Shown here: one piece after another, positions 1 through 64,000 of the stretch
Numbering within the stretch: the first letter of the stretch is position 1
Layout of the letters: every line of letters begins with the position of its first letter
Assembly (NCBI GenBank): GCA_020848545.1
Contig: JADLHZ010000012.1
Coordinates: 62,001-126,000 of the forward strand
Reading direction: 5' to 3'
Source of the DNA: Deltaproteobacteria bacterium
GTDB taxonomy: Bacteria > Myxococcota > JADLHZ01
DNA length: 64,000 bases
Notes under the pieces: model-generated
Told to the model about the DNA's origin: nothing
The model's input: only the letters and a program-made list of their open reading frames with translations
Databases searched by the model: none
Program-made: the position numbers and the translations under genes

Positions 1-2
1 GT

Positions 3-908
3 ACGAACGGCGCCGTCCTCCTCAGCACCTTGCCGGGCCCGCTCGGACCGCCGCTCGGGCCGTGCTCCGCGGGATCGATCTTCGTGCGCGGCGGGCAAGT
101 CATCGTGCTCGCAAAAGCCACGGACAACGCCGCGTCGTGCAGCTCGCCAGGATCGATCCGCACCGTGCTCTTCGCGTTCGACGATACCGGCACGATGGTC
201 CCGGGCTACGACTCCGCCGGCGCGCACGACGTCTACGCCGTGCATACGGAGGGCGGCTCGTACGATCAGACGCTCGCCGGCGGCGCCGAGAACGCGAGCG
301 GCGAGATCGTGGCGCTCGGCGGCAGCATCCGCTCCGGCTCGAACACGATGGCGCTCGCCTCGCGCTTCGACACGTTGGCGCCCCCCGCGATCGCGGTGAA
401 CAGCTTCGCCGCCGTCTCCTTCGCCACCAGCGGCTCCAACGGCGCCGACGTTCTGCGCGGCGCCACGGCGGCTGCGGCCGGCTCTTGGTACGCCGTCGGC
501 TCGGCGACGCGCACGACGTGGGCGGTCGAGCACGCGTTGGTCGCGCGCATCAAGAGCGACGGCGTGCTCGACGGCACCTTCGCGTCGAGCGGCGTCCTTC
601 ACTTCGTACCCGGCATCGCCGCGAGCGAAGGCCGCCTGGCCGCGGTCATCACGGACGCAATGAACCGCGCGATCGCCTGCGGCACGCTCGTCGACTCGCT
701 CGCGGCGAAGCGCATGGTGGCGACGCGGCTCACTCCCTCCGGCACCGTCGACGACGCCTTTGGCAGCCAGGGCTACTTCGTGGTCACACCCGCGGCAGGC
801 GATCTCGAAGGCGGCGCGATGGCGATCGACAGCAAGCTGCGCGTGTGGATCTTCGGTGGGCAACCGGCCACGGGAAACGTCTACGCGGCGAGGTTGTTCA
901 GCGAATAA
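3..908 (+). CDS. Delta-60-repeat-like protein, 3' part only
   Basis: The reading frame is already open at base 3, with no stop or convincing start before it, so the gene begins upstream of the window and only its last ~300 codons are seen. Two segments about 60 residues apart (GVLDGTFASSGVLHF and GTVDDAFGSQGYFVV) fit the D-x-x-F-G-x-x-G-x-V pattern of delta-60 repeats, a beta-propeller-like repeat of secreted or surface proteins, common in myxobacteria. The Ala/Gly/Ser/Thr-rich composition is typical of exported proteins. The gene ends just before, and converges on, the Ser/Thr kinase gene. The biochemical role is unknown; the repeat assignment is from motif reading only. Confidence 0.65.
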   Translation, partial: TNGAVLLSTLPGPLGPPLGPCSAGSIFVRGGQVIVLAKATDNAASCSSPGSIRTVLFAFDDTGTMVPGYDSAGAHDVYAVHTEGGSYDQTLAGGAENASGEIVALGGSIRSGSNTMALASRFDTLAPPAIAVNSFAAVSFATSGSNGADVLRGATAAAAGSWYAVGSATRTTWAVEHALVARIKSDGVLDGTFASSGVLHFVPGIAASEGRLAAVITDAMNRAIACGTLVDSLAAKRMVATRLTPSGTVDDAFGSQGYFVVTPAAGDLEGGAMAIDSKLRVWIFGGQPATGNVYAARLFSE

Positions 909-934
909 CGGCGCCTCGGTCGCCCAGAATGTCG

Positions 935-2524
935 CTAGCGCGTAAAGTCGAACACCGCGAGCGTCTCGCCCTCTTCCGCCGACACGTCGACCACGCGCTC
1001 GATGCGCCCGTAGCGCGGGTTGTCGACGATCACCGCGTGCGGCCCCGCTGACAACACGACGACACGCAGCTCCGGCGTCACGCCGCGCTCGACGCCGTCG
1101 ATCGTCACCTTGCCCCACGGCTTCACCGCCACGCGCAGCGCGCCCGTCACTGGCGGCGGCAACGGCACCGGCGCCACCGGCGGCGTCTCGGCGATCGTCG
1201 TCACGGGGCGCGGCCGCAGCAACCGCACGCCAGCCCAGGTCAAGACGAAGCTGAGCACGAGCGCGGCGACGAGATAGTACGGCCAGCGCGCCGGCCCTTT
1301 CTCGCGCCGCAGTTTCTTGATCGCCGTCTGCAGCTTCTCGCCGCCGCGCAAGGTCGTCTCTTCGCTGCGCTCGCCTGGCGTCGTCGCGACGGTCGTCTTG
1401 TCTGCGCTGACCGCGGTGACGGCAGTCTTGTCGTGGACCTCGGTCTGCTTCGTGATCTCGGTCCGGTCCTTCGGCGGCGCGTGGCGGGCGTTCCAGTGCG
1501 TGACTTCTTCGAGCGGCGGCTCGCCCGAGCCCATCAGCATGCGCTTCATCCGCGTGAAGTCGCCGCCTTCGCCTTCGACCGGCTTCAGGTCACGCGGCTT
1601 CGACCCGCGCGCCTTCGCAATCGCTTTACACACATCCTCGAAGGGCTTCCCCGCACGCGCGCCGAGGCGAAACAAGGTGTTCTTCGCTTCACCGACGAGC
1701 GCCGCGCGCTTGCCGATGTCCTTGTCGAGCAGGCTCGCGATCAACGCCTCGTACTCGGGCGAGCAGTCGATGAGCTGCGTCAGCGGAAACGGCGGCGACT
1801 TCATGATCGCCACCATCGAGTCGCGCAAGGTCTCGCCGGGAAACGGCAGCACCTCGGTCGACAAGAAGTAGAGCGTGGAGCCGAGCGAGAAGATGTCGCT
1901 CGCCGGCGTCAGGCGCAGGCCGCGCAGTTGTTCGGGGCTCGCGAACGCCGGCGTGCCGACGCACTTCGTGGGCTTGTCGATGAAGGTGTCGCCCGGCGCC
2001 GCTTCTTCCGAGAGCAGCCCTTTGCAGAAGCCGAAGTCGATGAGCACGACGCGGCCTTCTTCGGACAGCATCGCGTTCTCGGGCTTGATGTCGCGGTGGA
2101 TGATGCCCTTCTCGTGCATCGCCGCGATCGCTGCCGCGAGCATGTAACCGACGGCGCACGTCTCGAGCTCGTCGAGCGGCCGGCCGGTGACGAGCGAGAG
2201 CAAGTCGACGCCCTTCACGCGCTCGATGATCAGAAAGGGCGTCTTGCACTCGGGGCCCGAGTAGTCGATGACGCGCACCACGTTCGGATGCTCGACCTGC
2301 GCCAGCGCTTTGGCCTCGCGGTGAAAGCGCATCGACTCGTCGGGCGTGGCGTCTTCTTGGCCGAGGCGCAGCTTGACGGCGACCTCGCGGCCGAGGCGCG
2401 TGTCGGTCGCGAGCAGCACCTTCGCCGTCGAGCCTTCGCCGAGGTAGCCGTCGACCACGTAGCGATCGAAAGGCGCGTAGGCTTGGCCTTCCAGGGCGAG
2501 CAGTTTTCGCAGCGTCACTGCCAC
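935..2524 (-). CDS. Membrane-anchored Ser/Thr protein kinase with C-terminal PEGA-like domain
   Basis: 529-residue Hanks-type kinase. The kinase domain fills roughly residues 20-285: glycine loop GYLGEGSTAKV near 27-36, ATP lysine in EVAVKL, catalytic loop IIHRDIKPEN, metal-binding DFG in VLIDFGF, and TPAFASPEQL as the APE region. A Thr/Glu-rich linker follows, then one transmembrane helix at about 414-436. The last ~70 residues, with TIDGVERG and a following G-x-H, look like a PEGA surface-binding domain. The kinase therefore faces the cytoplasm and the PEGA-like part the periplasm. The start is GTG, and the gene diverges from the TPR lipoprotein gene only about 80 bases away, so the two may share a control region. 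The substrate cannot be read from the sequence. Confidence 0.93.
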   Translation of the reverse strand: MAVTLRKLLALEGQAYAPFDRYVVDGYLGEGSTAKVLLATDTRLGREVAVKLRLGQEDATPDESMRFHREAKALAQVEHPNVVRVIDYSGPECKTPFLIIERVKGVDLLSLVTGRPLDELETCAVGYMLAAAIAAMHEKGIIHRDIKPENAMLSEEGRVVLIDFGFCKGLLSEEAAPGDTFIDKPTKCVGTPAFASPEQLRGLRLTPASDIFSLGSTLYFLSTEVLPFPGETLRDSMVAIMKSPPFPLTQLIDCSPEYEALIASLLDKDIGKRAALVGEAKNTLFRLGARAGKPFEDVCKAIAKARGSKPRDLKPVEGEGGDFTRMKRMLMGSGEPPLEEVTHWNARHAPPKDRTEITKQTEVHDKTAVTAVSADKTTVATTPGERSEETTLRGGEKLQTAIKKLRREKGPARWPYYLVAALVLSFVLTWAGVRLLRPRPVTTIAETPPVAPVPLPPPVTGALRVAVKPWGKVTIDGVERGVTPELRVVVLSAGPHAVIVDNPRYGRIERVVDVSAEEGETLAVFDFTR

Positions 2525-2608
2525 CCGCTGACTTTAGGCGCGCCGGGGTGTTGTCGCAAGGAGCGAATGAAGTGGCAGGGTGTCCGAAAGTCTGCGACAA
2601 CTGAGGCG

Positions 2609-3565
2609 ATGGCTTTGCGGCTCGCGCTCATCTGCATGCTCACCGCGTCAGCGTGTCGGAGCGACGTCGCCAACGGGATCGACGCCGCGAACCAGCAGTT
2701 CTTCGAGCAACGCTACGCGCGCGCCGAGGGCTTGTATCGCCGCACCTTGAAGCGCCTCGACGAGCGCGACGGCGGTAAAGCGAAGCCGTCGCCCGAGCTC
2801 TTGACCGTGCTCGACCGCTTGGGCCGCATCAACGCGCTCTACCTGCACAACTACGAGCAGGCGATCTCGGACTACGGGCGGCTCGTCTCCGACTATCCCG
2901 AGAGCGAAGAGGGCTTCGAAGCGCAGGTGACGATCGCCGACATCTTCGAGAACCGCATGGGCAACCTGCCGCAGGCGGCCACCGAGTATCAGCGGCTCGT
3001 GCGGAAGTTTCCGAATCACAAAGACACGCCGAAGTATCAGCTGCAGCTCGCCGAGCTCTACTTCCGCATGAAGAACCACGAGCAAGCCGAGCTCGCGTCG
3101 CAAGAGCTCGTCACGCGCTGGCCGACGTCGCCCTTCGTGCCGAAGGCGCGCTTCAACATCGCGAACGTGGCCTACGTCATGGGCCGCGTGCAGGATGCGC
3201 TGCAAGGCTACGAGAAGGTGCTCAAGGATTTTCCGACCGACCCCGTCGCGCCGCTCGTGCAGTTCGAGATGGCGAGCTGCCACCAAGAGCTCGGCGACGC
3301 CGGCCGCGCGCTCGATCTCCTCTTCGAGGCGCTGAAGACGCACCCGCACCCGCAGGTCGTGCAGCGGAAGATCACCCGCATCCGCCGCCGCCAGAACATC
3401 ACGGCGCCAAAGCACAACATCATCGCCGAGTCGCCGCATGGTTCAGGAGGGGCCGCCGGCGCCGCCGCCAGCCGTCCCTCCGGCAAGCGCAAGCCGGAAG
3501 CGACCGCCGCCACCGTCAAAGAGGACCCGGTCCCGTCCGCCGAAGCGCCCGAAGATCCGCAATAG
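2609..3565 (+). CDS. TPR-containing outer-membrane lipoprotein (BamD/YbgF-like architecture)
   Basis: About 318 residues. The N-terminus MALRLALICMLTASAC is a short lipoprotein signal with Cys following T-A-S-A. The mature part is a run of tetratricopeptide-type helical pairs (for example FEQRYARAEGLYRRTL, YEQAISDYGRLVSDYPES, LPQAATEYQRLVRKFPN, VQDALQGYEKVLKDFP) to about residue 260, then a low-complexity Ala/Pro/Lys tail. Such proteins are periplasmic scaffolds attached to a membrane; no specific partner is visible. I chose the ATG at 2609 because it gives a normal signal length; an ATG at 2567 with an AAGGAG just upstream is possible and would lengthen the n-region by 14 residues. The gene is divergent from the Ser/Thr kinase. 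Confidence 0.85.
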   Translation: MALRLALICMLTASACRSDVANGIDAANQQFFEQRYARAEGLYRRTLKRLDERDGGKAKPSPELLTVLDRLGRINALYLHNYEQAISDYGRLVSDYPESEEGFEAQVTIADIFENRMGNLPQAATEYQRLVRKFPNHKDTPKYQLQLAELYFRMKNHEQAELASQELVTRWPTSPFVPKARFNIANVAYVMGRVQDALQGYEKVLKDFPTDPVAPLVQFEMASCHQELGDAGRALDLLFEALKTHPHPQVVQRKITRIRRRQNITAPKHNIIAESPHGSGGAAGAAASRPSGKRKPEATAATVKEDPVPSAEAPEDPQ

Positions 3566-3567
3566 CG

Positions 3568-3635
3568 CCTCCCCGGTCCCTTTTCGGGCCGCCTCCCCGG
3601 TCCCTTTTCCCTTTTCTCCCCGGTCCCTTTTCGGG
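3568..3635 (+). repeat. Three close direct copies of a GGTCCC-containing 17-mer
   Basis: The 17-mer CTCCCCGGTCCCTTTTC occurs three times between the TPR gene stop and the heme A synthase start (units beginning near 3568, 3592 and 3616). The same 17-mer forms the right arm of the perfect hairpin at 53649-53691 in this window, so it belongs to a dispersed repeat family. Its closeness to gene ends suggests a REP-like or terminator-like element. No transposase is nearby. Confidence 0.8.
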
Positions 3636-3648
3636 TAGCGGCCGGCGC

Positions 3649-4566
3649 GTGCGATTTCAGCGCTTCGCCGGCTTCGTCGTCGTGTACAACCTCGCCGTCA
3701 TTCTGTTTGGCGCGTGGGTGCGGATCACCGGCTCGGGCGCGGGGTGCGGCGAGCATTGGCCGACGTGCAACGGCGACGTCATCCCGCGCGCGCCGGCGTT
3801 GAAGACGATCATCGAGTACACGCACCGAACGACGAGCGGGCTCTGCCTCGTCTTCGCGATCGTGCTCGTCGCGTGGGCGTACAAAGCGTTCAGCAAGGGC
3901 CACGCCGTGCGCAAGGCGTCCGTCACGGTGCTCGTGTTCGTGCTGCTCGAAGCGGCGGTCGGCGCTGGGCTCGTGCGCTTCGGCCTCGTCGACAAGGACG
4001 AGTCGGTCGCCCGCGCGGTCGTCATCGCGTTTCACTTGCTGAACACGCTCGGCTTGCTCGCGGCGGGCGGCCTCGCCACGTACTTTTCGGCCTTCACCAT
4101 CGGCGAGCGCCAAATCCTCGCGCCCGAGAAGAAGCTGCTCTTCGGCGGCGTCATCGCGATCCTGCTGACGAGCGCCACCGGCGCCGTCACCGCGCTTGGC
4201 GACACCTTGTTCCCCGTCGCCGCGTCACAGCCGGCGATCGAACGCTGGAACGACCTCTCGCAAGGCGCGCACTTTCTCATCCGCCTGCGCATCGTGCACC
4301 CGGTGATCGCCATCGGCGCCGCCGTCTACATCTTCCTCGTCGCCCGCCTCTCTGGCCTCCGCGCGAACGACGCGTATGCGAAGAACACAGCGAAGGTGCT
4401 CGGCGGCATGGTGCAAGCGCAGATCCTCGTCGGCTTCGCCAACGTCACCTTGAAGGCGCCGGGCTACATGCAGATCGTGCACTTGTTCGTGGCGAACGTG
4501 ACGTGGCTCGTGCTCGTCACGCTGATCGCGACGCGGTTTTGGCCGGCTAAGCCAACTCAAAACTGA
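3649..4566 (+). CDS. ctaA: Heme A synthase (COX15/CtaA family)
   Basis: 305 residues with about eight hydrophobic helices. The N-terminus LFGAWVRITGSGAGCGEHWP and the following P-T-C-N-G motif and EYTHRTTSG are the signature of the COX15/CtaA family, in which the His of EYTHR is a heme ligand. The enzyme converts heme O to heme A in the cytoplasmic membrane for aa3-type cytochrome oxidases. The start is GTG; the direct repeats at 3568-3635 lie immediately upstream and leave no obvious Shine-Dalgarno. The 3' end overlaps the convergent outer-membrane protein gene by 10 bases. No heme O synthase or oxidase subunit gene is adjacent in this window. Confidence 0.93.
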   Translation: MRFQRFAGFVVVYNLAVILFGAWVRITGSGAGCGEHWPTCNGDVIPRAPALKTIIEYTHRTTSGLCLVFAIVLVAWAYKAFSKGHAVRKASVTVLVFVLLEAAVGAGLVRFGLVDKDESVARAVVIAFHLLNTLGLLAAGGLATYFSAFTIGERQILAPEKKLLFGGVIAILLTSATGAVTALGDTLFPVAASQPAIERWNDLSQGAHFLIRLRIVHPVIAIGAAVYIFLVARLSGLRANDAYAKNTAKVLGGMVQAQILVGFANVTLKAPGYMQIVHLFVANVTWLVLVTLIATRFWPAKPTQN

Positions 4567-6329
4567 ACAGACAAACGGCCGAGCACGCGGTGCGCGAAGC
4601 CCGGCGTTTGCAGGCCCTGCGCGTTCGGCGTCGGGTTGCGCAACGCCATGTCGAGCGGCAGGAACAGGCCGTACTGGATCGAGGCGTCGAAGCCTTTGTT
4701 CTTCAGCGGATTGTAGAACGCTTCGAAGTCGAGCTCGAAGCCGATCGGCGAGCGGCCGCCCGGCGTCGACGAGCCGTACAACGCTTGCGCGTAGATCGGC
4801 GCGAAGCGACCGCCGAGCCCATTGCCGAAGGTGTAGCTGACCTCGGGCTTGATGTACCAAGCGCCGCTCACTGTCCCGAGCAATTCCCGGAACAAGATGA
4901 GATCGACGCGGTAGTCGCGGTTGAATTGGAAGTTGTTGATCGTCGTGTCGTTGATGCCGCGGATGTCGCCGCGCTTGTTGTACGCGTCTTGGCCGATACC
5001 GAAGCCCGGTGAGTCGTCGCCGCTCGCGATGCCGGCGCGCAGGCGCACGTAGAGCTCGGGCAGAATGTCGTAGCGCGCATCGAGCGCCGCGCCCCATTGA
5101 TACGCCCGGTTGCGCGTCATGCAGGGCGGCGGCCGCGCGTCGCTGCAAAGATCGTCGGGAATCACCGAGGTCACCGACGTCGGATCGTTGCCCGAGGGCA
5201 AGAGGAAGTGCGCGTAGAGAAAGAGCGCTTCGAGCTCGAACGAGAACTTCTTGTACTGCAGCTTCAACCAACCGTCGACCACGTACGCGAACGAGTCGCG
5301 CGCCTGCCGCGTGATCACCGTGTCCGGGTTGTTTGGATCGAAGGGCGTCGTCGGGTTGATGAAGTAGCGCGGATTCTCGCGGGCCTGGAAGCGGAACATG
5401 TTCCACAGGCCCCAGTTGAAGACGACCTCGCCGCGCTCGAGCATCTCTTTGACGTCTTCGGGGGCGTCCTTCTTCGCCACTTGCAGCGAGAGCTGCGTCG
5501 CGTCGTCGAGCTGATCGAGATCGCGCGCTTGGCCGTAGGGCTGCGCGTTCGACAGCGTCGTCGGGCCTTCCGACATGTAGTCGATCATCGGCACGATGTA
5601 GTAGCTGCCGAGCATGCCAACGAACGAGATGCGATCCACGTTGTCGCCGTGATCGCAGTCGATGCAGTCGCCTTCGTTCGCGTACATGCCGAGGCCCCAG
5701 CGGTTCGGCTGGCGACCGAAGCGCAGCTCGCCGATCGGGGTCGCGACCTTGGCGTAGACGCGGCGCACTTGGATCACGTCGCGCAGCGCGTTCCAGCCGG
5801 CGTTCGGCGACGCTTGCCCGACTTCGAGCACGTTCACCACGGGGCCGCCGCGGTTCACCGAGTTCGCTGTCGAGCCGAGCACCACGTTGTCGAACACGTC
5901 GAAGGTGGCGACGAGCTGAATGTCTTCCGTGATGTTCAAGGTCGGCGTGACGCGCAGGCGCATGTTCGCGCCGGCGACGGTCGCATCGCGGCCCGCGCTC
6001 GTCGTGTCGGTGCGGCGAATGTTGATGCCCGGCACGTCGTTGGCGAGGTGGCCGTTGAAGATCAAATCGGGACGCAAGCGGAAGTAGCCGTCGAGCTCCA
6101 AGAGATTGAGCTGCGGCTTCTGGACGTCCCAGTCTTCCGCGTTCCATTCGGCCGGCGGTAAGTCCGAGCCTTGCGCGCCGGCAGATCCTGGTGTCGCCGC
6201 GGGCAACTGCGTCGGCGCTGGAACGATCGGCGCGTTCAAGTCGACGGGTTTCGACGCCGGCTCCTCCGCCGCGAAAGCCGCGGACGAGAGCAGGAGCGCG
6301 CTAAAGGCACAGAAAAACGACCTGATCAT
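4557..6329 (-). CDS. Large outer-membrane beta-barrel protein (resembles the myxobacterial TIGR04551 group)
   Basis: 590 residues from ATG 6329. MIRSFFCAFSALLLSSAAFA is a clean Sec signal peptide. The rest is rich in alternating aromatic/hydrophobic strands (GYFRLRPDLIFNGHL, NMRLRVTPTLNITEDIQL, ELRFGRQPNRWGLGMYAN) and ends in LGRLSVQF, a terminal-Phe beta-strand typical of outer-membrane barrels. The gene has no cotranscribed neighbour on its strand. The assignment to the TIGR04551 family is from memory of its motif style (an EGDCIDCDHGDNVDRI loop) and should be confirmed by profile search. A GTG at 6344 is a possible but less likely start because it would extend the signal n-region. Confidence 0.82.
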   Translation of the reverse strand: MIRSFFCAFSALLLSSAAFAAEEPASKPVDLNAPIVPAPTQLPAATPGSAGAQGSDLPPAEWNAEDWDVQKPQLNLLELDGYFRLRPDLIFNGHLANDVPGINIRRTDTTSAGRDATVAGANMRLRVTPTLNITEDIQLVATFDVFDNVVLGSTANSVNRGGPVVNVLEVGQASPNAGWNALRDVIQVRRVYAKVATPIGELRFGRQPNRWGLGMYANEGDCIDCDHGDNVDRISFVGMLGSYYIVPMIDYMSEGPTTLSNAQPYGQARDLDQLDDATQLSLQVAKKDAPEDVKEMLERGEVVFNWGLWNMFRFQARENPRYFINPTTPFDPNNPDTVITRQARDSFAYVVDGWLKLQYKKFSFELEALFLYAHFLLPSGNDPTSVTSVIPDDLCSDARPPPCMTRNRAYQWGAALDARYDILPELYVRLRAGIASGDDSPGFGIGQDAYNKRGDIRGINDTTINNFQFNRDYRVDLILFRELLGTVSGAWYIKPEVSYTFGNGLGGRFAPIYAQALYGSSTPGGRSPIGFELDFEAFYNPLKNKGFDASIQYGLFLPLDMALRNPTPNAQGLQTPGFAHRVLGRLSVQF

Positions 6330-6463
6330 GCGATGGTGTCCCACGAAAGTCGGCGAGCGCTATCACGCGAAGGGGGCGTGCTCAAGGCAAACGCCAGAGC
6401 AAGCCGCGCCGCCTTCGCCGCCCGTTGATTCGCCCCCACAAGCGCGCGTAAGCAAGCCGGTCT

Positions 6464-7828
6464 ATGTCGCTCGACGAGAAGTCCGCCGAGATCGTCGCCA
6501 AGGACGCCGCCAAAGCGAGCGGCCACGCCGTCCACTTCGCCGGGCTCGCCGCGCTCTCGGGCGGATTGAAAGCCGCGCGCTTCAAGCTCGACAACGGCCT
6601 CACCTTGCTCACGCTGCCGGACAGCCAAGCGCCGATCTTCGCGTTCCAAACCTGGTTCAGCGTCGGCTCGCGCCACGAACCGAAGGGCAAGACCGGCATC
6701 GCGCACCTCTTCGAGCACCTGATGTTCAAAGGCACGAAGACGCACCCGCTCGGCGAGTTCGATCACGAGATGGAAAAGCGCGGGGCCCAGACGAACGCGG
6801 CGACGTGGGTCGATTGGACCTATTATAGAGAGTCGCTCCCTGCCCTCGGCGACAACTTCGAGACCGTGCTCGGCTATGAGAGCGATCGCATGGTCAACCT
6901 GGCGCTCACCCAAGAGATGGTCGACTCCGAGCGCGAGGTCGTCAAGAACGAGCGGCGCCTGCGCGTCGACGATTCGATCCACGGCTCGCTCGACGAGCTC
7001 ATGTATCAAACCGCATTCATCGCCCACAGCTACGGCCACCCGACCATCGGCTATATGGACGATCTCAACGCGATGACGCTCAAAGAGTTCGAGGCGTTCT
7101 ACCGATCGTACTACGCGCCGAACAACGCGAACGTCGTCATCGTCGGCGATCTCGACCCCGTGCGCATGGTAGCGGGCGTCGCCAAGGCCTACGGCGCCAT
7201 CCAGAGGCAACCGGTGCCGCCGCCGCCGACCGCCGTCGAGCCGCCGCAAAAAGACATCCGCCGCGCGGCGATCAAGAAGCCGACCGACACCGAGCGGGCG
7301 AGCATCGTCTTTCACGGCCCGCCGCAGAGCCACGAAGATCACGCGGCGTTGCAAGTGGCGGCGGAGATCCTCTGTGGCGGCGAGACCGGGCGCATTTACT
7401 CGGAGCTCGTCATCGACAAAGAGCTCTGCCAAGAAGCGCACGCCTCGCTCACGCCCTACAAGGAGCCCGGCCTCTTTCAGATCGACATCGGCATGAAGCC
7501 CGGCCTCGAGCACGCGCAGGCCGAAGCGATCGTCGTCGCGCACCTGCAGAAGCTCGCCAAGGAAGGCCCGGCGGCCAAAGAAGTCGAGAAGACGAAGAAC
7601 CGCATCGAAGCGGCGTTCTTGCGCGTGCTGCTCGACGCCGACGGCAAGGCCGAGCAGATCGGCCACTTCGAGACCACGGCCGGCGACGCGAGCTTCTTGT
7701 CCACCGTGCTCGAACGCTTGCGCAAGGTCGACGAGGGCGCCGTGCAAAAGGCCGCTGAAAAATATCTGAACCCGAACGCGCGCACGGTCGCCTGCGCGCT
7801 CCCCGAGAACGAAGAACGCCAGGCATGA
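6464..7828 (+). CDS. M16 family zinc metallopeptidase, catalytic subunit
   Basis: 454 residues. The inverted zinc motif HxxEH is intact as HLFEH at residues 81-85 in GIAHLFEHLMFKGT, and the distal Glu lies in REVVKNERRLR about 76 residues later. The N-terminal catalytic lobe is followed by the usual inactive lobe. There is no signal peptide, so it is probably cytoplasmic or exported by an unseen route. The next gene, overlapping by ATGA, encodes a partner without the zinc motif. In the M16B subfamily such pairs form a closed heterodimer that degrades peptides. Substrate unknown. Confidence 0.93.
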   Translation: MSLDEKSAEIVAKDAAKASGHAVHFAGLAALSGGLKAARFKLDNGLTLLTLPDSQAPIFAFQTWFSVGSRHEPKGKTGIAHLFEHLMFKGTKTHPLGEFDHEMEKRGAQTNAATWVDWTYYRESLPALGDNFETVLGYESDRMVNLALTQEMVDSEREVVKNERRLRVDDSIHGSLDELMYQTAFIAHSYGHPTIGYMDDLNAMTLKEFEAFYRSYYAPNNANVVIVGDLDPVRMVAGVAKAYGAIQRQPVPPPPTAVEPPQKDIRRAAIKKPTDTERASIVFHGPPQSHEDHAALQVAAEILCGGETGRIYSELVIDKELCQEAHASLTPYKEPGLFQIDIGMKPGLEHAQAEAIVVAHLQKLAKEGPAAKEVEKTKNRIEAAFLRVLLDADGKAEQIGHFETTAGDASFLSTVLERLRKVDEGAVQKAAEKYLNPNARTVACALPENEERQA

Positions 7829-9189
7829 CCGCGGCGTTGCTGTGGAGCTGCATGACTCTGATGAGCGCATCCCCGAAGATGAAAGGCGTCGACCGCGTCG
7901 ATCGCCCGGACGGCATCACCCTGCTCGTCGCCGAAGATCGCTCGCTGCCGCGGGTCTCGTTTCGCATCGCGCTGCGCTCGGGCGGCGCCGAAGACCCCGA
8001 CGAGCTGCAGGGCCTCACCCGTGTCACGAGCGAGCTCGTCCTGCGCGGCACGAAGAAGCATGCGCGCCGCGCCTTCAGTGAGCTCGTCGAGGGCTACGGC
8101 AGCTCGCTGAGCGGCGACTCCGGCAGTGAGTCGCAGACGTGGGGCGGCGAGTCGCTCTCGCGTTACTTCGAAAAGACCTTCGCGCTCCTGGCCGAAGCGT
8201 TGTTGGAGCCGGCGTTCGCGCAAGAAGAGCTCGACAAGCTCGTGCGCGAGATGGAGGCCGAGCGCACCACGCGCAAAGACGACGACTCCACGCTCTCGCG
8301 CCTCGCGTTTCGCCGGGCGTTGTACGGCGCCCATGTCTACGGCCGCGATCCGCTCGGCACCAAGGCGTCCCTCGCCGCGCTGACGCCGGAGCACCTGAGA
8401 AAAGAGCACACGCGCCGGCTCGTGCGCGGCAACATGATCGTCGCGGCCGCGGGCGACATCGACGTGGCGACGTTGTCAGGGTTGCTCGACCGCTACTTCG
8501 CTGCGATCCCGGCCGGCGCGTCTTTGAGCAAAGAGATGGCGCCGACGCCGGAGCCGACGGGCATCACCTTGTATGTCGTCGACAAGCCCGAGCGCACGCA
8601 GACGCAGATCATCTTGGGGCGCCCGGCCTTGAAGGGCACGAACCCCGATCACCTGGCGATGAACGTGGCGGCGACGGCGTTCGGCGGCACCTTCACCGCG
8701 CCGTTGATGCACGAGATCCGCGAAGTGCGCGGCTGGTCGTACGGCGCCTACGCCGCGATCAGCGAGATGCGCGGCCGCGGCGGCTTCTCGATGGTCGCGG
8801 CGCCTGCCACCGGCGACACCGTCGGCTGCATCGAGCTCATGGTCGAGCTCTACAAGAAGTTTTGGAACGGCGACTACCCGGCGTCCCTCTTCGAGTTTGG
8901 CCGCTCGTACCTCTTGAACCAATTTCCGTTCAACGTCGCCACGCCCGACGCCCGCGTCAGCGAGTACTTGCACGCCGAGCTCATGGGGTACGGCGACAAT
9001 TGGGTGCAGAGCTTCCCGGACCGCCTCGGCGCGCTGAAGCCCGACGCGATTCGCCAGATGCCCAAGCGCTACCTGAGCGACACCGACTTCATCATCGTCA
9101 TCGTCGCCACCCATAAGGAGCTGCAGAACGCCCTTGCGAACCTGAGCTTCTCGCCCGAGATCAAAGTGTTGCCAGTGGAGGCCGAATGA
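7825..9189 (+). CDS. M16 family partner subunit without the zinc-binding motif
   Basis: 454 residues, the same length as the upstream M16 enzyme and overlapping it by four bases (ATGA), so expression is likely translationally coupled. At the place of HxxEH it reads LTRVTSELVLRGT, so no zinc site is present. The C-terminal lobe keeps EVRGWSYGAYA, the Arg/Tyr substrate-contact motif of M16B regulatory subunits. Family knowledge suggests it completes the active chamber of a heterodimer with the upstream protein. The N-terminus is weakly hydrophobic but not a convincing signal peptide. Confidence 0.9.
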   Translation: MTAALLWSCMTLMSASPKMKGVDRVDRPDGITLLVAEDRSLPRVSFRIALRSGGAEDPDELQGLTRVTSELVLRGTKKHARRAFSELVEGYGSSLSGDSGSESQTWGGESLSRYFEKTFALLAEALLEPAFAQEELDKLVREMEAERTTRKDDDSTLSRLAFRRALYGAHVYGRDPLGTKASLAALTPEHLRKEHTRRLVRGNMIVAAAGDIDVATLSGLLDRYFAAIPAGASLSKEMAPTPEPTGITLYVVDKPERTQTQIILGRPALKGTNPDHLAMNVAATAFGGTFTAPLMHEIREVRGWSYGAYAAISEMRGRGGFSMVAAPATGDTVGCIELMVELYKKFWNGDYPASLFEFGRSYLLNQFPFNVATPDARVSEYLHAELMGYGDNWVQSFPDRLGALKPDAIRQMPKRYLSDTDFIIVIVATHKELQNALANLSFSPEIKVLPVEAE

Positions 9190-9692
9190 AGTTCGAGATC
9201 TCGCACACCTTCAAGAACATCAGCGTCGATCGCTACACGAAGCTCTTCTTCGACGACGCCTTCAATGACGCGATCAAGCCCATCGCCGGCTTGAAGTCGC
9301 GCGAGGTGCTCGAGAAGCGCGACGAGGGTCCGCTGATGCACCGGCGCACGCGCGTCATCCCGGACCGCGACTTTCCGGGCCCGATGAAGGCGCTCCTGAA
9401 AGGCGGCGAGCTCAGCTACGAAGAGACGACGACGATGGATTGGAACCGCAGGATCCAGACCTTCTCGAGCAAGCTGAACTTCACCGACAAGATCAAGATC
9501 GGCGGCGAGATCCACTTCACCGAAGCGCCGAACGGCGGCACCAAGCGCACGCTCTACTTGGACGTCACGGCCAACATCTTCGGCCTCGGCGGCATGATCG
9601 AGACGAAGACCAAAGAGAACCTCATCGAGACCTACAACAAGATCGCGCGCTTCACCCAACAGTGGATCGACGATGGCAAAGCCCCGGCTTGA
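9186..9692 (+). CDS. DUF2505-like (START/SRPBCC fold) protein
   Basis: 168 residues, overlapping the upstream M16 gene by ATGA, hence third gene of a tightly coupled unit. The start MKFEISHTFKNISVDRYTKL and the TTTMDWNRRIQTF and EIHFTEAPNGGTKR segments fit the DUF2505 group of small helix-grip proteins predicted to bind hydrophobic ligands. No catalytic residues are evident and there is no signal peptide. Its link to the M16 pair is by gene order only. Confidence 0.75.
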   Translation: MKFEISHTFKNISVDRYTKLFFDDAFNDAIKPIAGLKSREVLEKRDEGPLMHRRTRVIPDRDFPGPMKALLKGGELSYEETTTMDWNRRIQTFSSKLNFTDKIKIGGEIHFTEAPNGGTKRTLYLDVTANIFGLGGMIETKTKENLIETYNKIARFTQQWIDDGKAPA

Positions 9693-9713
9693 CATGCTGC
9701 GTCATTCCAAGCG

Positions 9714-11273
9714 ATGGCCGATATGGTGACGACGTTTGAGATGAACAGCGCGCCACGGGGTTTCGCCGCCGAGCGCGATCTGCCGCCCGGTTTTCTCGCG
9801 TTCTATGCACCCCTGCACCAAGCGTTCACGCCGCGCCAACAGCTCGTGCGAAAGATTCGGGCGAAAACCTTGGCGCTCTCCCACCAAGGCCAATTGCCGC
9901 AGTATCCGCCGCCGTCGGTCGCGAGCGAAGGCGACTGGCGCATCACGCTGCCCGAGTGGTGCCAAGATCAACGCAATCAAATGACCGGCCCCGCCGACGA
10001 CGGCGAGCTCGTCGTGAAGATGCTGAACTCGGGCGCGCCGGGCGTGATGCTCGACCTCGAAGACTCGATGGCGAACGCCTGGCCCGAGCTCCTGAAGGGT
10101 TATGCGAACATCCTGAAGGCCGTGACCGGCGAGCTCAGCTACTTCGACAAGAAGCGCAACAAGGAAGTCGCCATCGCGCCGTCGCAGACGGTGATCTTCA
10201 ACCGCCTGCGCGGCCTGCACTTGTCGCAAGCGGGCGTGCTGTCCGAGGTGACGAGCGCGTCGTTGTTCGACCTCTGCATGCTCGCGTACCAAGTCGACTA
10301 CCCGCGGCTGAAGCATCCGCTCGCGTTCTACATCCCGAAGAGCGAGTCGGCCGAAGAGGCGTTCCTCTGGCGCGACATGTTGCAAGCGGTGGCCAAAGCG
10401 AAGGGCCTGCCCGCCGACTACTTCAAGGTCATGGCGCTCGTGGAGTCGCACCCGCTCGCGTATCAGACCGAAGAGTTCGTCTACGCGTTGCGCGAGCACA
10501 TCATCGGCTTGAACCTCGGCCGCTGGGACTACATGGCGAGCCTGATTCACTTCAACCTGAACGACCCGGCGTGGGTGCTGCCGGATCGCAACACCATCCC
10601 GCACGACGTCGCGTTCTTTCAGAACCTGCGCAATCTGATCCCCGAGGTGTGTCATCGCCGCGGCATCTTCGCGATCGGCGGCATGACCGCGCTGTTTCCG
10701 GATCGGCAGAACCAAGAGCTGAACACGCGCGCGCTCGCGGTCTTGGAGAAGGACAAGAAGAACGAGGCGAGCTGCCTGATGGACGGCGCCTGGACCGGAC
10801 ACCCGGACCAGAACGAGATCGCCGTCTCGCAGTTCCCAAAACCGAACCAAATCAGCGCGCGCCGGCCGAACGCCCCGCGCTATCCCGACTTGCGCCCGCC
10901 GCCGGCCGGCGTGGGCCAGAAGACGGTCGCTGGCACGCGCGCCGCCGTGCGCATCGCGATTCGCTATCGCCACGGCGTCTTGAGCAACAAGGGCGCGTCG
11001 CTGCTCGACGGCTACATGGAAGATCTCGCGACCGACCGGATCTACCGGCTGATGATCGCCCAGCGCATCCGGCACAAAGACACGGTGGCAATTGTCGATG
11101 ACTCCGGTCAGAAAGTCGTACACACGCCGGAGCTCGTCACGAAGATCTTCGATGAAGAGCTGAGCAAGTTGCAGGCCGAGCTTGCGAAAGACGACGCCGA
11201 TCGCAATCGTTACAAGGTCGCGCGCGAGATCACCGAGAACATGATCCGCGAAAACGTGTTCGATCCGATTTGA
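9714..11273 (+). CDS. aceB: Malate synthase
   Basis: 519 residues. Condenses glyoxylate with acetyl-CoA to malate in the glyoxylate bypass; cytoplasmic. Visible family features: PGVMLDLEDSMANAWPEL (metal-binding acidic cluster of the TIM barrel), VIFNRLRGLHL, the long helical segment FYIPKSESAEEA, LNLGRWDYMASLIH, and MDGAWTGHPDQ near the C-terminal third, matching the A-type enzyme (about 530 residues). Isocitrate lyase follows directly, its SD lying in the stop region. The start at 9714 is the first ATG; one at 9723 is equally possible. Confidence 0.95.
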   Translation: MADMVTTFEMNSAPRGFAAERDLPPGFLAFYAPLHQAFTPRQQLVRKIRAKTLALSHQGQLPQYPPPSVASEGDWRITLPEWCQDQRNQMTGPADDGELVVKMLNSGAPGVMLDLEDSMANAWPELLKGYANILKAVTGELSYFDKKRNKEVAIAPSQTVIFNRLRGLHLSQAGVLSEVTSASLFDLCMLAYQVDYPRLKHPLAFYIPKSESAEEAFLWRDMLQAVAKAKGLPADYFKVMALVESHPLAYQTEEFVYALREHIIGLNLGRWDYMASLIHFNLNDPAWVLPDRNTIPHDVAFFQNLRNLIPEVCHRRGIFAIGGMTALFPDRQNQELNTRALAVLEKDKKNEASCLMDGAWTGHPDQNEIAVSQFPKPNQISARRPNAPRYPDLRPPPAGVGQKTVAGTRAAVRIAIRYRHGVLSNKGASLLDGYMEDLATDRIYRLMIAQRIRHKDTVAIVDDSGQKVVHTPELVTKIFDEELSKLQAELAKDDADRNRYKVAREITENMIRENVFDPI

Positions 11274-11296
11274 CCGCTTCTAAGGAGAACCGAACG

Positions 11297-12445
11297 ATGT
11301 CCAAGAATCCCCCGAGCGACAATTTGATGAGCACGCCCCTCTTGCCCGAGGGCTACTTCGTGCCGAAGAGCCGCAGCGTGCATCCGTCGACGCGCATGCG
11401 CCAGCTCTTGAAGTCCGAGCCGTACCTCTTCGGTCCGGGCGTCTACGACGCGACCGGCGCGCAGCTCGTCATGTACTACGGCTTCAAGGCCGTTTACTTC
11501 TCGGGCTACTCGTTCGCGATGGGCCATCTCGGCACGACCGACATGGACATCTATTCGTCGGTCGAGATCGCCGACGGCGCCCGCCGCGCAGTCAGCGGCT
11601 TGCGCAAGTTCCAACTGACGCTCGCGGCCGGCGATCCCGAAAAACACACGCCGCCAAAGCACGTGGACATCCCGCCGGTCGTCGTCGACATGGACACGGG
11701 CTACGGCAACATCTTCAACGTGCAGAGAACGACCGAGCTCTACGTGAACGCGAACGTGGCGGCGGCGCACATCGAAGACCAAGTGGCGCCGAAGCGCTGC
11801 GGCCACATCGGCGGCAAGGCGCTCGTGCCGGTGAACGAAATGGTCGGCAAGCTGAAGATGGCGCGCGCCACCGCTGACGACTGCGGCAACAAAGACTTCG
11901 TGATCATCGCCCGCACGGACGGGTTGTCCGCCGTCGACGCCCCGGAGTCGAAGCGCGGCATGGAGCTCGCGGTCGAGCGCGGCCTGCGCTACTTGGACAG
12001 CGGCGCGCCGGACCTGCTCTGGTGCGAGTTCCCGACGAGCGATCGCGGCCCGGTCGAGACCTTCGCCGGCGAGATTCGCAAGCGCTTCCCGAAGGCCAAC
12101 TTCGCCTTCAACTGGTCGAGCTCGTTCAAGTGGTTCAACGATCCGAACCCGATCAAGTTCAGCGAGCTCGGCGAGATGGGCTTCAAGTTCATCTTCATCA
12201 CGCTCGGCGCGCAGCACGCGAACGGCCACGGCCTGTCGGTGCTCTTGCAATCGATGGCGAAGAACCAAGAGCAGGGCTACATCGAGCTGCAACGGAAAGA
12301 GTTCGAGCCAGGCACGGACTTTCCGACGAAGAGCCACCACTTCTTCTCGGGCGTTCCGTACCACCACATCGTCGGCAAGCAGTTCGACGCCGCCCGCCTC
12401 GGCAAAGAGTTCATGGAAGAGCTTCCGGAAGAGAAAGTAGTCTAG
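11297..12445 (+). CDS. aceA: Isocitrate lyase
   Basis: 382 residues from an ATG preceded by an AAGGAG Shine-Dalgarno with 10-nt spacing (an upstream in-frame start at 11270 would overlap aceB). Cleaves isocitrate to glyoxylate and succinate. The catalytic signature is KRCGH in QVAPKRCGHIGGK; VVVDMDTGYGN and FAFNWSSSFKW are metal- and substrate-binding motifs. It is somewhat shorter than the ~430-residue enterobacterial enzyme. Its product is the substrate of the upstream malate synthase, so aceB-aceA form a complete glyoxylate bypass, and malate:quinone oxidoreductase lies 1.6 kb away. Confidence 0.95.
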   Translation: MSKNPPSDNLMSTPLLPEGYFVPKSRSVHPSTRMRQLLKSEPYLFGPGVYDATGAQLVMYYGFKAVYFSGYSFAMGHLGTTDMDIYSSVEIADGARRAVSGLRKFQLTLAAGDPEKHTPPKHVDIPPVVVDMDTGYGNIFNVQRTTELYVNANVAAAHIEDQVAPKRCGHIGGKALVPVNEMVGKLKMARATADDCGNKDFVIIARTDGLSAVDAPESKRGMELAVERGLRYLDSGAPDLLWCEFPTSDRGPVETFAGEIRKRFPKANFAFNWSSSFKWFNDPNPIKFSELGEMGFKFIFITLGAQHANGHGLSVLLQSMAKNQEQGYIELQRKEFEPGTDFPTKSHHFFSGVPYHHIVGKQFDAARLGKEFMEELPEEKVV

Positions 12446-12446
12446 T

Positions 12447-13388
12447 CTGACCTTCCTCATCGCCGTCGCCTTCCTCGTCCACGTCGCCCTCCCCCTGCTG
12501 CTCGTCGCGTGGCTGGTGTTCGGCAAGCCGCCGAGCATCGCGCACTTTCTATTCCGCGCGCTCTTCTCGATCGTCTTCGTGCTGCAGATGGCGGTCGCCG
12601 GCGCCGCGTGGACGTGGGTCGGCTTCTGGCTGCGCTACGTGTTGATGGCGGCGATCGTGCTCGCGACCGTCATCGGCGGCGTGCGCACGCTGCGGCGCAA
12701 GGTCGATACGCTCGTCATCGTCACCTGGCGCGAGCGGATCGATCTCTTGCTCGCGGTCGGCTTGTTCGCGCTCTTTGCCACGAGCCTCCCGCAGCTCGCG
12801 GGGCGCCGGCAGTATGACGGTATCGCCGTCGAGCTCGCGTTCCCGCTGCACGGCGAGCGCTACGTGCCGGTGCACGGTGGGCAAGGCGTGTCGGTGAACA
12901 TGCATCAGCAGGTGAAGGCGCAGAGCTACGCCATCGACCTCGTGCAGCTCGGCGCCCTGTCGATGCGCGCGGCGGGCATCTTGCCGGCGGAGCTCTCGCG
13001 CTACGTGATCTACGGTCGTTCCGTACACGCGCCATGTGCCGGCGAAGTGATCGCGGCGCGCGGCGACTTACCGGATCAGGTGCCGCCGACCGGCGATACG
13101 GTGAACCTCGCGGGGAACCACGTCGTCTTGTTCTGCAAGGACGTCAGCGTGCTCCTCGCGCACTTGAAGCCGGGCTCTTTGAAGGTGGCGGTCGGCGATC
13201 AGGTCGCGTTGGATGCGGTGCTCGGCGACGTCGGCAACAGCGGCAACACGAGCGAGCCGCATCTGCACATTCACGCGGTGCGCGGGCGCGTGAGCGATCT
13301 GCCGGCGCTCGTCGAGACGGCCGAGCCGGTGCCGATGTTGTTCCCCCCGGGTCGGTTTCTGACGCGGAATGACGTCATCAGCAACTGA
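12447..13388 (+). CDS. Membrane-anchored M23-type (LytM) peptidase
   Basis: About 313 residues if translation starts at the CTG at 12447, two bases after the aceA stop; the first standard start is GTG 12516. I prefer the CTG because the frame is closed by TAG at 12438 and the segment before the GTG (TFLIAVAFLVHVALPLLLVA) is a clear transmembrane helix. Further hydrophobic helices precede a C-terminal LytM-like domain: candidate zinc ligands are H153 (VNMHQQ), D164 (SYAIDLV) and the HLHIH motif at 272-276 after NSGNTSEPHL. Such domains cut peptidoglycan cross-bridges or regulate other hydrolases. The position behind aceA looks like an accidental read-through arrangement. Confidence 0.8.
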   Translation: MTFLIAVAFLVHVALPLLLVAWLVFGKPPSIAHFLFRALFSIVFVLQMAVAGAAWTWVGFWLRYVLMAAIVLATVIGGVRTLRRKVDTLVIVTWRERIDLLLAVGLFALFATSLPQLAGRRQYDGIAVELAFPLHGERYVPVHGGQGVSVNMHQQVKAQSYAIDLVQLGALSMRAAGILPAELSRYVIYGRSVHAPCAGEVIAARGDLPDQVPPTGDTVNLAGNHVVLFCKDVSVLLAHLKPGSLKVAVGDQVALDAVLGDVGNSGNTSEPHLHIHAVRGRVSDLPALVETAEPVPMLFPPGRFLTRNDVISN

Positions 13389-13454
13389 GTGCCTGGCGGT
13401 TTAGCCCTGGCGGGACGGTGGTAGGCAGAAGCATCATTGTGTTACATTGTACAC

Positions 13455-13718
13455 ATGAAGGCATCAACGACACTGACGGTGCGGTTGACTCCGCAATTGA
13501 AGCGGCGTCTTGACCGCCTCGCCAAAGCAACCAAGCGCAGCAAGTCGTTCCTGACCATGAATGCGATCGAGTCGTTCGTTGAGCTCAACGAATGGCAGGT
13601 TCAGGCGATCCAGGACGGGATCAAGTCAGCTGACGCCGGTCACTTGATCGAGCACGAGCAGATTGAGGCGTGGGTGTCGACGTGGGGCACGAAGCACGAG
13701 ACTGAGCCGCCAAGGTGA
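13455..13718 (+). CDS. Ribbon-helix-helix antitoxin of a ParD/RelB type
   Basis: About 87 residues from the ATG at 13455 (MKASTTLTVRLTPQLKRRLD). The N-terminal TLTVRLTPQLKRRLDRLAKATKRS is a typical ribbon-helix-helix DNA-binding segment, and the acidic C-terminus would wrap the toxin. The toxin gene starts at a GTG overlapping its stop region. Antitoxins of this class repress their own operon; an AT-rich stretch with TGTGTTACATTGTACACA just before the ATG contains a TGTACA palindrome and TGTG/CACA ends and could be the operator. Base composition is less GC-rich than the flanking metabolic genes, in line with acquisition. Confidence 0.85.
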   Translation: MKASTTLTVRLTPQLKRRLDRLAKATKRSKSFLTMNAIESFVELNEWQVQAIQDGIKSADAGHLIEHEQIEAWVSTWGTKHETEPPR

Positions 13719-13990
13719 AGATCGCCTGGACCGCTGACGCGCTCGCAGATCTCGTTTCCCTGCGCGCTTACATTGCGAGCGAGAACCCAAAGGCGGCATC
13801 AGACGTAGCGAACCGCATTCTCGACGGTGTGCGGCTGCTGACGAAAACTCCGGGGATGGGTCGGCGGGGTCGGGTACCCGACACCCGAGAGCTGCTGATT
13901 CGTGGAACGCCGTTCTTCGTTTCGTACCGTCGTGCGGGACGCATGGTTCAGATCCTTCGCGTCATGCACTTTGCGCGTCGGTGGCCGTAA
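13715..13990 (+). CDS. ParE/RelE-family toxin
   Basis: 91 residues starting with GTG that overlaps the antitoxin stop by four bases. The fold signature is visible: KIAWTADALADLVSLRAYIA, the Pro/Gly turn TPGMGRRGRVPDTRELLI, and the C-terminal strands PFFVSYRRAGRMVQILRVMH ending in R-R-W. ParE-type toxins act on DNA gyrase, RelE-type on ribosome-bound mRNA; the lack of clear RelE catalytic residues and the ALADL helix favour ParE, but this is not certain. It is neutralised by the preceding ribbon-helix-helix protein. Confidence 0.87.
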   Translation: MKIAWTADALADLVSLRAYIASENPKAASDVANRILDGVRLLTKTPGMGRRGRVPDTRELLIRGTPFFVSYRRAGRMVQILRVMHFARRWP

Positions 13991-14057
13991 CCAACGCAGG
14001 TGCGCGCCCGCAGGAAGCGTTCGGCTCGGTCATCGACTTGGCGGCACGGGTGTCCCC

Positions 14058-15536
14058 CTAGCTCAGCCGCAGCATCTTGTCGGTCCACGCACGCATTTCC
14101 TGGGTCAGCGCCGCATCCTTTGCCATCGAGCGCCCGATCGTCGGGACCAGCTGCCGCAGCCGCGAGCGCACGCTCTCGGGCCCAATGCGCGCGTTCAAGT
14201 AGCGCGGCGCCAGCTCCAACATGATGCTGACCGCCGTGCTCGCGCCGGGCGACGCGCCGAGCACCGCCGCCAGCGATCCGTCGCGCGCGCTGACGACCTC
14301 GGTGCCGAACTCGAGCACGCCGCGCTCGCCGACGCGCTTGATCACCTGCACGCGCTGGCCGGCCCACACGAGCTCCCAGTCGTCGAGCTTCGCCGTCGGC
14401 ATGAACACGCGCAGCGCTTGGATGCGCTCCTCCGGCGTCAGGCTCGCCTGCTCCAAGAGGTACTTCGTCAGATCCATGTTGTCCCAACCGACCTGCAGCA
14501 TCGGCATGACGTTGTCGAACTCCAACGACGCCGCGAGATCGAGCCACGAGCCGTGCTTCAAAAACTTCGTCGTCACGCACGCGAACGGCCCGAAGAGCAG
14601 CGCAGGCTCGCCGTCGATCATCCGCGCGTCCAGGTGTGGTACGCTCATCGGCGGGCTGCCGACGGGCGCCTTGCCGTAGACCTTGGCGTGGTGGCGCGCG
14701 ATCACGCGAGCGTTCGTGCAGCGCAGCCACTGCCCGCCGACCGGAAAGCCGCCGTAGCCCTTCGCTTCTTCCACGTCGGACTTGCCGAGCAACGGGAGCG
14801 CCGCGCCGCCGGCGCCGATGAACACGAAGGGCGAGCGCACTTCGCGCGCCTCGTCGTTCGCGAGATCCTTCACCTGCACGCTCCACTCGCCGTCCGGCAA
14901 GCGCTCGAGATCGCGCACCTCGTGCTCCAAGCACACGCTGACGCCGGGCTGCGCCGTGAGCCACCAGAAGAGTCCGCGGGTCAACGCGCCGAAGTTCACG
15001 TCGGTGCCGAGGTGCGAGCGCGTCGCGGCCATCGCCGCATCGACGCGACGGCCGTCCATGAGGAGCGGCGCCCACTCGGCGATTCGAGCAGGATCGTCGG
15101 TGAGCTCCATGCCGTCGAAGAGGTGGTGCTTGGTCAGCTCCGAGTAGCGCTCGTGCAAGAACGCGACGTCGGCGTCGCCGATCACGAAGCTCATGTGCGG
15201 CACGCTGTGGATGAACGCGCGCGCGTCCGGCAGGCGCCCCGCCGCCACGAGCGTGGCCCAAAATTGCTTCGAGTGCTCGAACTGCTCGTCGATCTTCAGC
15301 GCCTTCCCGATATCGACGCTGCCGTCTTTGTTCTGCGGCGTGTAGTTGAGCTCACAGAGCGCAGCGTGGCCGGTGCCGGCGTTGTTCCACGCGTCCGAGC
15401 TCTCTTGCGACAGCGCTGGCAATCGCTCGAAGATCGTGATCGCGAGCGTCGGATCGAGCTCCTTCAGCATCGCGCCAAGCGTGGCGCTCATGATGCCCGA
15501 GCCGATCAAGATGACGTCTGTATGCGCCGGCTTCAC
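14058..15536 (-). CDS. mqo: Malate:quinone oxidoreductase
   Basis: 492 residues, the usual length. FAD-dependent peripheral membrane enzyme that oxidises malate to oxaloacetate and passes electrons to the quinone pool. The N-terminus DVILIGSGIMSATLGAMLKE is the FAD-binding beta-alpha-beta turn; AWNNAGTGHAALCELNYTP, the central GAGGAALPLL and the C-terminal LGASPGASTAVSIMLEL are family signatures. Convergent to the toxin-antitoxin genes. Functionally it follows malate synthase, whose gene lies 2.8 kb upstream on the other strand. Confidence 0.96.
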   Translation of the reverse strand: MKPAHTDVILIGSGIMSATLGAMLKELDPTLAITIFERLPALSQESSDAWNNAGTGHAALCELNYTPQNKDGSVDIGKALKIDEQFEHSKQFWATLVAAGRLPDARAFIHSVPHMSFVIGDADVAFLHERYSELTKHHLFDGMELTDDPARIAEWAPLLMDGRRVDAAMAATRSHLGTDVNFGALTRGLFWWLTAQPGVSVCLEHEVRDLERLPDGEWSVQVKDLANDEAREVRSPFVFIGAGGAALPLLGKSDVEEAKGYGGFPVGGQWLRCTNARVIARHHAKVYGKAPVGSPPMSVPHLDARMIDGEPALLFGPFACVTTKFLKHGSWLDLAASLEFDNVMPMLQVGWDNMDLTKYLLEQASLTPEERIQALRVFMPTAKLDDWELVWAGQRVQVIKRVGERGVLEFGTEVVSARDGSLAAVLGASPGASTAVSIMLELAPRYLNARIGPESVRSRLRQLVPTIGRSMAKDAALTQEMRAWTDKMLRLS

Positions 15537-15557
15537 GTCCGCAGCATACCCCGAGAC

Positions 15558-16823
15558 CTACGGCGCGATCGACGCTTCGGTGATCTTCGGGCCGGTGCCG
15601 AAGCGGCTGATGACGACGGCGCCGGCGCCGATCGTCGCAATGCAGAAGCAGAGCAGCGTACCGAACCACGGCACGATCGCGAGCAGCGTCAGCGCGCCGA
15701 GGCCCACGCCCATCGCGCCGAGCAAGGTCTTGCGCCCGACGAAGATGGGGATCTTGCGCCCGAGCCACACGCTGATCGCGGTGTAGCCGGCGACGTAGAC
15801 GAAGACCAAGGCGAAGAACGCGACCGGCAACAAGGCGATGCCGACCACGCTCACCGCGAGCAGCACGCAAAACGGCAAGAAGCCGACGACGGTGAGGATG
15901 CCGCCGGCCGCCGCCTGCGCCGGCTTCGTGTCGAGCATGCTCGTCACGCGCTCGATGCGCTCCGGCACGAACGCGATCAAGATCACGCTGATGACGAACG
16001 CCGCGATCGACGCGAAGATCGTCAAGATCACGAGGATGAGCGACGTCGGCGCGTCGTCGTCCGAGAACGAGCGCGTCGAGCTCTTCGACTCGTGCGCCCG
16101 CACCGAGTGCTTCGCCAGGTTCTTGAAGACGCCGCCGAACGAGCCGCCGATCTTCGAGATGTTACCTTTGACGATGCCGCCCTTCTCGATGTCGACGTCG
16201 CCGCCCATCGCCGCCGCGTCGCCTTCGATCACGCCGCCGGCCTCGACCTTGATGTTGCCGCCCATCGCCGCCGCGTCGCCACGCACGCGGCCGCGCACGA
16301 TGAGGTCGCCGCCATGGACGACCACGTCGTCGACGATCTCGCCCTTCTCGACGACGAGATCTTGGCCGTACGCCGCGCGCTCGCCGTGGTCTTTGTCGTC
16401 ATCGTCGTCTTGATCTTCGTCATCGCCGGGCAGAGATCCCGGGATCGCGGGTGGCGCCGGCGCTTCTTCGTCCTCGTCCTCGCCGTCGTCCTTCCCCTTG
16501 TACGGCTTCACGACGAGCGTCGTCCCCTGCAGGCGCGCTTGCAGATCGCCCGCTTCGAGGACGAGCTCGAGCGTCTCACTGAGCGGCCGCTTCGCCGTCT
16601 TCAGCGAGATCTTCTGGTCCAGCGTCGGCGCGCTGACGACGAGCGACCAGCCGGCCTTCTTCGCCACGGTCTGCAACGCCTCGGCGACCGTGCCGTGCAT
16701 GTCGACGTCTATCGGCTGCGTCGACGTCGGAAAGGATCCGATCAGCCGATCCTTCGTGCTCCCTGACGCTGCCGCGAACGCGATGCCCGCGAGCCACACC
16801 GCGAAGAATGCTTTTTGCCACAT
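15558..16823 (-). CDS. Membrane protein with STN-like and bactofilin-like domains
   Basis: 421 residues from an ATG preceded by AAGGAG. Order of parts: signal peptide or first helix (1-20); a secretin/TonB short N-terminal (STN-like) domain at 37-106 (IDVDMHGTVAEALQTVAKK, then LSETLELVLEAGDLQARLQG and TTLVV); a very acidic linker at 112-146; a beta-helical bactofilin/polymer-forming segment at 153-225 with the repeated GDAAAMGG at 182 and 201; and a C-terminal half with about four to five hydrophobic helices from residue 260. It lies downstream of an ECF sigma gene and a membrane anti-sigma candidate on the same strand, 65 bases from the latter. It may be a target or sensor of that pair. I know no characterised protein with this exact architecture. 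Confidence 0.75.
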   Translation of the reverse strand: MWQKAFFAVWLAGIAFAAASGSTKDRLIGSFPTSTQPIDVDMHGTVAEALQTVAKKAGWSLVVSAPTLDQKISLKTAKRPLSETLELVLEAGDLQARLQGTTLVVKPYKGKDDGEDEDEEAPAPPAIPGSLPGDDEDQDDDDDKDHGERAAYGQDLVVEKGEIVDDVVVHGGDLIVRGRVRGDAAAMGGNIKVEAGGVIEGDAAAMGGDVDIEKGGIVKGNISKIGGSFGGVFKNLAKHSVRAHESKSSTRSFSDDDAPTSLILVILTIFASIAAFVISVILIAFVPERIERVTSMLDTKPAQAAAGGILTVVGFLPFCVLLAVSVVGIALLPVAFFALVFVYVAGYTAISVWLGRKIPIFVGRKTLLGAMGVGLGALTLLAIVPWFGTLLCFCIATIGAGAVVISRFGTGPKITEASIAP

Positions 16824-16888
16824 ATGCCGTCTCCTTCGCCGAGCACTACGCGCGAACGAGGCGTCTATTTCAGCCGGCGGTCGAATCG

Positions 16889-17269
16889 TCACGCGCGGGC
16901 CCGCACGCTGCGCTCGAGGAGCAAGGTGGTCAGCGCGCACGACACGACGGCGAGGCTCACGCAAATGGCGGCGAACACCGGTGCGATCTGCACTGCCGAG
17001 AGCAAGAGCGTCGCGATGCGCACGCCGTGCGACAAGAACAAGGTGGCGCTCGCCTTCAGCTCGTCGAGCCGCAAGGCGCCGCTCGCGATCACGATCGTCA
17101 TCATCGCCGCCGAGAGCGCGCCGGCGCCGAGCAAGGACCAGATCATCTGCCGCATGCGCCGCGCCTGCTCCGCCAAAGCGATCGCCTGCATCGCGCGCGC
17201 CGTGAAGCCTGGCCGCGGCGACGTCATCGAGAGCGCGCGAAGCACTTGGTCGACTTTTTCTTCGCTCAT
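16889..17269 (-). CDS. Small membrane protein, probable anti-sigma factor
   Basis: 126 residues overlapping the upstream sigma gene by ATGA, which implies coupled translation. Residues 1-40 are soluble and helical (MSEEKVDQVLRALSMTSPRP), followed by two hydrophobic helices (about 42-62 and 85-118). There is no HxxxCxxC zinc motif, so if it is an anti-sigma factor it is of a non-zinc membrane type. The assignment rests on position and topology, not on a recognised domain. Confidence 0.6.
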   Translation of the reverse strand: MSEEKVDQVLRALSMTSPRPGFTARAMQAIALAEQARRMRQMIWSLLGAGALSAAMMTIVIASGALRLDELKASATLFLSHGVRIATLLLSAVQIAPVFAAICVSLAVVSCALTTLLLERSVRARA

Positions 17270-17790
17270 GACTGTGCTCCTTTGGCTTCCAGCGCGCCGC
17301 GCAGCGCCGCTCGCCCCCGATGAATCCAGGTCATCACTGTCCCCATCGGCACCTCGAGCGCCTGGGCGATGTCTTCGTAGGATAGCTCATGCAGATGAAA
17401 GAGCGCGAGCGCTTCCCGCGGCCCTTCGTCCAAGGTCTGCAACAAGCGCAGCGCCGTTTCTGCGTCGATGCGCAGGCTCGGATCGACGTGCGGCGCGGCC
17501 GGCTCGACGGCGCTCTCCGGCGCTTCGTTCTTCCTCTTCCGCAGGCGGTCCAGGCACTGCCGCCGCGCGATCTGATAGAGCCACGGCGCAAACGGGCGCT
17601 TCGCATCGAAGCGATCCAAGTGCTGATACGCGCGCACGAACGCGTCCTGAGCGGCGTCCTCAGCCTCGGTGCTGCGCAAATAGCGTCTACAGAGCGTCAT
17701 CACAGCTCGCTCGTGAGTTTGGACGAGGCGCGCGAATGCCTGCGCGTCGCCCCGCTGCGCGCGCAGCACGATGTTCGCCTCGTCGTTCAC
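17266..17790 (-). CDS. ECF-type RNA polymerase sigma factor
   Basis: 174 residues, GTG start. Region 2 is AFARLVQTHERAVMTLCRRY through AEDAAQDAFVRAYQHLDRFD and FAPWLYQIARRQCLDRLRKRK; region 4 is LQTLDEGPREALALFHLHEL, SYEDIAQALEVPMGTVMTWIHRGRAALR, the helix-turn-helix. The short Glu/Ala/Pro linker between the two is typical of ECF factors. It heads an operon with the membrane anti-sigma candidate and the STN/bactofilin-like protein. The ~245 bases upstream (17791-18036) hold its control region; no consensus promoter was recognised there. Confidence 0.93.
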   Translation of the reverse strand: MNDEANIVLRAQRGDAQAFARLVQTHERAVMTLCRRYLRSTEAEDAAQDAFVRAYQHLDRFDAKRPFAPWLYQIARRQCLDRLRKRKNEAPESAVEPAAPHVDPSLRIDAETALRLLQTLDEGPREALALFHLHELSYEDIAQALEVPMGTVMTWIHRGRAALRGALEAKGAQS

Positions 17791-18036
17791 CGTCAGGGTG
17801 CACTACGCACGAGGGGGAGGGATATTTCAAAGAATTTGCGGGGGCGATCGAGCCCGACCGTCCACGGCCACCTGCGCCGGCCACGAGCTACGCCCACCTG
17901 CCACGTGCCAATCGACGCCGTCCACCTGCAACGCTTACGGCCCATCGCGGTGGCCTGGTCCTGGAGGTGGTCTCCCCGAACTTTACGGAGAATTTGAGAT
18001 CATCTTGCAGGGTATGAGGGAGAGCGCGAAGCTCTC

Positions 18037-18405
18037 ATGATGACATTCAGCGAAGCGAAAACGCTAGTTGCGCGCTCGCGGAATCCTTCGCGTTGCCTGC
18101 GCGAGCTTCGCGATGCACTCGGCGGAGCTGAGCTCAACGAGGTGCTCCCAGGTCCGGGCCGTATGAATGCACGAGACGCGCTCGGGACTTTCGAAATTCG
18201 ATCGAAAACCGCGGGTGCAGCAGGCATTGAAATCCTTGGATTCGAAGAGACGCTTGCGGCACTCGAGCCCATGCCGTCGACCTCGCCCTTGCTGCTGTTC
18301 CATTTTTCTTCTGCTAGCCGCACCTTCACGCTGTTCGTCGACGAATCCGCGCAACGACTGATCGGCTGTATTTGCTCAAGGCGAAGGAACCGGTCGGACA
18401 CCTAA
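18037..18405 (+). CDS. Hypothetical protein next to the fold-back repeat
   Basis: 122 residues starting ATGATG. No family recognised. The core looks like a genuine folded protein (EIRSKTAGAAGIEILGF, then LLLFHFSSASRTFTLFVDES), with no signal peptide or membrane helix. Its last residues NRSDT are encoded by a CGGTCGGACACC stretch closely related to the CGATCGGACACT units at the end of the adjacent repeat array, so the element probably supplied the present C-terminus and stop codon. A competing frame on the other strand (18000-18401) overlaps it fully and looks less protein-like. Confidence 0.5.
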   Translation: MMTFSEAKTLVARSRNPSRCLRELRDALGGAELNEVLPGPGRMNARDALGTFEIRSKTAGAAGIEILGFEETLAALEPMPSTSPLLLFHFSSASRTFTLFVDESAQRLIGCICSRRRNRSDT

Positions 18406-18684
18406 AAGGAACCGATCGAAGGAACCGATCGAAGGAACCGATAAGGAACCGATCGAGGAGGAACATGGATCAAATTTCGGCTGGTGTGCGAAAACAGGGA
18501 CTTAGCCGCCTGATCCTAGTTCCTACTCGATCGGACAATTCGATCGAAGGAACCGATAAGGAACCGATCGAGGAGGAACATGGATCAAATTTCGGCTGGT
18601 GTGCGAAAACAGGGACTTAGCCGGCTGATCCTAGTTCCTCCTCGATCGGACACTCGATCGGACACTCGATCGGACACTCTTTAA
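18384..18684. repeat. 115-bp tandem fold-back repeat array
   Basis: Two head-to-tail copies of a 115-bp unit (18426-18540 and from 18541) differ at only two or three positions. Each unit contains a 16-bp inverted repeat: CCGATCGAGGAGGAAC at 18449-18464 and 18564-18579, and its complement GTTCCTCCTCGATCGG at 18634-18649 (one mismatch at 18519-18534). Inside the arms, GGATCA/TGATCC and CGGCT/AGCCG can also pair, so the whole unit folds into a long imperfect hairpin. The array is bordered on the left by several GGAACCGATCGAA units and on the right by three CGATCGGACACT units. No transposase is nearby; it resembles a MITE- or REP-like element or a structured RNA. Confidence 0.85.
18580..18684 (+). 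CDS. 34-codon ORF inside the second repeat copy
   Basis: An ATG directly follows a GAGGAGGAAC Shine-Dalgarno-like sequence inside the repeat arm, at good spacing. The predicted peptide starts MDQISAGVRKQGLSRLILVP and ends with three RSDT units from the CGATCGGACACT triplication, then TAA. The first copy (ATG at 18465) has the same ribosome site and first 20 codons, then reads on into the second copy and stops near 18620. Whether it is translated is unknown; the ribosome site may be a by-product of the palindrome. The stop overlaps the 3' end of the convergent outer-membrane protein gene. Confidence 0.25.
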   Translation: MDQISAGVRKQGLSRLILVPPRSDTRSDTRSDTL

Positions 18685-20162
18685 AATGCAAACGTGGCTC
18701 CCTGCAGAGCAGACACGGCCCAGACGCGCGCTTCCGGCGTAAACGCTCCCCCGAAATATGTGTCAATCGACAGCCATCCTAGGACGTGGAACTGGAGCAA
18801 GGGTTGCGGTCGCAGCCCTAAGTTGTGCACCGATCCGACCGCGAGCGTCGTGCGGATCTCGTGCGGTCTTGGCGCGCGCGCCTCCACCAAGAAGTTCAAC
18901 GCGACGCTGAATGCGATATTGAGGGTGACGATCCGCTTGAATGTCCGGGAGTAGCCAACGAGGGGCGTCGCCCACCAGGTAGTCGGGAGAACGTCGTTCG
19001 GCGCGCTGCGAGCAGCGTAGCTGTAGACGCCCGCTTGAGCAAAGACACTTTCGTTCTCGGCAAGCCAGTAGCGCGCGTCGAGACCAAGCCCCAGCGTAAA
19101 CGTGGCGCCGACTCCGCCGCCCTGAGAGAAATACAACCCCCAGCCGAGCAGCCCGCCCCACAGCGCCAAGTCGTAGCGATCGCTGTCATCCAGGCGGCAG
19201 GCGAGCGCGAGCGTCGCGACGCTCCAGCTCAAGCGATCTGTCAGACCCCACACGATCGCGCTGCGGCTCGCCAGCGACCAGCTCGTCGTGGAGCTCGCCA
19301 ACGGCGCGTCTGGAACCGGGGCCTGTGAGCCTGGAGCAGTAGCGGCCTGAAACCCTAATGCGACGCGCACCTCGGCTTCCATACGGGGCACCGTCGTTCG
19401 CGACACGCGATCGGCGGGCCTCGCCTCTCGCCGCGGACGCGCTTCGACGCTAGCGGGTGCGGCGAATGCCGCTTTGCTCGACGCTTCATCAGTGACCGCC
19501 GCGGAATCGGTACGCCTCGCCTGCTGCGGCGACGGCGCAAGCGCCACGTGAACGTCCGCCACCACCCGCACAAGCGCGCCCTCTCGTTCGACTTGGTAGT
19601 TGATGATCCGCAGCCTGCCGCGCAACAGCGGTTCAGCTCTGCCCTCCGCGCGAGCGGTGCGGTCGATCGCAGCACGGAAAGCATCCATCTCTGCACGAAC
19701 TTGGGCATTATGGAGGTTCGACGACCTCGCCTCCCCTTCGACGTGCGCCGCCGAGAGCCTCGCAAGCGCCGCCACCTCCTCGATCGACCGGCTGAGCACG
19801 ACGCGGCCCGTGATACCCCTGGCGCTGGACGGTTCGAACGTGGATTGCTCGTCTGCGAACGCCAGCGGGCGACCGATCTTCAGACGATCTGCCTCCCGAT
19901 CGAGCACGAAGGCGACGCCGTCGCGGATGATCGCTGCGAGCGCGTCGAGATGCGCTTGCGCTTCGGCTTTCGCTTCGTCAGTACCGTCAGGCAAGAAGAC
20001 GGCAGCAACGACTCGGGGCGCTGGCTGTACGGGCGCGAGCGAAGCACCAGAAATCCCAACGCAGCCGCTCAGCCAGGCCACCCAGACGATAAGCAGTCCA
20101 CGCACAGCCGGCCCCCCAATCGCAGTATGCCACGCTCGGCCCAGACGATGGGTGCCCCTCAT
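18681..20162 (-). CDS. Outer-membrane lipoprotein/barrel protein of unknown function
   Basis: 493 residues. The N-terminal GLLIVWVAWLSGC is a lipoprotein-type signal with lipobox L-S-G-C; a GTG at 20105 would give a normal-length signal and may be the true start. Residues ~45-200 form a soluble Ala-rich helical domain (VVAAVFLPDGTDEAKAEAQA and onwards). A Pro/Ala/Arg-rich linker follows, and the C-terminal ~200 residues show amphipathic strands (SAIVWGLTDRLSWSVATLAL, GVGATFTLGLGLDARYWL) ending in TFAF, a barrel-type terminal Phe. No named family recognised. It is followed on its strand by the repeat array and convergent to the 18037 gene. Confidence 0.65.
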   Translation of the reverse strand: MRGTHRLGRAWHTAIGGPAVRGLLIVWVAWLSGCVGISGASLAPVQPAPRVVAAVFLPDGTDEAKAEAQAHLDALAAIIRDGVAFVLDREADRLKIGRPLAFADEQSTFEPSSARGITGRVVLSRSIEEVAALARLSAAHVEGEARSSNLHNAQVRAEMDAFRAAIDRTARAEGRAEPLLRGRLRIINYQVEREGALVRVVADVHVALAPSPQQARRTDSAAVTDEASSKAAFAAPASVEARPRREARPADRVSRTTVPRMEAEVRVALGFQAATAPGSQAPVPDAPLASSTTSWSLASRSAIVWGLTDRLSWSVATLALACRLDDSDRYDLALWGGLLGWGLYFSQGGGVGATFTLGLGLDARYWLAENESVFAQAGVYSYAARSAPNDVLPTTWWATPLVGYSRTFKRIVTLNIAFSVALNFLVEARAPRPHEIRTTLAVGSVHNLGLRPQPLLQFHVLGWLSIDTYFGGAFTPEARVWAVSALQGATFAF

Positions 20163-20192
20163 CGCGAGAGCTCGATCGAGCAGAAACTACGA

Positions 20193-21995
20193 TCACGCGC
20201 TCGTGTCGCGCTCGGTCGTTTCCGCCGAAAGCGGCAGCTCGATCCAGAAGGTGCTTCCGACGCCGACGACCGAGGTGGCGCCGCACCTGCCGCCGAGCAG
20301 CGCCGTGAACTTGCGCACGATCGCGAGGCCGAGGCCCGTTCCACCGTGCTCGCGGGTGCCGCCATCATCCGCCTGGCTGAACTCCTCGAACATGCGCGGG
20401 ATCTCGTGCGCGGGGATTCCGGGCCCGCTGTCCTCGACTTCGATCCGCACATGCGCGCCGGCGAGCCTACGCGCCGACACGCGCACGAAGCCTCGCTTCG
20501 TGAACTTCACCGCGTTGCCGACGAGGTTGGTGATGATTTGCCGCACGAGCAGCGGGTCCAAGAACAAGCGCGGCAAGTCGCTCGGCACGTCCGCGGTGAT
20601 CGCCAGCGTCTTCACCTTGCCGATCGCGGCGTTGGCGACGGACACGCACTCCGAAGCTAGCGGCGCTAGCTCGAACCAGCTGGACTTGACCCGCATCGCG
20701 CCCGCCTCGGCCTTGGTGAGATCGAGGAGATTGGTGACGATGGTCACGAGGTGCTCGGCCGAGTCGATGCAGCTTTGCAGGTTCGCCCGTCCTTGTTCAT
20801 CGAGCCGTGATCCGGCCGATGTCAGCGTGAGCTCGGCAAAGCCGATGATCCCTTGCAGCGGTGTGCGCAGCTCATGCGACATCATCGCGAAGAACCGCGA
20901 CTTGTAGCGCGCCTCCGCCTCGAGCGCCGCGTTCTTCTGGTGCACCTCTTGGGTGCGCTCCCGCACCTGCTCCTCGAGCGACTCGGTGTGTCGTCGTAGC
21001 GAGGTTCGCGCCACGGCCAGTCGCGCGACGAGCTCGTTCATTGCGCTGCCTAGATCGGCGATCTCGCGGTCGCCACCGATGGGCACGACGAGGCTGAGGT
21101 CATCCGTCCGGCGGATGTCGTCCACGACGAGCTTCAGCACCGAGATCGGTCTCGTGATTCGTTTCGACACGAGAAAGCCGAGCAAAACGACGATGACCCC
21201 GACGATGGCGGCCGTCAACGCGAGCACGACCTCGAGCTGCCTGACCGAGGCGAACACCGTGGACGCCGGGCGCCGGACGAGCACTCGCCAACGCTCTTCG
21301 GGTTTCGGCCCGCCGAGCTCGGCGACACCCACCACGCTCTGCTGCTCATCGAGCGTTTGGACCCCGCCGGCGACGCTGACGAGCACCTGGTCCGCCGCGT
21401 CGACGAGCGCCGCATCTTCGCCGACGTTCTTCGACGACGCCAGCTTCTCGAGCATGCCGCGCAAGGTCCGCTCCGGGAGGAGCCCCCAGATGACGCCGAT
21501 GACGTTCTTCGGGTCTGCACGAGACGCGATGGGAACGGCCAACAGCAACCCGCGGCCATCCTTTGCGAACGAAAAGGCCCACAGCGGACCCTTGGAGAAG
21601 GCGTCGAGCACGGGCGGCATCTGGTCCGGAACCGCGGGAGAGCTGCGCGCGACCGGCTTCCCTTGGGCGTCGTGGACGGCGAGCCAGACGAAGCCGGTAT
21701 CGAGCTCGATGGCCCTGGCCAGGAACACGGCGATCTTTCCGTCGGCGTCGTCCGTGACGACCTCTTGCATGATATCGAGCCGCGACCAGAAGCCGAGCTG
21801 CGCGTTCTTGTCTTTGCGAAACTCGCCGATCGCGTTCGCGACGACGCCGGCGGCACCGCGAAGCTCGCTCTCGATCGCGACCCGCAGCGGCGCCGTGGCG
21901 CTGAAAAAAGCTCCAGCGCCGACCAGCAGGATCGACACCCCGCCCACCAGGGTGATGGCGATGAGCACCGTCGTGCGAACGGACCGGCGCTTCAC
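20193..21995 (-). CDS. Membrane sensor histidine kinase
   Basis: 600 residues. First transmembrane helix near 10-32 (VLIAITLVGGVSILLVGAGA), a ~220-residue periplasmic domain of Cache type (FVWLAVHDAQGKPVARSSP, then DAALVDAADQVLVSV), second helix VLALTAAIVGVIVVLLGFLV, HAMP, a coiled coil, HisKA with phospho-acceptor His in FFAMMSHELRTPLQGIIGF, and HATPase (NLVGNAVKFTKRG, EDSGPGIP, GGTGLGLAIVRKF). The start overlaps the response regulator gene by four bases. The two genes before that encode a phosphate-binding-like protein and a porin-like protein, so the operon probably links nutrient entry to sensing. Confidence 0.95.
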   Translation of the reverse strand: MKRRSVRTTVLIAITLVGGVSILLVGAGAFFSATAPLRVAIESELRGAAGVVANAIGEFRKDKNAQLGFWSRLDIMQEVVTDDADGKIAVFLARAIELDTGFVWLAVHDAQGKPVARSSPAVPDQMPPVLDAFSKGPLWAFSFAKDGRGLLLAVPIASRADPKNVIGVIWGLLPERTLRGMLEKLASSKNVGEDAALVDAADQVLVSVAGGVQTLDEQQSVVGVAELGGPKPEERWRVLVRRPASTVFASVRQLEVVLALTAAIVGVIVVLLGFLVSKRITRPISVLKLVVDDIRRTDDLSLVVPIGGDREIADLGSAMNELVARLAVARTSLRRHTESLEEQVRERTQEVHQKNAALEAEARYKSRFFAMMSHELRTPLQGIIGFAELTLTSAGSRLDEQGRANLQSCIDSAEHLVTIVTNLLDLTKAEAGAMRVKSSWFELAPLASECVSVANAAIGKVKTLAITADVPSDLPRLFLDPLLVRQIITNLVGNAVKFTKRGFVRVSARRLAGAHVRIEVEDSGPGIPAHEIPRMFEEFSQADDGGTREHGGTGLGLAIVRKFTALLGGRCGATSVVGVGSTFWIELPLSAETTERDTSA

Positions 21996-22363
21996 GCTTG
22001 AGCCAGTGCCGCCGCCACGCGCTTCATCAGCTCGGATGGGCGTACGGTCTTCGGGATGAAGCCGTTCGCGCCCGTCCTTTCGGTGAGCTCGCGCAGCTCA
22101 TCCTCTGGGATCGCGGAATAGAACAACACGATCACGCCGCGGAGCGCGGGCTCCTGCTTGATGAGCTGGAGGACCCGTTCACCACTGAGACCGGGCATTG
22201 TGGCGTCGAGCAAGATCAGGTCCGGCTTGATCCGGAGCGCCGTCATCGTAGAGCCAAACGGACCAGCGTTGACGGTGGCTTCCATGCCGGCCGCAGTGAG
22301 CGCCTGGCGCGCGACCTCGGCTGCTTGCGGGTTGTCGTCGATGATCAACACCTTCTTCACCAT
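21992..22363 (-). CDS. Single-domain response regulator
   Basis: 123 residues, only a receiver domain. The acidic pair is IIDDN, the phospho-acceptor is D53 in LILLDATMPGLSG, and the conserved Lys is in GFIPKT. There is no output domain, so it must act by protein contact, or relay phosphate, like CheY or Spo0F. It overlaps the downstream histidine kinase start and is four bases from the upstream binding-protein-like gene, so all three are cotranscribed and the kinase is the natural partner. Confidence 0.94.
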   Translation of the reverse strand: MVKKVLIIDDNPQAAEVARQALTAAGMEATVNAGPFGSTMTALRIKPDLILLDATMPGLSGERVLQLIKQEPALRGVIVLFYSAIPEDELRELTERTGANGFIPKTVRPSELMKRVAAALAQA

Positions 22364-22367
22364 CGGA

Positions 22368-22829
22368 TTACTTCCCTTTTTCGTTGGTCAGCGCCAGCAC
22401 GACGCGCAGATTGTCTCGGGGCGCATCGGATCGGAGGATGCCGATGGCCGTAGGCGTCTTGGCCAAGAAGCGACGCACCGACTCGTCCGAGGTCAAGATG
22501 AGCGGCATGCTCGCCACCTCCCCCTGGTAGATCTTCGCGAGCCACTGCCGCTTGAAAACGCCTTCCTCCATCCCGAGCAGCAGGCGCAAACAGTCGTTCT
22601 TCTCCGAAGATCCCGCGGGCCGAAGCGTCAGCAGCACCGCAACGCCCGAGGCGGTTCTGGTTCGTTCGGCGGAGTAGAGTTGGCGTGCCTCGTTGAGCGT
22701 GAGCGACTGAATCGGGCTCTTGTTGTCGACGACGAGCACCACGCCTGCCGCACCCGGGTACGCGGCGCGCGCAGTGCCAGCCACAGCGAAGAGCGCGACG
22801 AGGAGCAACCACAGCCTGCTAGAGCCCAA
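22368..22829 (-). CDS. Small phosphate-binding-protein-like (PBP-like) secreted protein
   Basis: 153 residues with signal peptide MGSSRLWLLLVALFAVAGTARA. The mature part (VVLVVDNKSPIQSLTLNEAR, LYSAERTRTASGVAVLLTLR, VFKRQWLAKIYQGEVASMP and the closing TPTAIGILRSDAPRDNLRVV) follows the pattern of short PstS-like proteins that carry a single lobe. Proteins of this size are often coded next to two-component systems and porins. It overlaps the porin-like gene upstream by 11 bases and lies five bases before the response regulator gene. Ligand unknown; phosphate is only a family guess. Confidence 0.75.
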   Translation of the reverse strand: MGSSRLWLLLVALFAVAGTARAAYPGAAGVVLVVDNKSPIQSLTLNEARQLYSAERTRTASGVAVLLTLRPAGSSEKNDCLRLLLGMEEGVFKRQWLAKIYQGEVASMPLILTSDESVRRFLAKTPTAIGILRSDAPRDNLRVVLALTNEKGK

Positions 22830-24161
22830 AGGCCACCTGCAGCCGCACGGTGTTCGAGCGCGGCGCCAAGAAGGAATGTGCGTACTCGGCCTTGAGGCAC
22901 AGCATGTCTGCGAACCAGACCTTCAGACCCACGCGTCCCGATAGCTGACTCTCGAGGGTCTCCCCTTCGGGCGCGAAGAAGACGTCAGGAACGTTCGTGT
23001 CGAAGTGCACCCCCTCGAGGACGACGTAAGGCCGCAGCATCCGCCACTGGTACGAGGCGATCGCCATGTAGGCGTGCGTCACCGAGGGCGCCGCATCGCC
23101 GACCGGCGTATGGCGCACGTGGTAGTACTCGCCGAGCAGCTCGAAGTCCGCATACTGCCACACGAGGTGGGCGCCGATGATCCACTCTTCGATGACGCGG
23201 TCCCGCAGCGGATAGACGGCCGAATCGGCAGCGGGAGCACGATCGTAGTAAACGTCGCCGCCGAGACGGAGCCCGGGTCGATCGGCCTTGAGGTAAAGCA
23301 GCGCGTGGAGCGATTTGAAGAGATCGCGGTCGCCAAACGCGAGAACGTCGTCGTTGATTACCCCGCGCCCGTTACCGACGCCGAGGTGATAACCCAGGGA
23401 TAACTCGGACCAATTGATGCGACCGAACGCTTCGATTCCCGTTTGATGTACCGGTAAGATCCCGCCTGCGTCTTCGAACGCGACCGGCCGCGGTCGGCCA
23501 ATCTGCGTCTCGAGCCAGGCGCCATGGTGGAATGTCGTGTTGTAGTAGCCGAAGGGCGCGTGGGTGCGACCGAGCGTGACGCTCAGCCAATCGCCGAACT
23601 GGTAGGTGAGCTGCACGCGTTCGAGATCGATGACCGTCGTGCCGTCGGACCCGAACTCAGCGACGACCTCGACCAAAGCGCGAAAGGAATCGGTGAGCTT
23701 GGCTTGAGCGAAGAAGTCGAGTTGTCCGAGCGCAAAGCCGAGCGACCTCGGAGCATCTTGATAGCCCGCGGCGACGTCGCCGAAGAGATGAAAGGTGATC
23801 GGAAAATCGGTTGTTGCGGGGGACACCATGAGGGGCTCTTCTTCCACGAAGGGCGCCGAGCTCGTCGCGCTCGTCGGGTCTGGCGCGACGCAGGCGTGAG
23901 CGACGCAGATCCGATCCCCTTGCAGTCCATGTCTTTATGGCAGCCGAGCTCCGCCGCATCCGCGCTCGCCGGTCTCGGCGGATCGACGCAAGCGTTGGCG
24001 ACGCAGATTCTGTCGCCCTTGCACTCCTGATCCGACCCGCAACCGACGCCAGCGTACGCGTGGACGCCGCTCAACAGGGACGCAACGAAGGCGCCAAGCG
24101 CTAAAACGAAGAGTCTCGGTGCTTTTGAAATCGCGCCCTCGCTCCCGGGGAGACCGAACAT
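22819..24161 (-). pseudogene. Porin-like outer-membrane protein gene, frameshifted near its 5' end
   Basis: The gene starts at ATG 24161 with a signal peptide (PRLFVLALGAFVASLLSGVH) and a Cys-rich segment CGSDQECKGDRICVANACV. A second copy of that motif begins CHKDMDCKG and then the frame breaks. The continuation DRICVAHACVAPDP, then FVEEEPLMVSPATTDF, is in another frame and joins a 340-residue porin-like barrel (VTLGRTHAPFGYYNTTF, LSLGYHLGVGNGRGV, terminal VAFGL). The break is at four G at 23916-23919 (minus strand), where five would restore frame as AAG GGG GAT CGG. It is either a recent one-base loss or a homopolymer error. If intact, the protein is a signal-peptide-bearing Cys-rich/porin fusion heading the PBP/regulator/kinase operon. 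Confidence 0.85.
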
Positions 24162-24307
24162 GCCCGTGCGCGATTCATAGTCGAGTTCGCGGTGGCAGTC
24201 GAACCGTACATGCCCACCTGAGCGAAGCCGCACCCGCCATCGAGATTTTGAATTCCAAACCCTACGGCGACGCCGCCACCACGTGCGGCCAATGCGCCGC
24301 CAGGCGC

Positions 24308-26860
24308 CTACGGAAAGTACGCGCTGTAGGTGTCGGCGGCGTAGGTGCCGCCGCTCGCCGTCGAGATCGAGAGGCTCGGGTGCTGCGTGGCGCTCAGCCC
24401 GGGCACGATCCCAGGCGGCAGCTGCACGAAGTTCTCGCGGACGTCGAAGCGAGCGAGCGAGGCGTGGGGCGCCCATGCATGGCTGAACGGCACCGGGCCA
24501 ACACCGAGGACACCAAGGTCCGTGACGAAGTCTATGTGCATGGCAAAGCCGGGGATGAGGGTCAGGCTCGCGTCGGCGTCGGCCGCCCGTAGCGTCTGAA
24601 ACTGCGCCGGGTCTGAGATCAGGACGCGCGTGTCATCGGGCGTTTCGACCAGCGAGACCGGGCCCATGAACGCCGTTGCCGGGACCGTGATCGTGCGCAG
24701 CGGCGCGTCGCGGTGTACGACGGCGATGACGTTGCCTGGGCGGCGCCAAGCGGCAGCGTGCGGCGATGGCATGAACGCGAACGGGCTTGGCGGCAGCGGC
24801 ATCGCCGGCGGCGGCAGCGGCGCTGGCAGCGGCAGCAGGACGGTGCCCGCCTCGCTCGTCGTCGCCGCACCCGCCACCTTGAGGTAGACGTTCGGCCCTG
24901 AGGAAGCGAAGACACGGCTGTCCGACAGCCAGACGATCTGCGTCGGCGGAATGCCGATACCGGCGACGAGCACATCGCTCGTCACGAGGGTCGCTGCAGG
25001 CGTCAGCGAATCGACGTACATGTTCGGGCCGGCGGCGAGGAACGCGATGCGCGTGCCGGCGTCGTTGATCACAGCGCCGTTGCGATCGCTGCCCAGGGCG
25101 CCGGTGACGATGGCACCGTCGCTCACGCGCACGAGATTGACGCGGCCGCCGTTGTTGTAGCCAAACCACGTACCAAAGGACGTGACGTCTGAAGGCGTGG
25201 CGACGCCAGTGAGCGGCGCGGTCGTCACCACGCTGCCGTCTGGGTGTACGATCTTGGCAACGCAGTTCGGGCAGCTCTGAAACAAGACGGTGGTCGATGA
25301 AAACTGCTGGATGTCGAGCGGGCGGACATACATGTGCGACGGCGGAGCGGAGACCGCCGCCGCGCTCAGGATCGTCTCGCCGAGCGGGTCGAAGTCGAGG
25401 AGCGAAGCGTTGGCGCCGTTGCGGCCGATGACGAGATCCCAGTTGTTGACTCGGGTGACGTCGCTCGTCGGCAGCACCGACGCGGTCATCGTCGTGAGCG
25501 CGCCCGAGCGAAAGTCGAGCGAGCTCATCAGGCCGTTCGTCGTGCGCAGGCAAATGACCGCGTTGCTGTCGCCGCGAAAGTGACAGCTGCCGTGAGTCGC
25601 AAGGGTCAAGCCCGTTGTGATCACCTGGCACGAGCGCGTGTGGATGACGGCGTAGGCCCCGGCCGCGCTCACGAGCGCCCACGCGCCGTCCGGGCTGTGC
25701 TCGGCACCGAGAGGATTGAGCGGCGCTTCGACGCAGCCGCGGCCTACGCCGCTGCGCGGATCGAGGACCGCGAACTGGACGGAGCCCGGCGCACCGACCG
25801 GTGGGCCAAAGAGAATTCCGCTCGGCGAGACCGTTGGACTCGGGGCGAGCGGCGCCGGAAGCGCCGCTGGTGGCAGCGCCGGGACGATGCCAATAGGTGC
25901 CTGGCCGTCGGCGACCCGGCGGTAGAGGCTCATGTCGTGCGTGCCGACGTCGATGGTGGCGCCCGCGACGAGCGTGACGGTGCCGAGCTTGTTGCGGGGA
26001 AAGGTCGGGGCGTCGGCGACGAGCTCGTAGGTGCCAGGTGCATCGGCCAAGGTGTAGTCGCCGTTCGTGGCTGCGGACGCGCTCGCGCCGCCGATGAGTC
26101 TGAGTGTGATGCTCGATGAGTCGTTGTGGCCAAAATAGCTGACGCGACCTTGCACCGTGCCGAGCGTCGCCGGCACGCGATCGAGCGTGAGCATCGCGTT
26201 CGCGGCAGCGCCCCGCCCGATCGTGGCGGCAGCGGTGGTGCTGACGTGCCCAGGCAGGCTCGCCGACACCGTGACGTTGCCAAGGACGATGTCGCGCAGG
26301 ACAAAGAGACCGCCAAGATCCGTCGTGGCCACCTGGTTTGTGCCGAGAAGGGCGACGGTCGCGCCGGCGAGGTCGCCGCCGCCGGCTTCGACCACGTGGC
26401 CCGTCAGCCAGCCGGTGATCGTGAGCTTCAAGTCCGCGGCGGTGGCCATGCCGGCATCGGCAAGCGAGAGCGCGGTCACTTGACGCCGCTCGAGGGAGTC
26501 GGCGACCTCGGCGGTGACTTGGTAGAAGCCCCCGGGAAGCGCGGCGAAGGAATAGGTTCCGTCCGCCGCGCTCAACGCGACGCGGGTCGCCGGGCCGGTC
26601 AGCGTGACGACGACGCCCGACGCGTCGCTCACGCCAGCGAGGATCACTTTGCCGCTGAGCGAGGCCGTTCCCATGATCGATCCGGCATCCGCGCCTGTGA
26701 CCCCGGTCGCGCCGGGCGCGCCAGGTTCGCCCTGCGGTCCGGCAGGGCCGGCGCCGTTGGTGCTGTCGCCAGGGACGGCGACGGGTGTGCAGGCGACAAA
26801 CAACGAAAGTGTGCAGGCGACAAACAACGAAAGAAGAAGGCTGGATCGCGATGCGCGCAT
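24308..26860 (-). CDS. Lipoprotein with collagen-like triplets and carboxypeptidase-regulatory-like repeats
   Basis: 850 residues from ATG 26860. The signal carries two lipoboxes in a row (LFVACTLSLFVACT) caused by a 24-bp tandem duplication. After it come Gly-x-y triplets (GPAGPQGEPGAPGATGVTG), then four or more Ig-like carboxypeptidase-regulatory domains in the first ~330 residues (SGKVILAGVSDASGVVVTL, DGTYSFAALPGGFYQVTAEV, GHVVEAGGGDLAGATVALLG, NGDYTLADAPGTYELVADA). The C-terminal ~500 residues resemble a beta-propeller (LLDFDPLGETILSAAA, RIAFLAAGPNMYVDSLTP). A surface or periplasmic structural/binding role is likely. It is the only gene of its unit; the frameshifted porin gene starts about 145 bases downstream. 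Confidence 0.75.
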   Translation of the reverse strand: MRASRSSLLLSLFVACTLSLFVACTPVAVPGDSTNGAGPAGPQGEPGAPGATGVTGADAGSIMGTASLSGKVILAGVSDASGVVVTLTGPATRVALSAADGTYSFAALPGGFYQVTAEVADSLERRQVTALSLADAGMATAADLKLTITGWLTGHVVEAGGGDLAGATVALLGTNQVATTDLGGLFVLRDIVLGNVTVSASLPGHVSTTAAATIGRGAAANAMLTLDRVPATLGTVQGRVSYFGHNDSSSITLRLIGGASASAATNGDYTLADAPGTYELVADAPTFPRNKLGTVTLVAGATIDVGTHDMSLYRRVADGQAPIGIVPALPPAALPAPLAPSPTVSPSGILFGPPVGAPGSVQFAVLDPRSGVGRGCVEAPLNPLGAEHSPDGAWALVSAAGAYAVIHTRSCQVITTGLTLATHGSCHFRGDSNAVICLRTTNGLMSSLDFRSGALTTMTASVLPTSDVTRVNNWDLVIGRNGANASLLDFDPLGETILSAAAVSAPPSHMYVRPLDIQQFSSTTVLFQSCPNCVAKIVHPDGSVVTTAPLTGVATPSDVTSFGTWFGYNNGGRVNLVRVSDGAIVTGALGSDRNGAVINDAGTRIAFLAAGPNMYVDSLTPAATLVTSDVLVAGIGIPPTQIVWLSDSRVFASSGPNVYLKVAGAATTSEAGTVLLPLPAPLPPPAMPLPPSPFAFMPSPHAAAWRRPGNVIAVVHRDAPLRTITVPATAFMGPVSLVETPDDTRVLISDPAQFQTLRAADADASLTLIPGFAMHIDFVTDLGVLGVGPVPFSHAWAPHASLARFDVRENFVQLPPGIVPGLSATQHPSLSISTASGGTYAADTYSAYFP
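26786..26833 (-). repeat. 24-bp tandem duplication inside a lipoprotein signal peptide
   Basis: Two exact copies of a 24-bp unit (TGTGCAGGCGACAAACAACG plus four bases) lie side by side. On the coding strand they encode SLFVACT-L twice, so the signal peptide contains two candidate lipidation cysteines. The duplication keeps the frame. Confidence 0.9.
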
Positions 26861-26958
26861 CGATGAGCTCCCAGGCGGTGTGCTGCGCGCCTCCACTGCC
26901 ACGGCTCGCCGCGCCGGGCAAACAGCGCGCACTTGGTGACGGATCTCGGCGGTCTGCG

Positions 26959-28281
26959 CTACCGCGTCCGGCCAGCGCGCTCGTGGCCTCGTTCAACGAG
27001 GTCCTTGAAGACCTCCAGGGTCTCGGGGTCGGAGACGCGGGTGCGGTGATTGACGTAGCCGAGCAGCGCGCGCCGTTGCCTTGGCGCCTGCCAAATTGCC
27101 GCATGGAGCTCGGCGCCAAGGCCGCCGGGCTGCAACCAGGCGTCGGCAGGACTGGCTGCCGGAGCTTGAAAGCTGCCCAAGCTTTGAATCAGTTGGTCCT
27201 TTTGCGTTCCGCGTTCGAGATTGAAGTCGAGGTGGGTGGTGCTGGTCACGACGACCGCGTCCGCACTGCGCGGTAGCGTCGCCAGAGTTTGGCAGACGCC
27301 GCTGACATCGGCGATGTAGTCGAATGCGTTCGACAGGTTGAAAGCGGTCGCTTGCGCGCGCCGCTCGCGCAGCAGAGACGACAACTTGGGCCCGAGGTCT
27401 GCGGCGCCCAGATCGGTGGTGATGGCGACGATCCTGCCGTCGCGGGCCAAGCGCGAAAGATGCGCGACCTTCTCGGGCGCGCCCGGCCCCCGACACCACA
27501 GCGTTTGTGGTGACTTGAGCAGCTTCATGGCCACGCTGGTGAGCAGCTCGGTCGCCGCTTGCTGCTGCTCGGTCGGCAGCAACCCGGCCTCGGTCAGCTC
27601 CTTGGCGACGGTCGCACTCTCGTCGAGGATCAGCTGGGCAGCTGCAGCGTCGAGCGTCGCGTGCGGGTCGTCGCAGAGCGCGGCGGGGAGCAAGCGATGC
27701 AGAACTTCCCGTGCACGCCGTGGCGCGTCCCACCCGTGCTCGCTGCCCTTGCCGTCAACGAGCAGAAGCACAGCCGACAGCAGCAGCGTCACTTCGCGGA
27801 CGGCGGGATTTTGGTCGACCGACACCAGTAAGTCGGCCTCGATGGCTGCGGCGACGTCGAAGATCGAGCCGCTCACGCCGATGGCTGCGCCGCCGCGTTG
27901 AGTGAGTTTGTCCAAGGTCGCAGCCAAGCCTGGTTCGTTGGAAAAGCAGTCGAAGTTGAAGTGAGCGTCGTGTCCTGGATAGAGCCCGGCTGACGCTCCT
28001 GGCGGCGACAACGCGGTCGATGCCGAGTGAATCTGCGCAAGGGCAGCGACGCGCGCGCCGAACAGCGCGTGGGCGCCGGCAGCGCTCGCAGTGACCGCGA
28101 GCCCCGCCGAGACCTCTGGCCAGCGCTGCATCGGCAGCGGTGAGTTGGTCCCCGCGCGCTCCGGCGCCGATAGATCGCGCGACGCCACGGCCACAGGTGC
28201 GGCGGCCGCGGCAGGGCGCTCGCACGGCATCCCAGCCGCGATCGGGAGGTGCACGCCGCGTGTCTGGATCGGAGCCGCCAT
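26959..28281 (-). CDS. Uncharacterised protein with methyltransferase-like Rossmann motifs
   Basis: 440 residues, no signal peptide in spite of an Ala-rich N-terminus. Two blocks look like a split nucleotide-binding fold: IGVSGSIFDVAAAIEADLLV followed by S-V-D-Q-N-P, where an acidic residue ends strand 2; and ATAFNLSNAFDYIADVSGV followed later by DAVVVTSTTHLDFNL. The S-N-A-x-D-Y-I motif recalls DUF3419/LIC_10091-like S-adenosylmethionine-binding proteins. No metal or protease motifs. It stands alone between the collagen-like lipoprotein gene and a divergent small gene. The functional call is tentative. Confidence 0.5.
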   Translation of the reverse strand: MAAPIQTRGVHLPIAAGMPCERPAAAAAPVAVASRDLSAPERAGTNSPLPMQRWPEVSAGLAVTASAAGAHALFGARVAALAQIHSASTALSPPGASAGLYPGHDAHFNFDCFSNEPGLAATLDKLTQRGGAAIGVSGSIFDVAAAIEADLLVSVDQNPAVREVTLLLSAVLLLVDGKGSEHGWDAPRRAREVLHRLLPAALCDDPHATLDAAAAQLILDESATVAKELTEAGLLPTEQQQAATELLTSVAMKLLKSPQTLWCRGPGAPEKVAHLSRLARDGRIVAITTDLGAADLGPKLSSLLRERRAQATAFNLSNAFDYIADVSGVCQTLATLPRSADAVVVTSTTHLDFNLERGTQKDQLIQSLGSFQAPAASPADAWLQPGGLGAELHAAIWQAPRQRRALLGYVNHRTRVSDPETLEVFKDLVERGHERAGRTR

Positions 28282-28558
28282 TTAGCCGTGATCGACCATC
28301 GTCCGGGAAAGTTGCGCTCATTGTGGCAAGCCGTGACCACTCAAACGCCCACCGATGCGGGTCAATCGAGCTGTCCGGTCGAACGGCGACTCTCGCGAAC
28401 CCAGAATGCGAGCTGACCCTTCATCGAGGGTTCCCCTTGCGCTGAGCTGACAACAGCGGGGTTTTCGCTTGAACAAGAGTTCGCTTGAGCAGAGAGGTTT
28501 GGCGCGTCCGCGAAGTTCGCTGTCGCGATTGCGCATCGCGGCACGCGATAACGCCCTC

Positions 28559-28855
28559 ATGAATATTCGCGGCAATGGATTCAAAGTCAGCGACCTCGAA
28601 AACGCCACCGTCAAAGTCGACAAGCGGCTCAAGGAAACGACGCTGCAAACGCGCTACGGCGACATCGTGTACGAGCATGCGCGGTTCAAAGAGCAGGGTG
28701 TGCTCTTCAACGACGGCCGCATGGGTGGACGGTCGATGGACGTAGTGACGCGTGCCACCTTCGCCGGTGCGGCGATGGTCGTGATGATGGATCCCAATAC
28801 GCCGGAAAAGAAGAAGCAGGTCCTCACTTCGGTTCTGCGCGCGATGTTTTCCTGA
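28559..28855 (+). CDS. Small hypothetical protein
   Basis: 98 residues from ATG 28559; a longer frame from a TTG at 28469 exists but its extra residues look like non-coding translation. The content (GFKVSDLENATVKVDKRLKE, TLQTRYGDIVYEHARFKEQG, RSMDVVTRATFAGAAMVVM) suggests a beta-rich N-terminus followed by one moderately hydrophobic helix. No family recognised. It is divergent from the methyltransferase-like gene and convergent to the PIN toxin gene. Confidence 0.45.
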   Translation: MNIRGNGFKVSDLENATVKVDKRLKETTLQTRYGDIVYEHARFKEQGVLFNDGRMGGRSMDVVTRATFAGAAMVVMMDPNTPEKKKQVLTSVLRAMFS

Positions 28856-28942
28856 CACCCGCTCGAAGAATTGACGACGAGAATGTCATCCGCTGCACTC
28901 ACATGGAGCCGATCGCGCGGTTCAAGAAGAACGGGGATCGGC

Positions 28943-29353
28943 TCAGGCGAGCTCGTTAACGAACGTTCGGGCGGTAACGATGCGAACGGCCTGATAGCTC
29001 TTGAGACCGAGGAGGTCGCGGCGGTCGCCTGTGACGATGCGTTCGCAACCGCCGTCAACAGCACATTCAAGGACGCGATTGTCGGCGGGGCAGCGCTCGA
29101 TGACCTCGAGATGTGTTGTTGGCACCACGATCTCGACCACATCCAAGATCGGGGCTGAGAGCGTTGCTTTTTCACGTGCCGAAAGCGCGAATTTTGGCGA
29201 GCCAAGGGCTCGATCCAGCTCGACCAACAGCGGCTCGCTAATGACCCAAACAAACCGACGAGAGAAAGCGGCCTCGACAACTTTCAGTGGCACACCACCG
29301 AATAAGAGGGCGGAAACGGTGATGTTGGTGTCGATGACGACACGTAGGCTCAC
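28943..29353 (-). CDS. PIN-domain toxin (COG1569-like)
   Basis: 136 residues. VVIDTNITVSALLFGG provides the first Asp of the acidic metal site; further ligands are likely Glu in EPLLVELDRAL, Asp in CPADNRVLECAVDGGC and Asp in ERIVTGDRRDLLGL. PIN proteins of toxin-antitoxin loci are Mg-dependent ribonucleases. Its start overlaps the stop of the upstream antitoxin gene by four bases, confirming the pair. All expected acidic residues are present, so it appears active. Confidence 0.92.
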   Translation of the reverse strand: MSLRVVIDTNITVSALLFGGVPLKVVEAAFSRRFVWVISEPLLVELDRALGSPKFALSAREKATLSAPILDVVEIVVPTTHLEVIERCPADNRVLECAVDGGCERIVTGDRRDLLGLKSYQAVRIVTARTFVNELA

Positions 29354-29583
29354 CGGCGCGAGTCCGCCACCACAGCGCGCACGTCTTTGGGCCCGAGCCC
29401 CCTCTTCTTCAGTCTCTTCGAGACCGATTTTTGCGTCTCATTGAAGGCCCGAAGCAGCATGTATTGCCGTACCGCCTCGCGCAGATATTCGCTCACTGTG
29501 CGGTGCTCGTCTTCCGCATGCTTCAAAATCGCCCGCTCAAATTCAGGAGGTACGGAGAAGGCCATGACTTTGCTTGTGCGCAT
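29350..29583 (-). CDS. Ribbon-helix-helix antitoxin for the PIN toxin
   Basis: 77 residues. The N-terminal strand-helix-helix (VMAFSVPPEFERAILKHAED, HRTVSEYLREAVRQYML) is a CopG/RHH DNA-binding segment and the basic tail KSVSKRLKKRGLGPKDV probably contacts the PIN toxin. It lies first in the two-gene operon. The AT-rich stretch immediately upstream (about 29584-29610, including two GTATAA) may hold the autoregulated promoter. Confidence 0.88.
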   Translation of the reverse strand: MRTSKVMAFSVPPEFERAILKHAEDEHRTVSEYLREAVRQYMLLRAFNETQKSVSKRLKKRGLGPKDVRAVVADSRR

Positions 29584-29865
29584 GTCTGAAGTATAAACAA
29601 GTATAACCGTTGATGCAACGGCAATTCACCGAAGACCGAGAGGCCGTCGAGAGCTCGCCGTGGGCATCACGCTTCCGATGCTGAATGCTCCGTTCATCGG
29701 GCTCGGAACGAAGATACTGATCGAGCATCTTCAAGCGACGTAGCGGGCCCGGAAGCGCCTGCGTGAGGAGAACCGCGAAGGGTCGCTGTCGTTGCGCGCA
29801 GGACTTGCAACCCTGCGTCTTCTTTTTACGGCGCCCGGTGCGCGGAGGCGGGTAAGCTGCATAGC
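29584..29865. other. Intergenic stretch with a possible gene relic
   Basis: This ~280-base region separates the divergent PIN antitoxin and small Cys protein genes. It holds the antitoxin promoter area with AT-rich GTATAAACAAGTATAA. From GTG 29660 to TAG 29743 the plus strand encodes VGITLPMLNAPFIGLGTKIL and seven more residues, which reads like the C-terminus of a real protein, without an upstream gene body. No RNA gene or terminator was recognised. Confidence 0.35.
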
Positions 29866-30060
29866 GTGTCTTGTCCGCACAAAGATGGCTGCGTGCTGTT
29901 CCCGCTCTTCGCGTTGAAGGCCTCGCTCAAGACCTGGCAAATCCGCTACTGCGACGCGGACTATTCGCGCTGCGAGCGTTTCGAGAAAGCGCAACGCGAT
30001 GAGCCTGTGCCAGACTCGTTGCTTCCGAACGGCAAATCGTTGCCGAGCAAGAAGACGTGA
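29866..30060 (+). CDS. Small cysteine-rich protein upstream of the YeeE genes
   Basis: 64 residues, GTG start. Cysteines are arranged C-x4-C near the N-terminus (MSCPHKDGCVLFPLFALK) and C-x6-C in the middle (RYCDADYSRCERFEKAQ), suggesting a small metal-binding or redox knuckle. No signal peptide. Its TGA overlaps the GTG start of the first YeeE-like gene, so the three genes to 31069 form one unit and the protein may assist sulfur handling. That role is inferred from position. Confidence 0.7.
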   Translation: MSCPHKDGCVLFPLFALKASLKTWQIRYCDADYSRCERFEKAQRDEPVPDSLLPNGKSLPSKKT

Positions 30061-30650
30061 GCGGCTTTTGGCCTTGGTATTGGGGCGGGTTCGCCGTTGC
30101 GGCCATTGCCGTCGCGTATCCCTACTGCACGGGGCGGCTGCTTGGCGTCAGTGGCCTGTACGCACGAGCGCTGGCCGTCATTTCGGAGTTGTTCTCGCCA
30201 GCGCCGCAGCCCGACGAAGACGCTGCACTTTTGGCGGCGCTCGAGGCAGAGACGCAAGCGGAATTTGGCCACCCCGAGCCTCTTGCCGCGCCGGCACCGA
30301 CAGGGCTTGATGCGGTTCGCCGAAGCCCAACGCGGAGCGCGCCCTTGTTCTTGCTCGGCATCATAGGTGGTGCCGCACTCGCAGCGCTGCTGCGCGCTGA
30401 TGCGGTCGACCCGCTGAAGCTGGGACAGCTCTTTGGCGAGCGTTTCGCCACCCCGACGACAGCGGTCTTGGCGCTGGCTGTGAGTGGCGTCTGCATTGGC
30501 TTCGGAACGCGTTTGGCTGGCGGCTGCACGAGCGGTCACGGAATCACGGGGGTTGCCTGCGGAGAGCGCGGCAGCTTGCTCGCGACTTTGGTTTTTTGGT
30601 CGGTGGGTGTGGCAGTTGCACGGCTTTGCGTTTTGCGCATCGGGGCTTGA
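30057..30650 (+). CDS. YeeE/YedE-family sulfur transporter, first half
   Basis: 197 residues, GTG start overlapping the preceding stop. Hydrophobic helices at the N-terminus (WPWYWGGFAVAAIAVAYPYC), a polar middle, then PLFLLGIIGGAALAALLRA and GVCIGFGTRLAGGCTSGHGI. The last motif, G-G-C-T-S-G-H-G, is the hallmark of YeeE/YedE (TsuA-like) transporters that pass thiosulfate or related sulfur species across the inner membrane via conserved cysteines. Full-length transporters have two such halves; here the second half is a separate gene starting three bases later. Confidence 0.88.
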   Translation: MSGFWPWYWGGFAVAAIAVAYPYCTGRLLGVSGLYARALAVISELFSPAPQPDEDAALLAALEAETQAEFGHPEPLAAPAPTGLDAVRRSPTRSAPLFLLGIIGGAALAALLRADAVDPLKLGQLFGERFATPTTAVLALAVSGVCIGFGTRLAGGCTSGHGITGVACGERGSLLATLVFWSVGVAVARLCVLRIGA

Positions 30651-30652
30651 GC

Positions 30653-31069
30653 ATGGCAGCGCTTCTGCATCTCACTCTTGGTTTGTTGTTCGGGTTCGTT
30701 CTGGTGAACAACGGCGCCGCCGACTACGACAGCATGCAGCGCATGTTCGCTTTCGAAGAGTTCAGGCTCTTTGGCACGGCGATCGTCACGACATCGCTCA
30801 CAGCTCTGGGGCTGGCGTGGTTGCGCAGGAGTCGGGTCGCCGCAACCGTGAGTTTCAGCCGCAAGCCCGTGCGACGCGGGACTGTCGTCGGTGCCTGCGT
30901 TTTTGGGGTCGGTTGGGGGGTGAGCGGCACCTGTCCTGGCACGGCGCTCGTGCAACTAGGCTCTGGACATTTTATCGCGTTGGCGACGATCGCAGGCATC
31001 GTCGTGGGCCAGCGCCTGTTCGACGCGCTCAATCGTCGGTATTGGCACATCGGCGACAACGCGTGTTGA
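30653..31069 (+). CDS. DUF6691/YeeE-like sulfur transporter, second half
   Basis: 138 residues from ATG 30653, immediately after the first half. MAALLHLTLGLLFGFVLVNN and GTAIVTTSLTALGLAWL are membrane helices. GVSGTCPGTALVQLGSGHFI carries the Cys-containing G-x-C-P-G-T motif found in the partner half of split YeeE transporters. The two genes therefore probably make one heteromeric channel for a sulfur compound. No sulfurtransferase (TusA or rhodanese) gene is adjacent unless the small Cys-rich protein serves that purpose. Confidence 0.87.
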   Translation: MAALLHLTLGLLFGFVLVNNGAADYDSMQRMFAFEEFRLFGTAIVTTSLTALGLAWLRRSRVAATVSFSRKPVRRGTVVGACVFGVGWGVSGTCPGTALVQLGSGHFIALATIAGIVVGQRLFDALNRRYWHIGDNAC

Positions 31070-31260
31070 ACCGGGGGCGGTTCGTGTTTCATGCTGCTCT
31101 GCGCGTCCACGCAACCTGAGCGCGTACGTCCACGAGTCTTGCGGCGAAACGCCGCGCGGCCCGCGCGGTATCACGCCAAATGTCTTGCGACGCCAAACGC
31201 CGTGCGCGCCTCGCAACCCGCAGCGTCAGCGCCCGATCCTCTCCTCAATAGGAGACACAC

Positions 31261-31842
31261 ATGTCTACACTGAAACCATCTACGGCCTCACCGCACACCG
31301 TCGCATTTCGCCTCGCCACAAAGGACGGCCTAGTCACCAAAAGGGAGGCACGCGAGCGATTCGCTCCGTATGAGTCCGCGCTCAAGACAGACCCGAGCTA
31401 CAAGGCCATGGTTCTCAAGCTTCTGAGCAATGAGGCTCGGTTGCCGAGCGATGGCAAGATCAAACTGACGTCTGGCGCACGCACGGTGTTGCAGCAAATG
31501 ATCGCCAATACTCAACAGGAAGTGGCGATCACTGAAAAGGACTACGGCAAGACGATCATCGTGAAGCAGGGCACCGACGTAAGAATCACGCTCGGGAGCA
31601 ATCCCACGACGGGCTACCAGTGGAGCGTGCTAAGCGCGGACAATTCAATTGGGCTACCAACAGGGAAATATGTCCCGGGAACGCCGGCAACCACCGGCGG
31701 CGGCGGCATGCAAGAGTTCGTTTGGTCGACGAGCGACCATGTGCCCGTGGGCAAACACACGATCACGCTTGGTTACGCGCGACCATGGGATCCAAGTGCG
31801 GTCGCCAACTCCTTTGTCGTCACACTCGACGTTGAGAAATAG
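31261..31842 (+). CDS. Chagasin-family (I42) cysteine protease inhibitor-like protein
   Basis: 193 residues with an AGGAG ribosome site. The C-terminal ~110 residues contain all three chagasin inhibitory loops: NPTTGYQW at 114-121, GGGG at 146-149 and RPWDP at 174-178, on an immunoglobulin-like scaffold (RITLGSNPTTGYQW, HTITLGYARPW). Family members block papain-type cysteine peptidases. The ~90 residues before it (GLVTKREARERFAPYESALK and onwards) are not part of the known fold. No signal peptide is present, unlike most bacterial chagasins, so it may act inside the cell or be exported in another way. It is not in an obvious operon. Confidence 0.85.
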   Translation: MSTLKPSTASPHTVAFRLATKDGLVTKREARERFAPYESALKTDPSYKAMVLKLLSNEARLPSDGKIKLTSGARTVLQQMIANTQQEVAITEKDYGKTIIVKQGTDVRITLGSNPTTGYQWSVLSADNSIGLPTGKYVPGTPATTGGGGMQEFVWSTSDHVPVGKHTITLGYARPWDPSAVANSFVVTLDVEK

Positions 31843-31960
31843 CGCGCAGGCATGTCGAATTTCGATCTATTCGTCAGGCGATGATGGCAGCGGGGTGGTC
31901 GATGGTGCGCAGTATCGCGTGCGCCTCACCGGATGGGTGCAGGCCTCGTCGCCCGTTGGC

Positions 31961-33418
31961 TTAATGCGGCGTCGCCGCCCCGGTCGACCCGGTGGCGGCG
32001 GCGGTCGGCTCCGGCTTCACGTAGTCTTTGACGTCGAAGCTGATGTCGGCGAGCTGGCCCTTGTCGACGGCGTCGATGCGCGTCCCGCCTTGCGTGAAGA
32101 CCGCGGTCGTGTCGCCCGTCGTCGTGCCGATGACCAGGATGCCGGCCTCGCCGCCGTCGGCCTTGTAGAGCGTGATCTGCTTCGTCACCGGGTCGAGCCC
32201 GTGCTGCTTCTTCAGCTCCGGCGTCACCTTGTCCGAGGTGATCGCTTTGGCCTTCAGGTTGCTCAGCTTGTAGAGCAGGTTCGAGATCTTGCTGCCCTCG
32301 GCCGGCTTCTGCTCGGGGGCGACGATCTCCCAGCTCTCGCTGCCGTCTTCCTTCTTCTTCTTCTCCGCGAGCACGAAGTCCTTGCCGGTCTCGGCGAGCT
32401 TCAGCTTCTTCACCTGTGCCGAGTCGAACGCGAGCACGGTCTTGTCGCGAAGGTCAGCCGTCTTCAGGTCGAACTTCTTCAACAGCTGCTCGGAGAGCTC
32501 GTAGAGCGCCGGCTGACCGTCGACGAGGGCGTAGTACTGCTCCGCGCTGCCCGCCCCCTTCGCCGACCCAAAGGCGATCTGTGTCTTGGCCATCGCGTCG
32601 CCGAGCGCGAGCGTGACGACGAGCTCGGGTTTTTGCAAGCCGTACTTCGCCGCGTCCTTGCTGTCGTAGGTCTCGAGGGCAATCCCCTTGGCACGCAGGT
32701 AGCGGAGCGAGGACATCAACGTGGTCACTTGTGCCTTGTCCGCCTTCGTCGCGATGGGCGCCGTCAGCATCCAATCGTCGCCCTTCTTCTCTAGGCCGTA
32801 AGCCGCCGCGCCTTTGACCGCCACGTCGATCTTGCGCACGTCCTTCTCTTCGAAGATCGAGATCCGCTTCTCGCGCCACGCGAAGAGATCGCGATCGGTC
32901 TGGTAAGTGATGCCGCTCGGCACCATCAGCACTTTGTCGCTGCCTTCCTTCATCAGGTACACGCTGTCGTCGAAGCTGTTCTTCTTGCCGATGAGGAAGA
33001 CCTGCTCTTTGCCGTCGGTGCCCTTGAACGCCACCGTCGCGAGCGGCGGGTTCAGGCCGAAGCCGGCGACGTCCTCGCTCTTCGCCTCGAGCGCGCGCTT
33101 GCGCTTCATGTCGACGAAGTGCGTGATCAAGCCCTCGACCGTCGACTTCTCGGCGGGCGTGGCGACCGGCTTCGTCAGCCGCCATTTGCGATCGCCCTCG
33201 CCGTCGCCGATCATCTCGAACGACTGACCCTTGGCGGTGACGCGCACTTCCTTGATGTCGGGCATCGCGAACGCGACGACCTTCTCGTCTTTCTCTTTCT
33301 GCTCTTCTTCGGCCTGCTTGCCTTTGTAGGTGCCGAAGTAGGCGTAGGTCGCGACGGCGCCGACGGCGACGACGCTCGCGCCGAGCGTGACGAGCCTGCG
33401 TTGAATGCTCTTCATCAC
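31961..33418 (-). CDS. DUF4340 domain protein of the Gld-type ABC operon
   Basis: 485 residues. A single N-terminal membrane anchor (LVTLGASVVAVGAVATYAYF) is followed by a Lys/Glu-rich region and repeated DUF4340 units (KEVRVTAKGQSFEMIGDGEG, WRLTKPVATPAEKSTVEGLI, LVTLALGDAMAKTQIAFG segment). The C-terminus is Ala/Thr/Gly-rich. The start overlaps the end of the GldG-like gene by four bases. DUF4340 proteins accompany GldG/GldF transporters in several phyla and are thought to be periplasmic accessories of that complex; the transported substrate is unknown. Confidence 0.88.
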   Translation of the reverse strand: MMKSIQRRLVTLGASVVAVGAVATYAYFGTYKGKQAEEEQKEKDEKVVAFAMPDIKEVRVTAKGQSFEMIGDGEGDRKWRLTKPVATPAEKSTVEGLITHFVDMKRKRALEAKSEDVAGFGLNPPLATVAFKGTDGKEQVFLIGKKNSFDDSVYLMKEGSDKVLMVPSGITYQTDRDLFAWREKRISIFEEKDVRKIDVAVKGAAAYGLEKKGDDWMLTAPIATKADKAQVTTLMSSLRYLRAKGIALETYDSKDAAKYGLQKPELVVTLALGDAMAKTQIAFGSAKGAGSAEQYYALVDGQPALYELSEQLLKKFDLKTADLRDKTVLAFDSAQVKKLKLAETGKDFVLAEKKKKEDGSESWEIVAPEQKPAEGSKISNLLYKLSNLKAKAITSDKVTPELKKQHGLDPVTKQITLYKADGGEAGILVIGTTTGDTTAVFTQGGTRIDAVDKGQLADISFDVKDYVKPEPTAAATGSTGAATPH

Positions 33419-35001
33419 TTCCTCCGGCGCACACCGCGCACAGCGACGCCGATCGCCAAGATCGCGACCGGCAAGAGATCGAGGCTGAAGAACTTGATGA
33501 CCTCACCCTGCGTCTCGGTGAGCGCGATGCGCGTGGCGCCGCGCTGCTTCGGGCGGATCGAGATCTTGCCCTCCTCTTCGGCGAGGTAGTTGATGCTGTT
33601 GACGAAGAAGTCGGCGTTGCCGGCGAGCGCGAACGAGCTCGCGTCGATGAACTCGGCCGAGCCCGACACGACCAAGCGGCCTTCGTCGCTCAGCTTGTCC
33701 GCGGCTTGCGGCTTCTTCGTGCTGACGCCGATGATGCCGAGCGGACCCTTCTGATCCTTGCCGTCGTCGAAGCGCGCTTGGCCGTTCGCGAACTCGGTCT
33801 CGCCCCAGCTGTCTTTTCCGGACTGCGCGATGAGCTTCGCGGTGGCGCCGGCGATCGCGCCCGGCAGAGCGTCCTTCACCGAGAGCGAGCGCGTGAACGG
33901 CATGGCCACCGGCACGCGGAAGTCTTGGGTGATCGGGTGCTGCTCGTACGAGTGGGCGAGCACCACCGCCGGCGACAGGCCCTTCAGCTGCGACGACGGA
34001 TCGACGATGAGATCGCCGCGCACCTCCAAGTGCCAGAGCGCCGCCAGCTTCTCGACGCCAGTGACGCGGCCGGCGTGCGCCGCGGCGAACACCTTGCCGC
34101 CCTTTTCGATCCAAGCCGAGAGCGCTTGGACCTCGGGATCGGCCAGCGGCGTCTTCGGCGCCAAGATGATGACGACCTGTGCGTCGTCCGGGATCTTCAC
34201 CTGTGTGTGCGCTGCGTTCGCCGCGCCGAGATCGATCGTCTGCCCCGCCGCCGCGCCGCCCGAGAGCTCGAAGGTCTCGACGGTGTAGCCTTCGTTGCGC
34301 AAGAGCTCGGCCGCGGCCTTGGCGCCCTTCCTCGACTCATCGTCGATGTCGAGCTCGCCGTGGCCCTTCAGGAAGTAGATCTTCTTCAGCGCCGAGGACG
34401 TCGACTTGATGAGCGCGTTCGTCAGCTCCTGCTCGCTGAGATCCTTTGGCCGCCCTTCGTACATCTTCGAGGTGAAGACGACGCGCGAGCCGTTCTCGCG
34501 GATCTGGTACTTCTCGGCGAGCTCCGGCTTCGACACCGGATCGACGAACTCGACCTTCAGCTTCTCGGTGAACGAGGCGTAGCGGTCGAGCGTCTCTTTG
34601 GCGGCGCGAAACTGCGGCTCGTCGCTCCGGTAGAACGCGTAGACCGTGACCGTCTCGTTCAGGCCCTTCAGCGTCTTCACCGTCTGATCGGCGAGCGTGT
34701 AGAGGCCGTCGCGCGTCATGTCGAACTCTTTTTGGTTCTTGAACGCGATGAAGTTCACCGCGAAGAGCGCGAAGATGAAGAGGAGCGTCGTCGTCGCGGT
34801 GATCAGCCAAAGCGCGGTCGAGCGGTTGCCGAGCGTGTTCTTGGCGCGGCCGCGGTTCGAGATCAGATAATAGGCAATGAACGCCGCGCCGAGCATGAGC
34901 TTGGCGAAGAAGAGCCAACCGAAGCCGGCGAACATGAAGGTCAACGGCGTCGACAGCACGAGCACGAGGCCGACGCCTCCGAGGACTTGTCCGAGTAGCA
35001 T
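33415..35001 (-). CDS. gldG: GldG-like auxiliary protein of an ABC transporter
   Basis: 528 residues. N-terminal helices (VGLVLVLSTPLTFMFAGFGW, LFFAKLMLGAAFIAYYLIS, ALWLITATTTLLFIFALFAV), a large periplasmic ABC-type_uncharacterised/GldG domain (FDMTRDGLYTLADQTVKTLK, VTVYAFYRSDEPQFRAAKET, IYFLKGHGELDIDD, VVIILAPKTPLADPEVQALS) and one C-terminal helix before the basic end VRGVRRRK. Gliding-type transporters pair GldG with permease GldF and ATPase GldA, all present here in the order A-F-G-DUF4340. The symbol marks family resemblance only, not a demonstrated gliding role. Confidence 0.88.
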   Translation of the reverse strand: MLLGQVLGGVGLVLVLSTPLTFMFAGFGWLFFAKLMLGAAFIAYYLISNRGRAKNTLGNRSTALWLITATTTLLFIFALFAVNFIAFKNQKEFDMTRDGLYTLADQTVKTLKGLNETVTVYAFYRSDEPQFRAAKETLDRYASFTEKLKVEFVDPVSKPELAEKYQIRENGSRVVFTSKMYEGRPKDLSEQELTNALIKSTSSALKKIYFLKGHGELDIDDESRKGAKAAAELLRNEGYTVETFELSGGAAAGQTIDLGAANAAHTQVKIPDDAQVVIILAPKTPLADPEVQALSAWIEKGGKVFAAAHAGRVTGVEKLAALWHLEVRGDLIVDPSSQLKGLSPAVVLAHSYEQHPITQDFRVPVAMPFTRSLSVKDALPGAIAGATAKLIAQSGKDSWGETEFANGQARFDDGKDQKGPLGIIGVSTKKPQAADKLSDEGRLVVSGSAEFIDASSFALAGNADFFVNSINYLAEEEGKISIRPKQRGATRIALTETQGEVIKFFSLDLLPVAILAIGVAVRGVRRRK

Positions 35002-35010
35002 CGTAATCTC

Positions 35011-35805
35011 CTAATTCCACCGCTCGGCTTCGACAGCCCGATGCGTGAGAAAGAGCCCCAAGGCGATGACGCTCACGTAGTAAACGAGATCCGACACCTT
35101 CAAGATCCCGCGCGTGAAGCTCTCCAAGTGATTGATGAGCGACAGGTTGGCAGTGAGATCCGCGACGAAGCCCTGCTGCCCGTAGCCAGCCCAGCCGATC
35201 ATCCAGAACAGGATCAGCACCGCGAACGACACGAGCACGGCGACGATCTGCGAGTCGGTCACGCTCGACGCGAAGAGGCCGAACGCGATCACCGCGGCGC
35301 CGAGCAAAAACATGCCGAGGTAGCCGCAGAGCACCGTCGCCCAGTCGATCGGCGCCGCGTCACCGGTCGACGCGCCGTAGATCTGCAGGATCAGCGGGTA
35401 GACCATGGTGATCGCGAGCATCACGAAGATCAGCGTCGATGCCGCGATGTACTTGCCGAGCACGATCTCGATCGGCCGCACCGGCGTCGTCATCAACAGC
35501 TGCATCGTCTTCGTGCGCTTCTCCTCGGCGATGAGGCGCATCGTCACCATCGGCAAGAGGATCAAGAAGAAGACGTAGATGTTGAAGAAGAGCGGCAGGA
35601 TGACTTGGTCGTTGAAGTTCATGCGCTCGAGCATCTGCTGCGCTTGCATGCCCATGAACTGGGTCGTCTGCGCCGCGTACGCGCCGACGAGCACGACGAA
35701 GAAGTAGGCGGTGATCGCCGCAAACGCCGTGAGCAAGACGTACGACGTGGCGGTCGTGAAGTAGATGCGGAGCTCTTTCTTGGCGATGGCCAGTGTGTTT
35801 CCCAT
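35011..35805 (-). CDS. gldF: ABC-2 type permease (GldF-like)
   Basis: 264 residues with six hydrophobic helices: SYVLLTAFAAITAYFFVVLV, a membrane segment around LFFNIYVFFLILLPMVTMRL, STLIFVMLAITMVYPLILQI, YLGMFLLGAAVIAFGLFASS, ILFWMIGWAGY and VYYVSVIALGLFLTHRAVEA. The cytoplasmic loop RLIAEEKRTKTMQLLMTTPV with I-E-I-V-L-G-K-Y is the permease coupling signature of the ABC-2/GldF family. It is between the ATPase and GldG-like genes, ten bases from each, consistent with one operon. Confidence 0.92.
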   Translation of the reverse strand: MGNTLAIAKKELRIYFTTATSYVLLTAFAAITAYFFVVLVGAYAAQTTQFMGMQAQQMLERMNFNDQVILPLFFNIYVFFLILLPMVTMRLIAEEKRTKTMQLLMTTPVRPIEIVLGKYIAASTLIFVMLAITMVYPLILQIYGASTGDAAPIDWATVLCGYLGMFLLGAAVIAFGLFASSVTDSQIVAVLVSFAVLILFWMIGWAGYGQQGFVADLTANLSLINHLESFTRGILKVSDLVYYVSVIALGLFLTHRAVEAERWN

Positions 35806-35813
35806 GGTGTTCC

Positions 35814-36587
35814 TCAGGCCGCGCGCACGGCAGTGTTGGCAGCCGGCGTCGCTTGGCGATCGAGATCGTTGAGCATCGTGTCGAACACTTCGTAGAAATT
35901 CGGCGTGCGCTCGGGCGTCTTGTAGCGGCTGATCAGGTTCTGCACGAGATCGTCGGCGGCGAGCTTGCCGCGGTGGATGATGATCGCGCGCTTGCAGATC
36001 TGCTCGACCTCCGCGAGGTTGTGCGTCGAGAGCATGATCGTGTGCTCGGCGGCGAGCGCTTGAATGAGCTCGCGCACGTTGCGCTGCTGCTGCGGATCGA
36101 GGCCGCTCGTCGGCTCGTCGAGGATCAGCACCGGCGGATTGCCGAGCAGCGCCTGGGCAATGCCGCAGCGTTGCTGAAAGCCCTTCGACAGGTTGCCGGT
36201 GAGGCGCTCGCGCACGTCCTTCAGCTGCGCTTTCTCGAGCACGCGCTCAATCTCGCCCTTCTTCGCTTTCTTGGCGACGCCTTTGATGCTGGCGACGAAG
36301 TCCAAGTATTCGGTGACGGTGAGATCCGGATAGATCGGCACGATCTCCGGCAAGTAACCGATGCGGCGCTTCACCTCCATCGGCTCTTCGAAGACGTCGA
36401 AGCCGGCGACCTTGGCGGTGCCGGTCGTCGCCGGGATGTAGCCGGTGACGACCTTCATCGTCGTCGACTTGCCGGCGCCGTTGAGGCCGAGGAAGCCGAC
36501 GATCTCGCCCTTCGTGACGTTGAAGGAGACGCGATCGACGGCGACCAGGTCGCGGTAGCGCTTCGTGAGCTCTCTGACTTCAATCAT
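35814..36587 (-). CDS. gldA: ABC transporter ATP-binding protein (GldA-like)
   Basis: About 257 residues from ATG 36587, preceded by GGAGGG at proper distance; a longer frame to 36782 reads through non-coding sequence. Walker A is GLNGAGKSTT, signature LSKGFQQRCGIAQAL, Walker B LILDEPTSGLDPQQ, switch His in MLSTHNLAEVEQ. It energises the permease and GldG-like proteins encoded downstream. It heads a four-gene operon, and the divergent 307-base gap before the Cys-rich lipoprotein gene carries its promoter. Confidence 0.94.
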   Translation of the reverse strand: MIEVRELTKRYRDLVAVDRVSFNVTKGEIVGFLGLNGAGKSTTMKVVTGYIPATTGTAKVAGFDVFEEPMEVKRRIGYLPEIVPIYPDLTVTEYLDFVASIKGVAKKAKKGEIERVLEKAQLKDVRERLTGNLSKGFQQRCGIAQALLGNPPVLILDEPTSGLDPQQQRNVRELIQALAAEHTIMLSTHNLAEVEQICKRAIIIHRGKLAADDLVQNLISRYKTPERTPNFYEVFDTMLNDLDRQATPAANTAVRAA

Positions 36588-36894
36588 GGACCCTCCAAGG
36601 CTGGCCGCTTGCGACCGAGCCGAAAACCGAACGATGTTTGTCTTGCCGCCGAAGGCCCAACGAGCTGACCCTGGCACACGCGAAAACTGCCGAGAAATCC
36701 CGAGTATTCCACTGCGCTGCAAAAAAACTTTCGGCGGCCCCGCGGGCGATGACGGCCTAGGCGAGGGTCGGGCCGCGGTCAAGGTCTCGGCCCTCGGTAA
36801 ACCGGACCAGACAGTCAGTGATCATCATGATGTCTCAAAGCGCTTACGAAACACGTTGACATTTTCTCGCTTAATCAGCAGATCCACGCCCCGT
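36588..36894. other. Divergent promoter region between gldA-like operon and Cys-rich lipoprotein gene
   Basis: No coding capacity of note is visible in these 307 bases. The half next to the lipoprotein gene is relatively AT-rich and holds TTGACA at 36856-36861, a possible -35 box, but no good -10 at the right spacing. A palindrome TGATCATCATGA lies near 36820. No terminator is seen. Confidence 0.35.
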
Positions 36895-38022
36895 ATGGAA
36901 AAGCTCTACACCTCGGCGCTTTCGGCTTGTTGTCTTGCATTCATGCTCTCCTGTGGCGCGGCGGTTGCGCCGAGTCAGACAAACAAAGACGAGAAGACGC
37001 AAAGCGCGCCCGTCACCGGCCAAGCTTGCACGGAAGACAAAGACTGCGCCGGCGAAGTGTGCAACACCGACGACAAGGTCTGCGCGCCGACGTGCTCGGA
37101 AGACAAAGACTGCAAAGACGGCAAGGTCTGCATCGACAAGACGACGAAGAACTACTGCGGCACGAAGCCGAAGGCCGAGTGCGAAGAAGACGTCGACTGC
37201 GATCCAGGCAAGATCTGCACGGACGCCGGCACCTGCAAGACGCCGCGCTGCGGAAGTGGCGCCGGCGCCGATCACTGCCCGGCCGACTACGTTTGCGTGC
37301 AGACCGCCTGCGTCGCGCAGACGAGCACCGCCGGTTCGTGCCGCGTCGCCGCCGACTGCAACAAGGTCACCGCCTGCAAGACCGACAAGTGCGACTGCGT
37401 GGCGAACAAGTGCCAAGCGAAGCCCGCGGTCATCACCTGCACGCCACAAAACGCCGCCAGTGTCTGCAAGGCCGACGAGTACTGCGAGAACAGCAAGTGC
37501 GTCAGCGTGACGACCAAGGCGTGCACCAAAGACGAAGAGTGCCCGCTCAGCTTCTATTGCCCGCTCTCGCAAGTGCCGGGCACGCCGCGCGCCTGCGCCC
37601 CGGGTTGCAAGGCGACCAGCGACTGCACGAACGGCCTCGTCTGCGACTTGAACGGCACGCACCAGTGCGTCGCCCCGAGCGCGGTCGTCCTGCCGAGCTG
37701 CACCGGTGACGAAGACTGCGAGCCCGGCTGCGTCGCGAAGGTCGCCGCTGATTCGAACTACGTCTCGGCGAAAGTGTGCGACTACCGCTTGAGCGACGCG
37801 CTCACCGGCCACGGCGTTTGCCGCGACCGCTGCAGCCAAGCGATGTACTTCATCGGCAACCCGTTCGACCTCGGCATTCCGTACACGCCGGGTCAAACCT
37901 GCCAGGACAAGACGTACAAGTGCACCGCCGTCAATAAGATCACCCCGCCGATGGTCGCGCCGGATAAGACCAGCGCTTGCGGCGGCGGCGTCATTGGCGG
38001 CTACTCGGCTTGTGAATTGTAA
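36895..38022 (+). CDS. Cysteine-rich lipoprotein with Dickkopf-like repeats
   Basis: 375 residues from ATG 36895. The signal MEKLYTSALSACCLAFMLSC fits a lipoprotein, the Cys following M-L-S. The mature part has about ten repeats of the type C-x3-x-D-C-x-x-G-x-x-C (CTEDKDCAGEVCNTDDKVC, CSEDKDCKDGKVC, CEEDVDCDPGKIC, CKATSDCTNGLVC), a disulfide-rich pattern common in secreted myxobacterial proteins and shared by the N-terminal part of the frameshifted gene at 22819-24161. Probable surface adhesion or binding role; ligand unknown. Codon use is like the neighbours. Confidence 0.82.
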   Translation: MEKLYTSALSACCLAFMLSCGAAVAPSQTNKDEKTQSAPVTGQACTEDKDCAGEVCNTDDKVCAPTCSEDKDCKDGKVCIDKTTKNYCGTKPKAECEEDVDCDPGKICTDAGTCKTPRCGSGAGADHCPADYVCVQTACVAQTSTAGSCRVAADCNKVTACKTDKCDCVANKCQAKPAVITCTPQNAASVCKADEYCENSKCVSVTTKACTKDEECPLSFYCPLSQVPGTPRACAPGCKATSDCTNGLVCDLNGTHQCVAPSAVVLPSCTGDEDCEPGCVAKVAADSNYVSAKVCDYRLSDALTGHGVCRDRCSQAMYFIGNPFDLGIPYTPGQTCQDKTYKCTAVNKITPPMVAPDKTSACGGGVIGGYSACEL

Positions 38023-38082
38023 GTCTCGGTCACCTAAGCCCGCCCGCTACCTTTGGAATAAACACCCCCGTCTCCCCGTTTC

Positions 38083-38113
38083 TCACCCAGGTCAGATCGA
38101 CTACACTGGGTGA
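38083..38113 (+). promoter_or_regulatory. Inverted repeat directly before the ECF sigma gene
   Basis: TCACCCAG at 38083-38090 and CTGGGTGA at 38106-38113 are perfect 8-bp arms around a 15-base spacer, ending five bases before the ATG of the sigma gene. In RNA the right arm would include the GGGTGA ribosome-binding region, so a hairpin could hide the start; in DNA it could be an operator. Only the symmetry is seen; function is inferred. Confidence 0.45.
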
Positions 38114-38117
38114 AGCA

Positions 38118-38774
38118 ATGTTCGACAAGCTCTTCAACTCCGAGAAAAAGCGCCAAGAACAAGAGCTCCGACGTGAGGCGGCGTCCCACATCGACGTCCT
38201 CTACGGCGCGGCGCTGCGGCTGACGAAGAACGCCCGCGACGCCGAAGACCTCGTGCAAGACACCTACGCGCGCGCCTTCCGCTTCGAAGAGCGCTACGAG
38301 CCGGGAACGAACCTGCGCGCGTGGCTCTTTCGCATCCTCTACAACACCTTCATCAACCGCTATCGCCGCCGCACGCGCGAAAAAGAGCTGCTCGCCGACA
38401 TCGAGAAGCATTCGCTGCAAGACGCGATCGTTTCGGACGACGCGCTCTACGCGTTGGCGCATCCGGAAGAGGACTACTTGAGTCGCTTGGTCTCGGCCGA
38501 AGTCTTGACCGCGCTCGAAGCGCTGCCCGAAGAATATCGGACCGTCGTGATGTTCGCCGATGTGTATGAAATGTCATACAAGGAAATCGCCGAGATCGCC
38601 GGCTGCCCGGTCGGCACCGTCATGAGCCGGCTCTTTCGCGGCCGCCAGAAGCTGAAGCAAGCGCTCTTCGACTATGCGGTCGAGCAAGGTATCATCAAAT
38701 CGAACCATGCCGACACTGAGAACACGAAGAGCAACGTCGTCGCGATCAAGCGCGCGAAGGGTGGCGTGCGATGA
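38118..38774 (+). CDS. ECF-type RNA polymerase sigma factor
   Basis: 218 residues. Region 2 includes LYGAALRLTKNARDAEDLVQ, AFRFEERYEPGTNLRAWLF and RILYNTFINRYRRRTREKEL; region 4 is ALEALPEEYRTVVMFADVYE, SYKEIAEIAGCPVGTVMSRLFRGRQKL. It resembles the SigE/RpoE-like ECF group partnered with zinc-binding anti-sigma factors. The next gene overlaps by four bases and encodes exactly such an anti-sigma protein. A charged tail after residue 190 (HADTENTKSNVVAIKRAK) is extra. An inverted repeat just before the ATG may control translation or transcription. Confidence 0.95.
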   Translation: MFDKLFNSEKKRQEQELRREAASHIDVLYGAALRLTKNARDAEDLVQDTYARAFRFEERYEPGTNLRAWLFRILYNTFINRYRRRTREKELLADIEKHSLQDAIVSDDALYALAHPEEDYLSRLVSAEVLTALEALPEEYRTVVMFADVYEMSYKEIAEIAGCPVGTVMSRLFRGRQKLKQALFDYAVEQGIIKSNHADTENTKSNVVAIKRAKGGVR

Positions 38775-39532
38775 GTGATCCCGTGGTGCTCAGCTGCAAG
38801 GAGCTGATGCCCTTCTGGCCGATGTACTTGGATGGCGAGCTGCAAGAGAGCGACGCCGCGCCGTACCTTCGCCACTTGGACACCTGCGACCGTTGCCGCG
38901 GCTTCGTCGAAGGCGAGAGCCGCTTTCGCCAAGTGTTCAGAAACAAGATTCGCTCGAGCGCTGCCGAGCGGGTGCCGGACGCCTTGCAAGCGCGCATCAC
39001 CCAGATGGCCGACGCGAGCCCGCGCCTGCCGCGCGGGCGCTTCTTGCTCGCGAGCGGCACCTTCGCCGTCTTGGTCGCGCTCACGTGGACGACGCAGTCG
39101 GGCTTCTCGCCCACCTTGCAGCTCGTCGCCGAGACGCACCGGGAAGCGCTGCCGCTCGACGTCAAGACGAACGACGTGGCGGAGGCGCAGCGCTTCGTCG
39201 ATCAGCACGTGCCGCGGGTGAAGCTGCCGATCGTGCAGCATCCGTATGTGCGGCTCACGGGCGCTCGCGTCCTCGACTTTCGCGGCCAACGCGGCGTCAT
39301 CGTGCGCTACGTGGTCGGCCCCGAGATGCAGCCGGTCTCGCTCGTCGTCTATCCGGCGAACAACGAGCGCGTGCGCATGCCCCGCGCGGTGCCGGCCGGC
39401 CACTACACCGTCTTCGTCGATCAGGTGGGCGAGCTGCACGCGGCGGTCTGGCAGGCGAAGGATGCCGTCTATTCCATGGTCGGCAATCTGCCGGAGGCCG
39501 AGCTCTTGGACTTGGTCTCGGCCGCCGAATAG
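38771..39532 (+). CDS. Zinc-binding anti-sigma factor (zf-HC2)
   Basis: 253 residues. C9, H35, C39 and C42 (SCKEL and HLDTCDRC) form the Cx(25)HxxxCxxC zinc anti-sigma motif. A single hydrophobic segment near 90-110 (FLLASGTFAVLVALTWT) anchors the protein, with a ~140-residue C-terminal domain outside (LTGARVLDFRGQRGVIVRYV, VPAGHYTVFVDQVGELHAAV). It overlaps the ECF sigma gene by four bases and is predicted to sequester that factor, releasing it on redox or envelope change. The signal is not known. Confidence 0.92.
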   Translation: MSDPVVLSCKELMPFWPMYLDGELQESDAAPYLRHLDTCDRCRGFVEGESRFRQVFRNKIRSSAAERVPDALQARITQMADASPRLPRGRFLLASGTFAVLVALTWTTQSGFSPTLQLVAETHREALPLDVKTNDVAEAQRFVDQHVPRVKLPIVQHPYVRLTGARVLDFRGQRGVIVRYVVGPEMQPVSLVVYPANNERVRMPRAVPAGHYTVFVDQVGELHAAVWQAKDAVYSMVGNLPEAELLDLVSAAE

Positions 39533-39594
39533 AGCGTCGAAAGCTGGTGGAAAACTTTGAAACCGCGTGGAAGCGGCTCTAGACTTTGGCGGTC

Positions 39595-40875
39595 ATGGCG
39601 AATGTTTTACTGATCGACGCCGAAAAAGAGTTCGCGCAGCCCTTGGTGCAGGCGATCCAAGGCTGGGGCTACGGCGTCACCTGGACCCCCGACGGCAAAG
39701 AAGGGCTCGATCGCGCCGCTGCCGAGCGCCCGAGCGCCATCGTCTTGTGCGTCGAGCTCGGCAAGATGAGCGGCTACTCCATCTGCAACAAGCTGAAGAA
39801 GGACGAGCAGCTCAAAGACATTCCGCTCGTCATCACTTCGCGCGAAGCGACGAACGAGACCTTCGAGCAGCACAAGAAGCTGAAGACGCGCGCCGAAGCG
39901 TACTTGATCAAGCCGTTCAAGCCGCAGGAGCTGCAGTCGGTGCTCACCGAGCTGGCGCCGTCCGGCGGGGCCCCGCAGATCTCGGGCGACTTACAGCCGC
40001 ACGATCTGCAAGGCGGCGGTGAAGAAGACATCGTGCTCGACGATCTTCCGCCGGGCGCGAAGGAAGAAGCGTTCGATCCCGGCGCGCTCGTCGGTGCCGA
40101 GAGCAAAGAGCAAGATCCGATGGACGCGCTCGAGGGCTTTGCGATCGCCGGTGAGGACGACGGCGATGGCGACGGCGCCACGCGGCTCATGGAGATGCCG
40201 GTGATGCCCGAGAAGCCGGCGCCGAAGCCGGCGCCCGTGGCTGCGAAGCCCGCGCCGGCGCCCGCACCCGCACCCGCACCGAAACCTGCGCCCGCGGCGG
40301 CACCCGTGGCTGCGGCAAAACCGGCGGCGACCGCGCCTGCTGGCAAGCCGTTGAGCGACGACGAGCGCCGCAACATGGAAGCGAAGCTGCAGGAGGCGAA
40401 GACCAAGGCAGCCACCGCGGCGCAAGAAGTCGACAAGCTGCGCGCCGAGATGAATCAGCTGCGCACGAAGTCGCGCGAAGAATCAGCCGCCTTGCGTGCG
40501 CAGCTCCAAGAAGCCAACGAGAAGATGAAGACCGAAGCGCAAGCGTTGAAGCAGCGCTACGAAGAGACGACGCAAAAAGCGGTGCAAGAGGCGGCGTCGC
40601 TGCGCCAGCAAGTCAAAGACGTGCAGACGCGCGCGCAGGGAGAGATCGAGAACCTGCGCAGCCAGCTCATCGAGATCAGAAACCAGAGCCAGGATCTGCT
40701 CACCCAACGCGACGGCGACCTCACCTCGTCGAAGAAGCGCATGGCCGATCTCGAAGCGATGGTCGAATCGCTCAAGCAAGAGTCGGCGCGCAACGAAAAA
40801 ATCCGCGAGCGCACGGTGAAGGCCGTGGACGTCGCCCTCACCTTGCTCCAAGACGAAGACACGGCCGTCGCCTGA
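39595..40875 (+). CDS. FrzS-like pseudo-receiver protein with Ala/Pro linker and coiled coil
   Basis: 426 residues from ATG 39595. Residues 1-125 are a receiver-like domain in which the phospho-acceptor Asp is replaced by Cys52 (AIVLCVELGKMSG); the Lys of LIKPF and the pattern YSICNKLKKDEQLKDIPLVI with FEQHKKLKTRAEAYLIKP match myxobacterial FrzS closely. Then comes an acidic stretch, an Ala/Pro-rich linker at about 205-255, and a long coiled coil (265-410). FrzS is a polarly moving motility protein that does not depend on phosphorylation. This protein may play a similar polarity or motility role. Start: ATG fits better than the TTG nine bases upstream. Confidence 0.82.
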   Translation: MANVLLIDAEKEFAQPLVQAIQGWGYGVTWTPDGKEGLDRAAAERPSAIVLCVELGKMSGYSICNKLKKDEQLKDIPLVITSREATNETFEQHKKLKTRAEAYLIKPFKPQELQSVLTELAPSGGAPQISGDLQPHDLQGGGEEDIVLDDLPPGAKEEAFDPGALVGAESKEQDPMDALEGFAIAGEDDGDGDGATRLMEMPVMPEKPAPKPAPVAAKPAPAPAPAPAPKPAPAAAPVAAAKPAATAPAGKPLSDDERRNMEAKLQEAKTKAATAAQEVDKLRAEMNQLRTKSREESAALRAQLQEANEKMKTEAQALKQRYEETTQKAVQEAASLRQQVKDVQTRAQGEIENLRSQLIEIRNQSQDLLTQRDGDLTSSKKRMADLEAMVESLKQESARNEKIRERTVKAVDVALTLLQDEDTAVA

Positions 40876-40880
40876 ACGTC

Positions 40881-41750
40881 ATGCGGCGGCTTTGCTCTGC
40901 GCTCGTCCTCTCCACGCTCGTCCTCGCCACCAGCGACTGTAGAAGGAAACGCCGCCCGCCGGTGACGAGCGCCCCGACCGCCCCCACCGAAGAGAAGACC
41001 GCCACCAACGCCGACAAGCCGCTGCCGATGTTCGTGGCCGGCGACGCCGACAACGGCGAGCGCGCGGAAGTGCGCGTCGCCATCACGATGAACGGCGCGC
41101 CGCTGCCAGAAGGCGTCAGCTGCGAGGGCGTGGCCTTCGCCGAAGGATCGAGCCGCGACCCGCTCGGCCGCTCGCCGTGCGGGCTCACCATGCGTTTCCC
41201 GGGCGGCCGCCGCGATCTCGAGGTCACCTTACGCGCAGGCGAGACCAGCACGACGAAGCGCCTGCCGACCGACACCTACGGCAAAAGTGCGCGCGTCATT
41301 CCGCTCGACATGCGGTGGGAGATCGGCCGGGCGCGGCTTCAGGCGGAGCTTGGGCCCGAAGTCTCCGGTTGCCGCGTGCGTTACCTGCGCGGCGGCGCGG
41401 TCGTCGGTGAGACAGCCGCCGGCGAGAGCCTGTCGCTCGAAGCTGGCAGCTACGCCCCGCGCTTCGTTTGCACGCAGAAGAACGGCGAGGTCTTTTCGGT
41501 GGACGCCGCGACCATCTCCGTCCGTTCGGGCCAGGATACGACCGGCAAGTTCGCCGTGACCGCGCCGGTCGCTGGCGCCGTCGCACCTACAGACGCCGCT
41601 CCTACGCCTACCCAAAGGACAGCAACGGCGCCTGCCCCCAGGGCCCCGACCGAGAATATAATTCCGACCGAAAACAAGCCTCGTGACCCAGGGCGTCAAA
41701 GCGCCGACCCGCGCGAGCTACCTCCTCAAAACTACAAGGAAAATCCCTAA
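40881..41750 (+). CDS. Exported hypothetical protein
   Basis: 289 residues with signal-like N-terminus MRRLCSALVLSTLVLATSDC, possibly a lipoprotein though the residue before Cys is Asp, which is unusual. The middle has two beta-sandwich-like segments (AEVRVAITMNGAPLPEGVSC and CRVRYLRGGAVVGETAAGES) of a PEGA- or Ig-type look, and the last 70 residues are Pro/Thr/Ala-rich. No named family recognised. It starts five bases after the FrzS-like gene, so the two are probably cotranscribed. Confidence 0.6.
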   Translation: MRRLCSALVLSTLVLATSDCRRKRRPPVTSAPTAPTEEKTATNADKPLPMFVAGDADNGERAEVRVAITMNGAPLPEGVSCEGVAFAEGSSRDPLGRSPCGLTMRFPGGRRDLEVTLRAGETSTTKRLPTDTYGKSARVIPLDMRWEIGRARLQAELGPEVSGCRVRYLRGGAVVGETAAGESLSLEAGSYAPRFVCTQKNGEVFSVDAATISVRSGQDTTGKFAVTAPVAGAVAPTDAAPTPTQRTATAPAPRAPTENIIPTENKPRDPGRQSADPRELPPQNYKENP

Positions 41751-41835
41751 TTCGCCGACACATCACGCGAGGAAAACCGGGTCAAAAAAGGCGCGCGCTA
41801 TATCAAAGTGCAAAAGTCAGAGTCAAGTTCGCCGA

Positions 41836-41863
41836 TTGACAAATATGTAAATTGTGTTAGAGT
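41836..41863 (+). promoter_or_regulatory. Sigma-70-type promoter for the CarD-family gene
   Basis: TTGACA at 41836-41841 is followed after 16 bases by TAGAGT at 41858-41863, with an AT-rich spacer unusual for this GC-rich DNA. A transcript from here would have a ~100-base leader before the CarD-family start. Consensus resemblance only. Confidence 0.65.
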
Positions 41864-41972
41864 CCGCGCACTTTTGGGTGGTCCGCAGCAGTTCGACCTC
41901 ACTCCGGCGACGGAGCGCGATCGAAGGCGTTGCAGACCGAAGTCTTGAACAATTCTCGCGAGGAGTCAGGTT

Positions 41973-42473
41973 TTGGAGACGCAAACGCAAGTTTTCAAAG
42001 TCGGAGACAAGGCTGTTTACCCTGCTCACGGTGTCGGCGAAGTCACTGCCATCGAAAAACGGGAAATCGGCGGGTCGGCCCAGACGTTCTACATCTTGAA
42101 AATCCTCGACAACGGCATGCGCATCATGGTGCCGATGCTCCAGGCGCAGCAGGTGGGCCTGCGCGAGATCATCTCGAGCGAGGAAGCGGACGAAGTGTTC
42201 GACATCCTGCGCGAGAAAGAGATCAGCGTCGACACGACCACGTGGAACCGCCGCTACCGCGAGTACATGGAGAAGATTAAGACCGGCTCCGTGTTCGAAG
42301 TGGCCGAGGTCCTGCGCGATCTCTACCTGCTCAAGATGGAGAAGGACTTGAGCTTCGGTGAGCGCAAGATGCTCGACACCGCGCGCAACTTGCTCATCAA
42401 GGAGCTCTCGCTCGCGAAGAAGATGAACGAGGAAGCCGTCGAGGACGAGTTCCGCCGCATCTTCCAGCAGTAA
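41973..42473 (+). CDS. CarD/CdnL-family transcriptional regulator
   Basis: 166 residues starting at TTG, preceded by AGGAG eight bases upstream. The N-terminal domain (VFKVGDKAVYPAHGVGEVTA, FYILKILDNGMRIMVP) is the RNA-polymerase-interacting Tudor-like fold; the helical C-terminal domain (WNRRYREYMEKIKTGSVFEV, AEVLRDLYLLKMEKDLSFGE) binds promoter DNA, with the conserved Trp in TTTWNRR. CarD/CdnL proteins stabilise open complexes at rRNA and other sigma-A promoters and are essential in myxobacteria. The gene has its own strong-looking promoter and an intrinsic terminator, as befits a highly expressed single-gene unit. Confidence 0.95.
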   Translation: METQTQVFKVGDKAVYPAHGVGEVTAIEKREIGGSAQTFYILKILDNGMRIMVPMLQAQQVGLREIISSEEADEVFDILREKEISVDTTTWNRRYREYMEKIKTGSVFEVAEVLRDLYLLKMEKDLSFGERKMLDTARNLLIKELSLAKKMNEEAVEDEFRRIFQQ

Positions 42474-42525
42474 TCGCAACCACGTCCCAGCCGATTCGAT
42501 CGCGCTGGGGCCGTCAAACTGAAGG

Positions 42526-42567
42526 GCCCGCGATAGCGTGATTGCTGTCGCGGGCTTTTCGTTTTTT
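42526..42567 (+). terminator. Intrinsic terminator after the CarD-family gene
   Basis: GCCCGCGATAGC at 42526-42537 pairs with GCTGTCGCGGGC at 42544-42555 (one G-U type mismatch) around a six-base loop, followed by TTTTCGTTTTTT. This is the clearest rho-independent terminator in the window, 53 bases after the stop codon. Confidence 0.9.
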
Positions 42568-42591
42568 CCGAGTCTGCTATCGTGCGCGGCC

Positions 42592-43314
42592 GTGACGACG
42601 GACGAGACGGACAAAGACGAGCCGAGCGCGCCGAAGCCGAAGTCGATGAGCGAGTTCGACTACTTCGCCGAGGACGTGGCCACCGCTGACGTCGGCCGCG
42701 GCGAGATGAGCCTCGCGCACCTGAAGCGCAAGGAGCGGCGCCTGTACCTGCACGCCGGCCTCATCGCGCTCGTCTGCGCCGTGCTCGGCTACTACGTCTG
42801 GGGCCTGCACGAGACGATCATCTACCACTTCAAGAACGCGCCACTCGTGGACCTCGGCCGCGTCGACGAGAAAGATCCGAACGCCCTCCCCCACGATCAA
42901 TACGTGCGCCTGAGCGGCATCACCGAGGCGCGCGCCGCACAAGTGAAGTGGATCCGCGGGCTCAGCTGGCAGCGGAACTATCGCTACTATCACCTGCTCG
43001 GAACGCCGGTGTTCATCGAGGTGCCGACCGAGCTCGCCAAGGGCAACATCGAAGCGTTCGAAGAAGTGAAGCTCGACGGGCGCCTCATCGATCTCACGCG
43101 CGCCCACGAGTACGATCGCTTGCTCGCCTTCCTCGAAGAACGCTTGCTCATGCGCATTCCCGAGCGGGCGTTCATGTTGCAGGTCGGCGCCAAACCGGAC
43201 GGCGGCAAGCAGGCGGTGATCTTCCTCGCGGTCGTCTTGCTGCTGCCCGTCGTCAACGTGGCGCTGTGGCTACGCGCCTATCGCCGCCTGCGTGCGGCGC
43301 GTCCAAAAGTTTGA
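42592..43314 (+). CDS. Membrane protein of unknown function
   Basis: 240 residues from GTG 42592. A longer frame from 42538 would begin inside the terminator loop and is rejected. The N-terminus is acidic and soluble (TTDETDKDEPSAPKPKSM), followed by a helix HAGLIALVCAVLGYYVWGL, a ~120-residue periplasmic domain (YVRLSGITEARAAQVKWIRG, YRYYHLLGTPVFIEVPTELA, RLIDLTRAHEYDRLLAFLEE) and a C-terminal helix AVIFLAVVLLLPVVNVALWL. The layout recalls proteins that anchor an OB-like periplasmic domain by two helices. No family name recognised. Confidence 0.7.
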   Translation: MTTDETDKDEPSAPKPKSMSEFDYFAEDVATADVGRGEMSLAHLKRKERRLYLHAGLIALVCAVLGYYVWGLHETIIYHFKNAPLVDLGRVDEKDPNALPHDQYVRLSGITEARAAQVKWIRGLSWQRNYRYYHLLGTPVFIEVPTELAKGNIEAFEEVKLDGRLIDLTRAHEYDRLLAFLEERLLMRIPERAFMLQVGAKPDGGKQAVIFLAVVLLLPVVNVALWLRAYRRLRAARPKV

Positions 43315-43344
43315 CAGCAGCGCTGCGATCTCTTTAATCGCCTA

Positions 43345-44106
43345 GTGCAGATGTTCGAAACGCTAGAAACGAAGACCGATGCCCTGCGGCGCTGCGGTCA
43401 TGAACGTCGCGAAGCTTTCACCGCCCTGAAGCACAAGCTCGACGCCGAGTGGACCTTCCACGAGATGGCAATCAGCGGCACGCCCCTCGCGCGCATGGAC
43501 GTGCGCCGGATGGTCGAGAGCAAGAACGAGCCGAACTGCCGCGCGCGCGTCTTGCGCGAAGCGTACAACTTCTATCGCGCGATTCGCTTCGTCGATCGCT
43601 TCGTGCCGAAGGATCCGCGCGAAATCGGCGAGGCCGAGGTGCTCGGCGCGCACGCGTTGCTCCTGCGCGGCATCAACGACAAGGCGGCCGCGCGCTACCG
43701 CACCGACGACCTGCGCGTCTTCGAGCCGGGAAAGGCCACGCCCTGCGATGAGCTCGAGCAGGCGATGGCCGAGACCTTCTCGTGGCTGCAGAGCTCTTCG
43801 CACCAACATCCGATCCGTCAAGCGACCGAGCTGCAGCTGCGCGTGCTCTTCGCGCAGCCGTTCTCCGAGATGAACGCGCGCCTCGCCCGCCTGCTCACGA
43901 ACCTCGTGCTCATGCAGCGTGGCCTGCCGCCGGCGCTGCTCACGGGCGACGATCGCGCCGAGTACCAAAACGCCGTCGCCGTGGCGCCGCGTGACGGCGG
44001 CCGTCAGTTCGCCAAGCTGCTCGCCGGCGCCGTCGAGCGCACCCTCGACTTCTGCCTCGAAGCGGTCGAGCGCGCGCCCGTCGTCGCGGTCGCTCGCCAG
44101 CCGTAG
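43345..44106 (+). CDS. Fic-family protein with degenerate active site
   Basis: 253 residues. The overall pattern is Fic: an N-terminal helical part (TFHEMAISGTPLARMDVRR), the flap region INDKAAARYRTDDLRVF, and the motif helix QPFSEMNARLARLLTNLVL at 171-189, then QRGLPPALLTGDDRAEYQNA. In active Fic enzymes the core reads HPFxDGNGRxxR; here the catalytic His is Gln171 and both Gly are Met176 and Ala178. The inhibitory-helix Glu of IEGN is Ser44 (AISGT). AMP transfer is therefore unlikely. It may be a scaffold. Start GTG 43345; ATG 43351 is as good. Directly upstream of cysS. Confidence 0.78.
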   Translation: MQMFETLETKTDALRRCGHERREAFTALKHKLDAEWTFHEMAISGTPLARMDVRRMVESKNEPNCRARVLREAYNFYRAIRFVDRFVPKDPREIGEAEVLGAHALLLRGINDKAAARYRTDDLRVFEPGKATPCDELEQAMAETFSWLQSSSHQHPIRQATELQLRVLFAQPFSEMNARLARLLTNLVLMQRGLPPALLTGDDRAEYQNAVAVAPRDGGRQFAKLLAGAVERTLDFCLEAVERAPVVAVARQP

Positions 44107-44128
44107 ATTTGCTAAGGGCTCATCCACA

Positions 44129-45697
44129 ATGAGCCTCCGCCTCTTCAACACGCTCACCGGTCAGAAAGAAACCTTCGTCCCGCTCGAGCCCGGGCGCGTG
44201 CGCTACTACGTGTGTGGCGTCACCGTTTACGACCTCTGCCACTTGGGCCACGCGCGCACCTACGTCACCTTCGACGTGGTCCTGCGCCACCTGCGCGCGA
44301 GCGGCTTCGACGTGACTTACGTGCGCAACTTCACCGACGTCGACGACAAGATCATCAACCGCGCGAACAAGGACGGCGTGCACGCGCTGGAAGTGTCGAA
44401 GCGCTACATCGACGAGTTCTACACGGACATGGACGCGCTCGGCATCCTGCGCGCGACGATCGAGCCGAAGGTGTCTGGCACGATGCCGGAGATCATCGCG
44501 CTCATCGAGAAGCTCGTCGCCGGCAAGAACGCCTATGTCGTCGAGCGCGACGTCTACTTCGCGGTCGACACCTTCCCGGGGTACTTGAAGCTGTCGAAGC
44601 GCAACGTGGAAGATCTCGAGGCCGGCGCGCGCGTCGACGTCGACGAGCGCAAGAAGAACCCGATGGACTTCGCGCTGTGGAAGAGCGCCAAGCCGGGCGA
44701 GCCGAGCTGGGACAGCCCGTGGGGCAAAGGCCGGCCGGGCTGGCACATCGAGTGCTCGGCGATGGCGTTTCGGCACCTGGGCGAGTCGCTCGACATCCAC
44801 GCGGGCGGCCGCGATCTCATCTTTCCGCACCACGAGAACGAGATCGCCCAGAGCGAAGCGGCGTCGCACGTGCCGTTCGCCAAGTACTGGATGCACTCGG
44901 GCATGCTCAACATCGACGACACGAAGATGTCGAAGTCGCTCGGCAACTTCTTCACCATCCGAGAAGTGCTGAAGGACGTCGACGCCGAGGCGATGCGCAT
45001 GTTCTTTCTGACCGCGCACTACCGGAGCCAGGTGAGCTTCGACCTCGCGTACCACTGCCCGAAGTGCGGCGCGCTCGTGACGCGACAGATCGCGGAGAGC
45101 CTGCGCCACGACGCGTGCGCCTTCACCAAAGAGGAAGCTCGCCGCGCCGTGAAGTTCGTCGGCATCGACGAGGCCGAGAAGCGCTTGTTCTACGTGTACC
45201 GCACGCTGATGAAGTGCGACGCGCTCGCCGCGAGCATGCCGGCGAGCGAAGGGCCGGTTTTGAAGCCCGAGCTCCTCGCCAAAGCGTCGAGCGAGTTCAC
45301 CGAGGCGATGGACGACGACTTCAACACGGCGGCGGCGCTGAGCAGCACGAGCGCGCTGCTGTCCTTCGCGAACGAGCTCTGCGACAAGCCGCCGAAGCCG
45401 CGCGATCAAAGCGTACGCACAGCGGCAAGAATCGCGGCGGAGCTACGCCGAGGCGGCGCGATCCTCGGGCTCTTCCAGGGCGATCCCGTCAAGCGCGTAG
45501 CGGATCGACGCGTGCGCTTGATCGCGGCGAAGAAGATCGACACGGCCGCCGTCGATGCGTTGCTCGAGGAACGCAAGTCGGCGCGGACTGAGAAGCGCTT
45601 CGCCGACGCCGACGCGGTCCGGGCGAAGCTCGCGGCTCTCGGGGTCGACGTCAAAGACACGCCGAGCGGCAGCGTGTGGGACGTCAAAGAAGACTAG
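44129..45697 (+). CDS. cysS: Cysteinyl-tRNA synthetase
   Basis: 522 residues, longer than the ~460 usual. Class I signatures are HLGH at 38-41 (VYDLCHLGHART) and KMSKS in DDTKMSKSLGNF. Zinc ligands include Cys29 (YYVCGVTVYD), the Cys of WHIECSAMAF and the His of FPHHENE. After the catalytic domain there is an extra segment of about 30-40 residues (YHCPKCGALVTRQIAESLRH, then DACAF) containing CxxC plus His and Cys, before the helical domain EAEKRLFYVYRTLMK. The C-terminal anticodon region is normal (DAVRAKLAALGVDVKDTPSG). It follows the Fic-like gene by 22 bases. Confidence 0.95.
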   Translation: MSLRLFNTLTGQKETFVPLEPGRVRYYVCGVTVYDLCHLGHARTYVTFDVVLRHLRASGFDVTYVRNFTDVDDKIINRANKDGVHALEVSKRYIDEFYTDMDALGILRATIEPKVSGTMPEIIALIEKLVAGKNAYVVERDVYFAVDTFPGYLKLSKRNVEDLEAGARVDVDERKKNPMDFALWKSAKPGEPSWDSPWGKGRPGWHIECSAMAFRHLGESLDIHAGGRDLIFPHHENEIAQSEAASHVPFAKYWMHSGMLNIDDTKMSKSLGNFFTIREVLKDVDAEAMRMFFLTAHYRSQVSFDLAYHCPKCGALVTRQIAESLRHDACAFTKEEARRAVKFVGIDEAEKRLFYVYRTLMKCDALAASMPASEGPVLKPELLAKASSEFTEAMDDDFNTAAALSSTSALLSFANELCDKPPKPRDQSVRTAARIAAELRRGGAILGLFQGDPVKRVADRRVRLIAAKKIDTAAVDALLEERKSARTEKRFADADAVRAKLAALGVDVKDTPSGSVWDVKED

Positions 45698-45750
45698 CGT
45701 AACAAGGAACCCTTCACATGCGTCGAAGAAAGTTGGAGCTTGGTCCAGAT

Positions 45751-45788
45751 GCAGCGAACTCACCCTCAGGGTGACGAACGAGCGCTGC
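45751..45788. other. Dyad symmetry between convergent cysS and peroxidase genes
   Basis: TCACCCTCAGGGTGA at 45760-45774 is a perfect palindrome nested within GCAGCG at 45751 and CGCTGC ending at 45788. There is no U-tract, so it may be a bidirectional RNA hairpin or a protein site. The remaining bases of the 162-base gap show nothing else. Confidence 0.4.
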
Positions 45789-45859
45789 GAGTGAGGGGGG
45801 CCCGACAAAGGCGAAGCCGACAGAGCAACGATGCAGATTGGCCGAGATCGGACTTTCTT

Positions 45860-46840
45860 CTAAGGAAGCTTCGGTGCTTTCAGGACCCCCGGGCAATCGA
45901 GCGACTTCAGGAACGCGACGAGATCTTTCACCTCGGCGGCGCTCAGCTTCTTGTCGACGAGCAGCTCGCTCACGTTCTTGTTCTTCCGCCCGCCCGCCGC
46001 CATGAAGCGCACGGCGTCTTCGAGCTTCGCGACGGATCCATCGTGAAAGTACGGCGCGCTCTTCGCCACATTGCGCAAGCTCGGCACCTTGAACGCGGCC
46101 CAGTCTGACTCTTTCTTCGTTACGCTCATGCGGCCGACGTCGACTTTGTCTTCCGGCGTGACGTCGGTGCCGACGCCGGCGTTGTAATACATGCCCTCGG
46201 GCGCCTCGTACGCCGCAGAGAAGAACGGCGCCGGATGGCAGCCCGTGCACCCCGCTTTGCCGGTGAACAGCGCGAGCCCGCTCTGCGCTTGCTTCGAGAG
46301 CGCCTTCTTCTCGCCGGCGACGAAGCGATCGTACGCCGTGTTGTCGCAGACGAGCGTGCGCTCGTACGCCACGAGCGCCTTCACCACGTTCGCCGCGGTG
46401 ACGCCATCCGGAAAGACTTTGGCGAACTGCGTCTTGTAGCCCTCGATCGCTTCGATCGTCTTGGCCTTCGCCTCGAGGTTGTCGTTGCCGACGCCCATGT
46501 TGCTGCCGCCCCACGCCGCCTTCGTTTGGCCTTCGAGCGTGGTCGCGCGGCCGTCCCAGTACCAGCGCGGCAAGAAGCCGACGTTCCACATCACCGGGCT
46601 GTGGCGCGTGAGCTTCTTCTCGCCGGGGCCGATCGCCAAGGGGTCATGCCCGCCGAGGCCGTCTTCGTTCTGATGACACGAGTAACACGCGCGGGTGCCG
46701 TCGACGCTCAGGCGCTTGTCGAACCAGAGCTGCTCGCCGAGCGCGATCTTCTCGGGCGCCTGTGGGTTGTCGTCTGGGATCTTCATCGCCCCGAGGGGGG
46801 ACGGCGCAGCGACTAGGAGAAACGCGACGGCGACGAGCAT
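45860..46840 (-). CDS. Di-heme cytochrome c peroxidase (MauG/CcpA family)
   Basis: 326 residues from ATG 46840 with signal peptide MLVAVAFLLVAAPSPLGA. Two heme c motifs are present: CYSCH in RACYSCHQNEDG and CTGCH in KAGCTGCHPAPFF. Between them lie the Trp/Glu-rich W-Y-W-D-G-R-A loop and the Glu of YERTLVC. Periplasmic enzymes of this family reduce hydrogen peroxide or oxidise protein side chains. The missing Met-ligand question cannot be settled by reading. Convergent to cysS and downstream of the ATP synthase and Cys-His protein genes. Confidence 0.92.
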   Translation of the reverse strand: MLVAVAFLLVAAPSPLGAMKIPDDNPQAPEKIALGEQLWFDKRLSVDGTRACYSCHQNEDGLGGHDPLAIGPGEKKLTRHSPVMWNVGFLPRWYWDGRATTLEGQTKAAWGGSNMGVGNDNLEAKAKTIEAIEGYKTQFAKVFPDGVTAANVVKALVAYERTLVCDNTAYDRFVAGEKKALSKQAQSGLALFTGKAGCTGCHPAPFFSAAYEAPEGMYYNAGVGTDVTPEDKVDVGRMSVTKKESDWAAFKVPSLRNVAKSAPYFHDGSVAKLEDAVRFMAAGGRKNKNVSELLVDKKLSAAEVKDLVAFLKSLDCPGVLKAPKLP

Positions 46841-46908
46841 GCCCGCAAAATACTCTCTCGCGGAGGGGTTGCAAGCCGATGCGCGTATGGGATTCCGAGC
46901 CGAGAGAT

Positions 46909-47301
46909 CTAAGAGTTGAGCTCGTGCGACGCGACGTCGTCGTCGAGCATGGCCTTGGCCGCTGCCGGCAAGTCGACGAGTGGCGTCCGCCCGCCGAGGA
47001 TGCCGCGGACCTTCGCCTTCTTCTGACGGTAGCGCCACTGCTGGTAGTGCGCCGAGCAGAGGCCTCGCGCCACCGCCTTGCGATCGCACTGCTCGCAGAT
47101 CTTCTGCGCCGAGCGCGCGAGCGGATCGTCTTCACGGCCCGATCGCTCGACGTTCTCGAGGATCGCGAGGCGGCGCTCGATCTGTGCGAGGCGTTGGCGA
47201 ATTTCGGCGAGCGGCTCGCGCAGCGATTCGCAGGCCTTCTCCCCTGCCGCTTCGACGATGGTGTCGAGCAGCTTACCCACATCTGTGCTGAGCGCGTTCA
47301 T
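46909..47301 (-). CDS. Coiled-coil protein with a CxxC-x9-CxxH motif
   Basis: 130 residues from ATG 47301, which has AAGGG at seven-base spacing; ATG 47307 is also possible. The N-terminal half is a heptad-rich helix (LREPLAEIRQRLAQIERRLA). The C-terminal half carries CEQCDRKAVARGLCSAHY followed by QQWRYRQKK, a C-x2-C-x9-C-x2-H zinc-knuckle-like motif also seen in phage and bacterial DNA-associated small proteins. It lies 25 bases after the ATP synthase c-subunit gene on the same strand. Role unknown. Confidence 0.7.
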   Translation of the reverse strand: MNALSTDVGKLLDTIVEAAGEKACESLREPLAEIRQRLAQIERRLAILENVERSGREDDPLARSAQKICEQCDRKAVARGLCSAHYQQWRYRQKKAKVRGILGGRTPLVDLPAAAKAMLDDDVASHELNS

Positions 47302-47326
47302 GTGCATGCCCTTCGATCGTAACAGT

Positions 47327-47653
47327 TTAGAAGAAGCCGGCGAGGCGGAGCGCGATGAGCAGCGCGTAGATGACGAGCGACTCGATGAGCGCGAGGCCGA
47401 GCAGCATCGGCGTGAAGAGCTTGTCGGCCGCGCCCGGATTGCGCGCGATGCCTTCGAGCGTCGCCGCCGCCGCGCGACCTTGGCCGAGGGCGCCGCCCGC
47501 CGCCGCGATGCCGATCGCCAGCGCCGCACCGATGCCGAGCAGCGCCTTCTCGAACGCGCCGCCCGAGGCCGCGGCTTCGTCAGCGGCGAACGCCACCACC
47601 GGAACCAAGGTGAGAACAACCGCAGCCAAACCCGAGAACACTTTCTTCAACAT
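47327..47653 (-). CDS. atpE: ATP synthase Fo subunit c
   Basis: 108 residues, with AGAAGGA ribosome site. A signal-peptide-like N-terminus (1-24, ending PVVAFAA) precedes the normal hairpin, a known feature of some deltaproteobacterial c subunits. Helix 1 contains Q58 in GALGQGRAAAATLEG, the loop is GIARNPGAADKLF, and helix 2 has the ion-binding Glu91 followed by Ser92 in LALIESLVIYALL. Gln plus Glu-Ser are three of the ligand positions of Na+-binding rings, while most proton rings have Glu-Ala. Subunit c forms the rotor ring. It is the last of the four Fo genes here. Confidence 0.93.
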   Translation of the reverse strand: MLKKVFSGLAAVVLTLVPVVAFAADEAAASGGAFEKALLGIGAALAIGIAAAGGALGQGRAAAATLEGIARNPGAADKLFTPMLLGLALIESLVIYALLIALRLAGFF

Positions 47654-47675
47654 TGTCCTTCTCCAGTTAGAAAGC

Positions 47676-48485
47676 CTAGGCGTGAGCCTTGGCGTCGCCA
47701 TGACCATGTTCGTCACCGTGATCAGAATGAGCCACGGCGAGCGAAAGATACACCATCGACAACAGACAGAAGACGACCGTCTGCACGATACAAACCACGA
47801 AGCCGAGCACGAAGAACGGCAGCGGGATGAGGAAGGGAAAGATCCCGACAAAGGCGCCGAGCACCGCGTGATCGCCGACCATGTTGCCGAGCAAGCGCAA
47901 CGACAACGACAACGGGCGCGCGAGGTGCGAGATGAGCTCGATCGGGAACATGAGCGGCGCCAAGAACCAGCCCCACCACTCGCCGACCGGGTTCGCCATG
48001 TGCGAGATGTGGCCGAGGCCGTTCACGCGCAGGCCGTGATAGTTGTAATAGATGAACACGAAGAGGCCGCAGGCGAAGGTCGTGTTCAGGTTGTCGGTCG
48101 GCGGCGAGAAGCCCGGGATCAGGCCGAGCACGTTCGAGAAGAAGATGAAGAGCGCGAGCGAGCCGATGACTGGGAAGAAGCGGCGGGCATCGGCGCCGCA
48201 CAGCGTTTGTAGCTGGCCGTAGAGCGCTTGTGAGATGAGCTCGACGAAGTTCAGCGCCGAAAAGCGCGGCGAAGGTACCACGCCGCCGTCCTTGGCCGCG
48301 GCGAGCTGGCGGCGCGCGCTCATCGACAAGAGCAGCAAGACGACGAGCACGAGGCCCGCGGCGATCACGTGCTGAATGCCGACGAGCGAGTGCTGGATCC
48401 ACGAACGGCCGCCGGCTTGGCGGATGTATTCCTGCAGGTTGTCGAACCCAGGCAGAAAGTGAAACCAGCTCATTCCGTGCGGCAT
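47676..48485 (-). CDS. atpB: ATP synthase Fo subunit a
   Basis: 269 residues with about six helices. The essential Arg lies in SLSLRLLGNMVGDHA, and LFIFFSNVLGLIPGFSPPTD and NTTFACGLFVFIYYNYHGLR are conserved. It forms the half channels facing the c ring. The C-terminus is unusually His/Asp/Gly-rich (AHSDHGDEHGHGDAKAHA), which could bind metal. An ATG nine bases farther in (MSWFHF) may be the true start. It lies between the AtpI-like and c-subunit genes, with 22 bases to atpE. The b, delta and F1 genes are not in this window. Confidence 0.95.
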   Translation of the reverse strand: MPHGMSWFHFLPGFDNLQEYIRQAGGRSWIQHSLVGIQHVIAAGLVLVVLLLLSMSARRQLAAAKDGGVVPSPRFSALNFVELISQALYGQLQTLCGADARRFFPVIGSLALFIFFSNVLGLIPGFSPPTDNLNTTFACGLFVFIYYNYHGLRVNGLGHISHMANPVGEWWGWFLAPLMFPIELISHLARPLSLSLRLLGNMVGDHAVLGAFVGIFPFLIPLPFFVLGFVVCIVQTVVFCLLSMVYLSLAVAHSDHGDEHGHGDAKAHA

Positions 48486-48488
48486 GTT

Positions 48489-48908
48489 CTAGCGGTCCTT
48501 ATTCGCCGATCGCGCGGCGCGCCGGCGCCAGATCAGCATCGCGATGAGCAAGAGATACATCGACAACGGCAACGCCGAAAAACCGATCACCAGTCCGAGT
48601 ACGTCGAGGCGCAACGCGAACGTCAACACGCCGAGCGCCGCGAAGAGAAAGCTGAGCTTGGACGCGTAGAGCAGGCCGAACGCGCGCTGCGCCGGGCCGC
48701 GGAGGAGGAGCATCCGGGTGAGCGCCCACCGGCCGAGTGAGAAGTTCGCTCCGCAAAAGAGCGCCCCGATGGTCGCGGCGCGCGCCGTCTTCGTAGGCAA
48801 GAAGATCACGGCGACGATGATCGTCACGCCCGCCACCGCCCAAACCAGCGCTTCGACGCGACGACCGGCGCTCATGGTCGACATCGATGGCGGCGTAGGC
48901 GTGCTCAC
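48489..48908 (-). CDS. atpI: ATP synthase subunit I (AtpI-like)
   Basis: 139 residues with four hydrophobic helices (VEALVWAVAGVTIIVAVIFL, AATIGALFCGANFSLGRWAL, LLYASKLSFLFAALGVLTFA, VIGFSALPLSMYLLLIAMLI) and a basic tail RRRAARSANK. This is the pattern of the small integral subunit I encoded before atpB, which assists c-ring assembly. The start overlaps the previous gene by ATGA, and the stop is three bases before atpB. The name is by position and topology; sequence conservation in this family is low. Confidence 0.78.
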   Translation of the reverse strand: MSTPTPPSMSTMSAGRRVEALVWAVAGVTIIVAVIFLPTKTARAATIGALFCGANFSLGRWALTRMLLLRGPAQRAFGLLYASKLSFLFAALGVLTFALRLDVLGLVIGFSALPLSMYLLLIAMLIWRRRAARSANKDR

Positions 48909-49174
48909 GCTGCAGGAGGATCCCCACGCTCCGCGCGCTCTTTGGCGGCGTCTTGGTCGAGCTTCTTTTGAACGCTTCGGCCGACGCGATAGACGGCGAG
49001 AAACGCCGCGACGATGCCGAAGACGAAGCCGGCGATGGTGAGGTATGGCTTTGTTCCGAGCTTCGCATCCGCGTACCTACCCATGAAGAATCCGATCGCC
49101 AGCGACAGGCCCATCTCCAGGCCCAGCGCCGAAAATCTTCCCGCGATCGCCCACAATTTCGGGTCACCACGCAT
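48905..49174 (-). CDS. atpZ: AtpZ/AtpI-family small ATP synthase-associated protein
   Basis: 89 residues from ATG 49174 (MRGDPKLWAIAGRFSALGLE). Two helices with the conserved small-residue pattern GLEMGLSLAIGFFMGRYADA and YLTIAGFVFGIVAAFLAVYR; the G-x-x-x-D-x-x-L-G-T-K-P turn between them is the AtpZ signature. The family precedes F-type operons and is proposed to handle Mg2+/Ca2+ or help assembly. It is the first gene of the Fo unit; the divergent gloB-like gene begins 160 bases away. Confidence 0.85.
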   Translation of the reverse strand: MRGDPKLWAIAGRFSALGLEMGLSLAIGFFMGRYADAKLGTKPYLTIAGFVFGIVAAFLAVYRVGRSVQKKLDQDAAKERAERGDPPAA

Positions 49175-49333
49175 GCGCCCGGCACAAAGCAGAGCGCACA
49201 CGAAGTAGCAAGCCCCAGCACCTCAGTCGCGTTTTCGGGGCCCAATCGCGCGCGCGGCATAGCACCCTGATTGCACCTAGTCAAACACGCATTGACCACC
49301 TGCGTTGCATCAATCGGGGTTAGATTAGCGTCG

Positions 49334-50077
49334 ATGGTCACCGTCATCCCCGCCCTCGCCGACAACTATATCTATGCCATCGAGGCGCGGGGCGGCGTCA
49401 TCATCGTCGACCCGTCCGAAGGCGACCCGGTCGTCGCGTTTTGCCAGCGGCGACAAGTCACTCCCATCGCGATCTGGTGCACCCACCACCACGGCGATCA
49501 CACCGACGGTGTCAGACACTTGCTCGACGTCTACGGCCCACTGCCCGTCGTCGGCAGCGCCTACGATCGCGAGCGCGAACGCATCCGGTGTCAGACACAC
49601 GTCGCCAAGGGGTCGGTCACGGCGGGAGGCGTGAGCGCTGAGGTCATCGACGTCCCCGGGCATACGCTCGGCGCCGTCGCATATCGCGTGGGTAACGCGC
49701 TGTTTTCCGGAGACACTTTGTTCATCGGCGGCTGCGGGCGCTTGTTCGAGGGGACACCGGCCGAGATGCTCGCGAGCCTCGGCAAGCTGCGCGCGTTGCC
49801 GGACGAGACGCAGCTCTATTGCGGCCACGAGTACGCGTTGAAGAACCTCGCCTTCACCCGCACGCTGACCCCGAACGATGCCGCGATCTCCGACTACGAA
49901 GCCGAGGTGCGGACGCGGCGCGAGCTCGGCGAGCCGTCGGTGCCAGGGACCTTCGGGACGGAGAAGCGGCTGAACCCGATGTTGCGCTGGGACGACGAAG
50001 ACATCGTCCGTGCAGTGTCTGGCACCAGCGACCTCGATACCTTCACGAAGGTGCGGGCGCTGCGCGACGTATTCTGA
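49334..50077 (+). CDS. gloB: Hydroxyacylglutathione hydrolase (glyoxalase II)
   Basis: 247 residues from ATG 49334. The metallo-beta-lactamase signature THHHGDHTDG provides the di-metal site; further ligands are in VIDVPGHTLG and FSGDTLFIGGCGRLFEG, and LYCGHEYALKNLAFT is the glyoxalase-II-specific His. The enzyme hydrolyses S-D-lactoylglutathione to D-lactate and glutathione in methylglyoxal detoxification. The C-terminal helical domain (FGTEKRLNPMLRWDDEDIV) that binds glutathione is present. Divergent from the ATP synthase unit and convergent to the FadR-type regulator. Confidence 0.94.
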   Translation: MVTVIPALADNYIYAIEARGGVIIVDPSEGDPVVAFCQRRQVTPIAIWCTHHHGDHTDGVRHLLDVYGPLPVVGSAYDRERERIRCQTHVAKGSVTAGGVSAEVIDVPGHTLGAVAYRVGNALFSGDTLFIGGCGRLFEGTPAEMLASLGKLRALPDETQLYCGHEYALKNLAFTRTLTPNDAAISDYEAEVRTRRELGEPSVPGTFGTEKRLNPMLRWDDEDIVRAVSGTSDLDTFTKVRALRDVF

Positions 50078-50098
50078 GACGACAAGGGCTTGGGCCGG

Positions 50099-50794
50099 TC
50101 AGAGCGACGCGAGGACGTGCCGGTCGGCGATCGTGAGCTGTGCGAGCGTGTGCTTCTTCGCCGCCTCGGAACGGCGTGCGACCAACAATCCGAAGAGCTT
50201 CTCGTAGTGCGCGACGAGCTCCGCGTGTGAGAACGGTGAGCTCTTCTCGAGCTCCGCGTGTGCGATCCAAAAGCGCCGCAGCGAGCTCACCGTCAGCGCG
50301 AAGGCGAGGTTGTGCGTGGCCGTCGTGATGCACGCAAACAGCGCCGCCTCGGCGCCGACGATCGCGCGGCGATCCGACGCGCGACGCAGCTTCTCGACGG
50401 CGGCAGCGAACGCTGCGAGATCCCCCTCGGTGCGGCGCGCACACGCGATCGCGACCGCTTCTCCGCCGAGCAGCCGGCGCAGCTCGAGCACGCCCGCGAC
50501 GAGCGCCGTTGCCTCTTTCGGACGCGTCACCGCGAAGACGTCGCGCAAGACGTCGAGGCTTCCGTGCTCGCGCAGATCATTGACGATGGTGCCAGTGCGG
50601 CGGCGCGGCGCCAGAAGCCCTTGGGTCGCGAGCGCGGCGATCGCGTGGTGCACGCTCGCGCGACTCACGCCGAGCGCCGTCGCGAGCTCACGCTCCGTCG
50701 GCACCCGATCGCCCGGGCGCAAACGCCCGGACAAGATCTCGCGGCGCAGATGCCGATCGACGCTCGCCGTTGAGCCAGTTGTCCGCTTGATCAT
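50099..50794 (-). CDS. GntR/FadR-family transcriptional regulator
   Basis: 231 residues from ATG 50794. The N-terminal winged helix is typical GntR: LRREILSGRLRPGDRVPTER, ELATALGVSRASVHHAIAAL, TQGLLAPRRRTGTIVND. The C-terminal helical domain (VAGVLELRRLLGGEAVAIAC, DRRAIVGAEAALFACITTAT with T-H-N) resembles the FadR/FCD ligand-binding type. The regulated pathway is not apparent; the divergent neighbour is RecQ, only 18 bases away, while glyoxalase II is convergent. An acyl or carboxylate effector is a family guess. Confidence 0.88.
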   Translation of the reverse strand: MIKRTTGSTASVDRHLRREILSGRLRPGDRVPTERELATALGVSRASVHHAIAALATQGLLAPRRRTGTIVNDLREHGSLDVLRDVFAVTRPKEATALVAGVLELRRLLGGEAVAIACARRTEGDLAAFAAAVEKLRRASDRRAIVGAEAALFACITTATHNLAFALTVSSLRRFWIAHAELEKSSPFSHAELVAHYEKLFGLLVARRSEAAKKHTLAQLTIADRHVLASL

Positions 50795-50812
50795 GCGCGC
50801 GCGAATGCTTTC

Positions 50813-52963
50813 ATGGGCGCCGACCCGCTGCAATCGCCGGCGTCGATCTTTACACGCGCCATGCAAACGAGCATAGGCGCAACAGTGACTGACACCGCGG
50901 CGGGCGACGCGATCACGATGGCGCTGAAGCAATTCGGGCTGACCGCGCTGCGGTCGTCCCAGCGCGAAGTGATCGAGTCGGTGATCGCCGGGCACGACAC
51001 GCTCGCGGTGATGCCGACCGGCGCCGGAAAGTCGCTCTGCTATCAGCTGCCGGCCATGCTTCTCGATGGCATCACGATCGTCGTCTCGCCGCTGATCTCG
51101 CTGATGAAGGACCAAGTCGACTCGATGCGTGCCGTCGGTGTGCCGGCGATCGACGTCACGAGCCAGAGCGACGAGAGCGAGCGCAGAAATCGCATCGAGC
51201 AGATCGCGCGCGGTGAAGCGAAGCTCGTCTACGTGGCGCCCGAGCGCTTTCGATCGCAGCGCTTCATCGAGGTCCTACAGCGCACGAAGATCGCCCTCTT
51301 CGCGATCGACGAAGCGCACTGTGTGTCGCAGTGGGGTCACGATTTTCGCCCGGACTATCTGCGCTTGGAAGCGATGTTGACGGAGCTGAAGCCGGAGCGA
51401 CGCGTCGCCTTGACCGCCACCGCCACGCCGGAAGTGCGTGGAGACATCGAGCGCGCGCTCGGGCTGAAGGACGCCAAGGTGTTCGTGCGCGGCTTCGATC
51501 GGCCGAACTTGTTCTTCGCCGTCGAGTCGATCGCCAAGAAGCAGAAGGGCCTGCGCATCGCCGCCCTCAAGCGCGAGAACGAGGCCGGCGGCAGCTGCAT
51601 CGTCTACGCCGGCACCCGCAAGAACGCCGAAGCGCTCGCCGAAGAGCTGAAGAGCGAAGGGCTGAAGACCGGCGTCTACCATGCCGGCCTCGCCGACGAG
51701 ACGCGCAAGGAAGTGCAAGACCGCTTCATGGCCGACGGGTACGACGTGCTCGTGGCGACGAACGCGTTCGGCATGGGCGTCGACAAGCGCGACGTGCGCC
51801 TGGTGATCCACGCCGACCTGCCGCGCAGCTTGGAGGCGTACTACCAAGAAGCGGGCCGCGGCGGCCGCGACGGCGAGCCCGCGCGCTGCACCCTGCTCTT
51901 CAACGGCAGCGACATTCGACTGCAAGAGTACTTCATCGAGTCGAGCCATCCGCCGGCCGCGCTGATGCGCACGCTATGGAAGACGCTGCGCGACGAGCCT
52001 GCGCTCGGCAGCGATCTGCAGACGCTCGAAGCGCGCGTGCAAGCGAAGAACACGATGCAGCTCGAAGCCGCGGTGCGCCAGCTGGTCAGCGCCGGGCTCG
52101 TCGTCGAGTCGACGCGCGGCCTCGAAGCCACGCGGCCCCCTGAAGGAGCGCCGCCCTTCGACGCCGACGGCCCGATGAAGCGCGCGGCGCTCGAGACGCA
52201 GAAGCTCACGCGCATTCAAGCGTACGCTTATTCTCACCGCTGCCGCCGCTTCGAGATCCTCTCGTACTTCGGCGACGAGGACGCGCGAGGCAAGTCGCGG
52301 TGCGATGGCTGCGACAACTGCGTGGAGCGGCCGGCGCGCGCCATCGATGCACGCGAACGCGATCGGGTGCTCGCGATCCTGCGCCTGGTCGATCGCACCG
52401 ATGGACGCTACGGCCGCGCGCGGCTCGTGCAGATCCTGCTCGGCGATGACAACGACGAGCTCCGCCAACGCGGGCTGCACCGGTTGAGCGAGTTCGGCGC
52501 GCTGTCCGGCACCGATAAGAGCGTGGTCTTCGATGCGATCGGCGCCGCCGAAGCCACCGGCTTGCTCGAGACCGAAGCCGGCGAGTACCCGACGCTGTCT
52601 TTGAGCGAACAAGGCTTGGCGGTGCTGCGCGCGCCCTCGTCCCTGACCGAGCTCGTCGTCGTGGCGCCGCGCGCGCAATCAGCCAAGTCGAAGAAGCCGG
52701 TGAAGTCTCAGGGAGGAGGGCCGCTAGACAACGCACTCGTCGACAAGCTGCGCACGCTCCGCACCGAGATCGCGCGCGAGGAGCAGCGGCCGCCGTTCAT
52801 GATTTGGAGCAACAAGACGCTAGACGCCCTCGCCCGCCATCGCCCCACGAGCTACGACGCGTTGTTGCGCGTGCCTGGCATGGGCGAGCACAAGGCGCAG
52901 ACTTTTGGGAATCGCATCTTGGAGATAATGGTCCCTGGGACCTTTTCATCGCATAGCAAGTAG
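50813..52963 (+). CDS. recQ: ATP-dependent DNA helicase RecQ
   Basis: 716 residues; ATG 50861 is an alternative start that would drop 16 residues. Walker A MPTGAGKSLCYQL, motif II DEAH in AIDEAHCVSQWGHDF, motif VI in YYQEAGRGGRDG. The zinc-binding subdomain follows (CRRFEILSYFGDEDARGKSR with CDGCDNC), then the winged-helix RQC region and an HRDC domain (VDKLRTLRTEIAREEQRPPF, LLRVPGMGEHKAQTFGNRIL). It unwinds 3'-5' in recombination repair. The last codons (MVPGTFSSHSK) are supplied by the GGTCCC inverted repeat. Divergent from the FadR-type regulator. Confidence 0.96.
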   Translation: MGADPLQSPASIFTRAMQTSIGATVTDTAAGDAITMALKQFGLTALRSSQREVIESVIAGHDTLAVMPTGAGKSLCYQLPAMLLDGITIVVSPLISLMKDQVDSMRAVGVPAIDVTSQSDESERRNRIEQIARGEAKLVYVAPERFRSQRFIEVLQRTKIALFAIDEAHCVSQWGHDFRPDYLRLEAMLTELKPERRVALTATATPEVRGDIERALGLKDAKVFVRGFDRPNLFFAVESIAKKQKGLRIAALKRENEAGGSCIVYAGTRKNAEALAEELKSEGLKTGVYHAGLADETRKEVQDRFMADGYDVLVATNAFGMGVDKRDVRLVIHADLPRSLEAYYQEAGRGGRDGEPARCTLLFNGSDIRLQEYFIESSHPPAALMRTLWKTLRDEPALGSDLQTLEARVQAKNTMQLEAAVRQLVSAGLVVESTRGLEATRPPEGAPPFDADGPMKRAALETQKLTRIQAYAYSHRCRRFEILSYFGDEDARGKSRCDGCDNCVERPARAIDARERDRVLAILRLVDRTDGRYGRARLVQILLGDDNDELRQRGLHRLSEFGALSGTDKSVVFDAIGAAEATGLLETEAGEYPTLSLSEQGLAVLRAPSSLTELVVVAPRAQSAKSKKPVKSQGGGPLDNALVDKLRTLRTEIAREEQRPPFMIWSNKTLDALARHRPTSYDALLRVPGMGEHKAQTFGNRILEIMVPGTFSSHSK

Positions 52964-53005
52964 AGCGGATTTACCGACCAAGCGAAAAGGTCCCTGGGAC
53001 CATTA
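52926..53005. repeat. 22-bp inverted repeat spanning the convergent ends of recQ and a lipoprotein gene
   Basis: Left arm TAATGGTCCCTGGGACCTTT plus TC at 52926-52947 and right arm at 52984-53005 are inverted copies matching at 21 of 22 positions; each arm contains the near-palindrome GGTCCCTGGGACC. The recQ stop lies in the 36-base spacer and the stop of the lipoprotein gene lies in the right arm. The element could act as a bidirectional terminator. Its GGTCCC core is related to the 17-mer repeats at 3568-3635 and 53649-53691. Confidence 0.85.
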
Positions 53006-53572
53006 CCGAACATCCGGATCGAACGACGCGAGCACCTTCTTCGCCACGTCGGCCTTGTGCGGGCGGGAGCCGAGGCTCGCTTCGATCGCGCCGGCCAATC
53101 TGTTCGCGCCGAGGGTGAAGCGCATGAACACGCGGCAAAGCGGCTGATCTTCGCGCATGAGGTTCTGCCACGCGCGCTCGCCGTCGCCGAGCGCAAGGGT
53201 TGTTGCGACCTGGCCGCGGAGCGCGTCGGACTCGGTCGTCGTCGCGGGCTCTTGGCCGAGCGCCTGAAGCTGCAAGTCGAGTTGCTGCGCAGCGGTGTCG
53301 ACGAAGACGCGGAGGAGCTCGCTCGCCTGCGTTTTGGCTTGTTCGGCGAGCGCGTCACCGGTGCCTTCGTTGCCCTCGAGGAACACCCACACGTAGACCT
53401 TGTCGCCACGCACTTCGACCCCGTTCTGTGGCCAAGCGTCGAGTTGCAAAGTGCCGCCGTGCGCGATGACCTTTTCGTTCGCCGCGTGCGGGCCGTTCGG
53501 ATCCGCGTTCGGCGTCCCGGTGTTTCCTGCGCAAGCGACTGTCGCCAAGGCAAAGACGGCGCAAAACCTCAT
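53003..53572 (-). CDS. Putative lipoprotein of unknown function
   Basis: 189 residues. MRFCAVFALATVACAG is a short lipoprotein signal (T-V-A-C). The mature part begins Gly/Asn/Pro-rich, then VIAHGGTLQLDAWPQNGVEV and GDKVYVWVFLEGNEGTGDAL, and ends in an Ala/Gln/Leu-rich helical region with two-residue variations (LLRVFVDTAAQQLDLQLQAL). No family recognised. The stop codon falls in the right arm of the inverted repeat, and the gene is convergent with recQ. Confidence 0.7.
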   Translation of the reverse strand: MRFCAVFALATVACAGNTGTPNADPNGPHAANEKVIAHGGTLQLDAWPQNGVEVRGDKVYVWVFLEGNEGTGDALAEQAKTQASELLRVFVDTAAQQLDLQLQALGQEPATTTESDALRGQVATTLALGDGERAWQNLMREDQPLCRVFMRFTLGANRLAGAIEASLGSRPHKADVAKKVLASFDPDVR

Positions 53573-53896
53573 GTCCTAAGCCTAGCCGCCGCGCCCAAAG
53601 CCGCACGTGAGAAAGCGCACACCGGCCGGATCCGACGAAAACGGCCCACGAAAAGGGACCGGGGAACCCGATGCTCCCCGGTCCCTTTTCGCGCCCTTTT
53701 CGCGCAGAATGCTCGCGCAGCGAGCGAGGCGCTGGCGCCGACGTTCGAAGATCCCCGGCGCGCATGCGCCCACAGGGCCCCCTGTTCTCTAATGAAGCGC
53801 CGGGCCAGGAGCGAGCGCAGCGAGCGGGTTGGGGTAAAACAGCAGCTGGAGCAAAGCGACAGCGATGACGAGAAAGGAGCGCAGCGAGCTTTCGAA
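53573..53896. other. Intergenic region with perfect 17-bp hairpin
   Basis: No gene seen in these 324 bases. At 53649-53665 and 53675-53691 there is a perfect 17-bp inverted repeat (CGAAAAGGGACCGGGGA and its complement) with a nine-base loop. Its right arm matches the triple repeat at 3568-3635. It may be a terminator in either direction although the U-run is internal to the stem; a REP-like mobile hairpin is equally possible. The rest is GC-rich and featureless. Confidence 0.7.
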
Positions 53897-55105
53897 TCAG
53901 AACACGTAGCCGTCGCCGCGGTAGGTGCGAACGCGCTCCAACACATGCTCGCCGCGCACGAACAGGTACTCCGAAAAGTGCTCGGCGAGCTCGCCGGCCT
54001 TGCTGTGGCGGAAGAACACCGGATCTCCTGGTGTCAGGGACACGTCGCGCGGCACCCGCAGCGGCGTTTGCACTTCGCCGGCGCCTTCGTCCGGAAGCAA
54101 CGAAAGACCGGGCGGCAGCGCAGGCAACGGTAGCTTCTCGCGCCCCGCGCCGCCCGACGCAACGTAGCCGCCGCCGGCCGCGGTGACGAAGCCCGGCGCC
54201 GGCACGCGCGTCACTTGCAGCGCGTAGTAGGCCGCCGGCACTAACGATAGGTTCTCATAATAATCGAACAAGTGGCTCGCGACGAAGCCTGAGCCGATGG
54301 TCACCTCGGTGAGCCAAGGCTCAGTCCTCGCCACGTCGGCCGAGGCGGTGCCGGCGCCGTTGTAGAGCAAGCCGCCGAGCCCGCGCCGCGACAACGCTTC
54401 GAACACATCGCTGCGCAGCTGCTTCATCTGCCGCCGCGCGAGCGCCTTGAACGCCCGATACGGCGCGTTCATCAGCGGCGCGAACGGGTTCTTGTCGGGC
54501 AAGCCGGCGACGTGCGCTTCGTACGCCATCACACCGTGAAGCACGAGCGACTTCTCAGCGGCGATCCGATCGACGACGCGCATGATCTCGTCGACGGTGT
54601 GGAGCGGGCTCCGGCGCACGCCGAGATGCACGCGGCCGCCGCTCAAGCGCAGCGAAGGATCGAAGTCGATGACCGCCTTGGCGACGACGCCCGCGCGCGC
54701 CGCCGCGTCAGCCAACGCGCGCACGTGCACTTCGCAGTCGACCGCGATCGAGATGCGATCCGGATGCGCGCAAACCGCCGCGAGATCCGCGCGCTGTACG
54801 CTCGGGTACGCGACGAGCTGGTCGTCGAAGCCGAGCTCGCTGAGCCACGCCGCCTCGCGCGCCGAGTAGCACATGAGGCCCTTCATGCGCTCCGAACGGC
54901 CGAGGATGTACTTCAACAAGGGTGCGCAGCGGATCGACTTGCTCGCAACGCGCACGGTCGCTTTCAACCCTTCGACGACCGCGAGCATACGCCGCACGTT
55001 CTCGTCGACCGCGTCGAGATCGACGAGCGCGCACGGCATCGGCTCGCCGGCGATCGCGCGCTTGTACCGCTCGTAACGCTGCCGCTCCCCTTCGGCGGCG
55101 CTCAC
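53897..55105 (-). CDS. PLP-dependent amino acid deaminase/aldolase (D-threonine aldolase-like)
   Basis: 402 residues with GTG start at 55105 overlapping the glmU stop by four bases (GTGA), so probably coupled. The alanine-racemase-like barrel shows the PLP Lys in VRVASKSIRCAPLLKYIL. CALVDLDAVDENVRRML, LHGVMAYEAHVAGLPDKNP, GGLLYNGAGTASADV and the C-terminal Cys/His-free metal region VFFRHSKAGELAEHFSEYLF fit the COG3616 group. Reactions in this group include D-threonine or D-serine cleavage or deamination; the exact substrate cannot be read. It is odd to find it attached to glmU. Confidence 0.85.
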   Translation of the reverse strand: MSAAEGERQRYERYKRAIAGEPMPCALVDLDAVDENVRRMLAVVEGLKATVRVASKSIRCAPLLKYILGRSERMKGLMCYSAREAAWLSELGFDDQLVAYPSVQRADLAAVCAHPDRISIAVDCEVHVRALADAAARAGVVAKAVIDFDPSLRLSGGRVHLGVRRSPLHTVDEIMRVVDRIAAEKSLVLHGVMAYEAHVAGLPDKNPFAPLMNAPYRAFKALARRQMKQLRSDVFEALSRRGLGGLLYNGAGTASADVARTEPWLTEVTIGSGFVASHLFDYYENLSLVPAAYYALQVTRVPAPGFVTAAGGGYVASGGAGREKLPLPALPPGLSLLPDEGAGEVQTPLRVPRDVSLTPGDPVFFRHSKAGELAEHFSEYLFVRGEHVLERVRTYRGDGYVF

Positions 55106-56514
55106 TTCTTGTCCTTCTTCAAGCGCTCTTTCAGCTCCTTGGCGTAGCCGTCCTTGTTCGTCTGCCGCGCGCGGCCGAGGGCGAGGGCGTCGCTCGGCAC
55201 GGGCTCGGTGATCACGCTGCCCGCCGCGACGTACGCACGATCCTCGATGTTCACGGGCGCGACCAGCGTGGAGTTCGAGCCGATGAAGACGTCGGCGCCG
55301 ATGCGCGAGAACGGCTTCGTGAAGCCGTTGTAGTTGCAGATGATGGTGCCCGCGCCGATGTTCGTGCCGGAGCCGATCTCGGCGTCGCCCAGGTAGGAGA
55401 CGTGGTGCGCCTTCGCCTTCGCCTTCACGCGCGTCTTCTTCACCTCGCAGAAGTTGCCGACCTCGGCCCCCTCTTCGAGCACGGAGCCCGAGCGCAAGCG
55501 GCTCACCGGCCCCACCTGCGCGCGCGGGCCGATCTCGGAGTCTTCGGCGTAGGTGAACGCACGCACGCGGGCACCCTCTGCGACGCGCACGTTGTCCAGG
55601 TGCGCGTGGTGCTCGATCACCGCCGCCGCCGAGACGTGCGTCGCGCCGAGCAAGGTGACGCCGCGCTGGATGAACGCACCGGGGTCGATCGTCACGCGCG
55701 GCCCGATCGTCACGTCCTCCGCTTCGATCGTCACACCGCCCTCGTGCCAGCGCCGCACGATCGCCGCCTGCACGAGCGCCGTCGATCGCATGAGCTCGTG
55801 CTGTGAGTTGACGCCGAGCACGCACTCGGGCGCGTCGGCCACACAGAGCTTGCGCTCGGCCGCCGGCGCCGCTGGAACGATGTCGGTCAAGTAGAGCTCG
55901 TTCTGCGCGTTCTTCGGCTGGAGCGCTTTGACCGCCGCGGAGAGGAACGCGTGCTCGACCGCGTACGCGCCGGCGTTCACCACGTTCACCGCGCGCTCAC
56001 GCTCGTTCGCGTCTTTGTGCTCGACAATGCGCTCCAAGCGGCCGCTCTCTTCGATCATGCGCCCGTAGCCCGTCGGGTCGGCCACGCGCGCGGCGAGGAC
56101 CACCACCTTCGCCCCGCGCCTCGCTTCGATGAGCCGCGCGATCGCCTTGTCGTCCAGGTGCGGGCTGTCGCCGCAGGCGATCACCCACTCCCGAGGCGGC
56201 GCCTTCACCCCTTCGAGCGCACTGATTCCGTCGAGTGCGACCTGCACCGCGTGACCCGTCCCGCGCTGGGGCTCCTGCACGACGAAGTCGATCTTCGCGT
56301 CGGAGAGAAACGCCATGCCCGCGATCGCGGCGCGCACTTCATCCGCGCCGTGGCCGACGACGATGACCAAGCGGCGAACGCCAGCGTCATACAACGCGCG
56401 CAGCGGATAGTAGACCAGATATTCGCCGAGCAGCGGGTGCAGGAGCTTCGAGCGCGGCGAACGCATCCGCGTTCCTTTGCCGGCAGCGAGCACGATGGCG
56501 CCGAGGTCGTTCAT
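55102..56514 (-). CDS. glmU: Bifunctional GlmU (N-acetylglucosamine-1-phosphate uridyltransferase/acetyltransferase)
   Basis: 470 residues. The N-terminal nucleotidyltransferase begins LGAIVLAAGKGTRMRSPRSK with metal/UTP motifs GTGHAVQVAL and VIACGDSPHLDD. The C-terminal left-handed beta-helix carries hexapeptide repeats (TIGPRVTIDPGAFIQRGVTL, EIGSGTNIGAGTIICNYNG). It makes UDP-N-acetylglucosamine for peptidoglycan and lipopolysaccharide. The tail is basic (ELKERLKKDKK). First of a unit with the PLP enzyme; divergent from the chemosensory operon. Confidence 0.96.
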   Translation of the reverse strand: MNDLGAIVLAAGKGTRMRSPRSKLLHPLLGEYLVYYPLRALYDAGVRRLVIVVGHGADEVRAAIAGMAFLSDAKIDFVVQEPQRGTGHAVQVALDGISALEGVKAPPREWVIACGDSPHLDDKAIARLIEARRGAKVVVLAARVADPTGYGRMIEESGRLERIVEHKDANERERAVNVVNAGAYAVEHAFLSAAVKALQPKNAQNELYLTDIVPAAPAAERKLCVADAPECVLGVNSQHELMRSTALVQAAIVRRWHEGGVTIEAEDVTIGPRVTIDPGAFIQRGVTLLGATHVSAAAVIEHHAHLDNVRVAEGARVRAFTYAEDSEIGPRAQVGPVSRLRSGSVLEEGAEVGNFCEVKKTRVKAKAKAHHVSYLGDAEIGSGTNIGAGTIICNYNGFTKPFSRIGADVFIGSNSTLVAPVNIEDRAYVAAGSVITEPVPSDALALGRARQTNKDGYAKELKERLKKDKK

Positions 56515-56625
56515 GCACTGGGTGTAAGGTCGGGTACTCCGAGAGTCAACGCGTCTCGTCGAGCGTGTGCCCGATCACACATCCGTGCATACCTTGCGGA
56601 CCAGGGTACATTTAATAGAGGTCAC

Positions 56626-57237
56626 ATGGCCCAAGAACCGACCACCAAAAGCACGGGGGCGAAGCGCGAGATCCTCGACCGAATCAACGCGCTCGAGTCG
56701 AGCCTTGCCGAGCTGCGTCGCGAGCTCACGACGACCGCCGACAAGACCGACACGAGCACCTTCGACGTCTTGAGCTTCGTCATCAAGGAGAAGAGCTACG
56801 CCGTCTTCCTGTCGGACGTCGCCGAGGTGCTGCGCATGGTGAAGTACTCGCCGCTGCCCAAGGCGCCGCCGGACATCCAGGGCGTGATCAACTGCCGCGG
56901 CCTGATGCTGCCGATCCTGAACCCTGGCACGATCTTCGCCGACGCCGCCGTCGAGTCGTCGTTGAACGCCTCGCTCGTCGTCGTCACCTGCGCGGGCCAG
57001 CGCATCGCGATCATCGTCGAACAAGTGCTCGGCGTGCAGAGCTTCTTGAGCCGCGAGCTCGTCGACGTGTCGGCCGAGCAAAAAGCGCACCGCACGCTGC
57101 CGCCGTTCATCCTCGGCTTCATCAAGCACATGGGCGCGCACATCTCGCTCATCGACGTGAACCAACTGCTCCGCTTCGAGGATCGCCGCGCGCTCGACTC
57201 GGCGTTGCGCGAGCGCGACGAGTGGGGCCAAGGGTGA
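56626..57237 (+). CDS. cheW: CheW-like coupling protein 1
   Basis: 203 residues from ATG 56626. An N-terminal helical extension of ~45 residues (REILDRINALESSLAELRRE) precedes the CheW SH3-like fold: TFDVLSFVIKEKSYAVFLSD, AEVLRMVKYSPLPKAPPDIQ, GVINCRGLMLPILNP, AHISLIDVNQLLRFED. CheW joins receptors to CheA. It is the first gene of the seven-gene chemosensory cluster. The next gene starts within its stop. Confidence 0.93.
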   Translation: MAQEPTTKSTGAKREILDRINALESSLAELRRELTTTADKTDTSTFDVLSFVIKEKSYAVFLSDVAEVLRMVKYSPLPKAPPDIQGVINCRGLMLPILNPGTIFADAAVESSLNASLVVVTCAGQRIAIIVEQVLGVQSFLSRELVDVSAEQKAHRTLPPFILGFIKHMGAHISLIDVNQLLRFEDRRALDSALRERDEWGQG

Positions 57238-58814
57238 ACCGCATCCTCGACACGACGCCGCACACCCAAGGCGCTCCTCTGCGTGCGCAGAAGCCGCATG
57301 TCGAGCTCGATCGCCACCTGCTCACGCAGTACGCGGGCTTCCTCTTGTCGCAGTCCGGCCTGCACTTCACGCAGAGCAACATGAGCGATCTCGCGCACGG
57401 CATCCGCATGACGATGGATGCGACCGGCGTGGACTCGGCGGCGCGGCTGCTCGCGGAGTTGACGACGTCAGGAGAGCACGCCAAGCGCCTCTTCGACACG
57501 CTCGCGCGGAACGTGACCATCGGCGAGACGTACTTTCTCCGCTATCCCGAGCAGTTCCTCGTCTTGCAGAACGAGATCTTGCCGGACCTCATCCACGAGC
57601 GCCGCCGAGCGAAGGATCTGTACTTGCGCCTATGGAGCGCCGGGTGTTCGAGTGGCGAGGAAGCGTATTCGCTGGCGATCCTGCTGCGCGATCTCTTGCC
57701 CGACTTCGACCAGTGGCACATCCAGATCCTGGCGACCGACATCAACCGCGACTCGCTCGCGCGGGCGGCGTCTGGCGACTACAGCGCGTGGTCGTTTCGG
57801 GGAGTGCCGGACGACATCATCCAGCGGCACTTCATCCCGCACAAGGACAACAGCAAGATCCTCTCGGTGCATCCGCAGCTCAAGAAGGTGGTGCGCATCG
57901 AGTACCTGAACCTCGGCGACGACTGCTACCCGTCGCTGCTCACGCAAACGACGGCGATGGACTTTGTGTTCTGCCGGAACGTCCTCATCTACTTCAACGA
58001 GAAGAGCGCGGCCCACGTGATCGATCGCCTATTCTCGTCGCTCGTCGAGGGCGGCTCGCTGATGGTCGGGCCGGTCGAGCCAAACGAGACGCTCTTTCGC
58101 AAGTTCGAGTCCCGCTTCACCGGCGGCACCATGATCTATCGGCGCAAGAAAGAGGTGCTCGACGAAGCGCCGGCGCCTGCCGTGAAGCCGGCACCGCCGA
58201 AGAGCCTGCACTCGAAGACGCCGGTGCAGACGACGGCGCCGAAGGCCCTCCCAAAGCTCGGCTTTCTGCCGCGGAAGAAGGACACCGCGACGGACAACGA
58301 CCCGATGGCGTTCATCCAGCTCGCCCAATCCGCCTGGAAGGACGGTCACATCGAGCGCGCCAAGCAGCACGCGCGCCGTGCCGTCGAGCTCGATGCGCGG
58401 GTCGGCGAAGGCCACTTCCTGCTCGCGCTCATCGACGCCGACCGGGCGCACTTCGAATCGGCTGAGCTGCACATCGAGAAAGCGATTCGCATGAGCCCGC
58501 TCGACGTGCGTGTGCATCACCTGGCGTCGATCATCGCGAGCGAGCGCGGCCTCACCGAGCACGCGGTCACCCATTTGAAGAAGTGCGTCTTCCTGGACCG
58601 GCACTTCGTTCTGGGTCATTTTGGGTTGGCAGTGGCGCTGAGAGAGCTGAAGAATTCCGTCGAGTCGGCCCGGTACTTGAAGAATGTGCTCTCGCTGCTC
58701 GAAAATGTCGCCGATGATGCGACCTTGCCCGGTGTCGATGACATCGCGGCAGGTTGGTTGAAGAAGGTGTCGACGAAATACTTGAGAGACATCGAAAACA
58801 CGCGCAGCAAATGA
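57234..58814 (+). CDS. cheR: CheR-type methyltransferase with C-terminal TPRs
   Basis: 526 residues from GTG 57234, which overlaps the preceding TGA as GTGA; a GTG 12 bases upstream is possible. The N-terminal half is CheR: GETYFLRYPEQF, the S-adenosylmethionine motif LWSAGCSSGEEAYSLAILL, ILATDINRDSLARA, and FVFCRNVLIYFNEK. After a Pro/Lys/Thr-rich linker the last ~130 residues are TPR-like (AQSAWKDGHIERAKQHARRA, AELHIEKAIRMSPLDV, RGLTEHAVTHLKKCVFLD). CheR-TPR proteins are typical of alternative chemosensory systems, the TPR regulating activity or binding partners. Confidence 0.95.
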   Translation: MNRILDTTPHTQGAPLRAQKPHVELDRHLLTQYAGFLLSQSGLHFTQSNMSDLAHGIRMTMDATGVDSAARLLAELTTSGEHAKRLFDTLARNVTIGETYFLRYPEQFLVLQNEILPDLIHERRRAKDLYLRLWSAGCSSGEEAYSLAILLRDLLPDFDQWHIQILATDINRDSLARAASGDYSAWSFRGVPDDIIQRHFIPHKDNSKILSVHPQLKKVVRIEYLNLGDDCYPSLLTQTTAMDFVFCRNVLIYFNEKSAAHVIDRLFSSLVEGGSLMVGPVEPNETLFRKFESRFTGGTMIYRRKKEVLDEAPAPAVKPAPPKSLHSKTPVQTTAPKALPKLGFLPRKKDTATDNDPMAFIQLAQSAWKDGHIERAKQHARRAVELDARVGEGHFLLALIDADRAHFESAELHIEKAIRMSPLDVRVHHLASIIASERGLTEHAVTHLKKCVFLDRHFVLGHFGLAVALRELKNSVESARYLKNVLSLLENVADDATLPGVDDIAAGWLKKVSTKYLRDIENTRSK

Positions 58815-58838
58815 TCCGGAGCAAGGAAAGTAGACACC

Positions 58839-59204
58839 ATGGGTAAGAAAATTCTGATCGTCGAAGACACCAGGACCATCCCCGAGGTGATCAAGGTCTA
58901 CTTGCTCGGCAACGACTACGAGTATCTGCAGGCGCCAAACGGTGACGAAGGCCTGAAGCTCGCGGCGAAGACCAAGCCCGACCTCATCATCAGCGACATC
59001 AAAATGCCGATCATGGATGGCTTTCAGTTCTGCGAGGCGCTGAAGAGCGACCCCAACCTGAAGTCGGTGCCAGTGCTGCTCCTCACCTCGCTCCGGGACG
59101 AAGCGTCACGCGCCGAAGGCCGCCGCGTCGGCGCCGATGGCTTCCTGAACAAGCCGATCAACTCCGCCGAGCTGTTGAAGCTGGTCAAGTCGTTCCTCGG
59201 TTGA
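58839..59204 (+). CDS. CheY-like response regulator
   Basis: 121 residues, only a receiver domain. Acidic pair in LIVEDTR, phospho-acceptor D53 in LIISDIKMPIMDG, Thr in LLLTSLRD, Lys in FLNKPIN. No DNA-binding output domain. AAGGAAAG upstream gives a ribosome site. It is the natural phosphate acceptor from CheA of this cluster. Confidence 0.95.
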   Translation: MGKKILIVEDTRTIPEVIKVYLLGNDYEYLQAPNGDEGLKLAAKTKPDLIISDIKMPIMDGFQFCEALKSDPNLKSVPVLLLTSLRDEASRAEGRRVGADGFLNKPINSAELLKLVKSFLG

Positions 59205-59217
59205 GGCAGCCTCGCTG

Positions 59218-59820
59218 ATGAACAAGAGCCGGATCGACTGGGAACGCATCTATGGGCGCCTCGACACGATCGAGAAGGTGCTCGAGGCCACGACGCAGCT
59301 CAACCAAGAGCGCGAAGCCGAGATCCTCGCCGAGCGTGCGCTCCTGCTCGCTCGCGAATCGAAGACGGCGCTCGAGCTCACCTACGCCGATCGCATGCTG
59401 GTCATCGTCTTCCAAGTCGGCGACCAGCGTTTCGCCGTCGAGGTGAAGGACATCCAAGAGATCGTCACCCTCTCGCAGATCGTCCACGTGCCTTGCGTGC
59501 CGGACTTCATCGCCGGCATCACCAACGTCCGCGGCAACATCGTCACATTACTGGATCTGCGACGCTTGTTCGGCGACAAAAGCGAAGGCATCGTCGATTT
59601 GAAGCGCGCGATCCTCATCGGCAGCGGTGACGCGCGCCTCGGTCTACTCTCAGAGGAGATCCTGGGCACTATGCAGTTTCAGCGCGACGCACTGCAAAAG
59701 CTTCCTGCCACGCGCTACTCGGATCGCTTCGTGCGCGGGCTCAGCGCCGATCTCATCTCCTTGCTCGACTGCGAAGCGATCGTAGAGGACGCGCGCGTCA
59801 ACGTGGACGACGAGAACTGA
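59218..59820 (+). CDS. cheW: CheW-like coupling protein 2
   Basis: 200 residues. An N-terminal helical extension of ~65 residues (LDTIEKVLEATTQLNQEREA) precedes a complete CheW fold (RMLVIVFQVGDQRFAVEVKD, IQEIVTLSQIVHVPCVPDFI, GITNVRGNIVTLLDLRRLFG, LISLLDCEAIVEDAR). Its stop overlaps the following binding-protein gene by one base. Two CheW-type proteins in one operon suggest a two-layered receptor array or two different receptor contacts. Confidence 0.94.
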   Translation: MNKSRIDWERIYGRLDTIEKVLEATTQLNQEREAEILAERALLLARESKTALELTYADRMLVIVFQVGDQRFAVEVKDIQEIVTLSQIVHVPCVPDFIAGITNVRGNIVTLLDLRRLFGDKSEGIVDLKRAILIGSGDARLGLLSEEILGTMQFQRDALQKLPATRYSDRFVRGLSADLISLLDCEAIVEDARVNVDDEN

Positions 59821-60728
59821 TGATGGCGCGCGCGCTGGCATCCTGGCTCGTCCTCGCCGGCATCACGCTCGCGGCCGTACCGGCGCGCGCGGCGACCGTC
59901 GCCGTCATCAAGTCGAAGGACGTGAGCCAGTACAACCAGACGCTCGACGGCTTCAAAGCGCGCTTCGCGGGCAAGGCCGAGGTGAAGGAGTTCAACCTCG
60001 ACGCCGTCGGCGAGTCGGCGATCGCGGCCGAGGTCGGCGCGGTCAATCCCGCGGCGATCTTCGCGATCGGCCCGGCGGCGGCGAAGATCGCGCGCACGTC
60101 GTTTCCGAACGTGCCGCTCGTCTACGCGGTCGTGCCGAACCCGGAAGGCATCGGCTTGAAGGGCGCGAACGTGACCGGTGTGGCGATGAGCGTGCATCCG
60201 AAGAAGCACTTTGCGCTCTTTCGGGCGCTCGCCGGCTCGGTGAAGCGCGTCGGCGTCATCTACAACCCGCAGAAGAGCCAGGACTACGTCGACGAGGGCG
60301 TCAAAGCCGCCGAGAAGGAAGGCATCACGCTCGTCAGCAAGAAGGCCGCCGGCGAGCAAGACGTGCCGAACCTGTTGCGCGAGATGATCGATCAGATCGA
60401 CGCGTTTTGGCTGATCCCTGACTCGACGGTCGTGTCGCGTAACTCGTACAAGTTCATCCTGCAGAACACGCTCGAGAAGGGCATCCCACTGCTCGTGTTC
60501 TCGAGCGAGCTCGTGAAGGCCGGCGCCCTCCTCGGGCTGTCGCCGGACTTCGGCGACGCCGGCGACAAGGCGGCGCAAATGCTGGAAAAGATCGTCTCGG
60601 GCACGAAAGCCGATAGCATCCCGGTCAGTTATCCGGACGGACGCCTCGAGCTGAACGAGCAGATCGCAGAGAAGATGCGGATCAAGCTGCCGGGCGATTT
60701 GCTCGGCCGGCGCGGGAAAATCTACTGA
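59820..60728 (+). CDS. ABC-type (TrpX/YdaM-like) substrate-binding protein in the chemosensory operon
   Basis: 302 residues, signal peptide [24 protein letters not shown]. The two-lobe pattern of ABC_sub_bind proteins is seen: [58 protein letters not shown] with N-V-T-G-V, then [19 protein letters not shown] and [20 protein letters not shown]. Usual members bind amino acids or other small ligands for ABC import. No permease or ATPase genes occur here, so a role as a ligand-presenting partner for the next-coded chemoreceptor is more likely. The MCP start lies two bases after its stop. Confidence 0.88.
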
Positions 60729-60729
60729 G

Positions 60730-62436
60730 ATGCAAGACCGAAACCGGACCGCTGCGAAGCTGAGCCTGAGGCTGAAGATCGCCGGCGTGACCGGCTTGGC
60801 GCTGCTCGTGATGGGCACTGTCCTCGGCGTCGTCACCACGCGCTCGACCCGCAACATTTTGGAGCGCGAGATCGAAAAGCGCGCGATGGCGTTGACGACG
60901 AACCTCGCGAAGAACGGCGAGTTCGCGCTCTACACCGGCGACCTCAGCACGCTGCGCGACATCACGACGGCGATGCTCGCTCAGGAAGACGTCGCCTACG
61001 TCTACTTCGTCAACGCCAAGAACGACGCGACGGTGCTCGCCGGTGCGAACGCTCCCGAAGGCACGAAGAAGCAGGACGAGGCGACCGCGCCGGACTTCTT
61101 GGGGCCGATGACCATGCGCGCGGTGTTCGACGCGCAGAAGCTCTCGTACAAGAATGTTTCCGAGATGCGCGGCCGCACCTACGACGGCGGCGTGCTCGGG
61201 CAGATCAAAGAAGTCGCCGTGCCGATGTTCTACACGCCGAGCGCGAACGATATCCCCGGCCTCGCGCCAGAGGACGACCGCGCCGAGTCGAAGAAGGATC
61301 AAAAGACGGTCCAGCAAGGCCACGTGCAGGTCGGCTTCTACCTGAAGAGCACCGAGCAGGAGATCCGTAAGAGCACCTGGAGCAGCTTGCTCATCGTCCT
61401 CTTCATCTTCGCGAGCGCGCTCGTCGGCGTCGTGTTCTTCGTGCGCTACGCGCTCACGCCGATCGAGAAGATGGCGCAGGCGGCGGCGCAGATCGCGTCC
61501 GGGGACTTGCGCCAGGAGGTGAGCGCCGCGTCGGCGGACGAAGTCGGACAGCTCGGCCTCGCCTTCAACGACATGCTGAAGAGCATCCGCGGCATGATCT
61601 CGCAGATGCGCGACGCGTCCGAGAACATCGAGAGCTCGACGAACGAGATCCTCTCGGCGGCGACACAGCAGTCGGCCGGCGCCTCGGAGCAAGCCGCGTC
61701 GATCAGCCAGACCGGCGCCACCGTCAAAGAGATCAACCAGACCGCCGCGCAGACCGCCGAGAAGGCGAACTCCGTCATCGACATCGCGCAGCGCTCCGAA
61801 GAGATCTCGGTCGTCGGCCAGAAGGCGGTCGAGGAGTCGATCGCCGGCATCGAGGAATTGCGCGGCCAGGTCGAGGCGATCGCCGAGAACATCATCGAGC
61901 TCAGCGAGCGCACGCAGCAGATCGGCGAGATCATCACGACGGTGAACGACCTCGCCGAGCAGTCGAACTTGCTCGCCCTGAACGCGTCGATCGAAGCCGC
62001 GAAGGCGGGCGAGCAAGGCAAAGGCTTCGCCGTCGTCGCCGTCGAAATGCGCAACCTCGCCGAGCAGTCGAAGCAAGCGACGGCGCAAGTGCGCACCATC
62101 TTGAGCGACATTCAGCGCGCCACCCGCGCCGCCGTGGCGGTGACCGAAGAGGGTTCGCGCAAGGCCGAGACCAGCGTCGAGCTCGCGAACTCGTCGGGCG
62201 AGAACATCCGCCGTTTGGCCGAGGTCATCAAGGAGTCGTCGCTCGCCGCCAAGCAGATCGCCGCGCTCGCCAATCAGCAGTCGGTCGGCATCGAGCAGAT
62301 CTCGGCGGCGATGACCAACATCAAGCACTCGACGAGCGAAGCCGTGTCCGGCACGAAGCAGATCGAGCGTGCACTGCAAGACCTGAAATCGCTCTCCGAC
62401 AAGCTCGGGCGGATCGTCAGCCCGTACGAGATGTGA
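60730..62436 (+). CDS. Methyl-accepting chemotaxis protein
   Basis: 568 residues. First helix near 13-36 ([20 protein letters not shown]), a ~180-residue periplasmic Cache-like region ([40 protein letters not shown]), second helix [24 protein letters not shown] ([20 protein letters not shown]), and a signalling domain with the hairpin tip [20 protein letters not shown]. Heptad repeats with Gln/Glu pairs likely include methylation sites. Transduces ligand binding, perhaps from the upstream binding protein, to CheA/CheW. No C-terminal pentapeptide tether (ends IVSPYEM). Confidence 0.96.
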
Positions 62437-62443
62437 GGGCCCC

Positions 62444-64000
62444 CTGAGCGAGATCCCGCGCGAGATCCTGCTGAAGCTGCTCGAGGTATTCTCCGTCGAG
62501 GCGCAGGAGCACATCGAGCACATCACGCGCAATTTGCTGGAGCTGGAAAAGGGGCCGAGCGAAGAGGCCTCGTCGGCGTTGATCGAGGAGATCTTCCGTG
62601 AGGCGCACTCACTGAAGGGCTCCGCTGGCACGCTCGGGCTCTCCGACATGGAGCGCGTCGCCCACGCCGCCGAAGACCTGTTCAACGCGTGCCACAAGAA
62701 AGAGCTCGCGCTGACGCCGGACATCGTCGACACCGTGCTGCAGACGCTCGACGCGTTGACGGCGATGCTCGCGCGCGCCCGCACCGACGAAAAGACGCCG
62801 GAAGAAGAGATCAAAGATCTCGTCGCACGCATCGAGGCCCCACTGCGCGGTGGCCAGGCGCCGCCCGGAAAGCCCGAGCCGCCTCCGGTCGTGGAGGCAC
62901 CGCCGGCGAAGGCGCGCACGGCAAAGAAGACGCCGAAGACCGCGGGGCCGGAGACGCCCGCGCCCGAAGTCAGCAAACCCGAGCCCGAAAAAGAACCCGA
63001 GGAAGAAAAGGCGGCAGCGGCGCCCAAGCCCATCGCCACCACCTTCGAGCGCACGATCCGCGTATCGATGCAGAAGCTCGACTCGTTCATGCGTCAAGCC
63101 GAAGAGATCCTGCTGGCGAAGATCCGCGTCGATCAGCGGCTGAGCGAAGTGCGGCTCTTGAGCGAGCAAGTGCAGGCGGCGCTGCGCGATCTCGATCGCA
63201 GCAAAGACGGCGTCCGGCGCATGAGCAAGGACTGGAAGACGACTGAAGAGCTCGCCGTTCTCCATTACATCAAGCAATCGGGCGAGCAGCTGAAGAACGT
63301 GGGCAATCGCCTCAACTTCATCACGCGCAATCTGGTGAACGACTCGCAGCAGATGCAGCTGATGAACCAGAACCTGCAGGAAGATCTGAAGGGCCTGCGG
63401 CTCATGCCGATCGGCAGCGTGTTCGAGCCCTTCCATCGCATGGTGCGCGATCTCTCGAAGCGGCTCGAGAAGAAGGTGGCCCTGGAGGTCTCGGGGAGCG
63501 ACATCGAGGTCGACAAGCGCATCATCGAAGAGATCAAAGATCCCTTGGTGCACATCCTGCGCAACTGCGTCGATCACGGCGTCGAGATGCCCGCCGATCG
63601 CGCGAAGGCGAACAAGTCCGAGACCGGGACGATCGAGCTGCGCACCGAGCAACGCGGCAATCGCTTGTTCATCGTGATCAAGGACGACGGCCGTGGCATC
63701 GATCCCAAGCTCTTGCGCCGCGCCGCCGCGGCGAAGGGCATCATCGCCCAAGACGAAGCCGATCAGATGAGCGACGAAGACGCGCGGCGCTTGGTGTTCG
63801 CGCCAGGCTTCTCGACGGCGGCGGCGGTGACCGACATCTCGGGGCGCGGGGTCGGCCTCGACGTCGTCAAGCAGAACATCGGCCGGCTCGGCGGCGTCAT
63901 CGAGCTGGCGAGCGAGCTCGGCAAATCCACGATGTTTTCGATCTCGGTGCCGCTCACGCTCGCCACCGCCCAAGGCTTGCTCGTGAGCTTGCGCTCGGAG
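62444..64000 (+). CDS. cheA: CheA histidine kinase, 3' end beyond the window
   Basis: The first 519 codons are in the window. The only usable start is CTG at 62444 with GAGGG four bases upstream: the frame is closed by TGA at 62384-62386, no ATG, GTG or TTG comes before the P1 domain, and the first ATG (62648) lies after it. P1 includes His55 in REAHSLKGSAGTLGL; a Pro/Lys/Glu-rich linker (130-190) replaces the P2 domain; P3/P4 follow (LKGLRLMPIGSVFEPFHRMV, HILRNCVDHGVE, DDGRGIDPK, GRGVGLDVVK). The P5 domain is beyond the edge. Phosphorylates the CheY-like protein of this cluster. Confidence 0.93.
   Translation, partial: MSEIPREILLKLLEVFSVEAQEHIEHITRNLLELEKGPSEEASSALIEEIFREAHSLKGSAGTLGLSDMERVAHAAEDLFNACHKKELALTPDIVDTVLQTLDALTAMLARARTDEKTPEEEIKDLVARIEAPLRGGQAPPGKPEPPPVVEAPPAKARTAKKTPKTAGPETPAPEVSKPEPEKEPEEEKAAAAPKPIATTFERTIRVSMQKLDSFMRQAEEILLAKIRVDQRLSEVRLLSEQVQAALRDLDRSKDGVRRMSKDWKTTEELAVLHYIKQSGEQLKNVGNRLNFITRNLVNDSQQMQLMNQNLQEDLKGLRLMPIGSVFEPFHRMVRDLSKRLEKKVALEVSGSDIEVDKRIIEEIKDPLVHILRNCVDHGVEMPADRAKANKSETGTIELRTEQRGNRLFIVIKDDGRGIDPKLLRRAAAAKGIIAQDEADQMSDEDARRLVFAPGFSTAAAVTDISGRGVGLDVVKQNIGRLGGVIELASELGKSTMFSISVPLTLATAQGLLVSLRSE

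Follow-up and report, generated by a model that had tools for sequence, protein, structure and literature searches.

A tandem hairpin pair in a Myxococcota genome and its probable origin from RAYT/TIRYT-like HUH transposon ends

Introduction

What is the tandem pair of hairpins that occupies the gap between two convergent open reading frames in a genome of the Myxococcota, and from what was it built? The pair lies in a 64,000-nucleotide stretch of contig JADLHZ010000012.1 (assembly GCA_020848545.1, Deltaproteobacteria bacterium), which we call the window and whose numbering is used below. An initial annotation of this DNA had proposed a MITE, a REP-type element or a structured regulatory RNA. 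The first two proposals pointed in the right direction, given that other copies of the arms bracket a RAYT-like transposase gene, while the third was not supported. We argue here, with a probability of roughly 0.8, that two non-autonomous elements of the REPIN/TIR-dimer type stand in tandem at this place and that both derive from the ends of an HUH transposon of the RAYT/TIRYT-like kind.

Results

The feature is a head-to-tail direct repeat of two 115-nt units (18413-18527 and 18528-18642) that are 94% identical, with 7 differences, and the two 115-bp fold-back copies described initially are confirmed, the repeat spanning 18413-18642. In both units 24-nt arms, CCGATCGAGGAGGAACATGGATCA and TGATCCTAGTTCCTCCTCGATCGG, flank a 38-nt core. 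Copy 1 (18449-18534, plus strand) has its arms at 18449-18472 and 18511-18534, with one mismatch in the outer arm, and copy 2 (18564-18649, plus strand) has them at 18564-18587 and 18626-18649, with 16 perfect outer pairs; the 16-bp perfect arms of copy 2 and the inner pairs GGATCA/TGATCC and CGGCT/AGCCG are all present as claimed. The proposed RNA folding bore out the structure, as copy 2 reaches -55.3 kcal/mol (z -7.2 against shuffles), far beyond the shuffles. Folded as single-stranded DNA, copy 2 reaches -27.4 kcal/mol (z -7.0) and copy 1 -24.3 kcal/mol (z -6.0), and none of the shuffles attained the energies of the hairpins as RNA or as DNA.

Short repeated units surround the hairpins. 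Outside the first arm lies a left array of head-like GATCGAAGGAACC units and degenerate forms (18382-18448, plus strand), the first of which overlaps the final codons of the ORF at 18037-18405; it is this related unit that underlies the earlier observation that the border unit also closes the neighbouring ORF. A spacer of head units separates copies 1 and 2 (18535-18563, plus strand). The three CGATCGGACACT units reported at the downstream border are present at 18643-18678 and, read inward on the minus strand, this right array consists of GATCGAGTGTCC units followed by the full motif.

We searched for further copies of the arms across the source genome (8 Mb in 163 contigs) with patterns and BLAST, from which the copy counts below are taken. 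The arm motif GATCGAnnAGGAACnnnGATC occurs in 14 exact copies, whereas its reversed-pattern control occurs in none, even when two mismatches are allowed. Four of these copies are the window arms, five lie on contig C34, one on C5, two on C111 and two on C145, so that the whole-genome search suggested by the initial annotation yielded the motif on four further contigs. It also yielded half an element on C145, where positions 2258-2301 match the inner half at 93% over 44 nt; we call this a half copy because only the inner half is shared. A lone motif with one mismatch lies within the window at 20174-20194 (plus strand), where two minus-strand ORFs adjoin, and overlaps the stop codon that ends the sensor-kinase ORF (20193-21995). 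The region 20193-22363 (minus strand) holds this sensor histidine kinase ORF (HAMP, HisKA, HATPase) adjoining a response-regulator ORF. On C5 (locus L039, 1850-2250) and C111 (L041, 1850-2030), a near-identical stretch ends at a motif copy, beyond which GATCGATC runs of differing lengths follow.

Full copies of the element in the source genome are limited to the tandem two, plus the one half copy and the solitary ends. Searched against 58 genomes (its own and 57 of the phylum), the element DNA matched its own genome only, and it had no match among plasmid and phage records. The exact motif had three matches in a contig collection of 85,000 species (in Treponema and Duganella), which is below a rough chance estimate of about 7.

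The five motif copies on C34, at 8724(+), 8823(-), 8873(-), 8904(-) and 10068(-), bracket a gene for an HUH/tyrosine transposase of the RAYT/TnpA-REP kind (C34:8977-9996, minus strand, 339 aa), whose ORF sits between the copies at 8904(-) and 10068(-). The protein matches the NCBIfam model for REP-associated tyrosine transposases, NF047646, with an E-value of 1.5e-10, at 41 bits against a curated cut-off of 80, and has no Pfam match when searched alone. A profile search against the PDB returned ISDra2 TnpA (2xm3, E 1.2e-4) and TnpA-REP (4er8, E 0.01). In an alignment with nine homologues the N-H-x-H motif, a tryptophan and a tyrosine (Y138) are invariant, and the HUH and tyrosine residues are intact in the C34 protein. 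The tyrosine motif reads Y-x-x-x-Q (or N/H)-G, with Y---Q in the closest members. All ten aligned proteins match NF047646 and nine of the ten match Pfam Y1_Tnp, and no Pfam match to a helix-turn-helix domain was found in the group. The C34 transposase is the sole member of its subfamily in the source genome, and the four further Y1_Tnp genes there are all on contigs that carry no exact motif copy. Thus, the earlier remark that no transposase is near is right for Y1 transposases on the window's contig, but the matching transposase is found on another contig. The element core is absent at C34. We also considered whether the 21-nt motif forms a REP-like bulged hairpin; this fits some C34 copies and neither the window arms nor the copies in a second genome described below (G037), and it was rejected as a trait of the family.

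A search of 195 genomes of the phylum turned up homologues of the C34 transposase in 52, and transposase peptide patterns found no confirmed relatives in the 85,000-species contig collection. One genome from a second genus, in another family of the phylum (G037), has three homologues, with 52%, 49% and 48% identity. Of the nine GATCGANCAGGAAC motifs in that genome, eight flank two of the homologous genes (52% and 49%) on both sides, always facing inward; all that the third homologue retains is a decayed CATCGACCAGGAAC on its upstream side. In a genome of a third genus (G029), homologues with 45% and 41% identity have GATTAAGCAGGAA as their ends, a sequence found in 23 copies genome-wide compared with none for the control. 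This genome also contains a dispersed family of elements of about 108 bp with GATTAAGCAGGAA ends, in which inverted arms enclose a short core in the same architecture as in the window (L093, L094, L095, L102, L103 and L105); the other full-length copies found share 75-83% identity with the reference. The copy at L103 looks like a version of the element whose core is mostly lost.

To assess the inverted arrangement of the ends, each left flank was compared with its right counterpart in reverse complement, and swapped flanks provided the null. The C34 gene, the genes on C1 and C3 of G037 and those on C41 and C174 of G029 all exceeded the 99th percentile of this null. In a midpoint-rooted tree, the transposases of these three genomes group with that of a fourth (G040) with a support of 100/100, and no clear ends were found at the G040 homologue.

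The border units noted in the initial annotation form no feature of their own; they are the head of the motif itself in iterated form. The first bases of the motif are iterated outside the full motif in the window, at C34, at C145, in G037 and in G029, that is, in three genera. Within the outer 60 nt, and with tandem full motifs contributing part of each count, we found 13 GATTAA heads in G029 against 0.4 expected and 15 GATCGA heads in G037 against 0.2 expected, with none on the other strand in either case, and 23 GATCG heads in the source genome against 3.7 expected; in this last case the opposite strand is equally high because CGATCG is palindromic. Homologues in other genera of the phylum, in its large-genome family, carry GGTGTCA units, 36 facing inward and 2 outward, a count that is descriptive only because the heptamer was picked after the flanks had been seen. 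At L092, L059, L060, L062, L063, L066 and L067 the gene is flanked on either side by inward-facing GGTGTCA arrays, which at L066 comprise three units to the left and ten to the right. A de novo scan for inward hexamers over all homologues gave 35% against a null of 17%. Given this mild excess, we limit the claim of iterated ends to specific clades.

Discussion

The window feature and the C34 transposase gene have a rare end motif in common, this motif is placed in inverted orientation around the gene, the association recurs across three genera, and the catalytic residues of the protein are intact. On this basis we favour an origin of the hairpin pair from the ends of a single-strand transposon. 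The transposase would recognise the arms where the strand that carries them is single and folded, as could happen on the lagging-strand template, and its tyrosine would nick beside the motif. The model for this step is TnpA-REP, for which it is established in vitro that it cleaves single-stranded REP next to the hairpin (PMC8266576). The arm-core-arm unit would then have been moved or amplified in trans by way of a folded, single-stranded intermediate, and the outer head iterations and the 115-bp tandem duplication could have grown at the edge of the element, by repeated insertion or by slippage. Effects on the convergent neighbour ORFs, if there are any, would be a by-product.

Mobility is what we infer from these arrangements; the comparison, whose nearest genomes belong only to the same phylum, captured neither an empty site nor an event of excision or transposition. 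Several observations weigh against a mobile element, namely the low copy number in the source genome, the C34 protein that falls under the NF047646 cut-off and is without a Pfam match, the missing core at C34, the G037 homologue with a decayed end only, and the G040 homologue with no clear ends.

It is also conceivable, although doubtful, that the transposase subfamily recognises arrays of iterons that face inward from either side, rather than single GTAG hairpins, and that it may do so by means of its C-terminal domain. This idea is modelled on HUH replication initiators, which bind iterons, and draws on the head iteration in three genera and the inward bias of the GGTGTCA units. If it were true, the head-unit arrays around the window hairpins would be functional binding arrays.

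Among the alternatives, the repeat might serve as a bidirectional terminator or mRNA 3'-end stabiliser for the convergent ORF pair and have been retained for this role whatever its origin. The hairpin pair does occupy the gap between ORF 18037-18405 (plus strand, 122 aa) and ORF 18681-20162 (minus strand, 493 aa), and its stem is stable. However, a terminator scan performed at chance level and placed no sites at the hairpins, and the arms are also found elsewhere without a convergent-ORF context. In addition, the upstream 122-aa ORF may be no real gene, since a search of 195 phylum genomes gave no homologue; it has no Pfam match either. We therefore regard such a role as unlikely, and it would in any case be compatible with a mobile origin.

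It is very improbable that the elements are MITEs of a classical DDE insertion sequence with target duplication and are only incidentally linked to the RAYT. Their 24-bp inverted arms and their length of about 90-115 bp would be in keeping with MITEs in general, but the ends bracket an HUH transposase in both the source genome and G037, and related ends are found in G029.

The annotation had further suggested that each hairpin hides or presents a start codon. The feature would then be a structured regulatory RNA or a leader peptide, with the hairpin gating the GAGGAGGAAC-ATG of a 34-codon ORF. The GAGGAGGAAC-ATG and the ORF (18580-18684, plus strand) exist as letters, the RNA fold is strong (z -7.2), and a Shine-Dalgarno-like GAGGAG lies 5-10 bases ahead of the ATG. 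However, an ATG follows AGGAAC in just 2 of 22 motif copies, both of them left arms within the window, which is why we judge the ORF to be coincidental and no gene. Because the 115-nt unit is not divisible by three, the reading frames of the two copies diverge downstream, the 34-aa peptide has no Pfam match, and an Rfam scan of the whole window at gathering scores matched no RNA family. The motif also stands at transposase ends and at non-coding positions elsewhere. Gating of a start codon is hardly credible in the face of these results, and the start codon is most simply explained as a chance product of the arm sequence.

Finally, a local chance duplication without relatives, the annotation's own null, could appeal to the fact that the two full copies are adjacent and the only ones, but is refuted by the motif copies elsewhere in the source genome, on four further contigs, and beside homologous transposases in other genera, including G037, with controls at zero.

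An otherwise anonymous hairpin is thereby tied to a specific transposase gene on a separate contig. The data also indicate a RAYT/TIRYT-like subfamily in about a quarter of the phylum genomes searched, which differs in its tyrosine motif and whose ends, in several clades, are iterated and face inward. This offers a compact system in which to study how single-strand transposases come to mobilise gene-less hairpins that lack a GTAG signal, and how tandem arrays evolve from the ends of transposons.

Comparison with known systems

Short, gene-less, intergenic elements with inverted arms are known as MITEs of bacterial DDE insertion sequences (NEMIS, RUP), from which the present elements differ in that the matching transposase is of the HUH-tyrosine kind and a target-site duplication was not identified. 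The IS200/IS605 family (TnpA subclass 1.1; ISDra2, IS608) shares the HUH motif and tyrosine, as reflected in the profile match to ISDra2 TnpA, and class 1.1 also has the Y---Q of the closest members (PMC6006769). In contrast to that family, the proteins described here have NHxH instead of DHxH, and the C34 protein has 339 aa instead of about 150 aa; the gene is single-copy in the source genome rather than present in near-identical multiple copies, and the ends are inverted and iterated.

Like the REPINs that accompany RAYT genes (Bertels and Rainey 2011, PMC3116915), the window elements combine two inverted arms and a short core into one hairpin and are matched by a cognate tyrosine transposase whose single gene copy lies elsewhere in the genome. 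The same work described near-identical REPINs clustered in tandem together with their flanks, an arrangement that the units seen here, flanks included, resemble. Unlike REPs and REPINs, which number tens to hundreds, there are only a handful of copies (14 exact arm motifs in the source genome, 23 heads in G029). The GTAG (GT[AG]G) foot is likewise lacking, as the window arms have CTAG and CATG in its place and GTAG is found at the C34 copies only. The long perfect stem differs as well from the two small imperfect palindromes of a REPIN.

The closest known kind is the TIRYT or TIRtron, in which RAYT-like genes are bracketed by terminal inverted repeats that also form small dispersed families, as singles, dimers and clusters (Di Nocera et al. 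2013, PMC3733652). The likeness lies in a RAYT-like HUH-tyrosine gene (NF047646 E 1.5e-10, below the cut-off; NHxH and Y138 invariant), in its bracketing by inverted repeats of a kind other than GTAG REPs (C34; C1 and C3 of G037; C41 and C174 of G029), and in ends that also occur away from the gene as singles, inverted dimers and clusters, namely the window pair, the copies on C145, C5 and C111, the motif at 20174 and the G029 family. The differences are that the ends here, GATCGAnnAGGAAC or GATTAAGCAGGAA, are unrelated to the TIRYT motif GGGGWSAS, and that heads are iterated outside the motif. The proteins also depart from TnpA-Y1 subclass 2.1, which includes most TIRYTs (PMC6006769), as they have about 340 aa and Y-x-x-x-Q (or N/H)-G, compared with the Y---NP and C-terminal HTH of that subclass. 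In the subclass table of Quentin et al. (PMC6006769), the long subclasses 2.1 and 2.3 have Y---NP and are without REPs, and no subclass combines NHxH, Y-x-x-x-Q and about 330 aa. The window element has the TIRtron architecture, lacks the signature of subclass 2.1, and has neither the copy number nor the GTAG foot of REPs. Thus, the kind of element is already known, and the transposase subfamily behind it, with Y-x-x-x-Q, about 340 aa and iterated inward-facing ends, fits none of the published subclasses compared (PMC6006769).
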